Shown piece after piece: positions 1 through 64,000 of a stretch of DNA of 64,000 bases. The number at the start of each line of letters is the position of its first letter. Position 1 is the stretch's first letter. Source of the stretch: Frankia tisae (lineage in GTDB: Bacteria; Actinomycetota; Actinomycetes; Frankiales; Frankiaceae); the NCBI RefSeq assembly GCF_025403405.1, contig NZ_JANEZT010000001.1, positions 1-64,000 on the forward strand. The letters are read 5' to 3'. The notes under the pieces are model-generated. The model was not told the origin of the DNA, searched no databases, and saw only the letters and a program-made list of their open reading frames with translations. The position numbers were made by a program, and so were the translations under genes.

Positions 1-27
1 GGGCCGGGGTCCGGGTGCGTGAGGTCA

Positions 28-861
28 CTACCGCCGCCTGTTCTGCTTGCGACGACGCACGATGAGCGCGTCGGACGACTTCTTGTGGGCCCGGGTCCGG
101 CCCTCCGGGCGACCCTTCGGGTTGACCGGGTGGCGACCACCGGAGGTCTTGCCCTCACCACCGCCGTGCGGGTGGTCGACCGGGTTCATCGCGACACCGC
201 GGACGGTGGGCCGACGGCCCTTCCAGCGCATCCGGCCGGCCTTGCCCCAGTTGATGTTGCTCTGCTCGGCGTTGCCGACCTCGCCGACGGTGGCGCGGCA
301 CCGGACGTCCACGTTGCGGATCTCGCCCGAGGGCATCCGCAGCTGGGCGTAGGGGCCGTCCTTCGCGACGAGCTGCACGCTGGCGCCGGCGCTACGAGCG
401 ATCTTCGCGCCGCCGCCGGGACGCAGCTCGATGGCGTGCACCACGGTGCCGGTCGGGATGTTGCGCAGCGGCAGGGCGTTACCCGGCTTGATGTCGGCGC
501 CCACCCCGGAGCTGACCTGGTCACCCTGCTTGAGCTTGACCGGCGCGATGATGTAGCGCTTCTCGCCGTCGGCGTAGTGCAGCAGTGCGATGCGGGCCGT
601 GCGGTTCGGGTCGTACTCGATGTGCGCGACCTTCGCCGGCACGCCGTCCTTGTCCCGCCGGAAGTCGATGATCCGGTAGGCCCGCTTGTGGCCGCCGCCC
701 TGGTGCCGGGTGGTGATCCGACCGTGGACGTTGCGCCCGCCCTTGGAGTGCAGCGGGCGGACCAGCGACTTCTCCGGGTGATCACGGGTGATCTCGACGA
801 AGTCGGCCACGCTCGCGCCACGACGCCCCGGCGTCGTCGGCTTGTACCTACGAATTCCCAT
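28..861 (-). CDS. rplB: 50S ribosomal protein L2
   Basis: L2 is a primary 23S rRNA-binding protein needed for 30S-50S association and peptidyl transfer. The 277-residue product has the usual family length and opens with [14 protein letters not shown]. The C-terminal part contains the [13 protein letters not shown] signature with the conserved functional histidine, followed by a basic tail ending in RRRKQNRRR. It is the fifth gene of the S10 operon; the next expected gene, rpsS, lies beyond the left edge. The stop is TAG at 28-30. There is a 61-bp gap from rplW. Confidence 0.98.
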
Positions 862-922
862 GGCTTCCTACCGTCCCTGGCCCGTCGACCCGTGGGCCGC
901 CGCCGCGGCGCGGCGCACGCGC

Positions 923-1219
923 TCAGGCACCGGGGCCTCCGAAGATCTCGATCGTCTGACCGGGCGCCAGGCTGACCAGGGCCCGCTTGGTCGCGGACCG
1001 TTGCCCCCAGCCGTGCTTGGTCCGCTTGCGCTTGCCCTGCCGGTTGATGGTGTTCACCCGTAGGACGCGCACGTTGAAGATCTGCTGGACCGCGAGCTTG
1101 ATCTGAGTCTTGTTCGCGTCCGGATGCACGATGAAGGTGTAGACGTTCTCGTCAAGCAGGCCGTAGCTCTTCTCGGAGACGACCGGCCGCAGGATCACGT
1201 CACGCGGGTCGGGAATCAC
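923..1219 (-). CDS. rplW: 50S ribosomal protein L23
   Basis: L23 sits at the exit of the peptide tunnel and docks trigger factor and SRP. The 98-residue product has the family motif [11 protein letters not shown] near its start, an [15 protein letters not shown] segment for rRNA contact and a glycine-rich end. Its start overlaps the stop of rplD by four bases (ATGA), so the two are translationally coupled. Confidence 0.97.
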
Positions 1220-1926
1220 TTGTTCTCCTCCGCCCCGGCCTCGGTGGGCGATGCCGGCCGGCTGTCGCGGGCGAGGAACGCGGCCAGCGCCTCCTCGGTG
1301 AAGACGACGTCGTCGCTCACCAGCACGTCGTAGGTGTTCAGCTGCCCCGGGTCGAGCAGGTGCACCGCGGCGACGTTGCGCAGGCTCCTCCAGGTCAGCT
1401 CGTCACTGCGGCTCGCGACCACCAGCACGCGGCGGGTGTCCGCGACCGTGCGCAACGCCGTCACCGCGGCCTTCGTCGACGGTGCATCGCCGGAAACCAG
1501 CGAGGACACGACGTGGACCCGGCTGTTACGCGCCCGGTCGGACAGCGCGCCACGCAGCGCGGCGGCCTTCATCTTCTTCGGGGTGCGCTGGTCGTACTTG
1601 CGCGGCGTCGGGCCGTGCACCGTGCCACCGCCAGCGAACTGCGGAGCGCGCAGTGAGCCCTGCCGGGCTCGGCCGGTGCCCTTCTGCCGGTACGGCTTGC
1701 GGCCGCCGCCGCGAACCTCGCCGCGAGTCTTGGTGTCGTGGGTGCCCTGCCGGGCCGCCGCAAGCTGCGCGACCACGACCTGGTGGATCAGCGGGACGTT
1801 CAGCGGCACGTCGAAAACGCCACCGGGCAGCTCAACGCTGCCGCTGTCGCCGCCATGCAGCGCGTGCACCGAGACGGTGCGCGTGGTGGTGGCATCCGGA
1901 TCGGATGCGGTCGCCACCCGGCTCAT
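1216..1926 (-). CDS. rplD: 50S ribosomal protein L4
   Basis: L4 binds 23S rRNA and lines the peptide exit tunnel; in E. coli it also represses its own operon. The 236-residue product has the conserved loop motif [20 protein letters not shown] at about residues 67-86 that reaches into the tunnel. Compared with typical L4 it carries about 20 extra residues at both ends, as is common in actinobacteria. It overlaps rplC at its start and rplW at its end by four bases each. Confidence 0.96.
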
Positions 1927-2627
1927 GCCGAGACCTCCTCACCGGCGCCGACCGCCACGGCCGGGGTGATCGCTTCGGGCGCCGGGCGCTTGGCCGCGCT
2001 GCGCACGAAGACGAGGCCGCCGTCCGGGCCGGGTATCGCGCCCTTCACCAGCAGAAAGCCACGCTCGGTGTCGACGGCGTGGATGGTCAGGCCCGGCGTG
2101 GTGGTGCGCGCGTGGCCCATCCGGCCCGCCATGCGCAGGCCCTTGAAAACGCGGCCGGGGGTCGCGCAACCGCCGACCGAACCCGGCGAGCGGTGCTTGC
2201 GCTCGACGCCGTGCCCGGCGCCCAGGCCCTTGAACCCGTGACGCTTCATGACACCGGCGAAGCCCTTGCCCTTGGAGGTTCCGGTGACGTCGACAACGGT
2301 CCCCGGAACGAACACCTCGCCGGTGAGCTCCTGGCCGGGCCGATAGTTGGCGGCGTCGGCAGTGCGCAGCTCGACGAGATGGCGCCGCGGCGTCACCCCG
2401 CTCGTGCCGAAGTGCCCCCGGGCCGGCTTGTTGATCTTACGCGGGTCGATCTCGCCGTAACCGAGCTGGACGGCGGAGTACCCGTCCGAGTCAGGCGTCT
2501 TGACCTGCGTGACGACGTTGGGACCGGCCTTGATGACGGTGACCGGCACGACGCGATTGTTCGCGTCCCATACCTGGGTCATCCCGAGCTTGGTGCCCAG
2601 GAGCCCTCTGTAGTTGCGGATGAGCAT
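1923..2627 (-). CDS. rplC: 50S ribosomal protein L3
   Basis: L3 nucleates 50S assembly and its loop approaches the peptidyl transferase centre. The 234-residue product shows [14 protein letters not shown] near the N-terminus and the family signature around [20 protein letters not shown] in the C-terminal half. The segment [17 protein letters not shown] carries the glutamine-loop region. Second gene of the S10 operon, 17 bp after rpsJ and overlapping rplD by four bases. Confidence 0.97.
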
Positions 2628-2644
2628 GACTGCGCCGGCCCCTC

Positions 2645-2953
2645 TTACAGCTTGATCTCGATGTCGACACCGGCGGGGAGGTCGAGCCGCATCAGCGAGT
2701 CGACCGTCTTCGGCGTCGGGTCAAGGATGTCGATCAGCCGCTTGTGCGTCCGCATCTCGAAGTGCTCGCGGCTGTCCTTGTACTTGTGCGGCGACCGGAT
2801 GACGCAGTAGATGTTCTTCTCCGTCGGCAGCGGCACCGGTCCCGCGACCTGCGCACCCGTCCGGGTCACCGTCTCGACGATCTTCCGCGCCGAGCTGTCG
2901 ATGACCTCGTGGTCATAGGCCTTGAGCCGAATGCGGATCTTCTGTGCCGCCAT
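2645..2953 (-). CDS. rpsJ: 30S ribosomal protein S10
   Basis: S10 is a 30S head protein and, with NusB, part of the antitermination complex. The 102-residue product is full length and contains the ribosomal S10 signature ([20 protein letters not shown]) and the C-terminal [12 protein letters not shown] end. It is the first gene of the S10 operon. The 5' region (2954-3170) should hold the operon promoter, but I could not recognise -35/-10 boxes there. Confidence 0.98.
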
Positions 2954-3170
2954 GGTGGGCTTCGCCTGTCCTGTCTGTCTCGTCCGGCCGGTACCGCTAC
3001 CGGGTCACCGCCCGTAGATCCGCCCTGCCGGTGGCGCGAGGCCCGCGCCCCGCCACCGGCGGAGGGAGTCTGCCGGTTACCGCTGTCTCGTGCCGGTCCC
3101 GCGTCGACCGATCGACGCTGGGGCCGGATTACCTGCCGCGCTGGCAGCCGGGAGTGCCGGCAGCCGGGCC

Positions 3171-3205
3171 GCCCGGGTAGTGGCGCTCAGTCGCGCCACC
3201 CGGGC
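3171..3205 (-). terminator. Second hairpin downstream of tuf
   Basis: Inverted repeat with arms GCCCGGG-TAG-TGGCGC and GCGCCA-CCCGGGC around a 6-base loop; the TAG is bulged. It lies directly behind the stronger tuf hairpin, so the two may act as a tandem terminator between tuf and rpsJ. No U-tract follows, which is usual in high-GC actinobacteria. Confidence 0.55.
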
Positions 3206-3211
3206 AGCAAT

Positions 3212-3250
3212 GTGGGCGGTGGGCCCGGGTGATCCGGACCCACCGCCCAC
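3212..3250 (-). terminator. tuf terminator hairpin
   Basis: A perfect 12-bp inverted repeat (GTGGGCGGTGGG and its complement) with a 15-base loop that can pair further through two CCGG blocks. It begins 6 bp after the tuf stop codon and separates the str operon from the S10 operon. Confidence 0.75.
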
Positions 3251-3255
3251 CGGTA

Positions 3256-4449
3256 CTACTTGAGAACCTTCGTGACCTGGCCCGCGCCGACGGTCCGGCC
3301 ACCCTCGCGGATGGCGAAGCGCAGACCTTCCTCCATGGCGATCGGCTGAATGAGCTCGACCGTCATCTCGGTGTTGTCGCCCGGCATGACCATCTCGGTG
3401 CCCTCGGGGAGGGTCACGACGCCGGTCACGTCGGTGGTGCGGAAGTAGAACTGCGGCCGGTAGTTCTTGAAGAACGGCGTGTGGCGGCCGCCTTCGTCCT
3501 TGTTCAGGATGTAGACCCGAGCCTCGAACACCGTGTGCGGCGTGATCGTCTTGGGCTTGACGATGACCTGGCCGCGCTCGACGTCCTCACGCTTGATGCC
3601 GCGCAGGAGCAGACCGACGTTGTCGCCGGCACGCCCCTCGTCGAGCAGCTTGCGGAACATCTCGACGCCGGTGACGGTCGTCGTGGTGGTCTCCGGCTTG
3701 ATGCCGACGATCTCCACGGTCTCGTTGACCTTGACGATTCCACGCTCGACACGGCCGGTCACAACGGTGCCACGACCGGTGATCGTGAAGACGTCCTCGA
3801 TCGGCATGAGGAACGGCCGGTCGATGTCACGCTCCGGCTCGGGGATCGACTCGTCGACCGCGGCCATGAGCTCGAGGAGCTTGGCGCCCCACTCCTTGTC
3901 GCCCTCCAGCGCCTTGAGCGCGGAGACGCGAATGACCGGGACGTCGTCACCAGGGAACTCGTACGAGCTCAGCAGCTCGCGGACCTCGAGCTCGACGAGC
4001 TCGAGGATCTCCTCGTCGTCGACCATGTCGGCCTTGTTCAACGCGACGACGATGTACGGCACGCCGACCTGACGCGCGAGGAGCACGTGCTCCTTCGTCT
4101 GCGGCATCGGACCGTCGGTCGCGGACACCACCAGGATCGCCCCGTCCATCTGGGCGGCACCGGTGATCATGTTCTTGATGTAGTCCGCGTGCCCGGGGCA
4201 GTCGACGTGCGCGTAGTGCCGCTTGTCGGTCTGGTACTCGACGTGCGCGATCGAGATCGTGATACCGCGAGCCTTCTCCTCCGGCGCCTTGTCGATCTGG
4301 TCGAACGGCGTGAAGGGGTTGAGGTCCGGGTGCGCGTCGTGCAGCACCTTGGTGATCGCCGCGGTCAGCGTGGTCTTGCCATGGTCGATGTGACCGATGG
4401 TGCCGATGTTGACGTGCGGCTTCGTCCGCTCGAACTTCTGCTTCGCCAC
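3256..4449 (-). CDS. tuf: Elongation factor Tu
   Basis: GTPase that delivers aminoacyl-tRNA to the ribosome. The 397-residue product has all G motifs: GHIDHGKTT (G1), DCPGHADY (G3) and NKADMVD (G4), followed by domains 2 and 3 ending in [10 protein letters not shown]. The start is GTG, preceded by TTGGAGGGACCCC. It is the last gene of the str operon, 72 bp after fusA, and is closed by a strong hairpin. No second tuf copy is present in this window. Confidence 0.99.
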
Positions 4450-4521
4450 GGGGTCCCTCCAAGGACGGGTGGTGTCGTGCTGTGTAGTCAGGTTGGGGAG
4501 GTGCTCACGCCACGAGGGCGG

Positions 4522-6618
4522 TCACTCCCCCCGCGCCTTGGCGATGATCTCCTTGGCGACGTTCCCGGGAACCTCGGCGTAGGAGTCGAACTGCATCGAG
4601 TAGCTGGCCCGGCCGGACGTCTTGGACCGCAGGTCGCCGACGTAGCCGAACATCTCCGACAGTGGCACCTGGGCCCGCACGATCCGGGAACCGCCGCGCT
4701 CCTCCATCGCCTGGATCTGTCCGCGACGGGAGTTCAGGTCGCCGATGACGTCGCCCATGTGGTCCTCGGGCGTGGTGACCTCGACGGCCATCAGCGGCTC
4801 GAGAAGCACCGGGTCGGCCTTGCGCGCCGCATCCTTGAACGCCATCGAACCGGCGATCTTGAAGGCGAGCTCGGACGAGTCCACGTCGTGGTACTGGCCG
4901 TCCAGGAGGGTGACCTTGACGTCGACCAGCGGGTAGCCGGCCAGCACGCCGAACTCCATGGCCTCCTGGCAGCCGGCGTCGACCGACGGGATGTACTCCC
5001 GGGGGATGCGGCCGCCGGTGACCTTGTTCTGGAACTCGTAACCGCCGCCGTCACCGCCGGAGGGCTCCAGGTTGATGATCACTCGAGCGTACTGGCCGGA
5101 GCCACCCGTCTGCTTCTTGTGGGTGTAGTCGATCTTCTCCACCTTGCGGCGGATGGTCTCCCGGTAGGCCACCTGCGGCTTGCCGACGTTCGCCTCGACG
5201 CCGTACTCGCGGCGCATACGGTCGACCAGCACGTCGAGGTGCAGCTCACCCATGCCGGCGATGATCGTCTGGCCGGTCTCCTCGTCGGTCCGAACCTGGA
5301 AGGTCGGGTCCTCCTCGGCGAGCCGCTGGATGGCGGTGCCCAGCTTCTGCTGGTCGACCTTCGTCTTCGGCTCGATCGCGACGTGGATGACCGGCGCCGG
5401 GAAGGTCATCGACTCCAGGATCACCGGCGCGTTCGGGTCGCAGAGGGTGTCCCCGGTGGTGGTGTTCTTCAGCCCCACCACGGCGACGATCTGCCCCGCA
5501 CCGACGCTGTCCCGGTCCTCCCGGTGGTTGGCGTGCATCTGCAGGATGCGCCCGATGCGCTCCTTGCGGTCCTTCGTCGAGTTCAGCACCGGCGAACCGC
5601 CGGTCAACCTGCCGGAGTACACCCGGATGTAGGTCAGCTTGCCGACGTACGGGTCACTCATGATCTTGAAGGCGAGCGCCGAGAACGGCGCGTCCTCGCT
5701 GGGCTCGCGGCGAACCTCGGCGTCCTCGTCGCTGACGGAGTGGCCGATGATGGTGCCGATGTCCAGCGGGTTCGGCAGGAAGTCGACGACCGCGTCGAGC
5801 ATGGGCTGGACGCCCTTGTTCTTGAACGCGGAGCCACACAGCACCGGGTTGAGCTTGCTGGCGAGGGTGCCGCGCCGCAGGCCGGCCATGAGCTGCTCCT
5901 CGGAGGGCTCCTCGCCCTCGAGGTAGAGCTCCATGAGCTCGTCGTCGTTCTCCGCGACCGTCTCCAGAAGCTTGTCGCGCCATTCCTGCGCGGCCTCCAG
6001 GTGGTCCCGCGGGATGTCGACGACGTCGTAGGAGGCGCCCTTGTCCTCGGACTGCCAGAGCAGCCCCTTCATCCGGATCAGATCGATGACGCCGCGAAAG
6101 TCGGACTCCACGCCCCAGGGGAGCTGGATGACGGCCGGCGTCGCATCGAGCCGCTCAACCATCATTTCGACACAGCGGTGGAACTCGGCGCCGACGCGGT
6201 CCATCTTGTTGACGAAGGCGATCCGCGGCACGTTGTACCGGTCGGCCTGCTTCCAGACCGTCTCGCTCTGGGGCTCGACGCCGGCGACGGCGTCGAACAC
6301 CGCTACGGCGCCGTCGAGAACGCGCAGCGACCGCTCGACCTCGACCGTGAAGTCGACGTGGCCGGGCGTGTCGATGATGTTGATGGTGTGGTCGCGCCAG
6401 ATACAGGTCGTGGCCGCGGAGGTGATGGTGATCCCCCGCTCCTGCTCCTGCTCCATCCAGTCCATCGTGGCGCCGCCCTCGTGGACCTCACCGATCTTGT
6501 AGTTCACACCGGTGTAGAAGAGGATGCGCTCAGTCGTGGTGGTCTTGCCCGCGTCAATGTGGGCCATGATCCCGATGTTGCGGGTACTGGCCAGCGAGGA
6601 AGGTGCGTCAGATGGCAT
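4522..6618 (-). CDS. fusA: Elongation factor G
   Basis: Translocation GTPase of 698 residues, normal length. Visible motifs are [15 protein letters not shown] (G1), DTPGHVDFT (G3) and NKMDRVGA (G4), then domains II-V ending with the region [23 protein letters not shown], which is typical of EF-G domain V. It starts with ATG 6 bp after the rpsG stop codon, so the two genes are coupled. Confidence 0.99.
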
Positions 6619-6624
6619 GTCGAG

Positions 6625-7095
6625 TTACCAGCGGTAGTGGGCGAAGGCCTTGTTGGACTCCGCCATCTTGTGGGTGTCCTCCCGGCGCTTCACACTCGCG
6701 CCGAGGCCGTTGCTCGCGTCGATGAGCTCGTTCATCAGCCGCTCGGTCATCGTCTTCTCACGACGAGCCCGGGAGTAGCCGACGAGCCAGCGCAGCGCGA
6801 GAGTCGTGCTGCGACCGGCGCGGACCTCGACCGGCACCTGGTAGGTGGCGCCACCAACCCGGCGGCTGCGCACCTCCAGGGTGGGCTTGACGTTGTCGAG
6901 CGCCCGCTTGAGCGTGACGACCGGGTCGTTACCGGTCTTGTTCTTCGCGCCTTCCAGCGCGCCGTACACGATGCGCTCGGCGACTGACTTCTTGCCGCTC
7001 ATCAGCACCTTGTTCACCAGTGCGGTCACCAGCGGCGACCCATACACCGGGTCGACCACGACGGGGTGCTTGGGCGCGGGCCCCTTGCGCGGCAT
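6625..7095 (-). CDS. rpsG: 30S ribosomal protein S7
   Basis: S7 organises the 30S head and contacts the E-site tRNA. The 156-residue product carries the S7 signature around [22 protein letters not shown] and the conserved [17 protein letters not shown] loop. Its ATG shares one base with the stop of rpsL (TGATG), indicating translational coupling within the str operon. Confidence 0.98.
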
Positions 7096-7469
7096 CAGCC
7101 CTTCTCCTTCTTCGCGCCGTAGCGGCTACGAGCCTGCTTGCGGTTACGGACGCCCTGCGTGTCGAGAGCGCCACGGACGATCTTGTATCGAACGCCCGGG
7201 AGGTCCTTCACACGACCGCCACGAACCAGGACGATCGAGTGCTCCTGCAGGTTGTGGCCGACGCCGGGAATGTAGGCGGTGACCTCGATCCCGCTGTTCA
7301 GCCGGACACGCGCCACCTTGCGCAGCGCCGAGTTCGGCTTCTTCGGGGTAGTCGTGTAGACGCGGGTGCACACGCCACGACGCTGAGGGCTCCCCTTGAG
7401 TGCCGGGGTCTTGGTCTTCTCGACCTTGTCCTGCCGGCCCTTGCGGACCAGCTGCTGGATCGTGGGCAA
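7095..7469 (-). CDS. rpsL: 30S ribosomal protein S12
   Basis: S12 controls decoding accuracy at the A site. I place the start at a TTG (7467-7469), giving [11 protein letters not shown] after the initiator and a 124-residue protein, the exact family length. A GGGAG lies five bases upstream. A longer in-frame version adds 15 residues unlike any S12. The KKPNSALRK and [11 protein letters not shown] segments keep the lysines whose mutation causes streptomycin resistance, so the sequence looks wild type. First gene of the str operon. Confidence 0.95.
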
Positions 7470-8275
7470 CGCCGCTCCCGTTCCTGTGACGCCTCGTCGT
7501 ACTGCCTTGGGCAACCAGACCGGTACGCCGGCCTACCTGCTAACTCTTGCGAACCGCACCTGAGCCACCGTGGTGGCCTCGACCGGCTTCTCCGACCCAC
7601 GCGGTCGGGCGTGTCGCGCCGTTTCGCCCGAAGAGGATCGCACATTCGAATGATCCAACTACGGTGGACAGCACGCCAGCCCGCCCGGCCGCTTCGCGGA
7701 ACCGAGCCCGACAGTCGCCGACGGACACCCAGGCGGTGACTTTACGTCAACCTGCCAGGCACCACGGCGCCACATCGAAGTGCAAGACGCACGCCGGAAC
7801 CACATGGGCTCCGGCCACGGGAACCAACAGTACTCCACGGTTGCGTCACGTGTCGAACGGGGTATCGGCCGACGTCCGACGCAGACACCGCAGCCCCACA
7901 AGCCCCCGACCTCGGACCGCGGGATCAGCGGCTCGTAGCGACACGACCCCACCGCCAGACCCGGAACTCACTCGCTCAGCCCAGGACCCGATCAACCAGG
8001 AACCGATCAAGCCAAATACCCAATCAAGCCCAGGATCAGACTCGGCGCGGGACCAGCCACAGCCCAGGACCGGACTCGGTGCGGGAAACCGGCTGGCCCG
8101 CGTCCGGATCGGCCCACCGGAGCCGACAATCCACTACCCGCGTTGCGGGGCGGCCGGACTCCGGCTTCAACACCGAAGGATGCGGTCCGAGCACCGGGAC
8201 CCGCGGATCTCCGCGAGCCTGGTCCTGGCACGCTGTACCAGACGCACGATACCGGCATCGGAGGTCCTCGAGGAC
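7470..8275. other. Gene-free stretch upstream of rpsL
   Basis: About 800 bp between the divergent rpsL and mug genes. The open frames here are low-complexity GC-driven frames without recognisable domains, including one that runs into mug. The str operon promoter must lie here. A relatively AT-rich patch near 7640-7675 (TTGGAT followed by CATTCGAATG on the minus strand) is a weak candidate, but I cannot define a convincing -10 box. Confidence 0.5.
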
Positions 8276-8866
8276 ATGTTTGACGCAGTTGGCGGACAGC
8301 CCCTGGCCGCCCCGCCCGCGCGGCCGACCCGAGCGGAGCTACTCGCCGCCTATGACACCGCGGTCCCCGACCTTGTCGCCCCGCGGACCACCGTGTTGCT
8401 GTGCGGGATCAACCCGTCCCTGGAGTCCGGGGCGACCGGCTTTCACTTCGGCACACCGAGCAACCGGCTGTGGCCGGTCCTGCACCTCGCCGGGTTCACC
8501 CCGCGCCGGTTGCACCCCAGCGAGACCGGCGAGCTGACCAGTCGCGGCCTGAGCATCACCAACCTGGTCAACCGGTCCACTGCCCGCGCCGACGAGATCA
8601 GCGACGACGAGGTGCGGGCGGGCGTCGCCCGACTCACCGAACTCGTCGAGCGGATCTCGCCCCGCTGGGTGGCCTTCCTCGGCCTGGCCGCCTACCGCGT
8701 CGGTTTCGGCCGGCGCGGGGCGAAGGTCGGACGGCAGCCGGAGACCCTGGGCCCCGCCAGCGTCTGGCTGCTGCCGAACCCCAGCGGTCTCAACGCCCAC
8801 TACCAGCTACCCGACCTGGTCCGGGTGTACGGCGAGCTGCGCGAGGCCGCCTACGGCGACATGTGA
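8276..8866 (+). CDS. mug: G/U mismatch-specific DNA glycosylase (Mug/TDG family)
   Basis: Removes uracil and related lesions from mispaired DNA in base excision repair. The 196-residue product shows the family motifs CGINPS at residues 43-48 (catalytic asparagine) and NPSGLNAHY at 168-176 (intercalation loop), with TPSNRLWPVL between them. Family length is about 170, with a short N-terminal extension here. I chose the ATG after GGAGG (8261-8265); the frame is open further upstream but that part has no conserved sequence. It stands alone between the str operon and the pseudouridine synthase. Confidence 0.88.
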   Translation: MFDAVGGQPLAAPPARPTRAELLAAYDTAVPDLVAPRTTVLLCGINPSLESGATGFHFGTPSNRLWPVLHLAGFTPRRLHPSETGELTSRGLSITNLVNRSTARADEISDDEVRAGVARLTELVERISPRWVAFLGLAAYRVGFGRRGAKVGRQPETLGPASVWLLPNPSGLNAHYQLPDLVRVYGELREAAYGDM

Positions 8867-9203
8867 TCGCCCAGTCCCAGCGCCGTCGGTCCGAAACCGT
8901 CCTCGCCGCAGTTGCGGCGCGGTCCACGCGGTCCGACGTCGCGAAACCGCGCCGGACGCACCGTAAAATGCGCGACGCACCAGCACCCCAACAGGCCCGG
9001 TGAACCTGGGATCGGTGCGATCCGTCTTCCACAGCGACAAATCGGTCGCCGAACCCACGACCCATGAGGAACCAGTTGGGCTCTCTCCCACGCACAGGCC
9101 ACCGGTGCACGAGCCGCCACTCGTTTCGCGACCTGCCTCAGCCACCCCGTCAGACGTCACGGAACGCGACAGCAGGACGGGAAGGCGACTTCCCCGCGCT
9201 GCA
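8867..9203. other. Convergent intergenic region, mug and RluA-type gene
   Basis: No credible gene. It holds a small hairpin at 8904-8919 (CGCCGC-AGTT-GCGGCG), placed as a terminator for mug, and a GNRA-loop hairpin next to the stop codon of the opposite gene. The remainder has no feature I recognise. Confidence 0.5.
9179..9194. terminator. Small hairpin after the RluA-type gene
   Basis: GGGAAG-GCGA-CTTCCC, a 6-bp stem closed by a stable GCGA tetraloop, ending 10 bp from the stop codon of the pseudouridine synthase gene. Short, so a modest terminator call. Confidence 0.4.
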
Positions 9204-10031
9204 CTAGCGTCGCGAGTCGTCGAGCAGGTCGGCGGGCAGCGGGTCGCCGATGGGGGCGAGGAAGTCGGCGCCGGGCGGCGCCTCGACCTCGACGCGCGCG
9301 CCACCGGCCCAGGCGGCGTCGAAGGCAAGCTGCCAGGAGTGCAGGAAGGTACGCGTCGCCGGTGCCTTGTCGAACAGTGGATCGCCGTCGATCGGATGGC
9401 CGATCCAGGCCAGGTGCACACGGATCTGATGGCGCCGGCCGGTCCGCGGCGTCGCCGCGAGCAGGGTACGTCCGTCGCCCTCCCAGAGCCGGACGAACGT
9501 GGTGACCGACGGATAGGTCCGCACGTGCGCAAAGGCAGCGTCCGGTGCCACCGACCAGTACCCTTCCTCCGTCATCGCGCCGGACGCTCCCGCGCCGTCA
9601 GCGCCGTCCGGGGCGTCCGGGGCGTCCGGGTCTGCCGGTGGACGGCGCGACGCGGTGATGTCGGCGCGGTTCGCGGCCACCCGGACGCGGCTCTTGCGGC
9701 CCACGCTCAGGGGCAGGTCGATGGTTCCGGCGGTGGGCAGACCCCGGGTGCGGGTCAGTGCCAGGTAACGCTTGCCAATCGTGCGCCGCTGGAACTGTCT
9801 GGTCAGGTCGCCGTGGAAGCGTAGTTCCCGCGCGAACAGCACGACCCCCGAGGTGACCTTGTCGATCCGGTGCACCGGGAACAGCTCCTCCCCCGCGTCG
9901 GCGGCGAGCCGCACGAGGTCGGTGTCGTGGCGCTCCCCCATCACCGAGAGGCCGACGGGCTTGTCGAGCGCCAGGACCGCGTCGTCCTCGTAGATCGTGT
10001 GCAGGCGCCGGATCTCGGCCCAGTCCGTCAC
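9204..10031 (-). CDS. RluA-family pseudouridine synthase
   Basis: Converts specific uridines in rRNA or tRNA to pseudouridine. The 275-residue product has the motif HRIDKVTSG at 54-62, with Asp57 as the expected catalytic nucleophile, an opening LALDKPVGLSV, and the late motif GRRHQIRVHLAWIGHPIDGD. Between residues about 125 and 165 there is an Ala/Asp/Pro-rich insertion, partly encoded by a 9-bp tandem repeat (PDA units). The exact RNA target cannot be told from sequence. Confidence 0.9.
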   Translation of the reverse strand: MTDWAEIRRLHTIYEDDAVLALDKPVGLSVMGERHDTDLVRLAADAGEELFPVHRIDKVTSGVVLFARELRFHGDLTRQFQRRTIGKRYLALTRTRGLPTAGTIDLPLSVGRKSRVRVAANRADITASRRPPADPDAPDAPDGADGAGASGAMTEEGYWSVAPDAAFAHVRTYPSVTTFVRLWEGDGRTLLAATPRTGRRHQIRVHLAWIGHPIDGDPLFDKAPATRTFLHSWQLAFDAAWAGGARVEVEAPPGADFLAPIGDPLPADLLDDSRR

Positions 10032-10087
10032 GAGCCCCCCACTCGTCGATCACCCATCGTCAACTCGGCCATCCCGGTTCCAACTTC

Positions 10088-10138
10088 CTTGCCCTTCGGG
10101 GGGGCTCCGCGTCCGATTCGTCCCCCCCGAACGGCAAG
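10088..10138. repeat. Long hairpin, copy A of a shared intergenic element
   Basis: Arms of 17 bases, CTTGCCCTTCGGGGGGG (10088-10104) and CCCCCCCGAACGGCAAG (10122-10138), with one mismatch and a 17-base loop. The outer part and the flanking AAACCAG match a second hairpin at 20095-20145. It lies 120 bp after rpoC and 57 bp before the RluA-type gene. It may be a second terminator, a processing signal or a dispersed palindromic repeat. Confidence 0.6.
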
Positions 10139-10179
10139 AAACCAGTGCGGACCGGCGCGCCCCACGAGAGGGGAGAACG

Positions 10180-10222
10180 CCGCCGGCCCGGTGTCCCCGA
10201 GCAGGGGACACCGGGCCGGCGG
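10180..10222 (-). terminator. rpoC terminator
   Basis: Perfect 19-bp stem (10180-10198 with 10204-10222; outer end CCGCCGGCCCGG) and a 5-base loop GAGCA, starting 36 bp after the rpoC stop. It is the longest perfect stem in the window and almost certainly ends the rpoBC transcript. Confidence 0.85.
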
Positions 10223-10258
10223 GATCGACTCAGCGAATCCAGACCAAGCGACTTCGGG

Positions 10259-14149
<3,891 letters not shown>

Positions 14150-14196
14150 GACTGTCGCCTGCTCTCTCTTTCTCGGTCGGGACGCTGGAGTCGGAC

Positions 14197-14253
14197 GGGC
14201 CGCCGGGGGCCCGCCGCCCGGTCAGGGGCGGATGGGACGGGCCCCCGGCGCCC
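14197..14253 (-). terminator. Strong hairpin between rpoB and rpoC
   Basis: A 16-bp stem with one bulged C (14197-14213 with 14238-14253), starting 3 bp after the rpoB stop codon, with a nested CCGCCC/GGGCGG helix in the loop. Since rpoC has no visible promoter of its own, this is more likely a partial terminator, RNase site or stability element than a full stop. Confidence 0.55.
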
Positions 14254-14255
14254 GC

Positions 14256-17681
<3,426 letters not shown>

Positions 17682-18272
17682 GGTGGTCCTTCCGGGTGGC
17701 CTGGATCGTCGGGCTGGCGTCGCGGACGTCAAGGATCCGTCGGGGGTGTGGTCAGGTGATCAGTGTCTCGCTACGGTTGTCGGGAACAGCGACGGGGGGT
17801 GCCCCGCCGGTGAGAGGATGGCCGCGAGGCGCACAGGCGCGGCGGCGCTGGGCGCCCCGGCGGCCGGTCGCGCGGCCGGAGTCGGCCCTCGTCCCGCAGC
17901 AAGTCCGCCGGTCCCTGGTCCGTCGGTCCGCCGAACCGCAGATAACTGCCGCGACAGGCGTTCGGCTGACCGCGGGCGCGCCAAAGCGCCGTCGCGGCGC
18001 AAGCGCGCGGCGACGCGGGTGTCCGCTGAGAACAACGGGTCGGTGCACGGGCAAAGGTCTGCTCAGAGTCCTCGGTGTGGCTGCGATACAGCCGTGCCAC
18101 GCACCAGCACGGCCAACGCGCCTTCACGTCGAACCGGAACCCACCGCGAGCGCGGCACCGACGACCTGGTCGGAACCGCAAGGCGGCGCGTACCGGACCC
18201 CCACAGAGAGCCCGACCTCACCGGAAAGGTGTCGGCGGAGCCGATGCGACGAAAAGGGCAGCGCAAACTAGC

Positions 18273-18301
18273 AGTGTAGCCGAAGGGCACACCGCTGGCA
18301 A
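18273..18301 (-). promoter_or_regulatory. rpoBC promoter
   Basis: On the minus strand, -35 TTGCCA (18296-18301), a 17-base spacer and -10 TACACT (18273-18278), close to the vegetative sigma consensus of actinobacteria. The start site would be near 18266, about 585 nt upstream of the rpoB start codon. Confidence 0.7.
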
Positions 18302-18488
18302 GGACGTGCGTGGCAGGACCACGCGGGGAGAACGTAGCGCACCGCATCTGCTTCCCGACGAGCGTTCGCGACATGATGGAACTCCGATCTACAGAGGCCG
18401 TCAACCCCCTTCGGAAAACGTCACGAACGACCCGACCTGCTCATCCGCTTACGTAGCAGCGTGTCTCGGCGTTTCGAGGGCTCAGACG

Positions 18489-18527
18489 CCGCGTGCCGGG
18501 ACACCTCGGAGGTGCCCCGGCACGCGG
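18489..18527 (-). terminator. Hairpin after rplL (terminator or attenuator)
   Basis: A 12-bp perfect stem (CCGCGTGCCGGG with its complement) continues after one A-C mismatch into a 5-bp CACCT/AGGTG helix and a 3-base loop. It starts 87 bp after the rplL stop. In related operons part of the rplJL transcription reads through to rpoBC, so attenuation is plausible. Confidence 0.75.
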
Positions 18528-18614
18528 GATGCGCCGCGGCCGCGTCGAGCGACCGCACCGGCCCGCGGCGGCGGGCCAGAGCCCGCCCGGACCGGACCCG
18601 GAAGACGGGCGGTG

Positions 18615-19007
18615 TTACTTGACGGTGACCGACGCGCCAGCGCCCTCGAGGGCCGCCTTGGCCTTCTCGGCGGCCTCCTTGGCGACCTTCTCCAGGACGG
18701 GCTTGGGCGCCCCGTCGACGAGGTCCTTGGCCTCCTTCAGCCCGAGGCTGGTCAGCGCCCGGACCTCCTTGATGACCTGGATCTTCTTGTCGCCGACGGA
18801 CTCGAGGATGACGTCGAACTCGTCCTGCTCCTCAGCAGCCGGGGCCTCGCCGCCGGCGCCGCCGGCGAGCGGCGCCGCAGCCACGGCGACGGGCGCCGCG
18901 GCGGTCACGCCGAAGGTCTCCTCGAACTGCTTCACGAACTCCGAGAGCTCGAGCAGAGTCAGTTCCTTGAACGCGCCGAGCAGCTCTTCGGTCGACAGCT
19001 TCGCCAT
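18615..19007 (-). CDS. rplL: 50S ribosomal protein L7/L12
   Basis: Forms the flexible stalk that recruits translation factors. The 130-residue product has the N-terminal dimerisation domain ([21 protein letters not shown]), an Ala-rich hinge and the C-terminal domain with the conserved [10 protein letters not shown] and [16 protein letters not shown] helices. It lies 177 bp after rplJ, a longer gap than in most bacteria. Confidence 0.98.
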
Positions 19008-19184
19008 GATGGCGTTTCCTTCCTCGTCATGCCGATGATCTTGTCCGGCCGGATGGGCGACCGGTGATCGGGGTGGCTCGTGGGTGGTGCCGGCTGGGCC
19101 TCGGCGTGCCGGCCCGGCCGGCGCGGGGTGGTCCAGGGGCGGCGGCGGCCGTCGCCGGCCACCGTCATCCCGCGGTGCGGACGG

Positions 19185-19757
19185 CTACTCCGCGGAGGCC
19201 TCGGCCGCCGGCGCCTGCTCGGTGGGCACTTCGGCGCCGGCCTGGCTCGCCCGCTGCTCGCGCAGCGCCTCGGCCAGCCGGGCGACCTGCGACAGCGGGG
19301 CGGCGAACAGGCCGACCGCGCCGGACAGCGAGCCCTTCATCGCGCCGGCGAGCTTCGCCAGCAGGACCTCGCGAGACTCGAGATCCGCAAGCTTGCGGAT
19401 ATCGTCGGCCGTCATCGCCTTGCCCTCGACAACGCCGCCCTTGACCACGAGGGCCGGGTTCGCGCGGGCGAAGTCGCGCAGGCCCTTGGCCGCCTCGACC
19501 GGGTCGCCGGTGACGAAGGCGACGGCGGTCGGGCCGACGAACAACTCGTCGATCCCGGTGACACCGGCCTGCTCCGCCGCGATCTTGGTCAGCGTGTTCT
19601 TGACCACCGCGTAGCGCGCGCCCTTGCCAAGGGTGCGCCGCAGCTCGGTGAGCTGGCTCACCGTCAGACCGCGGTACTCGGTGAGGACCGCGGCGGTCGC
19701 GCCACGGAACTCCTCGGCGATCTCCGCCACCGCGGCGGTCTTCTCAGGTTTCGCCAT
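19185..19757 (-). CDS. rplJ: 50S ribosomal protein L10
   Basis: L10 anchors L7/L12 dimers to the ribosome and represses its own operon by binding the mRNA leader. The 190-residue product starts [17 protein letters not shown] after the ribosome site GAAGGAG, contains [16 protein letters not shown], and ends in an acidic Ala/Glu-rich tail. A probable L10-binding leader lies upstream. Confidence 0.97.
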
Positions 19758-19810
19758 GGGGCTCCTTCGGGGTATCGGCCGGCCATCCGTTCAACCCCGG
19801 GAGACGACGA

Positions 19811-20010
19811 ACGCCCCGGCGCAGGCGCACGGGGCGTGAAGAGCGACAGGGGAGAGAGGACGGCGCACCAGCGCCGACCGCCTCAACAGTGCCGCGGTCC
19901 TTGCTTCCGTCACCTGCGCGGGCCGCCCGGGGAAGTCGGGCCTTCGACCGTCGCTCGTCCCGAGTGGGATCTTCCCCACCTGGGTGACGACGGCGACCAG
20001 CGGTCTTCGG
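19811..20010 (-). promoter_or_regulatory. L10 (rplJL) leader
   Basis: The transcript upstream of rplJ contains blocks I recognise from actinobacterial L10 leaders: GAAGACCGC near the 5' end, the central CCGCGCAGGTGACGG, and a closing hairpin ACGCCCCG / CGGGGCGT (19811-19818 with 19830-19837) before rplJ. In such leaders L10(L12)4 binds a kink-turn to repress translation. A covariance-model search (Rfam L10_leader) would settle it. Confidence 0.65.
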
Positions 20011-20030
20011 TGTAAAACGTGTTCGTGCTC

Positions 20031-20036
20031 AGTGTA
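20031..20036 (-). promoter_or_regulatory. Probable rplJ -10 element
   Basis: TACACT on the minus strand (extended GCG-TACACT), identical to the -10 of the rpoB promoter. The start site would fall near 20024, just ahead of the L10 leader. No good -35 box lies at 16-18 bp. Confidence 0.4.
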
Positions 20037-20094
20037 CGCGACGATCTCACGTACACATTCATCGCCCAGCTCGAGCCCCGGCCTCCCCGCTTAC

Positions 20095-20145
20095 CTTGCC
20101 CTTCCAGAGGGACGGAACAGACACAGAGACCTCTGGAAGGGCAAG
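20095..20145. repeat. Perfect 16-bp hairpin, copy B of a shared intergenic element
   Basis: CTTGCCCTTCCAGAGG (20095-20110) and its exact complement (20130-20145) around a 19-base loop, 75 bp after the rplA stop. The outer half and flanking AAAGCCAG match copy A at 10088-10138. It probably terminates or processes the rplKA transcript. Confidence 0.7.
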
Positions 20146-20220
20146 AAAGCCAGGAAAGCTGGAAGCAAAGTAGCCACCGCTGTGCGCACGGCCGGGAGCC
20201 GGCACGGCGCGGCGATGGGA

Positions 20221-20937
20221 TCAGGCGGGAACGCCGTCCTCCAACAGGTTGCGGGTGCGGTTCGGGTCGACCGGGATACCCGGGCCCATCGTGGTGGCGA
20301 AGGTGACCTTCTTGAGGTAGCGACCCTTCGCCGCCGAGGGCTTCACCCGGACGATCTCGTCCAGGGCCGCCGTGTAGTTCTCGATGAGCTGGGCGTCGGT
20401 GAAGTGCGTCTTCCCGATGACGATGTGCAGGTTGCCCTGCTTGTCCACCCGGAAGTTGATCTTTCCGCCCTTGATGTCGGCGACGGCCTTGCCGATGTCC
20501 AGCGTGACGGTGCCGGTCTTCGGGTTCGGCATCAGCCCGCGGGGGCCGAGGATGCGGGCGATCCGCCCGACCTTGGCCATCTGGTCCGGCGTGGCGACCG
20601 TCGCGTCGAAGTCCAGGAAGCCTTCCTGGATGCGGGCGACCAGGTCGTCACTGCCGACGATGTCGGCGCCGGCGGCGGTCGCCTCGGCGGCCTTCTCACC
20701 GGCGGCGAACACGGCAACGCGCGGCGACTTGCCGGTGCCGTGCGGCAGGTTGACCGTGCCGCGGACCATCTGGTCGGCCTTGCGCGGGTCGACCCCGAGG
20801 CGGATGGCGACCTCGACGGTCGCGTTGTACTTCGTGGTCGAGGTCTCCTGGGCGAGCCGGACGGCGTCCAGCGGGCTGTAGAGGTTCTCGGGGTTGATCT
20901 TTTCGGCGGCGGCCCGGTAGGCCTTGCTGCGCTTCAT
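20221..20937 (-). CDS. rplA: 50S ribosomal protein L1
   Basis: L1 forms the stalk at the ribosomal E site. The 238-residue product begins [14 protein letters not shown] after GAGGAGA; the frame is open upstream into rplK DNA but that part is a shadow. The signature around [16 protein letters not shown] (residues about 130-145) is intact. In many bacteria L1 represses the rplKA mRNA. Confidence 0.97.
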
Positions 20938-21068
20938 GGGTGTCTCCTCGTGGTGCCGGCGGACGATCGGCCCGGCTCGCCACGGCGTGGACCTCGTCCG
21001 CGCCGCAGTCGGCGGTCCGACCGCCCTCCCACGGCGTCGGTCCGGTGTGGCTGGGGGGGCGCGGAAGG

Positions 21069-21503
21069 CTAGTCGCCGACCGTGATCCCCATCGAGCGGG
21101 CAGTCCCCGCGATGATCTTCTCTGCCGCCTCGATCGTCGTGGCGTTGAGGTCGGGGAGCTTGGTCTGGGCGATCTCGCGCACCTGAGCCGGGGTCAGCTT
21201 GGCGACCTTGTCCCGGTGCGGAGTCCCGCTTCCCTTCTCCACGCCCGCGGCCTTGAGGATGAGCCGCGCGGCCGGCGGGGTCTTCGTGACGAAGGTGAAC
21301 GACCGGTCTTCGAACACGGTGATCTCGACCGGCACGACGTTGCCGGTCTGCGACTCGGTCGCCGCGTTGTACTGCTTGCAGAACTCCATGATGTTCACGC
21401 CGTGCTGGCCCAGCGCGGGACCGACCGGCGGCGCCGGCGTGGCCTTGCCGGCGTTGATCTGGAGCTTGATGATCGCGGTGATCTTCTTCTTCTTGGGGGG
21501 CAT
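21069..21503 (-). CDS. rplK: 50S ribosomal protein L11
   Basis: L11 forms the GTPase-associated centre and is needed for stringent-response sensing by Rel. The 144-residue product has the proline-rich N-terminal segment [20 protein letters not shown] and the C-terminal rRNA-binding signature ending in [10 protein letters not shown]. It follows nusG after 35 bp. Confidence 0.98.
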
Positions 21504-21538
21504 GTGCTCGTCTTCCTACCGGGGTTCTACGGACCGGA

Positions 21539-22468
21539 TCAGATCTTCGCGACCTGATTGAACTGCAGCTCGACGGGCGTCTCGCGACCAAAGATCGAGA
21601 CCAGCACCTTCAGCCGCTGGGCGTCGAGGTTGATCTCGCTGATGGTCGCCGGGAGCGTGGCGAAGGGCCCGTCCATGACGGTGACCGACTCCCCGACCTC
21701 GAACTCCTGGACCCGGACGGTCTCGACCTTCTTCTCCTTCGGGGCCGCCGGGGCGAGGATGGACAGAACCTCCTCGCGGCGCAGCGGCGAGGGCCGGTTG
21801 GTGAGCCCCACGAACCCGGTCACACCCGGCGTGTTACGGACCGCGGACCAGGACTGGTCGGTCAGGTCCATCCGGACATAGATGTAACCCGGGTACTTTT
21901 TCTGCTGGACCAGCTGCCTCTTGCCGTTCTTGACCACCGGGACCTCTTCGGTGGGCACCTCGATCTGGAAGATGTAGTCCTCCATGTTGAGGCTGGAGAT
22001 ACGGGTCTCGAGGTTGGTCTTGACCTTGTTCTCGTAGCCCGCGTACGAGTGCACGACGTACCACTCGCCCGGCGCGTCCTCGATGGCGCGGCGCAGGTCG
22101 TCCTCGTCCTCGTCATCGTCATCGGTGTCGTCGGCCACGGCGACCGGCACCGCGCTCGTGGGCTCGGCGACCGCGGCAGGCTCGCCCGCCGCACCGGGCG
22201 CGGCGCCTGCGCCGGCCAGGGGGCCGGCCTCGTCGGCTGCCACGCTGGCGTCGGCTGCCACGCTGGCGTCGGTCTCACCGGTGGCCTCTACGCCCGACTC
22301 GTCGGTGGCCTCAACGCCCGACTCGTCGGTGTCGTCGGCGCTGGCGTCATCGAGCTCGGCGCCGGCGTCCGTGCTCGCCACCTCGTCGTGCTCGAACGCC
22401 GCGAGGAGATCGAGACGGGCGAGGGCCTCCCCCTGCTCGGAAGAGGCCTGCTCGGGCGACTGGGACAC
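21539..22468 (-). CDS. nusG: Transcription termination/antitermination protein NusG
   Basis: Binds RNA polymerase and modulates pausing, Rho termination and coupling to translation. I choose the GTG at 22466-22468, eight bases after AAGGA, giving 309 residues. The NGN domain starts at about residue 135 ([16 protein letters not shown]) and the KOW domain ends near [14 protein letters not shown]. The first 130 residues are an acidic low-complexity extension, long even for actinobacteria, built partly from tandem DNA repeats. Confidence 0.95.
22232..22328. repeat. In-frame tandem repeats inside nusG
   Basis: Two identical 18-bp units (22232-22249, 22250-22267) and two 24-bp units with one mismatch (22281-22304, 22305-22328). 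They encode SVAADA-type and DESGVEAT repeats in the acidic N-terminal extension, so all length changes keep the frame. Confidence 0.85.
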
Positions 22469-22638
22469 GCGGACGATCCTTCTCTCGTGGACGCTTGGTG
22501 CTGCTGTGGACTCCGCGGAGCGGGCGCTGCGCGGGCGTGGTGCCGAACGGGCGGACACGATCGACCTGCGGACCGGCGGCTGTCGCCCGCCCGGACCCGT
22601 TCGTCCGCACTGCCCGACCCCGCCGGCTGGCGGGCCCG

Positions 22639-22908
22639 TCAGCCGAAGATCGCGAGGACCGCCTTCGTGAGCCCGAAGTCGAGACTAGCCACGAAGGCCG
22701 TCATCACGCTGACGAAGACGAGCACGACCAGCACGTAGGTGATCAGCTCGCTCCGGCCCGGATAGACGACCTTCCGGAGCTCCGCCATGACCTCGCGGAT
22801 GAACCGGAGGACCTTGTGGATGAACTGAAACGGCCGATGCTGACGCCGGCCCGCGGTACGCGTGGCCCGCCTGGGACGCGGTGCCGCGTCACGGGTATCG
22901 GTCGCCAC
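22639..22908 (-). CDS. secE: Preprotein translocase subunit SecE
   Basis: Clamps the two halves of SecY in the protein export channel. The 89-residue product is basic at the N-terminus, then has the conserved cytosolic helix [20 protein letters not shown] and one membrane segment ([20 protein letters not shown]). The start is GTG. It sits between tRNA-Trp and nusG as in other actinobacteria. Confidence 0.95.
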
Positions 22909-22955
22909 TCAACTCCACCCACTCCGTCGCCAAACCAGCCAACCGTCGAACAGCG

Positions 22956-23028
22956 CAGGGGCGACAGGACTCGAACCTGCAACCGCCGGTTTTGGAGACC
23001 GGTGCTCTACCAATTGAGCCACGCCCCT
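22956..23028 (-). tRNA. trpT: tRNA-Trp (CCA)
   Basis: Cloverleaf with acceptor stem AGGGGCG/CGCCCCT, D-loop GCTCAATTGGTAGAGC, anticodon CCA in GGTCTCCAAAACC and T-arm GGTTCGAGTCC; discriminator G. No CCA is encoded. Its place before secE is conserved in actinobacteria. Confidence 0.97.
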
Positions 23029-23271
23029 TGGACACGCCCGGAGCCCCGCCGCCTCGCCGAACCCACACGCTGCGCTTATGAACCATAGCGCACAGGCCAG
23101 CCCGTGAGCCGGCTACCGCAATGGGTACCCGAGCGGATCGAGCATACCCCTTCATCGACCCGACTCCGCGCGGGCCGATCGCGTCGAGTGCTCGCCGGCC
23201 CGGGCAGGCTGTCCGGACGGTGGCCACCGAGTGTTGCGCGGAACCGTCCGGGCACTGTCCCGAGTCCCGCC

Positions 23272-23363
23272 GCGCACCGTCCGCAGGACCCACGGCACAA
23301 CGGCCGCAAAACCCGCGGCGCGCCGTCCACAGGACCCGCGGCACAACGGCCGCAGGACCCGCG
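23272..23363. repeat. 46-bp tandem duplication
   Basis: Two adjacent 46-bp units, 23272-23317 and 23318-23363, differing at 5 positions; both contain CGGCACAACGGCCGCA. The second unit runs into the hairpin at 23348-23381. The period is not a multiple of three and the region is non-coding. Confidence 0.85.
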
Positions 23364-23381
23364 GAACCGGGTCCTGCGGCC
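23348..23381 (+). promoter_or_regulatory. Hairpin upstream of the aminotransferase
   Basis: Perfect 13-bp stem (GGCCGCAGGACCC and its complement) with an 8-base loop, ending 84 bp before the start codon. It could be an mRNA leader structure or an upstream terminator. Confidence 0.5.
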
Positions 23382-23464
23382 ACCCCCGCCCCGGTCCGCA
23401 CGGACGCCGGATCCCGGCCGCCTGCGTACGACGCTCATCCGGACGCCATGGCAGCATGGGCACT

Positions 23465-24664
23465 ATGAGCAGGATCTCAAGCCGCATCGGCGGCATCGCC
23501 CCGTCCGCGACGCTGGCCGTCGACGCCACCGCGAAGGCGATGCGCGCCGAGGGGCAGGACGTGGTCGGCTTCGGCGCCGGCGAGCCGGACTTCCCAACTC
23601 CGGACCACATAGTCGCCGCCGCGGAGAAGGCATGCCGAGAACCCCGCATGCACCGCTACACCCCGGCGGGTGGCCTGCCGGAGCTGCGGCAGGCCATCGC
23701 CGAGAAGACGGCCCGGGACTCCGGCGTCACCGTTTCCGCGAGCCAGGTTCTGGTGACCAACGGCGGCAAGCAGGCCGTCTACGAGGCGTTCGCCACGCTG
23801 CTCGACCCGGGTGACGAGGTGCTGCTGCCCGCGCCGTACTGGACCACCTACCCCGAGTCGATCCGACTCGCCGGGGGTGTGCCGGTCGACGTCGTCACCG
23901 GGCCGGAAGCCGGCTACCGGGTGACCGTCGAACAGCTCGAGGCGGCCCGCACCGAGCGCACCAAGGTGCTGTTGTTCAACTCGCCGTCGAACCCGACCGG
24001 CGCCGTGCACACGCCGGAGGAGATCCGCGAGATCGGCCGCTGGGCCGAGCAGGCCGGCATCTGGGTACTTGCCGACGAGATCTACGAGCATCTCGTCTAC
24101 GGCGAGGCACGGTTCGCCTCGATCCTGGCGGAGGTGCCGGGGCTCGCGGAGCGCTGCGTCATCGTCAACGGCGTCGCGAAGACCTACGCGATGACGGGCT
24201 GGCGGGTCGGCTGGCTGATCGGGCCGGCGGATGTCACCGCCGCGGCGGCGAACCTGCAGTCGCACGCGACCTCGAACGTCGCCAACGTCTCCCAGATCGC
24301 GGCGCTTGCCGCCGTCACCGGGCCCCTCGACGCCGTCGCCGAGATGCGCGTCGCCTTCGACCGCCGCCGGCTGACGATGCACGGCATGCTCACCCAGATC
24401 CCGGGGGTGAGCTGCCCGCTGCCCGAGGGCGCGTTCTACTGCTACCCCTCGCTGCAGGGCGTGCTGGGCCGAACCCTGCGCGGCCGGACCCCCACGACCA
24501 GCGCCGAACTGTGCCAGCTCATCCTGGAGGAGGCCGGGGTCGCCATCGTCCCCGGTGAGGCGTTCGGCACCCCGGGCTTCGCCCGACTGTCCTACGCGCT
24601 GGGCGACGAGGACCTGGCCAAGGGCGTGGGCCGGCTGTCCGATCTGCTGGCCGAGGCCGTCTGA
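23465..24664 (+). CDS. aspC: Pyridoxal-phosphate aspartate aminotransferase (class I)
   Basis: Transfers the amino group between aspartate/glutamate and oxo acids in the cytoplasm. The 399-residue product has SPSNPTG at 173-179, the PLP-contacting ADEIY at 203-207 and the Schiff-base Lys239 in [15 protein letters not shown]. The tail [11 protein letters not shown] carries the substrate-carboxylate arginine. The start has only a weak ribosome site; an ATG three codons upstream (23456) is an alternative. It runs opposite to the flanking genes. Aromatic substrates cannot be excluded. Confidence 0.9.
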
Positions 24665-24725
24665 CGGACCGGCCGCTCACCCGCCGACCCGCCACCGACC
24701 CGCTCCGGCTGCCGGCCTGCTCAGC

Positions 24726-25154
24726 TCAGCTCAGCTGAACGGTGGCGCGGGCGGCCATCAGCACCTTCTCGCCGCGACACCGGGTGGTGAGGTTGACCAC
24801 CACCCGGTTGTTGTCGAGCTTCTTCTCCACGACGCCACGCACCGACACCGAGGCGCCCTCGTCACCGTCCGGCACCACCACGGGCGAGGAGAACTTCACG
24901 CCGACCTCGAGCACGGCGCCCGGGTCCCCGGCCCAGTCGGTGACGAGACGGGTGGCGGTCGCCATCGTCAGCATCCCGTGCGCGAGCACGCCGGGCAGGC
25001 CCGCGTCCGCGGCGGCCCGCTCGCTCCAGTGGATGGGGTTGAAGTCCCCGGACGCTCCCGCATAGCGGACGAGATCGACCCGCCGCAGTGGGAACAGCCG
25101 TTCCGGCAGCTCGGTGCCGACCTCGACGTCGTCATAGCCGACGGTCGCCGTCAT
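24726..25154 (-). CDS. hadB: HadB-like (R)-specific 3-hydroxyacyl dehydratase (MaoC hot-dog fold)
   Basis: MaoC-type dehydratase of 142 residues, start ATG after GGGGAGA. The catalytic motif is visible as YAGASGDFNPIHWSE (Asp and His of the hydratase dyad) at about residues 31-45, then GVLAHGMLTMA. In mycobacteria HadB is the catalytic partner of HadA in fatty-acid elongation for mycolic acids. Here it follows the HadA-like gene and no HadC is adjacent. The frame is open upstream of the ATG without conservation. Confidence 0.88.
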   Translation of the reverse strand: MTATVGYDDVEVGTELPERLFPLRRVDLVRYAGASGDFNPIHWSERAAADAGLPGVLAHGMLTMATATRLVTDWAGDPGAVLEVGVKFSSPVVVPDGDEGASVSVRGVVEKKLDNNRVVVNLTTRCRGEKVLMAARATVQLS

Positions 25155-25248
25155 CGTTGTTCTCCCCAGAGTGAGGCACTCCCGGTGAGCCCCGGGGGTG
25201 CGGCCGGACGCCCGGCCTGGGCCGGGCTGGGCGCCGTGCGACGCGCGC

Positions 25249-25707
25249 TCATCCCCGCGGCGGTGCCGTACCACGGGAGACCAGGGTGCACGCGCCGACG
25301 GCGACCTCCTCGCCGCTTGACGTGTCGTAGCGGTAGGTGGTGACGAGGACCTCGTTCCGACCCACCGCCCGGATGCCGGTCAGGGTCGAGGTGGTGATCA
25401 GTTCGTCCCCCGCCACCACCGGTCGGCGCAGGGTGAAGCGCTGCTCACCGTGCACGACCAGGGCGTAGTCCAGCCCGAGCGCCGGATCGTCGGTGGGCAG
25501 CCCCAACGCCCCGGGGATCGCGCTGATCAGGAACGTGGGCGGCGCGACAAGATCGGAATAGCCGGCGGCCTTGGCGGCCTCCACGTCGTGGTACAGCGGA
25601 TTGTCGTCCCCGATCGCCCGGGCGAACTGCCGGATGTGCTCGCGTCCGACCTGGAAGGGGACGGGCGAGACGAAACTGCGTCCCACAAAGTCCTGGTTGA
25701 GCGACAT
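25249..25707 (-). CDS. hadA: HadA-like MaoC N-terminal-domain dehydratase subunit
   Basis: The 152-residue product starts MSLNQDFVGRSF after GGAG. It has a hot-dog fold pattern (VGREHIRQFARAIGDDNPLYHD, APPTFLISAI, HGEQRFTLRRPV) but lacks the complete catalytic pair, as in mycobacterial HadA, the substrate-binding partner of HadB. It is followed by hadB after 94 bp. The set rpmG-hadA-hadB-tRNA-Trp-secE-nusG is conserved with Mycobacterium, though an aminotransferase lies between here. Confidence 0.86.
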   Translation of the reverse strand: MSLNQDFVGRSFVSPVPFQVGREHIRQFARAIGDDNPLYHDVEAAKAAGYSDLVAPPTFLISAIPGALGLPTDDPALGLDYALVVHGEQRFTLRRPVVAGDELITTSTLTGIRAVGRNEVLVTTYRYDTSSGEEVAVGACTLVSRGTAPPRG

Positions 25708-26036
25708 CACGGCTCCGATCTCGATGTCCACGGCAGGCCCGGATGCCGTCAATTGGCGGTCCGGCGAATGTGCCGCGCCGGTTGCGGCGTGGAGCATCTC
25801 ACCACAAACCAGGCGTGCTGACCCATCGACGGGCGGGTCGACGTGTCCTGGGTATCACACCGCCGAACCAGCACCGCCGACCCCGACCGACACGCCCGGT
25901 CGGGGGGTGGGCACGCAAACAACCGGCCAGGGCGATCCCTGGCCGGTTGTGAGGACGCGTTGGCGATGGGCTCACGGAACCCGAATGCGCATCCGCCGGA
26001 CGGCGGCGTGGCCCCAGCGGGGGACGCCGAGCATCG
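25708..26036. other. Intergenic region between rpmG and hadA
   Basis: No gene. The only strong feature is the 14-bp terminator hairpin at 25919-25950. The hadAB promoter should lie between 25708 and 25918, but no clear boxes are visible. Confidence 0.5.
25919..25950 (-). terminator. rpmG terminator
   Basis: Perfect 14-bp stem (ACAACCGGCCAGGG and complement) closed by a CGAT tetraloop, 86 bp after the rpmG stop. It separates the tRNA/rpmG unit from hadAB. Confidence 0.8.
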
Positions 26037-26201
26037 TCAGCGGGTCTCGCGGTGCTCCGTGTGCTTGCCGCAGTTCGGGCAGAACTTCTTCAGTTCGAGG
26101 CGATCCGGGTCGTTGCGCCGGTTCTTGCGGGTGATGTAGTTCCGGTGCTTACACACCTGGCACGCCATCGTGATCTTCGGGCGGACGTCAGTGGCGGCCA
26201 C
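26037..26201 (-). CDS. rpmG: 50S ribosomal protein L33
   Basis: Small ribosomal protein of 54 residues; GTG start (26199-26201) after AGGAAGAGG gives [17 protein letters not shown], the usual actinobacterial length. The zinc-ribbon pairs CQVC and CPNC are both intact, so this is the zinc-containing form rather than a zinc-independent paralogue. It directly follows tRNA-Met. Confidence 0.95.
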
Positions 26202-26298
26202 GGCGTGATGCCTCTTCCTGAATCGGGTGCTGAACTGATCGGGCGACGCGGCAGGCCGCGAGCCCCTAAGGGGGCTGCGGCACACCGCACCCCGATAG

Positions 26299-26372
26299 TA
26301 GCGGTGGCCGGACTTGAACCGGCGACACAGCGATTATGAGCCGCTTGCTCTGCCAGACTGAGCTACACCGCC
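26299..26372 (-). tRNA. tRNA-Met (CAT)
   Basis: Acceptor GGCGGTG/CACCGCT (first pair G-U), anticodon CAT in GCGGCTCATAATCGCTG, T-arm GGTTCAAGTCC. The first pair and its position suggest the elongator type rather than the initiator. It lies between tRNA-Thr and rpmG. Confidence 0.95.
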
Positions 26373-26476
26373 AGGATGGTCTCCGGGATGCCCGGAGATC
26401 CGACCACAAGCTTACCCGGGAGAACCGGCGGAACCGCCCATCCCGGACACGAACCCGCCCGAGGACTGGAACGTGG

Positions 26477-26549
26477 AGCCCCTTTACGGAATCGAACCGT
26501 AGACCTTCTCCTTACCATGGAGACGCTCTGCCGACTGAGCTAAAGGGGC
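26477..26549 (-). tRNA. tRNA-Thr (GGT)
   Basis: Acceptor GCCCCTT/AAGGGGC, anticodon stem TCTCC/GGAGA around loop ATGGTAA (anticodon GGT), T-arm with GGTTCGATTCC. First gene of the tRNA-Thr/tRNA-Met/rpmG unit. A possible -10 TAACCT lies upstream at 26567-26572. Confidence 0.95.
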
Positions 26550-26939
26550 GCGAGGTCGCGGAGCTTAGGTTACACGACGGCGAGCACGGTTGGGACGGCA
26601 CCCCCGCCCGTTTCGTCCCCGATCATGCGAGCGCCGCCCCGGACCAACCCTCAGCGGTTGCCGCCCGCCGCCGGATGCCCGGAACACCCCCATCGCCAGT
26701 CTTGCCCACTGGCACGCCGCCGTGCCCGACCCGGCGGCCGTTCCGACCGGAAGATGCGCAGATTGCCGGCGAGAACAACTGTCCGTAGCGAATAACTCGG
26801 ACTCCCTTACCTTTGATAGCTGTAAGCAATTCCTTGAATGCTTAGCGTGTGGCGCACCCGTTGGTGCGCCCCTCTTGGCGCGGCCAACCGGATCACGAGC
26901 CTCCCCGACCGTCGCCTCCCAAGCATCCGAGGGTTGCCC
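26550..26939. other. Divergent region before the lysozyme gene
   Basis: Contains the start region of the tRNA unit on the left and a structured leader before the lysozyme gene on the right. A weak plus-strand promoter candidate is TTGCCG (26763-26768), 17 bp, TAGCGA (26786-26791). The patch 26785-26845 is the most AT-rich of the neighbourhood. Confidence 0.4.
26823..26870 (+). promoter_or_regulatory. Two consecutive hairpins in the lysozyme leader
   Basis: First stem TAAGCA-A-TTC / GAATGCTTA with one bulged A (26823-26844); second stem GGCGCACC-CGTT-GGTGCGCC (26851-26870), perfect with a 4-base loop. They lie 70-117 bp upstream of the start codon, an arrangement compatible with leader control or with an operator plus a hairpin. 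Confidence 0.5.
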
Positions 26940-28442
26940 ATGCGTTCGACGCATCGTCCTGGCCGGTATCCGACGACCCGAGGCACCGACGGCGATGCCG
27001 GCCCTGTCGGCATCCCGATCCGGCCCGGCACCCCGCTGCCACCCGGCACGGTGTTCCCCCGCCCCGGCCGACCGGCCGCGATGGCCACCCAGGCATCGCA
27101 GTCCAGGCCGATCCGCCCCTCGAGCGCCGTCCCGGTCCGCCGGACGGACGCCGCTGGCCACACCCCCCGCCGCCGGTCCTCGCCGGCCAGGCCGGCGCTC
27201 GCGATACCGCTGCCCCGACGGTTGCTGAGCGTCGCCGCACTCACCGCCGCCACGCTGACCATGTCCGGCACCGCCGGCGTCGCCCAGGGGGCGACCCCCT
27301 CGCCGTTGTGGCCACGCGGGGTCGACGTGGCCTCGTGGCAGCACCCGGGTGGCGGGCCGATCGACTGGAACGCGGCTCGCGGCTCCGGCCTCAGCTTCGC
27401 GATCATCAAGGCCACCGAGGGGGCGAACTACACCAACCCGTTCTTCGCCGCCGACCGCGCTGCCGCCACGAAGACCGGACTGGTGGTCGGCGCCTACCAC
27501 TACGCGCGCCCGGCGCAGTCGCTGTCGACCGCGGTGGAACAGGCCCGGCACTTCATCGCCGTCACCGGGTTGACGCGCACGACGGGCCACCTCGCGCCCG
27601 TGCTGGATCTGGAGGACACCGGCGGGCTCGACCCCCGGGCGCTCGCAGCCTGGACCCGGGCGTTCCTGGAGGAGGTCGAGTCCGAGACCGGACGGATCCC
27701 CATCATTTACACCTATCGGTCGTTCTGGACCGGGAAGATGGCGGATACTCACGACTTCGTGAAGTACCCGTTCTGGTTCGCGATCTACAACGGCCAGGCG
27801 GCCCCCGGCTGGCTACCTGGCGGCTGGTCGAAATGGGCGCTGTGGCAGTACACCTCGGGCGGCGCGGTGCCCGGAATCGCCGGCAACGTGGACACGAACG
27901 TGCTGTGCTGCACGTCGAGCGCGCTCACCGCGCAGGCGGACGGCACCCACAGTGAGATCGAGAAGTGGTACGCGGCCGCGGGGCCGACCCAGGCCAACCT
28001 CGGCGCCCCGGTCGGGGTCGAGAATCCCGCGGGCGGCGGGGGCCGTTGGCAGCAGTACGGCAACGGCCTGGTTTTCTGGTCCGTCGCCACCGGGGTGCAC
28101 GCGCTGTATGGCCCGATCTCGACGAAGTACCTCGGCATCGGCGGGTCGAACAGCTTCCTGCGCCGCCCGGTGAGTGACATCGAGATTGCCAGTACACCCG
28201 GCGCCCAGCAGGCCCGTTTTCAGGGGGGCTGGATCTACTGGCACCCGGTGACCGGAGCCCACGAGGTCCACGGCCGGATCCTGCAGACCTACCTGACCCT
28301 CGGCGGCTCGGCGTCCAGCCTCGGCCTGCCCACGACCGACGAGTACTCGGTGCCGGGCGGGCGGGAGAGCACCTTCCAGCACGGCCGGCTGCACTGGGAC
28401 GCCGCCACAGACAAGATCACGACGCTGCCGCCCCTCGGCTGA
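26940..28442 (+). CDS. Secreted GH25 lysozyme with C-terminal LGFP repeats
   Basis: Peptidoglycan-cleaving muramidase, probably exported. With the ATG after CGAGGG it has 500 residues: a long basic N-region, a hydrophobic segment at about 95-117 after a twin arginine (LPRRLLSVAALTAATL), a GH25 domain at 125-320 with GVDVASWQ (Asp129) and the acidic motif DLED (223-226), then LGFP-type repeats from about 350 (GLVFWSVATGVHALYG, GWIYWHPVTGAHEVHG, GRLHWDAATDKI) that anchor proteins to the wall. An ATG at 27081 would shorten the N-region but lacks a ribosome site. Confidence 0.88.
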   Translation: MRSTHRPGRYPTTRGTDGDAGPVGIPIRPGTPLPPGTVFPRPGRPAAMATQASQSRPIRPSSAVPVRRTDAAGHTPRRRSSPARPALAIPLPRRLLSVAALTAATLTMSGTAGVAQGATPSPLWPRGVDVASWQHPGGGPIDWNAARGSGLSFAIIKATEGANYTNPFFAADRAAATKTGLVVGAYHYARPAQSLSTAVEQARHFIAVTGLTRTTGHLAPVLDLEDTGGLDPRALAAWTRAFLEEVESETGRIPIIYTYRSFWTGKMADTHDFVKYPFWFAIYNGQAAPGWLPGGWSKWALWQYTSGGAVPGIAGNVDTNVLCCTSSALTAQADGTHSEIEKWYAAAGPTQANLGAPVGVENPAGGGGRWQQYGNGLVFWSVATGVHALYGPISTKYLGIGGSNSFLRRPVSDIEIASTPGAQQARFQGGWIYWHPVTGAHEVHGRILQTYLTLGGSASSLGLPTTDEYSVPGGRESTFQHGRLHWDAATDKITTLPPLG

Positions 28443-28494
28443 ACCCAGTAGGGGTGACGTCGGTACAGGACGGGTATCGCACCTAAGCGGCGGA

Positions 28495-28514
28495 CGGTAG
28501 TTGTCTGACTACCG
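28495..28514 (+). terminator. Hairpin after the lysozyme gene
   Basis: CGGTAGT-TGTCTG-ACTACCG, a 7-bp stem 52 bp after the lysozyme stop. Weak for a terminator, but the only one in the gap. Confidence 0.35.
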
Positions 28515-28654
28515 AATGACGACCGGACCATACGGTGCCGGTATCGACCCGCCGCGACCACGAGGTCGTGCCCCGTCCGATCCCGGTGGCCCCCTTACCG
28601 GGGCGTGGCGGTTCACCGGTCGGGTGAGGCATCGGCGTCGAACGGGAGGAAGAG

Positions 28655-29251
28655 ATGGCAGGAAATCGGGCAGTTCGCCCGCTGAGCGGATGGCTCACCT
28701 TCGCCGCCGTGATCATGTTCATCGTCGGATTCCACAACCTGATCTACGGCATCGCGGCCCTGCGCGACTACACAGTGGTCGTGAACAACCTCAACGGCGG
28801 CGCGAACATCCTCTACGCCGACACCAACTTCTGGGGCGCGTTGTGGATCGCGATCGGCATCGTCGAGATGGCGCTCGCCTACGGGATCTACATTCGTAAT
28901 GACTACGCGCGGTGGGCCGGCATCGCCATCGCGGCGATCAATGCGATCGGCCAGCTTGCCTTCGTGGCGGCGTTCCCGGTGTGGTCGGTCATCATCATCG
29001 CGATCGACATCCTGGTGATCTACGCACTGTGCACCTACGACAGCGCCCACGGCCGCTTCGAGGAGCCGTACCCCGGCGACCGAGCCGGCGTGGGTGAGGC
29101 CGCCGGCCGCGGCGCGGGTGTCGGCAACCGGGCCACGGAGACCGCAGGCGTCCGCCCAGGCTCCGGCGGATTCACCAGCCGAGGCGGATCAGGGGAACCG
29201 CGCGGCGGCGGGCGCGGTGACGAAGGGCTCCCGCCCACGATCAACCGCTGA
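28655..29251 (+). CDS. Four-helix membrane protein (DUF7144-like)
   Basis: Function unknown. The 198-residue product starts after GGAGGAAGAG. Four hydrophobic segments are visible: LTFAAVIMFIVGFHNLIYGI, FWGALWIAIGIVEMALAYGI, WAGIAIAAINAIGQLAFVAA and WSVIIIAIDILVIYALCTY. The last 65 residues are Gly/Arg-rich and probably cytosolic. Similar small proteins are common in actinobacteria. Confidence 0.85.
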   Translation: MAGNRAVRPLSGWLTFAAVIMFIVGFHNLIYGIAALRDYTVVVNNLNGGANILYADTNFWGALWIAIGIVEMALAYGIYIRNDYARWAGIAIAAINAIGQLAFVAAFPVWSVIIIAIDILVIYALCTYDSAHGRFEEPYPGDRAGVGEAAGRGAGVGNRATETAGVRPGSGGFTSRGGSGEPRGGGRGDEGLPPTINR

Positions 29252-29285
29252 GGCGACGGGCTGGCCGGAGCAACCGGTCAGCCCG

Positions 29286-29349
29286 CCGAAGGTGATACGG
29301 CTCTGCAGGATCTGCACCGACGGTGACGCTTTCCTGCACCGAAGGTGAT
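29286..29349. repeat. Three CCGAAGGTGAT-like units
   Basis: CCGAAGGTGAT at 29286-29296 and 29339-29349 and CCGACGGTGAC at 29317-29327; the last two are preceded by CTGCA and form small palindromes (CACC-GNN-GGTG). They occupy the gap between two convergent genes. Confidence 0.5.
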
Positions 29350-29354
29350 GTGAC

Positions 29355-29843
29355 TCAGAGCTCCGAATCGGTCAGCTGAGCTCGCCAGGCCGCGCACCGC
29401 AGAACGTAGTCACCGAGGTGCTGGCCGGCGAACGCACTGGCATCCCAGTCCTCGGCGGTCGCCTCGGCGGCGTCGAGCCAGAGGTAGGCGACTGCTGGGC
29501 GCCCATCGGCCAGGACGAGCGGGCCGGCTGCGTAGGCCGAGCCCTCGAACGCGTCGAGGACCGCACGTTCCGTCGGATCGAGGCCGACAAGCACCCGCCC
29601 CGTGGCCGGCGCCTCCTCCCGAGCCACCTGGTCCACAACCACCCGGCGCACCAGCCCCGGGTAGAGGCGACCGCGCAGGCAGGCGGCCCGCCATCCGGGG
29701 GCGGCTGCGGACTCCATCGGGGGCACCCGGCCGATCAGCATCGAGACCACCTCGGGAAACATCAGCGTCCCGTAGACGAACAGCAGTGGACCGGGGCCGT
29801 CCGGCGGGACCGGCAGGCGGCGCTCGTCGGCGGATCGCGACAT
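29355..29843 (-). CDS. Gamma-glutamylcyclotransferase-fold (AIG2-like) protein
   Basis: The 162-residue product has the fold signature FVYGTLMFPEV at 22-32 and a glutamate in AFEGSAY (Glu100) where the family has its catalytic acid. Related enzymes release 5-oxoproline from gamma-glutamyl compounds; the actual substrate here is unknown. Start ATG at 29841-29843, divergent from pyrE with 118 bp between. The frame is open far upstream but without conservation. Confidence 0.8.
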   Translation of the reverse strand: MSRSADERRLPVPPDGPGPLLFVYGTLMFPEVVSMLIGRVPPMESAAAPGWRAACLRGRLYPGLVRRVVVDQVAREEAPATGRVLVGLDPTERAVLDAFEGSAYAAGPLVLADGRPAVAYLWLDAAEATAEDWDASAFAGQHLGDYVLRCAAWRAQLTDSEL

Positions 29844-29961
29844 TGAGGCACCGTAACGCCGGTTGGTCGCCGAACACCCCGGTACGTCGAGTGTGGACGG
29901 GTGGCGAACGCCGATCGGCAATCGCGGTGGGCCCGGGCGAGGCGGCACTAGAGTGCACCCC

Positions 29962-30495
29962 GTGAGCGACGACGCGGCGTTGGCCGCCCGAGTCCGGGCC
30001 GCCTCCCATCTGACCGGCACCTTCCTGCTCCGGTCGGGCAAGACGAGCACCGAGTACTTCGACAAGTACCTGTTCGAGGCCGACCCGGAGCTGCTCGCCG
30101 CGATCGTCGACGGCCTGACCGGGCTCGTGCCCGCGGGCACCGAGGTCCTGGCCGGGCTCGAGCTCGGCGGCGTGCCCCTGGCCACCCTGCTCTCCCAGCG
30201 CACCGCCCTGCCCGCGCGGTTCGTGCGCAAGAAGGCCAAGGAGTACGGCACCCGGCGGATCGCCGAGGGTGGCGAGGTCACCGGCCGCCGCGTCGTTCTC
30301 GTGGAGGACGTCGTCACCTCCGGCGGCGCAGTCCTGGACGCGACGAAGGTGCTGCGCGATGAGGGCGCAATCGTCGAGGACGTGCTCTGCGTGATCGACC
30401 GCGGTGAGGGCGGCCGCGAACGGCTGGCCGAGCTCGGCCTGGCCCTGCACCCGCTGCTGACCCGCGCCGAGCTGGATGCCGCCGCGGCCCACTGA
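29962..30495 (+). CDS. pyrE: Orotate phosphoribosyltransferase
   Basis: Makes OMP from orotate and PRPP in pyrimidine synthesis. GTG start, 177 residues. The PRPP-binding motif VVLVEDVVTSGGA is at 111-123; the flexible loop VRKKAKEYGTRR with catalytic lysines is at 88-99. It stands alone, away from the other pyr genes, and is followed by a very strong terminator. Confidence 0.95.
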   Translation: MSDDAALAARVRAASHLTGTFLLRSGKTSTEYFDKYLFEADPELLAAIVDGLTGLVPAGTEVLAGLELGGVPLATLLSQRTALPARFVRKKAKEYGTRRIAEGGEVTGRRVVLVEDVVTSGGAVLDATKVLRDEGAIVEDVLCVIDRGEGGRERLAELGLALHPLLTRAELDAAAAH

Positions 30496-30532
30496 GCGGC
30501 GAGCACCCATCGCCGCGGCACAGCCCGGAAAG

Positions 30533-30567
30533 CGGTCAGGCCCGAAGCGTCGCTTCGGGCCTGACCG
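30533..30567. terminator. Bidirectional terminator between pyrE and tRNA-Tyr
   Basis: A 35-bp perfect palindrome with one central base: 17-base arms (30533-30549 and 30551-30567; outer CGGTCAGGCCC). As a hairpin it forms 15 bp with loop CGTCG. It lies 38 bp after pyrE and 35 bp after the opposing tRNA-Tyr gene, so it can serve both. Confidence 0.85.
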
Positions 30568-30601
30568 GACGTACAAATCCCCGGGGCGAGCCCGGGGATG
30601 G

Positions 30602-30683
30602 TGGCAGGTGATGGATTCGAACCATCGTAGGCTGAGCCGACGGTTTTACAGACCGTTCCCTTTGGCCGCTCGGGCAACCTGCC
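30602..30683 (-). tRNA. tRNA-Tyr (GTA)
   Basis: Class II tRNA of 82 nt with long variable arm; acceptor GGCAGGT/ACCTGCC, anticodon GTA in GGTCTGTAAAACC, T-arm GGTTCGAATCC, discriminator A. Confidence 0.96.
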
Positions 30684-30693
30684 TTCGTAGAGG

Positions 30694-30699
30694 AGCATA
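30694..30699 (-). promoter_or_regulatory. Possible tRNA-Tyr -10 element
   Basis: TATGCT on the minus strand, 11 bp before the tRNA 5' end. No clear -35 box is visible. Confidence 0.35.
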
Positions 30700-30880
30700 C
30701 CGGTCCCGCTGGACCGCCGGGACGGTGGACCACCCTGCAAGGCGGTCGTCGATCGAATACAACGGTGAGTAGTCACCCCCCGGGGCGGGTACCGCCCCCG
30801 ATGGCCACATACGGTGGTCAACTCGACACCCTTACCCAACCGGACATCCCCGCACCGAACCGAACTGGAGGTCCGCGCAC

Positions 30881-31369
30881 GTGGCAGACCCATCCTTCGA
30901 CATCGTCAGCAAAGTCGACGAACAGGAGATAGACAACGCTGTCAACCAGACAGCCAAGGAGATCCGGACCCGCTTCGACTTCCGCGACACGGGCGCGTCG
31001 GCCGCCCTGTCCGGGGAGTCGATTCTGCTGGTAGCGAACACAGATGAGCGGGTCAAGGCAGTGCTCGACGTCCTGCAGGAGAAGTTCGTCAAACGCGGCA
31101 TCTCGCTCAAGGCGCTGTCGTTCGACGAGCCCAAGCCGTCGGGCAAGGAGTTCCGCCTGTCGGTGACCGTCCAGCAGGGCATCGCGGAAGACAAGGCCCG
31201 GGCGATCGCGAAGAAGATCCGGACCGATGGCCCAAAGGGTGTACAGGCCCAGATTCAGGGCGACCAGCTCCGCGTCACCGGGAAGAAGCGGGACGACCTG
31301 CAGCGGGTGATCCAGCTGCTGAAGGCCGAGGACTTCGAGGTCCCGCTCCAGTTCGTCAACTATCGCTGA
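30881..31369 (+). CDS. YajQ family nucleotide-binding protein
   Basis: The 162-residue product (GTG start after CTGGAGG) covers the whole DUF520 family: [19 protein letters not shown] at the N-terminus and [16 protein letters not shown] near the C-terminus. Some YajQ proteins bind cyclic di-GMP and a transcription factor, others have been linked to RNA or tRNA binding; which applies here is unknown. It stands alone and ends at a clear terminator. Confidence 0.93.
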
Positions 31370-31389
31370 GGCCCGCACCCGGAAACGGC

Positions 31390-31424
31390 GCACCCCGCCC
31401 GATGGGGGGTTTCGGGCGGGGTGC
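31390..31424. terminator. Terminator between yajQ and htpX
   Basis: A 13-bp stem (core CACCCCGCCCGA, 31391-31402, with 31412-31423) and a 9-base loop, 20 bp after the yajQ stop. It lies between convergent genes. Confidence 0.75.
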
Positions 31425-31588
31425 CTGCGGCGGAACCTGGGGGGTGCGCTCCGCCGCCGTCGTGGCCGTGAAACGTTTCCGTTCCCGGCTACCGTCCCGC
31501 GAAACGCGGGCGACGGCAGAACTCTACTCCGAGTTTCCCACCGCAATATGGCTGCGCCAGGGTGGATAACACCGTGGTCGGTTGCCGG

Positions 31589-32461
31589 TCACTGATACGG
31601 GTTCATACGAGCGAGCTGTTCCAGGCGGGCGATCCGCTCGTTCATGGGCGGATGGGTCGAGAACAGCCGGCCGACGCCGCCGCCGCGGAACGGATTGGCA
31701 ATCATCAGCGCGGCCGCGGGGCCCAGCTTCGAGTTCTGCGGCAGCGGGCGGGCAGTCGCACCCGCCTCCAGCTTGCGTAGCGCGCTGGCCAGCCCGAGCG
31801 GGTCGCCGGTGAGCGTCGAGCCCGCTTCGTCGGCCTGGTACTCCCGGGATCGGCTGATGGCAAGCTGAATGACCGTCGCCGCCACCGGCCCCAGAATCAT
31901 CAGCAACAGCAGCTCGAAGATGCCCGGCCCGTTCTCCTCGTCCCGCCCGCCGAAGATGGCCAGGAACTGGGCCATGTTCGCCAGGTACACGATGACGCTG
32001 GCGAGGGCACCGGCGACCGAGGCGATAAGAATGTCGCGATTATACACATGACTGAGTTCGTGCCCGAGAACGCCGCGCAACTCGCGATCGTCCATCAGTT
32101 CCATGATGCCCTCGGTACAGCAGACCGCCGCATTGCGCGGATTGCGGCCGGTGGCGAAGGCGTTGGGCGAGCCGGTCGGGCTCAGGTACAGCCGCGGCAT
32201 CGGCATGCGGGCATTGCGGGCGAGCTCCCCGACGATGGCGTAGAGCCGGGGCTGTTCTACCTGAGTGACCGGGTAGGCCTGCATCGCCCGCAGGGCGATG
32301 CGATCCGAGAAGAAGTAGGAAAAGCCGTTCATCGCGAGCGCAAGCACCAGGGCGATGAGCAGTCCACCCCGCCCGAACAGCGAACCCACCAGCAGGATGG
32401 CGGCAGAAAGCACGCCCAGCAGCAGCGCGGTCTTCAGGCCGTTGAGGTGGCGGTGCGGCAT
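31589..32461 (-). CDS. htpX: Membrane zinc metalloprotease HtpX
   Basis: Degrades misfolded membrane proteins. The 290-residue product has two N-terminal membrane segments, the zinc motif HELSH at 134-138 and the third ligand in [10 protein letters not shown] at about 210, plus two more membrane helices at about 143-165 and 180-200. Length is normal for the family. Its stop lies 127 bp after the 5' end of the next gene downstream on its strand is reached only beyond a terminator, so it is probably monocistronic or cotranscribed with the DUF2520 gene 39 bp upstream. Confidence 0.94.
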
Positions 32462-32500
32462 GGCGATCGGGTGTCCGTCCTGTCGAGCCGGTACGGCTGT

Positions 32501-33532
32501 TCAACGCGGGGGCTCCGGGCCAACGTTCCCGGCCACCGTGTCGTCCGCACCACCGGCATCGTCCGCACCACCGGCATCGTCCGGGCCGCCCGCCCGCGGC
32601 GGATCCGCGGCAGCGCCCGCCCGCAGCCGGTCGGCCAGGGGCTCCTCGAGCAGGCCGGCCCGCTCGAGCCCACCGGCGGTGTAGGCCACCAGTGCCCGGT
32701 AGACGGCCGCGACGGCGGGATCCACGGCGTCCAGCGCCCGTAGATGGGCCTGGACGGTGCCGAGATCGCCGCGGCGGACCGGTCCCGTGGCCGCCGGCCA
32801 GCCCCCGGTGAGGGCGTTGTCCAGGGAGGCCCGCAGCAGAGGGGCGAGGGCGGAGCCCGGATCGGCCACACCCGCCGCCGCGAGCGTTTCCCGGGCGGCC
32901 ACGGTCAGGCTGGTCAGAAAATTGCCGCCGAGGACCAGCGCGGCGTGATAGAGATCACGCCTACTGTCTTCGATCGCCAGCGGGATGCCGCCGATGTCGA
33001 CGACAAGCCCCCGGGCCCGGGCCTCAGCGACGGAGTCCGCGGTGATGCCGAACGGCACCCCGGCGAACACATCCGGGTCCCCCGTCGTTCCGGGCAACGT
33101 CATGATCGGGTGTAGCGCCATCCGAGCCGCGCCCACAGCCGAGCCGGCGGCGAGCGCCCCCAGTCCATGCCGGCCGCTGAGGTGCGCGAGGGTCTGCCCC
33201 GCCCGCACGGCGCCCGCGGCCACGAGCTCGGCCGTCACCGGCGCGATCGCATCGTCCGGGACGGCGATGAACACCACCTCGGCCGCCCGCAGCCGCGTCA
33301 CCACCTGCGGCACCGTGCCGATCCGCGCGCCCGGGAACTGGCCCGCCGCGCGTTCGCGGCCGGCGGCTGACCTGCTGGTCACCGCCACCACCGGGTGTCC
33401 CGCGGCGGCCAGGGCGAGCGCGACGGCGCTGCCGGCCCGGCCTGCTCCGACGAGCCCGATCGTCTCCCGGCGTTCGCCGCCGCCGGGGTCTCGCTCCGAC
33501 CGATCCGGCACCGGGCGGGGGTGAGAGGCCAT
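32501..33532 (-). CDS. Rossmann-fold / DUF2520 protein
   Basis: The 343-residue product has an NAD(P)-binding motif GLVGAGRAGSAVALALAAAG at 26-45 and a C-terminal DUF2520 helical domain (DLYHAALVLGGNFLTSL). It resembles reductases of the pyrroline-carboxylate/ketopantoate group, but no substrate is assigned. The last 25 residues are a low-complexity GGADDA tail from an 18-bp tandem repeat (32543-32578). It ends 39 bp before htpX on the same strand. Confidence 0.85.
   Translation of the reverse strand: MASHPRPVPDRSERDPGGGERRETIGLVGAGRAGSAVALALAAAGHPVVAVTSRSAAGRERAAGQFPGARIGTVPQVVTRLRAAEVVFIAVPDDAIAPVTAELVAAGAVRAGQTLAHLSGRHGLGALAAGSAVGAARMALHPIMTLPGTTGDPDVFAGVPFGITADSVAEARARGLVVDIGGIPLAIEDSRRDLYHAALVLGGNFLTSLTVAARETLAAAGVADPGSALAPLLRASLDNALTGGWPAATGPVRRGDLGTVQAHLRALDAVDPAVAAVYRALVAYTAGGLERAGLLEEPLADRLRAGAAADPPRAGGPDDAGGADDAGGADDTVAGNVGPEPPR
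32543..32578. repeat. 18-bp tandem repeat at the end of the DUF2520 gene
   Basis: Two identical units (32543-32560, 32561-32578) followed by a partial third, encoding the GGADDA tail. Confidence 0.85.
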
Positions 33533-34012
33533 GGCTGCGATGCTGCTCCCCCGCCCCCCGCCGGTCGCGATGGCACCTCGGCACCATCCGGCCAGCGCCC
33601 CGCGCCCGATACGCTGCGTGGTGCGGCCCCCACCGCGGTGGCAACGGAAGATAGCGAGTCGCGCACATGGAGTAATCGAAACACGTTGCGAATGTATCTA
33701 TTCGCCGGCAGGCCGCTCGGCCAGAGCTGCCCGGAAAGCCGCTCGGAAGCGCATTGAATACGCACCGCCCACACCCATCGGCAGGCGACGCATCCCGAAC
33801 CGCCCGGACACGGATGGCATCAGCCGACCGCCAGGACGGGGGCATACGTACACAGAGTTGACAGGCTATCACTCTACGCCAGAGCACCCCGAGATCAACA
33901 GATTCGGGTCTGATCGTCGGGCCACCGCGTGCGATCGGTCGGCCCGGCACGCCGCACGCGTCCCATTGCTACAGCCGGTAGGCTGGTGTGGTACCCGAGG
34001 AGGTTACTGAAG
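33533..34012. other. Divergent region between the DUF2520 gene and korA
   Basis: 480 bp with no credible gene. It is less GC-rich than its surroundings, especially 33650-33760 and 33840-33875. A consensus -35 TTGACA lies at 33858-33863 on the plus strand but no matching -10 follows at 16-18 bp. It should hold the korAB promoter. Confidence 0.45.
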
Positions 34013-35896
34013 GTGTCTGAGCAGGTCAGGGAGAGGGAGACCCGCCGGCTCGACCGGGTGGTCGTGCGCTTTGCGGGCGACTCCGGCGACGGTATGCAGC
34101 TCACCGGAGAGCAGTTCACCAGCGAGACGGCCACGTTCGGCAACGATCTGTCGACGCTCCCGGACTTTCCCGCCGAAATCCGCGCCCCAGCCGGCACCCC
34201 GGCCGGAGTATCCGGATTCCAACTACATTATTCCGACCACGACATCCTCACTCCGGGTGACGCACCGGACGTCCTGGTTGCGATGAATCCCGCCGCGTTG
34301 AAGGCGAATCTCAAGGATCTGCCTCCCGGTGCCAGTCTCATCGTTAACACGGACGCGTTCACGGGCGGAAACCTCAAGAAGGCGGGTTATGCGACGGACC
34401 CGCTGACCGACGGCACGCTCGACCCCTACATGGTGCACCGGGTCCCCCTGACCTCGATGACCATCAACGCGGTGCACGCTGCGGAGGGAACCGGCTCGGT
34501 CAACAAGAAGGAGGCCGAGCGAGCGAAGAACATGTTCGCCCTCGGTCTCATGAGTTGGCTGTACCACCGGCCGACGGAAGGCACCGTCGGTTTCCTGGAG
34601 AAGAAGTTCGCGAAGCGCCCGGAAATCGCCGCCGCGAACATCGCCGCGTTCCGCGCCGGTTTCAACTACGGTGAGACGACGGAGTCCTTCACCGTCACCT
34701 ACGAGGTGGCCCCGGCCCGGATGAGGTCCGGCACCTACCGGCGTATCACCGGCAACCTGGCCCTGTCCTACGGGCTGGTCGCGGCCGGCGAGTTGACCGG
34801 GTTGCCGCTGTTCCTCGGGTCCTATCCGATCACCCCCGCCTCCGACATCCTGCACGAACTGAGCAAGCACAAGCGGTTCGGCGTGCGGACGTTCCAGGCG
34901 GAGGACGAGATCGCGGGGATCGGCGCCGCGCTGGGCGCCTCCTTCGGCGGCTCGCTCGGCATCACGACCACCTCAGGTCCAGGGGTCGCGCTCAAGAGCG
35001 AGACGATCGGTCTGGCGGTGAGCCTGGAGTTGCCGCTGGTCATCGTCGACATTCAGCGTGGCGGGCCGTCCACCGGGCTGCCGACCAAGACCGAGCAGTC
35101 CGACCTGCTGCAGGCGATGTTCGGCCGCAACGGTGAGGCGCCGGTGCCAATCGTGGCGCCCCGCTCGCCCGGGGACTGCTTCGACGCCGCGATCGAAGCC
35201 GCGCGACTCGCGACGAAGTACCGCACGCCGGTGTTCCTGCTCTCCGACGGCTACCTCGCCAACGGCTCCGAGCCGTGGCTGCTGCCGATCCGCGAGACGC
35301 TGCCGGACCTGAAGGTCACCTTCACCACCGAGCCCAACCACACCGGGCCGAAGGGGCCGGAGTTCTGGCCCTACCTGCGCGACCCGGAAACCCTCGCCCG
35401 ACCGTGGGCGGTCCCCGGGACGCCGGGCCTCGAGCACCGCATCGGCGGCATCGAGAAGTCCGACGGGCAGGGAAACATCTCCTACGACCCGGCCAACCAC
35501 GACCGGATGGTCCGCCTGCGCGCGGCCAAGGTCGCCGGCATCGCGAACGACATCCCCCCGCTGGAGGTGGAGGATCCCTCCGAGCAGGCACGCGTGCTCG
35601 TGCTCGGCTGGGGCTCCACCTACGGCCCGATCGCAGCCGGCTGCCGGCGGGTCCGCGCCAAGGGCCTGCACGTCGCTCAGGCGCACCTGCGCCATCTCAA
35701 CCCCTTCCCGGCCAACACCGGGGAAATCCTGCGGTCGTACGACAAGGTGCTGATCCCCGAGATGAACCTCGGCCAGCTTCGGACGCTGATCCGGGCCGAG
35801 TTCCTTGTCGATGCGATCGGTTACAACCAGGTCCGCGGGCTGCCGTTCAAGGCGGCGGAGCTGGCCGGCGTCTTGGAGGACGTGATCAACCAGTGA
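34013..35896 (+). CDS. korA: 2-oxoglutarate:ferredoxin oxidoreductase, fused gamma-alpha subunit
   Basis: With KorB it converts 2-oxoglutarate and CoA to succinyl-CoA while reducing ferredoxin. The 627-residue product (GTG, nine bases after GGAGG) has an N-terminal gamma domain (14-190, RFAGDSGDGMQLTGEQF) and an alpha/pyrimidine-binding domain with YPITP at 271-275 and FQAEDEIAGIGAALGAS. This fused form is the actinobacterial and archaeal type. It overlaps korB by four bases (GTGA). Confidence 0.93.
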   Translation: MSEQVRERETRRLDRVVVRFAGDSGDGMQLTGEQFTSETATFGNDLSTLPDFPAEIRAPAGTPAGVSGFQLHYSDHDILTPGDAPDVLVAMNPAALKANLKDLPPGASLIVNTDAFTGGNLKKAGYATDPLTDGTLDPYMVHRVPLTSMTINAVHAAEGTGSVNKKEAERAKNMFALGLMSWLYHRPTEGTVGFLEKKFAKRPEIAAANIAAFRAGFNYGETTESFTVTYEVAPARMRSGTYRRITGNLALSYGLVAAGELTGLPLFLGSYPITPASDILHELSKHKRFGVRTFQAEDEIAGIGAALGASFGGSLGITTTSGPGVALKSETIGLAVSLELPLVIVDIQRGGPSTGLPTKTEQSDLLQAMFGRNGEAPVPIVAPRSPGDCFDAAIEAARLATKYRTPVFLLSDGYLANGSEPWLLPIRETLPDLKVTFTTEPNHTGPKGPEFWPYLRDPETLARPWAVPGTPGLEHRIGGIEKSDGQGNISYDPANHDRMVRLRAAKVAGIANDIPPLEVEDPSEQARVLVLGWGSTYGPIAAGCRRVRAKGLHVAQAHLRHLNPFPANTGEILRSYDKVLIPEMNLGQLRTLIRAEFLVDAIGYNQVRGLPFKAAELAGVLEDVINQ

Positions 35897-36954
35897 CCGT
35901 CACGACGAATCACACCGGAATCAGCAACCGTCTACTCGATCTGGTGCCGGCCGCCCCGGCCCAGCAGAGCCGCAAGGACTTCACCTCCGACCAGGAGGTG
36001 CGCTGGTGCCCGGGCTGCGGTGACTACGCCATCCTCGCCACCGTCCAGGGTTTCCTGCCCGAGCTCGGGATCGCCCGCGAGAACATCGCCTTCATCTCCG
36101 GGATCGGCTGCTCCTCGCGGTTCCCGTACTACCTGCAGACCTACGGGATGCACTCCATCCACGGCCGCGCGCCGGCGATCGCCACCGGCCTCGCCACCTC
36201 GCGGCCGGACCTGTCGGTCTGGGTCGTCACCGGCGACGGCGACGCATTGTCCATCGGCGGCAACCACCTGCTGCACGCGCTGCGCCGCAACGTCAACCTC
36301 AAGATCCTCATGTTCAACAACCGGATCTACGGTCTGACCAAGGGCCAGTACTCGCCCACCTCCGAGGTCGGCAAGATCACCAAGTCGACGCCGTTCGGCT
36401 CGCTGGACCGGCCGTACAACCCGGTGTCGCTGGCGCTCGGTGCGGAGGCCACCTTCGTCGGGCGGTCGATCGACTCGGACCGGGCACATCTGACCTCGGT
36501 GCTGCGTGCCGCAGCGGAGCACCCGGGGACCGCGTTCGTCGAGATCTTCCAGAACTGCAACATCTTCAACGACGGCGCCTTCGACGCGCTCAAGGACCGA
36601 TCGAGCCGCGACGACGTGACGCTGAAGCTGGCGCACGGCGAGCCGCTCGTCTTCGGCGCCGAGGGCGACAAGGCGATCCGCCGTGCGGATGACGGCAGCC
36701 TGGAGGTCGTGCCCGCCGGCAGCCCCGGGGTCCTCGTGCACGATGCCACCGCGACGGACCCGAGCCAGGCCTTCGCGCTGTCCCGGCTCACCGGCGACAC
36801 GCACGGGGTCACGCCCATCGGAATCTTCCGCAGCGTCGACGCACCCACGTACGACGAGGCACTCAACACCCAGATCAGCGACGCCCGGGAAAAGCAGGGC
36901 GCCGGCGACCTGATGTCGCTGATCTCCGGCGGGGAGACCTGGACCATCGACTGA
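35893..36954 (+). CDS. korB: 2-oxoglutarate:ferredoxin oxidoreductase, beta subunit
   Basis: Thiamine diphosphate and iron-sulfur subunit, 353 residues, GTG start overlapping the korA stop. CPGCGDY (39-45) and GIGCSS (71-76) supply cluster cysteines, GDGDALSIGGNH (114-125) binds Mg-TPP and FNNRIYGLTKGQ (141-152) completes the site. Residues after about 290 form a longer tail than in many homologues. It is followed by two terminator hairpins. Confidence 0.94.
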   Translation: MTVTTNHTGISNRLLDLVPAAPAQQSRKDFTSDQEVRWCPGCGDYAILATVQGFLPELGIARENIAFISGIGCSSRFPYYLQTYGMHSIHGRAPAIATGLATSRPDLSVWVVTGDGDALSIGGNHLLHALRRNVNLKILMFNNRIYGLTKGQYSPTSEVGKITKSTPFGSLDRPYNPVSLALGAEATFVGRSIDSDRAHLTSVLRAAAEHPGTAFVEIFQNCNIFNDGAFDALKDRSSRDDVTLKLAHGEPLVFGAEGDKAIRRADDGSLEVVPAGSPGVLVHDATATDPSQAFALSRLTGDTHGVTPIGIFRSVDAPTYDEALNTQISDAREKQGAGDLMSLISGGETWTID

Positions 36955-36984
36955 CCCGGTCCGGTCCTCGCCGGCCGGACCGGG
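36955..36984 (+). terminator. korB terminator, first hairpin
   Basis: CCCGGTCCGG and its complement, 10-bp perfect stem with a 10-base loop, beginning directly after the korB stop codon. Confidence 0.65.
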
Positions 36985-37034
36985 CCACCCCGCCAGCGGA
37001 GCGGTCCGGTCCGGTCTGACAGGCGACCGGCATG

Positions 37035-37071
37035 AAGGCCGGGGCGCGCGCATCGCCGCCGCCCCGGCCTT
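37035..37071 (+). terminator. korB terminator, second hairpin
   Basis: Perfect 12-bp stem AAGGCCGGGGCG / CGCCCCGGCCTT with a 13-base loop, followed by TTC. The best factor-independent terminator candidate after korAB. Confidence 0.75.
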
Positions 37072-37400
37072 TCGGCGTTCCAGGGGACCCCGGGGGCACC
37101 CGAATTCTCGCCCGGGAAGCTGCCGGGGGACCCCCGAAAGCGCCACCCGCACTCCGCCCACTCCGCCGACCCGCCTGTCCCGCCAGCCCGGCGAGCCACG
37201 GCACGCTGACCCGGCCGGGTGCGGCCGGCATGAGGCATCCAGGCCGGCTGCAGGCCCGGTGAGTCCGGCCCGAGCACGGCCATGATGGGGCGCGGCTCAG
37301 CCGTGAGAATACGGCGCGGACCGCCTGGCGGCGCCGTTCCGGCCACGGAACATCTCCCTCGCACCGACAATTAACTAGTTACTTCGGATAAGTCCGGTAT

Positions 37401-37428
37401 TTGCTGCTCCGCGCAGGTCGGGTAAGGT
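37401..37428 (+). promoter_or_regulatory. Promoter candidate for the 535-residue protein gene
   Basis: -35 TTGCTG (37401-37406), 16-base spacer, -10 TAAGGT (37423-37428), immediately after an AT-rich block. The start site would be about 220 nt before the GTG start codon. Confidence 0.5.
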
Positions 37429-37657
37429 GATGTTGCGCGTGGGGGTGCCGTGTGGCCCGGGGGGGCTCACAACACCAATGCAGCCGGAGGCGTAGTGCGG
37501 GGTCATCAAACCCTCAGCCCGCGGTCCGCGGCCAGTCCGCGTTCGTCGGTGGGCACCGTCCATGCCGCCGAGGCGGCCTGTTGGCAACTGCCCTGCTCCC
37601 GGGTGAGCCGTGCCCGGCTGGCCGGGTCCGAAGCACCGCTGCCCGCCGGAGGCAGCC

Positions 37658-39265
37658 GTGGGTAGCCACTCCGCCGGTCGGCACTCCCGCGGCGCCGCCC
37701 CGCGCCGCCCGACCGGCCCACTCCCAGTCGGCGCCGACGACCACGCCTACGTCCAGACGCCCCCCACCGGGACCATCGCCGCCTGGGGCGGCTCGGACCG
37801 CTCTGGCGGGCGCAACCGGGCAGCCGCACAGATCCCCGGGCGGATCCCGCCGCGCCCCCCGTTCGCCCCGCCCGGCGAGCTAGACACCCTCACCGGCCCG
37901 CTGTCGGTCAGCACCACCGCCCGTCAGGCCCGGCAGTCCGCGCCGGGCTGGGACGGCCACGCCGCCGGCCGGCAGCAGCGCGACCGCGGCGAGGACCCGA
38001 CCGATCCGATGCACCGCGCGCCCGTCGGGCGGGGCTGGCCACGACACGACCGGTTGGCCACCGACGGCGGAAACACCGACGACCTGTTCTACGCGGACGA
38101 CCGGCTCGATGACGACCGGCTCGGCGAGGACCGGTACGACACGGACAATCGTTATGAAACGAACGATCAGTACGACACGGATAACAGGTATGAAGCGAAC
38201 GGACGGTACGACTCGCACGACTTTGCCCCGAACGACCGGTTCGGCGGCGATGACCAGTACAGCGATGACCAGTACAGCGATGACCAGTACGGTGACGAGC
38301 GATGGTCGGACTCCCCCGCCCACGGCGCCGTGTCCTGGGAGCGGGGTTCCCGCTTCGCCGGCACAGCTCGGGTGGTGAGCCCCTCCTCCGGGGCATCCTT
38401 CGCCGCCAGCAGGATGCCCACCACTGGCCGGATGCCCGTCGGCCCCCGGCGCGGCCGACCGGCCCCGGCGGCTGCGCGGGACCACGCGCCGGTCGAGCGT
38501 GTCCCGGGCGCCCACCGGGCGCCGCTGCGGCGCGGCAACGGGCGGGTGCGGCTGGCCGCTGCCGGCACCGTCTCGCTGGCGGGGCTGTCAGCCCTCGTCG
38601 CCGGAGTGGCCTTCGGGGGTGATGGGGGGGCTGGCGGCACGGCGGTCCCGAACGCCGGTGAGGCACCGCGGATCCAGTACACCGGCGGCACGGAGGCGTT
38701 CGCGTACGGCGCGGCGCAGCCCCAGGCGTCGCGGGACCGCGCCCTGAGCTCGCCGCCGCGGGCCGAGCTCGCGCCGAGCGCCGATCAGGCGGGTACCGGT
38801 TCCAGCGGCTCAGGTTCGTCGAGTGGCGGCGGGTCGGCAGGTCTCAGCACCGTCGCGCTGAGCCCCACCACCGCGCCGATCCCGATCATCTCGCTGCTCC
38901 CGCGGGACCAGCCCGCCACCGGGCCGACCGACCTGCGCTCCATCTCGCCGAGCACCGGCGCCGCGACCACGGCGGGCACCACCGCCACCTCGGCCCCGAC
39001 GACCACCGCGACTCCGTCGGAATCCGCCGGCAGCGAGGCCATCAGCCCTGCCGCCAGCCCGGCGACTGCGCCGACCGCCACCGGGTCCCCGGGCACGGGC
39101 TCGCTGCCGTTCCACCCGGCCCCGATCGACGTGGAACCGCTGCTCGGTTCCTGGTTCAACGGGGCGAGTGGCGCCGCCACGACCCACGGCACGTCCACGA
39201 CGTCCACGGTTCCGTCGCAGCGGTCGAGCGGCACCCCGAGCGCGTCGCAGGCCGCTCACCACTGA
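37658..39265 (+). CDS. Acidic, single-pass membrane protein with PST-rich tail, function unknown
   Basis: I do not recognise this gene. GTG start after GGAGG, 535 residues. Residues 1-135 are Arg/Pro/Gly-rich; 141-218 form an Asp/Tyr/Arg/Asn-rich block of repeats (NRYETNDQYDTDNRYE, then three DDQYS units); a basic stretch leads to one membrane segment at about 298-320 (RLAAAGTVSLAGLSALVAG); the remainder is Ser/Thr/Pro/Ala-rich and probably outside the cell. The topology resembles anti-sigma or wall-linked scaffold proteins, but no domain is visible. Codon use agrees with its neighbours and the frame is open throughout. Confidence 0.7.
   Translation: MGSHSAGRHSRGAAPRRPTGPLPVGADDHAYVQTPPTGTIAAWGGSDRSGGRNRAAAQIPGRIPPRPPFAPPGELDTLTGPLSVSTTARQARQSAPGWDGHAAGRQQRDRGEDPTDPMHRAPVGRGWPRHDRLATDGGNTDDLFYADDRLDDDRLGEDRYDTDNRYETNDQYDTDNRYEANGRYDSHDFAPNDRFGGDDQYSDDQYSDDQYGDERWSDSPAHGAVSWERGSRFAGTARVVSPSSGASFAASRMPTTGRMPVGPRRGRPAPAAARDHAPVERVPGAHRAPLRRGNGRVRLAAAGTVSLAGLSALVAGVAFGGDGGAGGTAVPNAGEAPRIQYTGGTEAFAYGAAQPQASRDRALSSPPRAELAPSADQAGTGSSGSGSSSGGGSAGLSTVALSPTTAPIPIISLLPRDQPATGPTDLRSISPSTGAATTAGTTATSAPTTTATPSESAGSEAISPAASPATAPTATGSPGTGSLPFHPAPIDVEPLLGSWFNGASGAATTHGTSTTSTVPSQRSSGTPSASQAAHH
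38247..38290. repeat. 15-bp tandem repeat, three units
   Basis: GCGATGACCAGTACA repeated at 38247, 38262 and 38277 (last unit differs at its final base). Encodes the DDQYS repeats in the acidic block. Confidence 0.9.
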
Positions 39266-39282
39266 CCCACCCGGCGTCCCCC

Positions 39283-39320
39283 GGGGCGGCCCCGCGCCGT
39301 CCCTCCCGGTGCGCCGCCCC
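39283..39320 (+). terminator. Terminator candidate after the 535-residue protein gene
   Basis: GGGGCGGC with GCCGCCCC 22 bases further on, 17 bp after the stop codon and 65 bp before the end of the convergent polyprenyl synthase gene. Confidence 0.4.
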
Positions 39321-39384
39321 GCTACTGTCCCGGGACACGGCGCCCGCTCCCGGGGACCAGGTGCCGGCGTGGCCGGGGAGCGCC

Positions 39385-40401
39385 TCAGCCGGTGCGGTCG
39401 ATGACGAAGTCGGCGAGGGATTCCAGGGCCGTCTTCGCCGCGTTCTCCGGCAGCGGGGCCAGGCATTCCCGGGCGCGGGTCGACCAGGCCACGAGCTCCC
39501 GGCGGGCCCGGGCCATCCCCTCGTGCGCACGCAGCAGCTCGATCGCCTCGGCGACGCCCTCATCCGGGTTCCCGCCCCCGGCGGCGAAGTCCGAGTTGAT
39601 GAGCTCCCGCAGCCGCCCGGCGGCCCGGTCCTCGGCCTGCAGCGCGTAGAGAACCGGCAGGGTGGGGATGCCCTCCCGCAGGTCGGTGCCGGGAGTCTTC
39701 CCGGAGTCGGCGGGGTCGGAGGCGACGTCGATGATGTCGTCGGAGAGTTGGAAGGCCACCCCGAACAGCTCGCCGAAGGTTGCCAGGGTGTCGACGGTGA
39801 CCGGGTCCGCGCCGGCGAGCATGGCGCCGAGGCGGCCGGAGGTGGCGATCAGCGAGGCGGTCTTCTCCGTGACCACCCGTAGGTAGTGCTCGACCGGGTC
39901 CTGGTCGGGCGCGGGGCCGATGGTCTCGCGAATCTGGCCTTCACACAGGGTCGCGATCGTCCGGGCCAGGATCCGGGTCGCCGCGGGGCCCAGGTCCGCG
40001 GTGATGTCGGAGGCGCGGGCGAACAGGTAGTCACCGGTGAGGATCGCGACCGTGTTCGTCCACCGGGCGTTGGCGGACGCCGCCCCCCGCCGCCGGGGGG
40101 CCTCGTCCATCACGTCGTCGTGGTACAGCGTCGACAGATGGGTGAGTTCGATCGCGACAGCCGCTGGCACCACCCCGGGGGCGTGCGGATCGGCGAAGTG
40201 CGCGGCCAGCAGCACGACGATCGGGCGGAAGCGTTTACCCCCCGCGTCGACGAGATGCCGCGAGGTCTCGGTCACGAAGGAGAACTCGCTGCGCACAGAT
40301 GTGCGTAGCAGCTCCTCCACCTGACCAAGCCCATCTCGCACGGCTTTTTCCAGATCAGGATCGGTCCTGATCCCCACGACGTCCAGCCCGATAGCGCTCA
40401 T
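39385..40401 (-). CDS. Long-chain polyprenyl diphosphate synthase
   Basis: Elongates allylic diphosphates with isopentenyl diphosphate, most likely for the menaquinone side chain. The 338-residue product has both aspartate-rich motifs, DDVMD (95-99) and DDIID (221-225), and the conserved GGKRFRP at 54-60. The residues before the first motif (ELTHLSTLYH) are small at positions that allow long products. It follows nuoN on the same strand after 7 bp, so it is probably the last gene of the nuo operon. Confidence 0.93.
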   Translation of the reverse strand: MSAIGLDVVGIRTDPDLEKAVRDGLGQVEELLRTSVRSEFSFVTETSRHLVDAGGKRFRPIVVLLAAHFADPHAPGVVPAAVAIELTHLSTLYHDDVMDEAPRRRGAASANARWTNTVAILTGDYLFARASDITADLGPAATRILARTIATLCEGQIRETIGPAPDQDPVEHYLRVVTEKTASLIATSGRLGAMLAGADPVTVDTLATFGELFGVAFQLSDDIIDVASDPADSGKTPGTDLREGIPTLPVLYALQAEDRAAGRLRELINSDFAAGGGNPDEGVAEAIELLRAHEGMARARRELVAWSTRARECLAPLPENAAKTALESLADFVIDRTG

Positions 40402-40408
40402 ACCACCG

Positions 40409-41983
40409 TCAGCGTACGAAGCCAGACGTCGCCGCGGTATTGGCGAGGTCCAGAAGGGGCTGTGGCGCTACTCCCAGGACAAGGGTCGCGACGGTGCCGA
40501 TGCCGACCGTGCCGAAGGTCAGGGTCGGTCGGGTGACCACGACGGGCCCCTCGGCGAGCGGCTCCGAGAAGAACATCAGCACGATCACGCGCACGTAGAA
40601 GAAGGCCGCGATCGCGCTGCACACCAGGGCCACGATCACGAGCGGGGTCGCGTCGCCCTCGATCGCCGCCTGGAAAACGGCGAACTTCCCGGTGAATCCG
40701 CTGGTCAGCGGGATGCCGGCGAGCGCCAGCAGGAGGAAGGAGAACGTGCCGGCCAGCAGCGGCGAGGTGCGGCCGAGCCCCCGCCACTGGGACAGGTCGC
40801 TGGCCTCGCCGTCGCCGGTGCGCACCAGCGAGACCGCGGCGAACGCGGCGATCGTGGTGAAGCCGTAGGTGACCAGGTAGAACATCGAGCCGCGCAGGCC
40901 GTCGGTGTTGGTGCCGGCGAGCCCGACGAGCAGGAAGCCGGCGTGGGCGACCGCCGAGTAGGCCAGCATCCGCTTGATGTCGCGCTGGGTCAGCGCCAGC
41001 ACCGCGCCGACGACCATCGTCAGGATCGCCACGGTCCACAGCACCGGCCGCCAGTCCCAGCGCAGGCCGCCGAAGGCGACGTAGAAGACGCGCAGCAGGG
41101 CGCCGAAGGCGGCGACCTTGGTCCCGGCGGCCATGAACGCGGTCACCGGGGTCGGGGCACCCTGGTAGACGTCGGGCGTCCACGAGTGGAACGGCGCTGC
41201 GCCGATCTTGAAGAACAGGCCGACGGCGAGCAGGCCGAGCGAGAGGTAGAGGTAGGTGTCGTTCTTCCCCACCGCGCCGACCGCGTCGGCGACCTTGCCG
41301 AGCTCCACGCTGCCGGCAAACCCGTAGGCGAACGCGACCCCGTAGAGAAAAAATGCCGAGGAGAATGCTCCGAGCAGGAAATACTTCATCGCCGCCTCCT
41401 GCGAGAGCAGGCGCCGACGGCGGGCGAGCCCGGCCAGCAGGTACAGCGGCAGCGACAGGATCTCCAGCGCCACGAACATCACCAGCAGGTTGTTCGACGC
41501 AACGAAAAGCATCATGCCGGTGACCGAGAAGACCATCAGCGGGTACGCCTCGGTCTGCATGTGCGCGGAGGTCTGCTGCGCGGTCGAGCCCTTCGAGCCG
41601 GGCGTGATCGCCGCCGAGGCGACGATCGCGCCGCCGGAGGAGTCGAGCTGGCGCTCGGCCACGAGCAGCACCGACAGCAGCGCGAAGACCAGGATCGTGC
41701 CCTGCATGAACAGCGTCGGCGCGTCGATCGCCACCGCGCCCGAGGCGAGCACCGCGTGCCGGCCGTGCAGCACCGCGACCGCGACCAGCGCGGCGATGAA
41801 GCCACCGCCGGCCAGGACTGGCTGGATGACCCGGCGCGCCCCGCGAGTGGCGAAGGCGTCGACGAGCACCCCGACCAGCGCCACCGCGAAGACGATGAGC
41901 AGTGGGCTCAGCGAGGAGTACTCGATCGACGGCGGCGTGATCTTCTGTGTCTGCGCCAGCAGGAGGGTCTGATCGGCGCTCAC
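40409..41983 (-). CDS. nuoN: NADH-quinone oxidoreductase subunit N
   Basis: Antiporter-like proton-pumping subunit of complex I, 524 residues and about 14 membrane helices. The conserved channel lysine lies in GLFFKIGAAPFHSWTPDVYQG, and KRMLAYSAVAHAGF is the second signature. GTG start overlapping nuoM by four bases. Confidence 0.95.
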   Translation of the reverse strand: MSADQTLLLAQTQKITPPSIEYSSLSPLLIVFAVALVGVLVDAFATRGARRVIQPVLAGGGFIAALVAVAVLHGRHAVLASGAVAIDAPTLFMQGTILVFALLSVLLVAERQLDSSGGAIVASAAITPGSKGSTAQQTSAHMQTEAYPLMVFSVTGMMLFVASNNLLVMFVALEILSLPLYLLAGLARRRRLLSQEAAMKYFLLGAFSSAFFLYGVAFAYGFAGSVELGKVADAVGAVGKNDTYLYLSLGLLAVGLFFKIGAAPFHSWTPDVYQGAPTPVTAFMAAGTKVAAFGALLRVFYVAFGGLRWDWRPVLWTVAILTMVVGAVLALTQRDIKRMLAYSAVAHAGFLLVGLAGTNTDGLRGSMFYLVTYGFTTIAAFAAVSLVRTGDGEASDLSQWRGLGRTSPLLAGTFSFLLLALAGIPLTSGFTGKFAVFQAAIEGDATPLVIVALVCSAIAAFFYVRVIVLMFFSEPLAEGPVVVTRPTLTFGTVGIGTVATLVLGVAPQPLLDLANTAATSGFVR

Positions 41984-43833
41984 GAATGGCCTCCGGGCTG
42001 CGTGGCGACGGAACGGGTGCCGACGGGATGGGTGCCGACGGGATGGGTGTGCCCGGGGTAGGCGGCCACTGGATGGGGTGGTGCCGGGTCGGACTTGCCG
42101 ATGTCGGCGTAGGTCGCTGTGACCGTCGGCGTAATGATGTCAAGCAGAGGCTTCGGGTACACCCCGAGGGCGACGATGAGCGCGACGATCGGGGCCACGA
42201 CGAACTTCTCGCGCAGGCTGAGATCGTGCAGGATCTTGTTCTCCGGGTGGACGATCGGGCCGGTCATCGTCCGCTGGTACAGGTACAGGACGTAGATCGC
42301 CGCGAGCACGATGCCGCAGGTCGCCACGATCGCCAGCGGCTTGTTCGCCGTGAACGTGCCGACCAGGACGAGGAACTCGCTGACGAAGCTGTTCGTCCCG
42401 GGCAGCGCCAGCGACGACAGCCCGGCGAGGAGGAAGACCCCGGCGAGCACCGGCGTCACCTTCGCCAGGCCGCCGTAGGCGCCGACGTCGCGGGTGCCAC
42501 GGCGGGACACCAGGAAGCCGACGACCAGGAACAGCAGCCCCGTCGACAGACCATGGTTGACCATGTAGAGCACCGCGCCGGTGCCGGCCTGGCTGGTGAA
42601 GGCGAACACACCCAGCGCGATGAAGCCGAAGTGGGCGAGCGACGTGTAGGCGACCAGGCGCTTCATATCTCGTTGCCCGATGGCCAGCAGGGCCCCGTAG
42701 AAGATGCCGACGACCGCAAGGCCCAGCACCATCGGAGCGAAGTAGTCCGCGGCGTCCGGGAACAGCGGGATGCAGTAGCGGATCAGCCCGAAGGTCCCCA
42801 CCTTGTCCAGCACGCCGACGAGCAGCACCGCGCCACCGGTGGGCGACTGGGCGCCCGCGTCGGGCAGCCAGGTGTGGAACGGGAACAGCGGGGCCTTGAT
42901 CGCGAACGCGACGAAGAACCCGAGGAACAGCAGCTTCTGCACCCCCGGGGTGATCTCCATCTGCCGCAGGGTGGCGAAGTCGAACGTGCCGTGCCCGAGG
43001 TTGTCGGCGGACACGACGTACAGGCCGATCACCGCGGCGAGCATGAGCAGGCCGCCGAACAGGCTGTAGACCAGGAACTTCACCGCCGCGTAGGAGCGCT
43101 GCGCCTGCTCCTTCACCGGGCCGTAGCTGCCGATGAGGAAGTACATCGGGATCAGCATCGCTTCGAAGAACACGTAGAACAGGAAGACGTCGGTCGCGGC
43201 GAACACGCCGATCATCCCGGCTTCCAGGGCGAGCAGCAGTGCGAAGAACGCCGGTACCGAACGGCGCCCGGGCGTCTCGGCCTCCCCCCGCGTCTCGACC
43301 GGCGGGAACGTCACGGGCCGCGCCGGGGCCGGGGCAGCCAGCACGGCCGTGGTTCCGCCCGCCCCACCACCGACACCACCGACACCACCGACTGGGCCGA
43401 TCCCCTCGACGTCGCCGGCGGGACCGGTGCCTCCGGCGGACCCGCCGGGCGTGCCCAGGTCGGGGGCGGCCGTGGGAGCGGGGACACGGCCACCGCCGGC
43501 GGCATCGCCGTCGACCTCGTCCCACGACGACAGCACCACGACCGGCACCAGCAGCGCGGCCAGCAGCATCAGCACCAGCGAGATGCCGTCGGCCCCGACC
43601 GAGTAGGAGATGCCGAACGTGGAGATCCAGTCGTAGGACTGGCTGAACTGGAAGCCCGCCTTGTCCGGGTCGTAGGCGAAGGTCGCGATCACGGCGAGCA
43701 CCAGGACCGCGAGGGTGACGGCGAGGGTGAGCTGCTTGGCGAGTGTCGCGTGGCGCCGCGGCAGGGCGGCGACGACCACCGCGGCCGCGGCCGGGACGAT
43801 GAGCAGGATCGTCAACCAGGGGACCGTGTTCAC
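41980..43833 (-). CDS. nuoM: NADH-quinone oxidoreductase subunit M
   Basis: Antiporter-like membrane subunit, 617 residues, GTG start. Signatures are GVFAATDVFLFYVFFEAMLIPMY-type helices, AFAIKAPLFPFHTWLPDAG and KRLVAYTSLAHFGFI. Unusual is a Gly/Pro/Ala-rich insertion of about 90 residues (104-195) between the second and third membrane blocks, containing GGVGG repeats; most NuoM proteins have a short loop there. nuoL ends one base upstream. Confidence 0.94.
   Translation of the reverse strand: MNTVPWLTILLIVPAAAAVVVAALPRRHATLAKQLTLAVTLAVLVLAVIATFAYDPDKAGFQFSQSYDWISTFGISYSVGADGISLVLMLLAALLVPVVVLSSWDEVDGDAAGGGRVPAPTAAPDLGTPGGSAGGTGPAGDVEGIGPVGGVGGVGGGAGGTTAVLAAPAPARPVTFPPVETRGEAETPGRRSVPAFFALLLALEAGMIGVFAATDVFLFYVFFEAMLIPMYFLIGSYGPVKEQAQRSYAAVKFLVYSLFGGLLMLAAVIGLYVVSADNLGHGTFDFATLRQMEITPGVQKLLFLGFFVAFAIKAPLFPFHTWLPDAGAQSPTGGAVLLVGVLDKVGTFGLIRYCIPLFPDAADYFAPMVLGLAVVGIFYGALLAIGQRDMKRLVAYTSLAHFGFIALGVFAFTSQAGTGAVLYMVNHGLSTGLLFLVVGFLVSRRGTRDVGAYGGLAKVTPVLAGVFLLAGLSSLALPGTNSFVSEFLVLVGTFTANKPLAIVATCGIVLAAIYVLYLYQRTMTGPIVHPENKILHDLSLREKFVVAPIVALIVALGVYPKPLLDIITPTVTATYADIGKSDPAPPHPVAAYPGHTHPVGTHPVGTRSVATQPGGHS
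43364..43393. repeat. 9-bp tandem repeat inside nuoM
   Basis: Three units of CACCACCGA-type sequence encoding the GGVGGVGG part of the NuoM insertion. Confidence 0.7.
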
Positions 43834-43834
43834 G

Positions 43835-45820
43835 TCAGCCCGCCCTCACCAGCAGCAGTGCGCCGACCACGAGGACGGCACCTCCCAACATCGACAGAGC
43901 GTAGGACCGGACGAAGCCGGTCTGCAGGCGGCGCATCCGCCCGGACAACCCGCCGATGGCGGCGGCGCTGCCCCGCACGAGCCCGTCGATGCCGACGAGG
44001 TCCAGCCAGACCAGGAAGCGGGTCAGGTACTGGCCGGGACGCATGGCGACGGTCTCGTTGAACGTGTTCGCGAACAGGTCGTGCCGGGCGGCGAAGGTGA
44101 CCAGGCTGACCTCGGTGTCCGGCCGGGCCACGGACTCGACCGGCCGCATCTGGTAGCGCAGGTAGGCGCCGGCGAAACCGCCCGCGGTCACCACCAGGGT
44201 GAGCAGGGTGAGCACGACCGGGGAGAACGTGTGCACGCCCTCGACGCCCGTCCCGGCGACCGGTTCGAGCCAGTCCTGCAACGAGTGGCCGAGGACGAAC
44301 AGGCCGCCGGCGAACACCGAGCCGACGGCCAGCACGACCATCGGCCCGGTCATCGACACCGGCGACTCGTGCGGGTGCTTCGCCGCCGGTCCCTCGGACG
44401 ACCACCGCGGCTTGCCGTGGAAGGTCATCAGGAACAGCCGGGTCATGTAGAACGCGGTGATGCCCGCGCCGAGCAGCGCGATCGAGCCGAGCAGGTAACC
44501 GGACGTCCCGCCCTTGTCGAAGGCGGTCTCGATGATGCGGTCCTTGGTGAAGAACCCGGACAGTCCCGGGAAGCCGATGATGGCCAGGTAGCCGAGGCCG
44601 AAGGTCACCCAGGTGATCGGCATGTACCGCCACAGCCCGCCGTAGTGGCGCAGGTCCTGGTCGTCGTCCATCCCGTGGATCACCGACCCGGCGCCGAGGA
44701 ACAGGCCGGCCTTGAAGAAGCCGTGGGCGACCAGGTGCATGATGCCCAGCGCATAGCCCGCGGGCCCCAGGCCCACCGCGAGGAACATGTAGCCGATCTG
44801 GCTGACGGTCGAGTAGGCCAGCACCTTCTTGATGTCGTCGTAGGCGCAGCCGATGACGCAGCCGATGAGGATCGTCGCGGCGCCGATGATGACGACGACC
44901 GTGCGCGCTGCCTGCGTCCCGTCGAAGATCGGGCCGGCCCGGACGATCAGGTACACCCCGGCGGTGACCATGGTCGCCGCATGGATGAGCGCGGAGATCG
45001 GGGTGGGGCCCTCCATGGCGTCCGGCAGCCACGCCTGCAGCGGGAACTGGCCGGACTTGCCGCACGCGCCGAGCAGGAGCAGCAGCGCGATCGCGGTCAG
45101 GGTGCCGTAGCCGATGACGCCCGCGGCGGCGGCGCCGAACACGTCCGCGTAGCTGGTCGAGCCGACGGTGGCGAACATGAACATGATCGCCAGGGCGAGG
45201 CCGACGTCACCGACCCGGTTCATGTAGAAGGCCTTGTTCGCCGCGGTGGCCGCGGCCGGCCGGTCCTCCCAGAACTTGATGAGCAGGAACGACGACAGGC
45301 CGACCAGCTCCCAGCCGGCGTAGAGCGACAGGAAGTTGTTGCCCAGGACGAGCAGCAGCATCGACGCCAGGAACAGGTTCATGTAGGCGAAGAACTTGCG
45401 CCTGTTCGGGTCGTGCGCCATGTAGCCGATCGAGTAGATGTGGATCAGCGTGCCGACACCGGTGATGAGCAGCACGAACACGATCGAGAGCTGGTCGACG
45501 AGCAGGCCGACGTCCACTCCGAAGCCGTTCACCGGGATCCAGGAGTACAGGTGCTGCGACAGCGCCCGGTCGTCGCCGTCCCGGCCGAGCAGGGTGGCGA
45601 ACAGCACCAGGCCGAGCACGAAGCTCGCCGCCGCCGCAAGTGTCCCGATGATGTGGCCGACCCGGTCGGTGCGCCGCCCCCCGAGCAGCAGCACCGCAGC
45701 GCCGGCCACCGGCAGCACGATGACCAGCCAGGAAAGCGAGAACACCCCGGAGGCGGCGGCGTAGTGGATCGGCTGGCCGCCGGGTTCGGTCGCGGCGAGC
45801 AGAACCGGGTCGACCCTCAT
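43835..45820 (-). CDS. nuoL: NADH-quinone oxidoreductase subunit L
   Basis: Largest antiporter-like subunit with the long lateral helix, 661 residues. Visible signatures: [19 protein letters not shown] (conserved glutamate), [38 protein letters not shown] read across two motifs, [15 protein letters not shown] and [18 protein letters not shown] start, 99 bp after nuoK, the largest gap inside the operon. Confidence 0.96.
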
Positions 45821-45919
45821 CGCGACCCCGCGACGGCGCGTCGTTGGCGATAAAGCGTCACTGCAGTCTCGTCCGTTCTTCCATGACCGCTCCAGGCGCC
45901 GCGGCCGCTGGGTCGCAGG

Positions 45920-46219
45920 TCAGTACTTCAGCAGGTTCACGTCGTCCACCGACGCCGAGCGACGGGTGCGGAAGATGCTGAGGATGATGGCCAGGCCGAT
46001 GACGACCTCGGCGGCGGCGACGACCATGACGAAGAACGCCATGATCTGGCCGTCGAGGGTGCCGTTGATCCGGGAGAACGTGACCAGGGTCAGGTTCACG
46101 GCGTTGAGCATGAGTTCGATCGACATGAACACGACGATCGCGTTGCGCCGGACGAGGACCCCGACGGTGCCGATGGTGAACAGCAGCGCCGAGAGGATCA
46201 GGTAGTTGGCGGGATTCAC
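45920..46219 (-). CDS. nuoK: NADH-quinone oxidoreductase subunit K
   Basis: Small membrane subunit of 99 residues with three helices; the conserved buried glutamates are in [12 protein letters not shown] and [16 protein letters not shown] start overlapping nuoJ by four bases. Confidence 0.96.
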
Positions 46220-47247
46220 CGCTCGTCCCCCTTACCGGCGCCCGCCAGCGCCGAGCCGTTCACATCGACTGGTTCCGCTCCACCCGCGCCGCTGTCCGCC
46301 GCGGCGCCGTCCGTCGGCGCCGGGGGTACCGGTGCGCTCGGCGTGCTACCCCCCGGCCCGCCTGGTCTGTCCGGCCCGCGGGATCCCGGCGGCCCGCCGG
46401 GACCTGCCGACCCCGGCCCCCCGTCCGACCTCCCGGGGGTGCCGGGAGCACCCGGGGTGTCCGATGCCGCCCGACCGCCGGGGAGGTCCGTGACACTCGG
46501 CTCCTCGGTGGTCCCGGGAATGCCGGGGATGCCGCCGATGCCGGAGGCGCGGCCGCCGCCGGGCAGCAGGCCGAGGGTGTCGGCCGAGTCGTGCCGGGCG
46601 AAGACGCCGGGTCCGGGCAGCGGGGTGACCTGGCGCCCGGGTTCGGTGAACCGGCGGCGCATCAACTCCCGCTGGCCGACCCGACCCCCCTCGCGCTCGC
46701 GGTGGCCGAGCACCATCGTCCCGATCGCGGCGACGACGAGCAGCGCGGAGATCGCCTCGAAAACGAAGACGTAGTTGCTGAACAGCAGCCGACCGATCGC
46801 CTGGACGTTGCCGCCCTCGTTGGCCTTGTCGAGGCCCTTGGCACTGCCGCCGTCGATGGCCGAGCCGATCGGGAAGACCAGCAGCCCGGCGAAGCCAAGC
46901 CCGAAGATCGCCGCGCCGAGCCGCTGGCCGCGGATGGTCTCCACCAGCGAGTCCGACGAGTCGACGCCGACGAGCATGAGCACGAACAGGAACAAAACCA
47001 TGATCGCGCCCGCGTAGACGATGATCTGCACGAAGCCGAGGAACGGCGCCTGCTGGACCATGTAGAACACCGCGACGCAGAACAGGTTCGCCACCAGCAG
47101 CAGCGCGCAGTGCACGGCGCTGCGGACCAGCACCATCCCGACCGCGGCCAGCACCGCTATCGGCGCCAGGATCCAGAACACCGCGGCCTCGCCGGTGGAG
47201 GTGCTGGTGATCTCGCCCGCGGCGGCGAGCAGGGTCGCGTGGGTCAT
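46216..47247 (-). CDS. nuoJ: NADH-quinone oxidoreductase subunit J
   Basis: Membrane subunit with five helices in the first 190 residues, including [21 protein letters not shown], the helix that changes conformation in the catalytic cycle. The protein is 343 residues because of a Gly/Pro/Asp-rich tail of about 140 residues after the last helix; the family is usually 170-280. Overlaps nuoI and nuoK by four bases. Confidence 0.93.
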
Positions 47248-47930
47248 CGCGGCCGCTCCGAACCGGCGCCGTGCGCGGGCACCTCGTCGGCCCGGGAGTG
47301 TTCGCCGGCCGTACGCCGGTCGATCACGTCGGCGGCGCGTTCGGAGGCGGCGCGGTCGTCGGCGGCGCGGTCGTCGGCGGAACTGCCGGCGGCCGCGCGC
47401 TGCTCGTCGGTCACCTGCCAGGGCAGTGGGGCGTCGGGGTCACGCACGTAGTAGTCGGTCTCGCTGGAGCCGAGCCGCATCGGGTGCGGCGGCAACTCCA
47501 TGCCGGCGGCGAGCGGGGCGAGCAGCTGTTCCTTGGTGAAGATCAGATCGCGACGGCTGTCGTCGGCAAGCTCGTAGTCGTTCGACATCGTCAGCGCCCG
47601 GGTCGGGCACGCCTCGATGCACAGCCCGCACAGAATGCAGCGCAGATAGTTGATCTGGTAGACGCTGCCGTACCGCTCCCCCGGCGAGTAGCGCTCGGTC
47701 TCGGTGTTGTCGGCGCCCTCGACGTAGATGGCGTCGGCGGGGCAGGCCCAGGCACACAGCTCGCAGCCGACGCACTTCTCCAGCCCGTCCGGGTGGCGGT
47801 TGAGCTGGTGGCGGCCATGGAACCGGGGCGCGGTCTCCTTCTTCTGCTCCGGGTACTGCTCCGTCGTCGGCTTCTTGAACATCGTCGAGAAGGTGACGCC
47901 GAAGCCCTTGTAGGGGTCGAAGAAGCCCAT
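47244..47930 (-). CDS. nuoI: NADH-quinone oxidoreductase subunit I
   Basis: Carries clusters N6a and N6b that pass electrons toward N2. Two complete ferredoxin motifs are visible: [12 protein letters not shown] and [12 protein letters not shown]. The 228-residue product has a low-complexity Ala/Asp/Arg tail of about 45 residues. It lies three bases after nuoH. Confidence 0.96.
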
Positions 47931-47933
47931 GGC

Positions 47934-49283
47934 TCAGCTCTCCTGACGCGCAGGCGGGTCCGCGGGGATGACGGTGGACGACCCGTTGGCCGAGGTGCCC
48001 GCGGGCACCGCCGGACGGTTGCGCGCACCGGCGGGTGGCGGGGGCGGCCACGGGATGCTTTCGAGGCTCGGCGCCTGCGCGAGTTTGCTGCGCTCGGCCT
48101 CCTCCAGCTCCCGCTGGTGCTTCGCGCCACCGGGATCAATAAGCGCGATGATCAGCATGACGCCGATGACCACCCCGACGCCGACCAGCCACGGCGTGCG
48201 GTCGCCGACATCATTCTGGTAGACGCGGAAGGTGGCGATGACCAGGACCCACAGCAGGCCGACTGGGATCAGCACCTTCCAGCCGAACGCCATGAACTGG
48301 TCGTAGCGCAGCCGGGGCAGCGTCCCGCGCAGCCAGATGAAGAAGAACAGGAACAGCAGCAGCTTCAGGACGAACCAGATCATCGGCACCCAGCCGTGGT
48401 CCAGGCCGGACAGGCCCGGGATCGGCGGTGGCTGCCAGCCGCCGAGGAACAGCGTGGTCGCGATCGCCGACACGGTGACCATGTTGATGTACTCGGCGAG
48501 GAAGAAGAACGCGAACTTGATCGAGCTGTACTCGGTGTGGAAGCCGCCGACCAGCTCCCCCTCGGCCTCGGGCAGGTCGAAGGGTGTCCGGTTCGTCTCA
48601 CCGACCATCGAGATGCAGTAGAGGACGAACGACGGCACCAGCGCGATGTACCACCGGCCCGACTGGCTCGCCACGATCCCGGACGTCGACAGCGTGCCCG
48701 CGTACATGAACACCGCGACGAACGACAGGCCCATCGCCACCTCGTAGGAGATGATCTGGGCCGCCGAGCGCAGCGAGCCGAGCAGCGGGTAGGTCGAGCC
48801 GCTCGACCAGCCGGACAGGATCAGCCCGTAGACCCCGAGCGAGGCGGCGGCGAGCATGTAGAGCACGCTGACGGGCAGGTCCGCGAGCTGGAGCGTGGTG
48901 CGCTCACCGAAGATCGACACTTCCGGGCCGAACGGGATCACGGCGAAGGCCAGGAACGCCGGGATCGCCGAGAGGATCGGCGCCAGGATGAAGATCGGCT
49001 TGTCGGCGAGGGCCGGGATCAGGTCTTCCTTGAGCATCAGCTTGGCGCCGTCGGCGAGGCTCTGCAGCCAGCCCTTCGGGCCGTGCCGGTTCGGCCCGAC
49101 CCGCTGCTGCATCTTCGCGACGACCTTGCGCTCGAACACGATCGAGAACAGCGTCATCAGCAGCAGGAAGGCGAAGACCGCCACACCCTTGAGCAGGATC
49201 AGCCAGAACGGGTCGTCACCGAAGCCGGACAGGTCCGGGTCGACCGGGGCGGCGTACACGAGCGCGGCGGCGGCGTGGCTCAT
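47934..49283 (-). CDS. nuoH: NADH-quinone oxidoreductase subunit H
   Basis: Membrane subunit at the quinone-binding site, 449 residues with eight helices. Conserved loops [21 protein letters not shown], split over two motifs, and [21 protein letters not shown] are intact. The C-terminal 60 residues are Pro/Ala-rich and not part of the usual fold. ATGA overlap with nuoG. Confidence 0.96.
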
Positions 49284-51850
49284 GACCGGCCCCCGGCGGG
49301 CTCGTCGCTGGCGGTGCGCGGCGTGGGCCCGGCAGGCCCCGCGCCCAGTCCCGTCGGGACCGCCGGCGGCGCGGCTCTCCCAGGTCGCGCGGCGGTCGGA
49401 CGGGCGGTTCCGCCGGCCGCGATCCGGACGACGACGCCGGCGCGGGCGGCCAGCGAGCGGCGCACGTGCGAGCCGGGCGAGTGGGTGGGCACCCAGACGA
49501 CCCGGTCGGGCATGACGGTGAGCTCGCAGGGCAGGGTGACCGACCCGCGGCCGCTGCGCACCGTCACCAGGTCCCCGGCGGCCGCCCCGATCTCGGTGGC
49601 GGTCGCCGCGGACAGGCGGGCGCGGGCGGGCCGGGCGGTGCCGGCGAGGTAGGGCTCGTCGACCAGCAGGGCGCCGTCGTCGACGAGCTGATGCCAGGTG
49701 GCGAGCACCGCCTCTCCCGGGCCGGGGACGCTGGCGGGTTCGGCGGGATCGCTCGGTGCGGGTACCCGGATGACCCCGGCGCCGGCCCGGCCGACGTTGC
49801 GCAGCTCGCGGGCGGCCGCGCCGGTGTCGGGCAGCCGCAGGTCGACGCCCATCTCGGCGGCGAGCAGGTGCAGCACGCGCACGTCGGGCAGCGCCGGGGT
49901 GTCCAGGGCCCGCTGGAAGGGCCGCAGCCGGCCCTCCCAGTCGACGAACGAGCCGGCCTTCTCCGCCACCGGCGCGACCGGCAGCACCACGTCGGCGACT
50001 TCGGCGATGGCCGAGCGCCGTACCTCGACCGACACGCAGAACGGCACGCGGGCCAGCGCGGCCAGCGCCGCGGCCGGGTCGGGCAGGTCTTCGGCGTCCA
50101 CCCCGGCGACGAGGATCCCGTCGAGGCGGCCGGCGGCGGCCGCGGCGAGGATGCCGGCGGTGTCGCGGCCGGGCGCACCGAGCAGCCGGCCGCCCCAGAA
50201 CGCCTCGACCTCGGCGCGGGCGGCGGGGTCGGCGACCGGACGGCCGCCGGGCAGCAGCGACGGCAGCAGCCCGGCGGAGACGGCGCCGCGGTCCCCGGCG
50301 CGGCGGGGCACCCAGGCGAGCGCGGCGCCGGTGGCGTTGGCAAGGCGTAGGGCGGCGGACAGCGTTCCGGGGAACTCGCCGGCCCGCTCGCCGACGAGGA
50401 TCACCGCGCCGGGCGCGCGCACGGCGCGGGCCGTGGCGGCGAGCGGATCGGCGTCGCCGGCCGCGGGACCGGCGTCGGTAAGCGCGTCGAGGACGGCCGG
50501 CTCGGCACCGGGCTCGGTGGTGACCAGCGTCCCGGCGAGCTTGGCGAGCCCGCGGGTGACCAGCGGGGCGAGCGCGTGCACGGCGGTGGCGTGCTTGTCG
50601 GCGGCCTTACGCAGCCGCAGGAAGATGATCGGCGACTCCTCCTCCGGTTCGAAGGCGACGAGCAGCACCGCCGGCGCCGCCTCCAGGTCGGCGTAGGTCA
50701 CCCCGATACCGGTGCCGGCGACCGCGTGGCCGAGGAACTGCTCCTCCTCCGCCGAGTGCGGCCGGGCGCGGAAGTCCACGTCGTTGGAGGCGAGCGCCAC
50801 CCGGGTGAACTTGGCGTAGGCGTAGGCGTCCTCACGGGTCAGCCGGCCGCCGGCGAGCACCCCTACGCCGTGCCGGTCGCGGCATTCGGCCAGGCCCCGG
50901 GCGGCGTACTCCAGCGCCTCGGACCAGGTCGCCTCGACGAGCTGCCCGGTGTCGTCGTCGCGGATCAGCGGGGTGGTCAGCCGGTCGGCGGCCCGGGCGT
51001 AGGTGAACGCGAAGCGGCCCTTGTCGCAGTTCCATTCCTCGTTGACCGCCGGGTCGTCGCCGGCGAGGCGGCGCATCACCTTCCCGCGCCGGTGGTCGGT
51101 GCGCAGGCTGCATCCCGAGGCGCAGTGCTCGCACGCCGTCGGCGTCGAGACCAGGTCGAACGGGCGGGCGCGGAACCGGTAGGCGGCGCTGGTGAGCGCG
51201 CCGACCGGGCAGATCTGCACCGTGTTGCCGGAGAAGTAGGACGAGAACGGCTGACCGTCGCTGACCGCAACCTGCTCGGCGGCACCCCGCTCGAACAGCT
51301 CGATGAACGGGTCTCCGGCGATCTGCGCGGAGAACCGGGTGCAGCGGGCGCACAGCACGCAGCGTTCCCGGTCGAGCAGAATCTCGGTGGAGATCGCCAG
51401 CGGCTTCGGGTAGGCCCGCTTGGCCTCCTTGAACCGGGAGACGGCGCCGCCGTTGGCCATCGACTGGTTCTGCAGCGGGCACTCGCCGCCCTTGTCGCAG
51501 ATCGGGCAGTCCAGCGGGTGGTTGAGCAGCAGGAACTCGATGTTGCCGGCCTGGGCCTTGCGGGACACCGGCGAGGTGAGCTGGGTCTTGACGACCATGT
51601 CGGCGGCGACGGTCGTCGTGCAGGCGGCGACGGGCTTGCGCTGGCCCTCCACCTCGACGATGCACTGCCGGCAGGCGCCGACCGGGTCGAGCAACGGATG
51701 GTCGCAGAACCGGGGGATCTCGATCCCGAGCAGCTCCGCCGCCCGGATGATCAGCGTGCCCTTGGGGACGCTGACCGGCAGCCCGTCGATGGTGAGGGGG
51801 ACGAGATCCGTGGCGGCCGGCGCGGCCGGCTGGGATGGGGCGACGGTCAT
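49280..51850 (-). CDS. nuoG: NADH-quinone oxidoreductase subunit G
   Basis: Iron-sulfur chain subunit, 856 residues from ATG 51848-51850. Sites in order: 2Fe-2S ([16 protein letters not shown], then AAC), N5 ([14 protein letters not shown]), N4 (CVLCARC with CPVGAL) and the N7 motif (CEHCASGC with NCDKGRF), followed by a molybdopterin-oxidoreductase-like domain that is Ala-rich. N7 is missing in many bacteria; its presence here is a notable detail. The open frame upstream of the ATG is nuoF DNA in another frame. Confidence 0.95.
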
Positions 51851-51852
51851 GG

Positions 51853-53184
51853 TCAGTGCGCTCCCGCGTAGGCGCCCGGGGTGGGTGCGGGCGAGCCGTC
51901 GCCGGCCGCCGCGCCGCCCGGGGTGGGATCCGGCTTCGTGGTCACCGCGCTCACCGGGATGAACTCGTCCCGGAAGTACTTGATCCCCGAGACGATCGGG
52001 GAGGTGGCCCCGTCGGCCAGCGCGCAGAACGCCCGGCCGAAGATGTTGTCGCAGGCGTCGACGAGGGTGTCGACGTCGGAGGCGTCGCCCTGGCCCCGTT
52101 CCAGCCGGGACAGGATCTTCACCATCCAGCTCGTGCCCTCCCGGCACGGGGTGCACTTGCCGCACGACTCGTGGGCGTAGAACTGGGTGAGCCGGCGGAC
52201 GACCCGGAGCATGTCCGTCGTGTCATCCATGATCATCAGGGCCGCGGTGCCGAGCAGCGACCCGGCCTCCTGCATGCCCTCGAAGTCCAGCGGGGCGTCG
52301 AGGTGCTCCGCGGTGAGCATCGGGGTGGACGACCCGCCCGGCGTCCATGCCTTGAGCGCGCGCCCGCCGCGCACCCCGCCGGCCAGCTCCAACAACTCGC
52401 GCAGGGTGGTGCCCATCGGGACCTCGTACTGGCCGGGCCGGGTCACGTGGCCGGACAGGCTGAAGATCTTCGGTCCCGGGGCACGTTCCCGGCCCATCGT
52501 GCGGAACCAGTCGACGCCGTAGTTGACGATGTAGGGCACGGTCGCGATCGTCTCGACGTTGTTCACGACCGTCGGGGACGCGTACAGCCCGTGCGTCGCC
52601 GGGAACGGCGGGCGCAGCCGCGGCTGGCCGCGCCGGCCCTCCAGCGAGTCGAGCAGGGCCGTCTCCTCGCCGCAGATGTAGGCGCCGGCGCCGGAGTGCA
52701 CGACGAGCTCGAGGTCGAAGCCGCTGCCGAGGATGTCGCGGCCGAGGTAGCCGGCGGCGTACGCCTCGGCGACCGCGGCGCGCAGCCGGCGGCCGGCGTG
52801 GATCAGCTCGCCGCGCAGGTAGATGAACGCCCGGCTGGCCCGCACCGCGTACGCCGCGATGATGATGCCCTCGACGAGCGAGTGCGGGTCGGCCTTCATC
52901 AGCGGCGCGTCCTTGCAGGTGCCGGGCTCGCCCTCGTCGGCGTTGATGACGAGGTAGTGCGGCCGGCCGTCGCCCTGCGGGATGAAGCCCCACTTCATCC
53001 CGGTGGGGAAGCCGGCGCCGCCGCGCCCGCGCAGCCCCGAGTCCTTGATGAGCTTGATCAGGTCGTCGGGGTCGCCGGCGAGGGCGGTGCGCAGCGCGAC
53101 ATAACCGTCGAGCCGGTGGTAGGTGTCGATCGTCCACGACTCCGGGGTGTTCCAGCGCCGGGTGAGGACCGGGGTGACGGGCAT
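51853..53184 (-). CDS. nuoF: NADH-quinone oxidoreductase subunit F
   Basis: NADH- and FMN-binding subunit, 443 residues. NADH site [15 protein letters not shown] (59-73), FMN region [16 protein letters not shown], cluster N3 motif [12 protein letters not shown] with a downstream cysteine. The C-terminal Pro/Gly tail is short. It starts three bases after nuoE. Confidence 0.97.
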
Positions 53185-53187
53185 CGA

Positions 53188-54024
53188 TCAGTTCCCCTTC
53201 CGCTCGGAGGAGGCCGGAGCCGGAGCCGGAGGTGCCGCCGGAGGTGCCGCCGGAGCCGGAACCGAGGCCGGAGCCGGAGGTGCCACCGGAGCCGGAGGTG
53301 CCATGGCCGGGGCGGCGGGGCCGGTGCCCTGGCCGGCGGTGGGCGCCGTGGCGGCTACCAGCGGCGCGGGGGCCTGGTCGGCCCGCCAGCCGGCGGCCTC
53401 GGCGAGGAGCAGGCCGGCGACCGACGGCTCGCCGACGCCCGGTCCCGCGACGCCCTCCGGGCGCGGGTCGGCGAACCCGGCGAGCTGGCGGGACGTCTCG
53501 GCGAACGAGCACAGCGGCCCGCCGCGGGTCGGCGCGGGGCGCTCGCCGGCCTGCAGGCCGGCGACGATCGCCTGCGCCGCGTCGGGGTCGACCTGGTCGT
53601 AGAACTCGTAGTTCACCGTCATCACCGGCGCGTAGTCGCAGGCGGCGAGGCACTCGGCGTGTTCGAGGGTGATCGAGCCGTCCGGGGTCGTCTCGTCGTG
53701 GCCGATGCCGAGGCGCTCGGCGACCCGGGCGTAGACCTCGTCGCCGCCGAGTAGCGCGCAGGACAGGTTCGTGCAGACCGAGACGAGGTAGTCGCCGACG
53801 GGCCGCCGCTTGTACATCGTGTAGAAGGTCGCGACCGCGCCGACCTCCGCCTGGGTGAGGCCGAGCGTGTCCGCGCAGAACGACACCCCCTCGGTCGTCA
53901 CGCAGCCCTGCTCCGCCTGCACCAGGTGCAGCAGCGGCAGCAGCGCGGAACGGGACCGGCCGGCGGGGTACCGCGCGATGATCTCGGCCGCGGCGGCGTG
54001 GGTCTCGGGCGAGAAGGCCATCAC
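53188..54024 (-). CDS. nuoE: NADH-quinone oxidoreductase subunit E
   Basis: Thioredoxin-like subunit with the 2Fe-2S cluster N1a: cysteines in VSVCTNLSC and [10 protein letters not shown]. The fold ends at about residue 175; a tail of about 100 residues of Ala/Pro repeats follows, built from 6- and 12-bp DNA repeats. The start can be GTG at 54024 or the next codon ATG at 54021, which overlaps the nuoD stop (TGATG). Confidence 0.94.
53209..53302. repeat. GGAGCC/GGAGGTGCCGCC repeat tract in nuoE
   Basis: Short units of 6 and 12 bp repeated over about 90 bp, encoding the PAP/PPAAP repeats of the NuoE tail. Confidence 0.75.
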
Positions 54025-55439
54025 CGGTCAACTCCCCCGAGCACCGGGTCCACCGAGGCGACCCCGACAATCACGTCCGCCACCTGGCCGCCCTCGGTCA
54101 GTGCCGGGACGGCCTGCAGGTTGACGAAGCTTGGGTCGCGGACGTGGACACGGAACGGTCTCGTGCCGCCGTCGCTGACCACGTGGTAGCCGAGCTCGCC
54201 GCGGGGCGACTCGATCTGCGTGTAGACCTGGCCGGGCGGCACTCGGAAGCCCTCGGTGACCAGCTTGAAGTGGTGGATGAGGGCCTCCATCGAGGTCCCC
54301 ATGATGCTGCGGATGTACGCCAGCGAGTTGCCCATCCCGTCGGCGCCGATCGAGAGCTGGGCCGGCCACGCGATCTTCTTGTCAGCGACCATGACCGGGC
54401 CCGGCCGCAGCCGGTCCAGGCACTGCTCGACGATCTTCAGGGACTCGCCCATCTCCTCCAGCCGCACCAGGTAGCGGGCGAAGGAGTCCGCCTCCAGTGC
54501 GGTCGGCACGTCGAACTCGTAGGTCTCGTAGCCGCAGTAGGGCATGGTCTTGCGCAGGTCCCAGGGCAGGCCCGCGGCGCGCAGCACCGGCCCGGTGACG
54601 CCGAGGGCGATGCAGCCGGCGGCGTCGAGGACGTTGACGTCGACCATCCGCGCCTTCCAGATCGGCTGGCCCGTCAGCAGCCGGTGGTACTCGCGGATCC
54701 GCTTCGGCATGTCGGCGAGGAACTCCCGGATGGCCCGCTCCGCGCCGTCCGGAAGGTCCTGGGCCAGGCCGCCGGGGCGGATGAAGGCGTGGTTCATCCG
54801 CAGCCCGGTGATGAGCTCCAGCAGGTCGAGGACCTTCTCCCGCTCCCGGAATCCGAAGATCATCGCGGTGGTGGCGCCAAGCTCCATGCCGCCGGTGGCC
54901 AGCCACACCAGGTGCGAGGCGATGCGCTGCAGCTCCATCACCAGCACCCGGATCACGGTGGCCCGCTCGGGGATGTCGTCGGTGATGCCGAGCAGCTTCT
55001 CCACGGACAGGCAGTAGGCCGCCTCGTTGTACAGCGGGGACAGGTAGTCCGCGCGGGTGAGGAAGGTGACCGCCTGCGTCCAGGTGCGGTATTCGCAGCT
55101 CTTCTCGATCCCGGTGTGCAGGTAGCCGATGACGAGCCGGGTCTCGGTGACCGTCTCGCCCTCGATCTCCAGCACGATGCGCAGCACTCCGTGCGTGGAG
55201 GGGTGCTGGGGCCCCATGTTGACGACGATGCGCTCGGCGTCCTGTTCACCGGCGCCGAGGATCTCCTCCCAGTCGCCGCCGGTGACGGTGTAGACCCGCC
55301 CGGAGGCGGACTCGGTGAACCCGGCCTCGTAGGCCGAGGATCCGTCGGTGGGCTGGGCAGTGCCGTCGGTGGGCGGGGCGGTGCCGTCGGTGGGCTGGGC
55401 GGTCGATGTGTGCGGGGCCGACGTGCTGCTGGGCGTCAT
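54021..55439 (-). CDS. nuoD: NADH-quinone oxidoreductase subunit D
   Basis: Forms most of the quinone cavity next to NuoB. 472 residues from ATG 55437-55439. Conserved HPSTHGVLR (quinone-ligating histidine), [16 protein letters not shown] and the C-terminal [11 protein letters not shown] are present. An unconserved N-terminal segment of about 45 residues contains three QPTDG/PPTDG repeats from a 21-bp tandem repeat. Confidence 0.96.
55342..55404. repeat. 21-bp tandem repeat in nuoD
   Basis: Three units (55342, 55363, 55384), each starting CCGTCGGTGGGC, with a few base differences; encode PTDGT repeats near the NuoD N-terminus. Confidence 0.9.
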
Positions 55440-55497
55440 AGCGAACCTCGGATGTCGCCTCGGGGATGCAGGCGGCCGGTCAGGGCCGGGTGCGGGA

Positions 55498-56292
55498 TCA
55501 CGAGTAGCTCCGGCGCTCGTCCGGCGGCGGGACCGTGGCGCCCTTGTAGTCGACCGGGATGCCACCCAGCGGGTAGTCCTTGCGCTGCGGGTGCCCGATC
55601 CAGTCGTCCGGCATCATGATCCGGGTCAGCCCGGGATGGCCGGTGTAGACGATGCCGAACAGGTCGTAGGCCTCCCGCTCGTGCCAGTCCGCGGTGGGCC
55701 ACACCGAGGTCAGGCTCGGCACCGTGGGGTCGGCGTCGGCGACGGAGACCTCCAGGCGCAGCCGGCGGCGGTAGGTCATCGAGGTCAGGTGGACCACCGA
55801 GTGCAGCCGGCGGCCGGTGGCGTCGTCCGGGTAGTCCACTCCGGACAGTGACGACAGCAGCTCGAAGCGCAGCCCCGGATCGTCACGCAGGGTCTGCGCC
55901 AACGCCGGCAGACCCTCGCGGCGCACGTGCAGGGTCAGCTCGCCGCGGTCGACGACGGCCCGCTCGACGGCGTCGCCGAGCTGCGGGAAGACGCGTTCGA
56001 GCGCGTCATACACCGCGTCGGCGTCCGGATCACCGAACGGCCGCTCGCTGGCGGCCAGCACCGGGGCCGGGGCGACGAGGCGGCCGAACCCGGAGGTGTC
56101 GCCGGACCCGCCGGCGCCGAATGCGTCGTGGCGCCGTCCCGGTCGCAGACCGTTGCCGCCGCCCACCAGCTCGCCGGCGCCGTTCGCGGCGGCCCCGGTC
56201 TCGTCGCGCGCGCCGTCATGCGAACCCGGGCCGGCGGAGGAGCTGCCGTCAGGGGGTGTGCCGTCAGGGGGTGTGCCGTCAGGGGGTGTCAT
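55498..56292 (-). CDS. nuoC: NADH-quinone oxidoreductase subunit C
   Basis: Hydrophilic subunit that holds the NuoB-NuoD core together, 264 residues. The family signature is in [22 protein letters not shown] followed by RKDYPLGG; read here in two motifs. The first 75 residues are an unconserved extension beginning with three TPPDG repeats from a 15-bp tandem repeat. Its ATG lies upstream of the nuoB stop, so the genes overlap by 14 bases. Confidence 0.94.
56245..56289. repeat. 15-bp tandem repeat across the nuoB/nuoC junction
   Basis: GCCGTCAGGGGGTGT three times without error (56245, 56260, 56275), ending exactly at the nuoC start codon. The nuoB stop codon (56279-56281) lies inside the last unit. 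Confidence 0.95.
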
Positions 56293-57154
56293 GGGTCGCT
56301 CCTGGATCGGCGCCCTGCTGCGCGGCGCCGGTGCCGGCCGTGGCGCCGCCCGGGGCGGCGTCGCTGTCGGTGACGTCTTCGGTGCTCGGGCCGGGGCCGT
56401 GGGCCCGCGACTCGTCGGCGGGCTTGGCGTCGACGGGGATCCGCTTGGTCCGGCCGAACACCGACGACGGGGCGAGCGCGGCGGGCCGGCGGGTGTCCAG
56501 GGCGGGTTCGACAGCGCCGCGATCCGTGGGGACCGGCGCGCCGGCCGGGATCCGGAAGTGCTTGCGGTCGTTGACGGACAGGGTGCGGGTGTCGAGCTCA
56601 CCGGCGGGCAGCCCGGCGCGGGCGGTGGCGACGTCGATCGGCTTCGGGTACGGCGACGAGCCGGACTCGGTGTGCGGGGTCCTGCCGGTGACCGGGCCGG
56701 CGAGGATCTTCTCGTGCAGCTTGATGATGGCGTCCATCAGCATCTCCGGCCGCGGCGGGCAGCCGGGCAGGTACATGTCGACGGGGACGATGTGGTCGAC
56801 ACCCTGCACGATCGCGTAGTTGTTGAACATGCCGCCGCTGCTGGCGCAGACCCCCATCGACAACACCCACTTGGGCTCGGGCATCTGGTCGTAGATCTGC
56901 CGCAGCACGGGCGCCATCTTCTGGCTCACCCGGCCGGCGACGATCATCAGGTCGGCCTGGCGGGGGCTGGCCCGGAAGACCTCCATGCCGAACCGGGACA
57001 GGTCGTAGCGGCCGGCTCCGGTGGACATCATCTCGATCGCACAGCAGGCCAGCCCGAAGGTCGCCGGCCACAGCGACGACCGCCGGGACCAGTTGGCGAG
57101 CTTCTCGACGCTGGCGAGGAGCACGCCGCCGGGTAGCTTCTCCTCTAGTCCCAT
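56279..57154 (-). CDS. nuoB: NADH-quinone oxidoreductase subunit B
   Basis: Carries cluster N2, the direct donor to quinone. Cluster cysteines: adjacent pair in [10 protein letters not shown] (37-38), GVCASSGG and PGCPPRPE. The core is complete by residue 165; a 125-residue Pro/Ala/Gly-rich tail follows, so the protein is 291 rather than about 160-190 residues. It overlaps nuoA at its start and nuoC at its end. Confidence 0.95.
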
Positions 57155-57507
57155 TCCAGACCTCCACGACGCCACTCGTAGGCGTATGCGACGAAGATCG
57201 TCGCCATGAACAGTGCCATCGCACCGAGGCCGAAAACCGCGAGGCTGTCGAAGGCGACCGCCCACGGGAACAAGAAGATGATCTCGATGTCGAAGACGAT
57301 GAAAAGCATCGCGGTGTTGTAGTACTTCACCGGGAAGCGCTGCGGCCCGGCCGGGGCCGGAGAGGGTTCGATCCCGCACTCGTAGGCGTCGATCTTCGCA
57401 CGATTGAACCGGCGGGGGCCGATGACCGCGCCCGCCGCGACGGAACCGACCGCGAACAGGCTCGCGATCGCCAGCAGAACGAGGATCGGCACGTAGTTCG
57501 AGAGCAT
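57145..57507 (-). CDS. nuoA: NADH-quinone oxidoreductase subunit A
   Basis: Three-helix membrane subunit of 120 residues next to the quinone site. The conserved loop YECGIEPSP and the helix [21 protein letters not shown] (two motifs) are present. Strong ribosome site GGAGAGGAG. It is the first nuo gene, 410 bp after the MenJ-like gene. Confidence 0.96.
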
Positions 57508-57917
57508 GCCGAACTCCTCTCCTTCGAAAGAGTGTTACCGGATGTTATGAGGAAGGCTTTCCGGTGAACGGACCGCGAACGATCCGCGCTCGGTGTTCGT
57601 CACGTCTATCGCCACTGGTCACGGCGCCCCGAGGCGGGGCGCCCTCATCCGATCCTGGCCCGGGTCCCCCGGTCTGGTGGTACTTCGCTGCCTCGACTGC
57701 CCTTCCCGCCGGCTCCCCCCGAGAGCCGAACCGATGGCGGGTTGAGCCCACAGCCCTGTCCGCGCAGGAAGAAGGTGGCGGGCCGGGCATGCCACGACGG
57801 CGGGTCAAACTCCGCGCCGGCGCCGGCCCACCAGCGCCGGCGCCGCCATGCTCGATATACCGTAAATCCGTCGATCCGGTCCAGGCGGCACGCCGCCGGA
57901 TCGACCCGAATAACACG
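57508..57917. other. Region between the MenJ-like gene and nuoA
   Basis: No gene. A hairpin lies at 57623-57643 and a GC palindrome cluster (GCGCCGGCGC in direct and inverted form) near 57818-57850, just after the MenJ-like gene. A separate nuoA promoter is possible; AT-rich CATAACATCCGGTAACACT (minus strand, about 57525-57550) is the best place, without a clear -35. Confidence 0.45.
57623..57643 (-). terminator. Hairpin between the MenJ-like gene and nuoA
   Basis: Perfect 8-bp stem GGCGCCCC / GGGGCGCC with loop GAGGC. It could be a terminator, but readthrough into nuoA is possible. Confidence 0.4.
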
Positions 57918-59228
57918 TCAGGCCGCGGGAGCGAGCCGAGTCATTGCGTTGATCAACCGGTCCATCGCATCCCCTCCCCGGGGGTCGGTGAGATTTGCCA
58001 TGATCTTGAGAACGAAGCGCATGAGCATCGGCCGCGGCAGCCCGTACTTCGTCCCGAGCGCCATGATGGTCGGATTCCCGATGAGCTGGACAAAATAGCG
58101 GCCAAGAGTGTAATACCCGCCGTACTGGGCGCGGATTATCGCCGGGTAGTGCCCGAGGGCGCGTTCCCGCGCGGGCCCCTCGGCGCGGGCGAGGGCCTGC
58201 ACGGCGACCTCGGCAGCGTACCGGCCCGACTCCAAAGCGTAGGCAATGCCCTCGCCGTTGAACGGGTTGACCATGCCGCCGGCGTCGCCGACGAGCAGCA
58301 CGCCGTCGCGGTAGTGCGGGGTGCGGTTGAAGCCCATGGGCAGGGCGCTGCCGCGCACCGGACCGATCGCGTTGTCCTCGGTGAACCCCCACTCCGGCGG
58401 CAGCGCGCCGAGCCAGCGGCGCAACAGGTCGGTGTAGTTGGTGTGCTGGAAGGCGTCGGTGGTGTTCAGCAGGCCGAGACCGACGTTGCTGGTGCCGTCG
58501 CCGACACCGAAGATCCAGCCGTAGCCGGGAAGCAGGCGGCTCTCGCGCGGCCGGCCCTCCCACAGCTCGAGGTGGGACTCGAGATGGTCGTCGTTGGTGA
58601 GCGGGCTGCGGTAGTAGCGGCGGACCGCGACGCCGAGCGGGCGGTCCTCGCGGCGACGGATGCCGAGCGCCAACGCGATCCGGGCACTGTTACCATCAGC
58701 AGCGATAATCAGCGGCGCGCGGTAGGTCACCGGTTCCCGGTCGGGCCCGGTGCGCGCCAGGACGCCGACGACCCGGCCGGTGCGCTCGTCGATCAGCGGT
58801 CCGGTGACGGCCGTGCCCTCCTGCAGCCGGGCGCCGGCCTTCACCGCGTGCCGGGCGAGCAGGTCGTCGAAGTCCAGCCGGGGGCGGACAAGGCCGTAGT
58901 CGGGCCAGCTGGCCAGGTCCGGCCAGGGCAGCTCCACCCGCACGCCGCCGCCGACGATGCGCAGGCCCCTGTTGCGCGCCCAGCCGGCGGCGGGCGAGGT
59001 GTCGATACCCATCTCGACGAGGCTGCGCACGGCGCGCGGAGTCAGCCCGTCGCCGCAGACCTTCTCACGCGGGAAGGTCGTCTTCTCGATCAACAGGACG
59101 TCCAACCCGGTGCTGGCCAGGTGGTAGGCGGCGGACGAACCACCGGGGCCGGCGCCGACCACGATGACGTCAGCGTCGGTCGTCGACCCACCGCCCGCGC
59201 CGTCAGTCCTTGTCGTCGCCATGGCCAC
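57918..59228 (-). CDS. Geranylgeranyl reductase family FAD oxidoreductase (menaquinone reductase-like)
   Basis: The 436-residue flavoprotein has the dinucleotide motif VVGAGPGGSSAA (23-34), the family loop FPREKVCGDGLTPRAV and the second FAD motif VLLVGDAGGMVNPFNGEGI. In actinobacteria the family member at this locus (MenJ) saturates one isoprene unit of the menaquinone tail; location between menG and nuoA supports that. Other members reduce geranylgeranyl lipids. GTG at 59226-59228 has the better ribosome site (GGAG); ATG at 59222 is the alternative. Confidence 0.87.
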   Translation of the reverse strand: MAMATTRTDGAGGGSTTDADVIVVGAGPGGSSAAYHLASTGLDVLLIEKTTFPREKVCGDGLTPRAVRSLVEMGIDTSPAAGWARNRGLRIVGGGVRVELPWPDLASWPDYGLVRPRLDFDDLLARHAVKAGARLQEGTAVTGPLIDERTGRVVGVLARTGPDREPVTYRAPLIIAADGNSARIALALGIRRREDRPLGVAVRRYYRSPLTNDDHLESHLELWEGRPRESRLLPGYGWIFGVGDGTSNVGLGLLNTTDAFQHTNYTDLLRRWLGALPPEWGFTEDNAIGPVRGSALPMGFNRTPHYRDGVLLVGDAGGMVNPFNGEGIAYALESGRYAAEVAVQALARAEGPARERALGHYPAIIRAQYGGYYTLGRYFVQLIGNPTIMALGTKYGLPRPMLMRFVLKIMANLTDPRGGDAMDRLINAMTRLAPAA

Positions 59229-59295
59229 CCATTGCTCCGGATCTGCTCGAACACCCGTCCCGGGAGCGCTCCCGGCCGGAACCCTCCGCTTGAGT

Positions 59296-59317
59296 GCTCG
59301 TGAAATTCTTCACGAGC
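59296..59317. promoter_or_regulatory. Rex-like operator upstream of the MenJ-like gene and nuo operon
   Basis: GCTCGTGAA-ATTC-TTCACGAGC, a perfect 9-bp inverted repeat with a 4-base centre. The core GTGAA-N4-TTCAC agrees with the operator of the NADH/NAD+ sensor Rex (TGTGAA-N4-TTCACA in Streptomyces); only the outermost pair differs (C:G instead of T:A). It lies 11 bp downstream of a TACACT -10, where a repressor would block transcription. No rex gene is in the window. Confidence 0.6.
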
Positions 59318-59327
59318 GTCCTCGGCG

Positions 59328-59333
59328 AGTGTA
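59328..59333 (-). promoter_or_regulatory. Probable -10 of the MenJ-like gene
   Basis: TACACT on the minus strand, the same hexamer as the rpoB and rplJ -10 elements, with start site expected near 59321. The -35 region is poor, compatible with a regulated promoter. Confidence 0.45.
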
Positions 59334-59460
59334 GGCCCTACGCAGGCCAATCGCACCAACCAGGATGCTCTGAGGACCGGACGAGTCGACTTCGCGCACC
59401 CAATGACCACCGTGAGCGACCGTTTCCGCCCTCCGGCCCGCGCGGACCCGCCGTAGCGTT

Positions 59461-59489
59461 CTGACGCAACTTCTAGACGAGCGTATAAT
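59461..59489 (+). promoter_or_regulatory. Near-consensus sigma-70-type promoter
   Basis: -35 CTGACG (59461-59466), 17-base spacer, perfect -10 TATAAT (59484-59489). Start site near 59496. The next recognised gene on this strand begins 560 bp later, so it drives either a long leader or a separate small transcript. Confidence 0.6.
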
Positions 59490-59644
59490 CCCGACCCCTC
59501 TCCTCGCATGACTGCTGGTCGCGCGCGTGGCGCCCACTTTCACCTCTCCGGCGTGTCACGTATCGCAATTCGGCCACTACACGCTGCCCACGGTCGGAAA
59601 TGGTCCATGGCACCTTCTTCCCACCGGGTGGGATCACCGCCAGT

Positions 59645-59661
59645 GCGGGGTAGTCCCCCGC
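59645..59661 (+). terminator. Hairpin downstream of the orphan promoter
   Basis: GCGGGG-TAGTC-CCCCGC followed by TTG. Together with the promoter at 59461 it would define a transcript of about 165 nt. Short stem, so tentative. Confidence 0.35.
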
Positions 59662-60054
59662 TTGCCGCCAGAAACACGGCGCTCGTCCGCGGGCGGCGGC
59701 TGCTTCGGATCGGTGCCACCGGCCCGCGCGGGGCACCTTCGGACCAGACCGCGCCGCCCGAACGGGCGGTCTCGGCCGGCCCAAGCGGGCGACCCCCAGC
59801 CAGAAGGGACCACCCCGACCTCGCCCGACCCGGGCAACCGCCAACCGAGCGCATGCCGCATCGACTACGCCGTGTCATCTAACCCCTAAAAGCCGCAAAG
59901 TTTCCTAAATACGACCAATAGCACCAGACGTGTCGGCACGGGCGCGCCACGATCGACTCAGCCCCGCGCCCAACCACTGCAATCCCGTACGAACCCGGCT
60001 ATCCGCCCCGACCCCGGCTATCCGCCGCGACACTGTTCCGAATCGAGAGATCCG

Positions 60055-60771
60055 ATGACCGAAGAGACCGTCGTCCTCCCCACCGCCGACGGGCCTGCCC
60101 CGGCGACGCTCGCCGAACCCGCCGGACCCGCGCGCGGCGGCGTCGTCATCCTGCACGAGGCGTTCGGTCTCACCGAACATGTGCAGGGACTGTGTAGCCG
60201 CTTCGCCCTGGCCGGCTGGCGGGCGATCGCGCCCGACCTGTTCCACCGCGTCGGCTCGCCGGTCTTCGCCTACGACGACATCGCCTCGGCGATCAAAGTA
60301 GTCGAGGACCTTGACGGCACGGACCTGCTGGACGACGTCGACGCCGCGCTGGCCGTCCTCGCCGAGGAGGGGACGGCGCTGGACCGCTGCGCCGTCGTCG
60401 GCTTCTGCCTGGGCGGGAGCATCGCCTTCCAGGCCGCGGTGGCCCGTCCGTTCGGCGCGGCGGTCACGTTCTACGGCGACGGGATCCGCACCCGGAGCTT
60501 CGGTGAGCCGAGCCCGTTGGAGATCGCCGGGCGACTGCAGGCGCCATGGCTCGGCCTGTACGGCGACCAGGACCCGAGGATCCCCGCCGAGGACGTCGAA
60601 GCGCTGCGGATCGCGACGGCCGCAGCCCCCGTGCCCACCGAGATCATCCGCTATCCCGAGGCCGGGCACGGCTTCCACAACGACGCCCGCCCCGCGTCCC
60701 ACCACCCGGCATCGGCCCGCGATGCCTGGTCACGCACCCTGACCTGGATCGAGTCGCACCTGCCCGGCTGA
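60055..60771 (+). CDS. Dienelactone hydrolase family protein
   Basis: Alpha/beta hydrolase of 238 residues with the family triad Cys118 (GFCLGGS), Asp173 (GDQDP) and His205 (EAGHGFH), plus Glu36 (LHEAFGL) which activates the cysteine. Classical members open dienelactone in chlorocatechol breakdown; many actinobacterial members have unknown substrates, and no aromatic pathway genes lie nearby. It faces menG with only 19 bp between the stops. Confidence 0.88.
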   Translation: MTEETVVLPTADGPAPATLAEPAGPARGGVVILHEAFGLTEHVQGLCSRFALAGWRAIAPDLFHRVGSPVFAYDDIASAIKVVEDLDGTDLLDDVDAALAVLAEEGTALDRCAVVGFCLGGSIAFQAAVARPFGAAVTFYGDGIRTRSFGEPSPLEIAGRLQAPWLGLYGDQDPRIPAEDVEALRIATAAAPVPTEIIRYPEAGHGFHNDARPASHHPASARDAWSRTLTWIESHLPG

Positions 60772-60790
60772 GCTGGGGCCGGCGTGTCGA

Positions 60791-61579
60791 TCAGTCGGGG
60801 ACGTGGCCGCGGTGGAGGGCGACGACGCCGCCGGTGAGGTTACGCCAGGTGACGCGGGACCAGCCGGCCTCGCGCAGCAGGTCGGCGAGCACGGCCTGGG
60901 CGGGCCACGCCCGGATCGACTCGGCCAGGTAGACGTAGGAGTCCGGGCTGCTGCTGACCGTGCGCGCCACTTTCGGCAGCGCCCGCATCAGGTATTCGAG
61001 GTAGACGGTCCGCCAGGGCCCCCACACCGGCCGGGAGAACTCGCAGACGACGAGCGAGCCACCCGGCCGAGTGACGCGGCGTAGCTCACTGAGGCAGCGC
61101 ACGGTGTCGGCGACATTACGGAGCCCGAACGAGATCGTCGTGCGGTCGAAGACGGCGCCGGGGAAGGGCAGGTGCAGCCCGTCCCCGGCGGTCAGCACCA
61201 CCCGCCCCGCGCCCGAGGCCACCGCACCCGGGGCGGCGGCTGCCGGGGCACATGGGCCCGATGCCGGGGAGGCCGGGTTGGCGGGCAGGGGCTTCTCGGC
61301 GAGGCGACGCTGGCCGGCGCGCAGCATGCCGAGGGAGAAGTCGCAGGCGACGACGTCCGCACCGGCCTCGGCGAAGGCCCGCGAGGAGGTGGCCGTGCCG
61401 GCGGCGAGGTCGAGGACCCGCAGGCCGGGACGCAGATCGAGGGCGGCGGCGGTGGCGCGCCGCCACGTCCGGTCGAGGCCGCCGGAGAGCACGGCGTTCG
61501 TCAGGTCGTAGCGCCCGGCCACACCGTCGAACATCGCCGCGACCTCCTGCGGCCGCTTGTCCAGCCCCGCCCTGCTCAC
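60791..61579 (-). CDS. menG: Demethylmenaquinone methyltransferase
   Basis: Last methylation step of menaquinone synthesis, using SAM. GTG start, 262 residues. SAM motif VLDLAAGTA at 55-63 and the UbiE/MenG motif [11 protein letters not shown] at 148-158 are present. An Ala/Pro-rich insertion of about 30 residues (95-125) interrupts the fold before strand 4. Same strand as the deaminase-family gene and mqnC, forming a probable operon. Confidence 0.93.
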
Positions 61580-61612
61580 CGCGTGCCCTCCCGTCGTCGA
61601 CCTCGTTCTACC

Positions 61613-61680
61613 CCGTGCCGATCCACTCCGTGCCGATCCACTCCGTGCCGGTCAGCCATCAGCCCGTCAGCCATCAGCCG
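61613..61680. repeat. Two adjacent 15-bp tandem repeats at the deaminase/menG junction
   Basis: First repeat CCGTGCCGATCCACT (61613, 61628, partial 61643); second repeat GTCAGCCATCAGCCC (61651, 61666). The second covers the stop codon of the deaminase-family gene (61667-61669). Both have period 15. Confidence 0.9.
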
Positions 61681-62788
61681 GTCCCCCGGACGCGGGCCCG
61701 CCGCCGTCGGGCGGCCCGCCGTCGAACCGGGCGAGGGCCGTCGGGGCGGCGGCACGGGCCGTCTTCTCGGCGACGTCCCAGTCGGTGGCCGCGCCGAGGC
61801 TGCGCAGCCGGTCGCGGGTCGCCTCGTCGCACAGGGCCCCGGCGACGCCGGCCGCGTACAGGTCGCGGGCGCGGGCGCCGATCCCGGCGGCGACGGCGTA
61901 CTCGATGCCGAGATCGGTGCCGAACATCGCCGGGTCGTCGGTGGCCAGTGAACAGGCCACCCCGGCGGCCTGCAACGCGAGCAGCGGATGGTCGCGCAGC
62001 CGGGGCACCGAGCGGGTTCGCAGGTTCGACACCGGGCACACGTCGAGCACGATCTTCTCGTCGGCCAGGCGGCGCAACAGCACCGGGTCCTCGACCGCAC
62101 GGATGCCGTGGCGGATCCGCCGGGCGCCGAGCGCGTCGAGCGCGCCATGGATGGATGCCGGGCCGTCGGTCTCCCCCGCGTGCGGGACCGCGGCGAGCCC
62201 GGCGTCCGCGGCCAGGGCGAACGCGGGCGCGAACGGCTCCGGCGGATGGCCGATCTCCGGCCCGCCGAGCCCGAGGCCGACGACGCCGCGCTCGGCGAAA
62301 CGCGCCGCCCAGCGGGCCACCTCGGTGGCCGCCTCGACGGGCAGCACCCGGTCGATGTCCGGGGTCAGGCGCACCTCGACGCCGTAGCGCTCCCGGGCCT
62401 CGACCGCCCCGTCGGCGTAGCCGTTGAAGATCTCCTCGACACGGACGCCGCGCTGGACGCGGAACCAGGGCGAGAAGATGCCCTCCAGGTAGACGGCGCC
62501 GTGCGCGGCCGCCTCGGCGGCGTAGTCGACGACGATCTGGCGGAAGTCGGCCTCGGTCCGCATCACGTGCGTCGTCATGACCCAGACCTGGATGAAATGG
62601 TTGAAGTCACGAAAGCGGTACAGCTCCGTGAGGCCTTCGACCGTCCGCGACGGCAGCGCCTCCTCGTTACGCCGCGCCATCTCCAGCAGCGTCGCCGGGC
62701 GGACCGTCCCCTCCAGGTGGACATGCAGCTCGATCTTCGGCCCGGTCCCCGCCGGGACCGAGGCCGGGGACCCGGCGGACTCGCTCAT
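61667..62788 (-). CDS. Adenosine deaminase family protein; possible aminodeoxyfutalosine deaminase
   Basis: Metal-dependent amidohydrolase of 373 residues. Zinc ligands and catalytic residues: HVHLEG (22-27), HAGE (203-206), RIRHG (224-228) and TDDP (283-286). These fit adenosine deaminases and also the aminodeoxyfutalosine deaminases of the futalosine menaquinone route. Its place between mqnC and menG on one strand makes the latter role plausible, but sequence alone does not decide. The C-terminus is Gly/Pro/Asp-rich and ends inside a tandem repeat. Confidence 0.85.
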   Translation of the reverse strand: MSESAGSPASVPAGTGPKIELHVHLEGTVRPATLLEMARRNEEALPSRTVEGLTELYRFRDFNHFIQVWVMTTHVMRTEADFRQIVVDYAAEAAAHGAVYLEGIFSPWFRVQRGVRVEEIFNGYADGAVEARERYGVEVRLTPDIDRVLPVEAATEVARWAARFAERGVVGLGLGGPEIGHPPEPFAPAFALAADAGLAAVPHAGETDGPASIHGALDALGARRIRHGIRAVEDPVLLRRLADEKIVLDVCPVSNLRTRSVPRLRDHPLLALQAAGVACSLATDDPAMFGTDLGIEYAVAAGIGARARDLYAAGVAGALCDEATRDRLRSLGAATDWDVAEKTARAAAPTALARFDGGPPDGGGPASGGPADG

Positions 62789-62857
62789 CGGGCCAATCTA
62801 TGGCGTCCCGTCCGTGGCGGCGCAGGCCGGACCCGTGTGGAGAGCGGGGCGTCGACC

Positions 62858-64000
62858 TCAGGTCGCCGAGACGAGCGGCAGGGCGGTGGAGGAGAAGTGC
62901 GAGGCGACGCGGTCGTCGGTCGGGTCCTGCGCCGGGTCGCGGTGGACGACGAGGTGCCGGTAGAGGGTGTCGCGCTGCGCGGGAATGCGGCCGGCGGTGC
63001 GGATCAGGGAGATGAGCTCGGAGCGGTTGGTGCGGTGGCGGGCACCGGCGGAGGAGACGACGTTCTCCTCCAGCATCACCGAACCGAGGTCGTCGGCGCC
63101 CATGTGCAGGGTGAGCTGGCCGACCTCCTTGCCGGTCGTCAGCCACGAGCCCTGCAGATGGGCGATGTTGTCGAAGAACAGCCGGGCGACGGCGACGAGG
63201 CGCAGGTACTCCAGCGTCGTGGCCTGGGTTCGCCCGCCCAGGTGGTTGTTCTCCGGCTGGTACGTCCACGGGATGAACGAGCGGAAGCCACCGGTGCGGT
63301 CCTGCACATCCCGGATCATCCGCAGGTGCTCGATGCGCTCGGCGTTCGTCTCACCGGTGCCCATCATGAACGTGGCGGTCGATTCCAGGCCGAGGGTGTG
63401 CGCGGTCTCCATCACCGACAGCCAGACGTGGCCGGGCTCCTTGAGCGGGGCGATGGCGTGCCGGGGGCGTTCGGTGAGGATCTCCGCGCCGGCGCCGGCG
63501 AAGCTGTCCAGGCCCGCATCGCGCAGCCGGGTGATGACCTCGGGGAAGGCCAGGCCGGACGTGCGGGCGATGTGCACGACCTCGCTGGCGCCCAGCGAAT
63601 GCAGGGCGAGCTGCGGGTAGGCCGCCTTGATCGCGCCGAACACCTGCTCGTACCACTCGATGCCGAAGTCGGGGTTGTGGCCACCCTGCAGCATGATCTG
63701 GGTGGCACCGAGCTCCACGGCCTCGCCGCACTTGGCGACGATGTCGTCGACATCGCGGACCCAGCCCTCGGCGTGCTTCGGGGCCCGGTAGAACGCGCAG
63801 AACCGGCAGGCCGTCACGCAGATGTTCGTGTAGTTGATGTTACGGTCGATGATGTAGGTGGCGATGCCGTCGGGATACCGGCGGCGGCGCACCGTGTCCG
63901 CTGCCTTGCCGAGTGCGTGCAGGGGGGCCCGGGTATAGAGGAGCAGCGCCTCCTCCGGCGAGATGCGGCCGCCCTCGGCGGCCCGGTCCAGGATCGACCG
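62858..64000 (-). CDS. mqnC: Cyclic dehypoxanthine futalosine synthase (5' end cut by window edge)
   Basis: Radical SAM enzyme that closes the spiro ring of cyclic dehypoxanthinyl futalosine in menaquinone synthesis. 380 residues are visible, entering the window as RSILDRAAEGGRISPEEALL; the true start lies beyond 64000. The cluster motif CVTACRFCAFYR is at visible residues 61-72. Further family features are QGGHNPDFGIEWYE and TWQPEN-type sequence (PWTYQPENNHLGG). An internal GTG at 63890-63892 is not the start, because the conserved N-terminal part continues upstream. 69 bp separate it from the deaminase-family gene. Confidence 0.92.
   Translation of the reverse strand, partial: RSILDRAAEGGRISPEEALLLYTRAPLHALGKAADTVRRRRYPDGIATYIIDRNINYTNICVTACRFCAFYRAPKHAEGWVRDVDDIVAKCGEAVELGATQIMLQGGHNPDFGIEWYEQVFGAIKAAYPQLALHSLGASEVVHIARTSGLAFPEVITRLRDAGLDSFAGAGAEILTERPRHAIAPLKEPGHVWLSVMETAHTLGLESTATFMMGTGETNAERIEHLRMIRDVQDRTGGFRSFIPWTYQPENNHLGGRTQATTLEYLRLVAVARLFFDNIAHLQGSWLTTGKEVGQLTLHMGADDLGSVMLEENVVSSAGARHRTNRSELISLIRTAGRIPAQRDTLYRHLVVHRDPAQDPTDDRVASHFSSTALPLVSAT

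Follow-up and report, generated by a model that had tools for sequence, protein, structure and literature searches.

The window analysed here, a stretch of 64,000 nt from Frankia tisae, carries on its minus strand a gene for a flavoprotein of the geranylgeranyl reductase family followed by nuoA and the other genes of the nuo operon, and ahead of the reductase gene a perfect palindrome and promoter elements (Table 1). The reductase start at 59228 lies 67 nt beyond the palindrome. Its product scores 255 bits against TIGR02032, the geranylgeranyl reductase superfamily model (cut-off 158.8), but only 235 bits against the MenJ equivalog NF045655, for which the cut-off is 700. Thus the superfamily assignment implied by "menaquinone reductase", the name given in the initial annotation, is sustained and the identification as MenJ is not. 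Because the protein falls so far below the MenJ cut-off, this name derives from the neighborhood, in which menG (60791-61579) and mqnC (62858-63892) make menaquinone the likely substrate and the label a plausible one.

Table 1. Features of the reductase-nuoA region in the window
Feature	Position	Strand	Basis or remark
Rex operator (ROP), GCTCGTGAA-GAAT-TTCACGAGC, perfect 9-bp arms	59296..59317	-	Predicted from sequence and from conservation in the family and in many further families
-10 element TACACT	59328..59333	-	TACACT/TAGACT conserved in relatives
Conserved block CCTGGTTGGTGC	59353..59364	-	Listing of 32 promoters; about 20-31 nt upstream of -10
Geranylgeranyl-reductase-family flavoprotein, putative quinone side-chain reductase, GTG start	57918..59228	-	TIGR02032
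Reductase-nuoA gap	57508..57917	-	No Rex site, no U-tailed terminator
nuoA, first gene of complex I operon	57145..57507	-	410-nt gap after reductase

The palindrome and its promoter

Read from the window letters, the order of elements on the minus strand is TACACT-CGCCGAGGAC-GCTCGTGAA-GAAT-TTCACGAGC. The palindrome has a 4-nt spacer and lies 10 nt downstream of the -10 element (agtgta at 59328-59333 being TACACT on the minus strand), exactly as had been described initially: a perfect inverted repeat with 9-bp arms and a GTGAA-N4-TTCAC core, shortly after a TACACT -10. Taken simply as an inverted repeat it is unremarkable: the GC-rich window contains 27 inverted repeats with perfect 9-bp arms and loops of 3-8 nt, and mononucleotide shuffling of the 826-nt intergenic region yielded a repeat with 9-bp arms in 5 of 200 trials. 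Its significance must therefore come from the motif and from conservation. The complete 59296-59317 sequence occurs once in the window, even when up to 3 mismatches are allowed, and it resembles the ROP palindrome, TTGTGAA-N4-TTCACAA: the GTGAA/TTCAC core is perfect, and the outer letters are TC/GA in place of TT/AA. The rex site of the genus shares these outer letters, and the sites listed for Streptomyces avermitilis, whose Rex motif is TTGTGAANNNNTTCACAA, include TCGTGAA/TTCACGA variants (PMC5355995).

A TACACT or TAGACT box is found ahead of 60 of 70 relatives' sites, in most cases at a distance of 12-19 nt from the GTGAA half-site, so that both the location just after the promoter and the spacing to the -10 box are conserved. 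If transcription starts 7 nt after the -10 element, the operator would occupy about +5 to +26, which agrees with the short repeat-to-promoter distance expected of a functional site. The reductase promoter offers only a poor -35 hexamer 17 nt from TACACT, and for this reason the CCTGGTTGGTGC block, which is strongly conserved in most family members, is a possible activator site. A separate, good sigma-70-like promoter (CTGACG-N17-TATAAT, 59461-59489 on the plus strand) faces a dienelactone-hydrolase-family gene at 60055, about 560 nt off; its TATAAT is kept in most of the genus.

Rex and its recognizable sites in Frankia

A single PF06971 gene (E 6e-20) is present in the genome (7.07 Mb in 882 contigs), and hemA follows it closely on that contig. 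The encoded protein has Put_DNA-bind_N and CoA_binding domains, reaches 375 bits against the NCBIfam Rex equivalog (cut-off 226) and aligns over its length, except for extensions at both ends, with solved Rex structures (E 4e-44); a genuine rex is therefore present, as the proposal of a Rex site demands. The motifs VRKDL and GTRGVGY are conserved, and their VRK and TRG residues match Arg48, Lys49, Arg60, and Gly61 of Thermotoga maritima Rex, which read the bases in the Rex-DNA structure (PMC8836258). The rex-hemA promoter has its own site, ACTTCGTGAA-N4-TTCACGAAGT, which ends 2-3 nt before its own TACACT; since it fills the stretch before this box, Rex would cover the -35 region there.

Perfect matches to TYGTGAANNNNTTCACRA in the genome number exactly two, at the reductase and rex promoters, and matches to the core only number 13 in all, most of them without extended arms. 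In each of the 13 genus genomes YGTGAANNNNTTCACR occurs 2-4 times, as against 0 for the reversed control. The site is invariant at the reductase promoter in all 13 and is present at the rex promoter in 11; the two genomes without rex also have no hemA, indicating a likely assembly gap. A third 16-letter match in the F. tisae genome (C152) was set aside as lying inside a histidine-kinase coding frame, as was a one-mismatch match (C877) inside a glycosyltransferase frame. Another perfect 16-letter match (L201) is also in a coding frame, C152 and L201 being the remaining matches with clearly readable surroundings.

The expectation that other respiratory promoters would carry the same site is borne out for rex-hemA but not for cydA, the classic target of Rex, upstream of which no site with at least 9 of 10 core letters was found in four genus genomes. 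The regulon is consequently smaller than had been assumed: as far as it can be recognized by sequence, the Rex regulon of the genus comprises rex-hemA and reductase-nuo and nothing further. A different perfect palindrome, ACCTTCTAC-N5-GTAGAAGGT, is present upstream of cydA (around 1400-1430 of L138, and also in L137 and L139); it looks like the operator of another regulator, which may take the place of Rex at that gene.

Conservation among actinomycetes and alternative readings

Among the 87 regions examined ahead of related reductase genes, 66 carry a perfect GTGAANNNNTTCAC, whereas none carries any of 29 palindromes obtained by permuting the same letters. The window has many inverted repeats of similar size, as a palindrome arising by chance and having no function would predict, but none of the 29 permutations recurs likewise in the 87 regions, and by this comparison chance, the least credible reading of all, is already refuted. 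When genera whose reductase is orthologous (at least 50% identity) were counted by hand, the site was found before the reductase in 41 of 47 that have rex and in 0 of 3 that do not (Fisher p 0.004), a co-occurrence to be read with the small size of the rex-less sample and with the fact that drafts can hide genes. The three rex-less genera do have hemA, and the absence of rex is thus not due to a missing contig at that locus. Six rex-bearing genera have no site before the reductase, and two of these have one before nuoA.

The core letters would also fit a regulator of the CRP/FNR family, as GTGA-N6-TCAC is the core of the CRP motif, TGTGA-N6-TCACA, in which the inner bases are free. In the present sites they are not free: of 48 distinct sites, 47 retain the inner A and 47 the inner T, although it should be recognized that these sites were picked by at least 9 of 10 core letters, a choice that favors retention of the inner A/T. 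This retention, the occurrence of the same motif at the rex promoter, and the lack of the site in the three rex-less genera make a CRP site very unlikely. The palindrome might instead act as RNA, since it would form part of the transcribed 5' leader and folds into a hairpin of 9 bp (z -1.8) that could serve in attenuation, stability, or termination. However, 19 among 45 distinct sites do not pair at -8/+8 (17 of them have C-A) while the surrounding letters are fixed, indicating that sequence and not pairing has been kept; the palindrome is not followed by a U-tract, and the copy at the rex promoter is upstream of its -10 and so is untranscribed from it. A hairpin function is accordingly even less probable than a CRP site. 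The palindrome at 59296-59317 is best read, with a probability of roughly 0.9, as the operator through which Rex, the NADH/NAD+-sensing repressor, would act on the reductase promoter. The Rex-site proposal of the initial annotation is thus strengthened by the rex gene, the matching rex-hemA site, and the fixed position relative to the promoter.

Relation to nuoA-N and to known Rex systems

Nearly all genomes have nuoA as the next gene after the reductase on the same strand, at a distance of 33-449 nt; within the family the gap is 118-449 nt, and gaps as small as 33 nt occur in other families. The Streptomyces-like genomes and one further genus have the reductase apart from nuoA, with no site at the reductase promoter; here the operator precedes nuoA in two of three Streptomyces-like genomes, the available stretch of the third ending short of nuoA, and two tandem Rex sites precede nuoA in the further genus (L181:1779-1830). 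The operator therefore appears to track the head of the nuo unit, which makes co-control of nuoA-N likely. No U-tailed terminator was found in the reductase-nuoA gap of the window, nor was a Rex site, and so read-through from the reductase into nuoA is plausible. A candidate terminator stem beyond the reductase stop codon, which looked like an inverted repeat, was dropped because it is not the fold favored there (z -0.4).

It is conceivable, though we consider it the weaker view, that Rex controls the reductase only and that nuoA-N has a Rex-independent promoter of its own within the 410 nt; this concerns the scope of control, and the site would be a Rex operator under either view. In favor are the length of the gap, its variability within the genus (118-425 nt), and the -10-like sequences that precede nuoA in some relatives. 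Against this stand the same-strand synteny, in which as little as 33 nt may separate the genes, the lack of a detected terminator, the operator before nuoA where the two genes are apart, and an additional Rex-like site within the reductase-nuoA interval in three members of one family (L155, L158, and L159). The cautious suggestion made initially that nuoA-N might also be controlled thus gains comparative support and stands, for F. tisae itself, as a prediction.

The reading of the palindrome as a Rex operator suggests a simple scheme. At low NADH, Rex dimers in the apo or NAD+-bound form would sit on the reductase promoter from about +5 to +26 and keep RNA polymerase from initiating or escaping; a rise in NADH would release Rex and allow transcription of the reductase and probably of nuoA-N downstream, so that a larger electron supply would bring both more complex I and a more saturated quinone for it. 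We lean, by a small margin of confidence, toward a generalization in which, in most actinomycetes, a quinone-tail reductase leads a Rex-controlled complex I operon, one NADH-sensing switch sets both electron entry and acceptor chemistry, and the operator has stayed with the operon head in evolution. Partial saturation of the menaquinone tail in actinomycetes has so far been poorly explained, and a redox switch common to complex I and a putative tail-reducing enzyme would provide a testable reason, predicting that tail saturation rises with NADH and complex I. The minimal two-operon Rex regulon predicted for the lineage would be convenient for genetics. A search for literature on Rex with the reductase or with Frankia, a scope outside which the comparative survey of Rex published in 2012 (J Bacteriol) lies, returned nothing relevant. 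Control of nuo by Rex is established in Streptomyces; within this scope, the operator predicted ahead of the reductase gene counts as a new target of a well-known regulator.

For the enzyme, the closest known system is MenJ of Mycobacterium tuberculosis, which belongs to the same FAD reductase superfamily and reduces a quinone tail, but the window protein differs in scoring far below the MenJ model cut-off. For the regulator, the nuoA1, atpI, cydA1, and rex promoters of S. avermitilis have been footprinted with Rex (PMC5355995). The rex-hemA operator, which the family of F. tisae shares, has the same placement in both organisms, within the -35/-10 stretch (PMC5355995), where it would occlude polymerase binding, whereas the reductase operator is instead downstream of the -10. 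A counterpart to the latter is the S. avermitilis cydA1B1CD operator, which is located downstream of the start in a road-block geometry like that proposed at the reductase (PMC5355995); its target is different, the cydA genes of the Frankia genus having no such site. The S. avermitilis nuoA1-N1 operator shares the regulator, the motif class (TTGTGACCTGCTTCACAT), and the complex I operon (PMC5355995), and the identical sequence precedes nuoA in two Streptomyces-like genomes; the site in that system is at nuoA, whereas in Frankia it stands before the upstream reductase gene.
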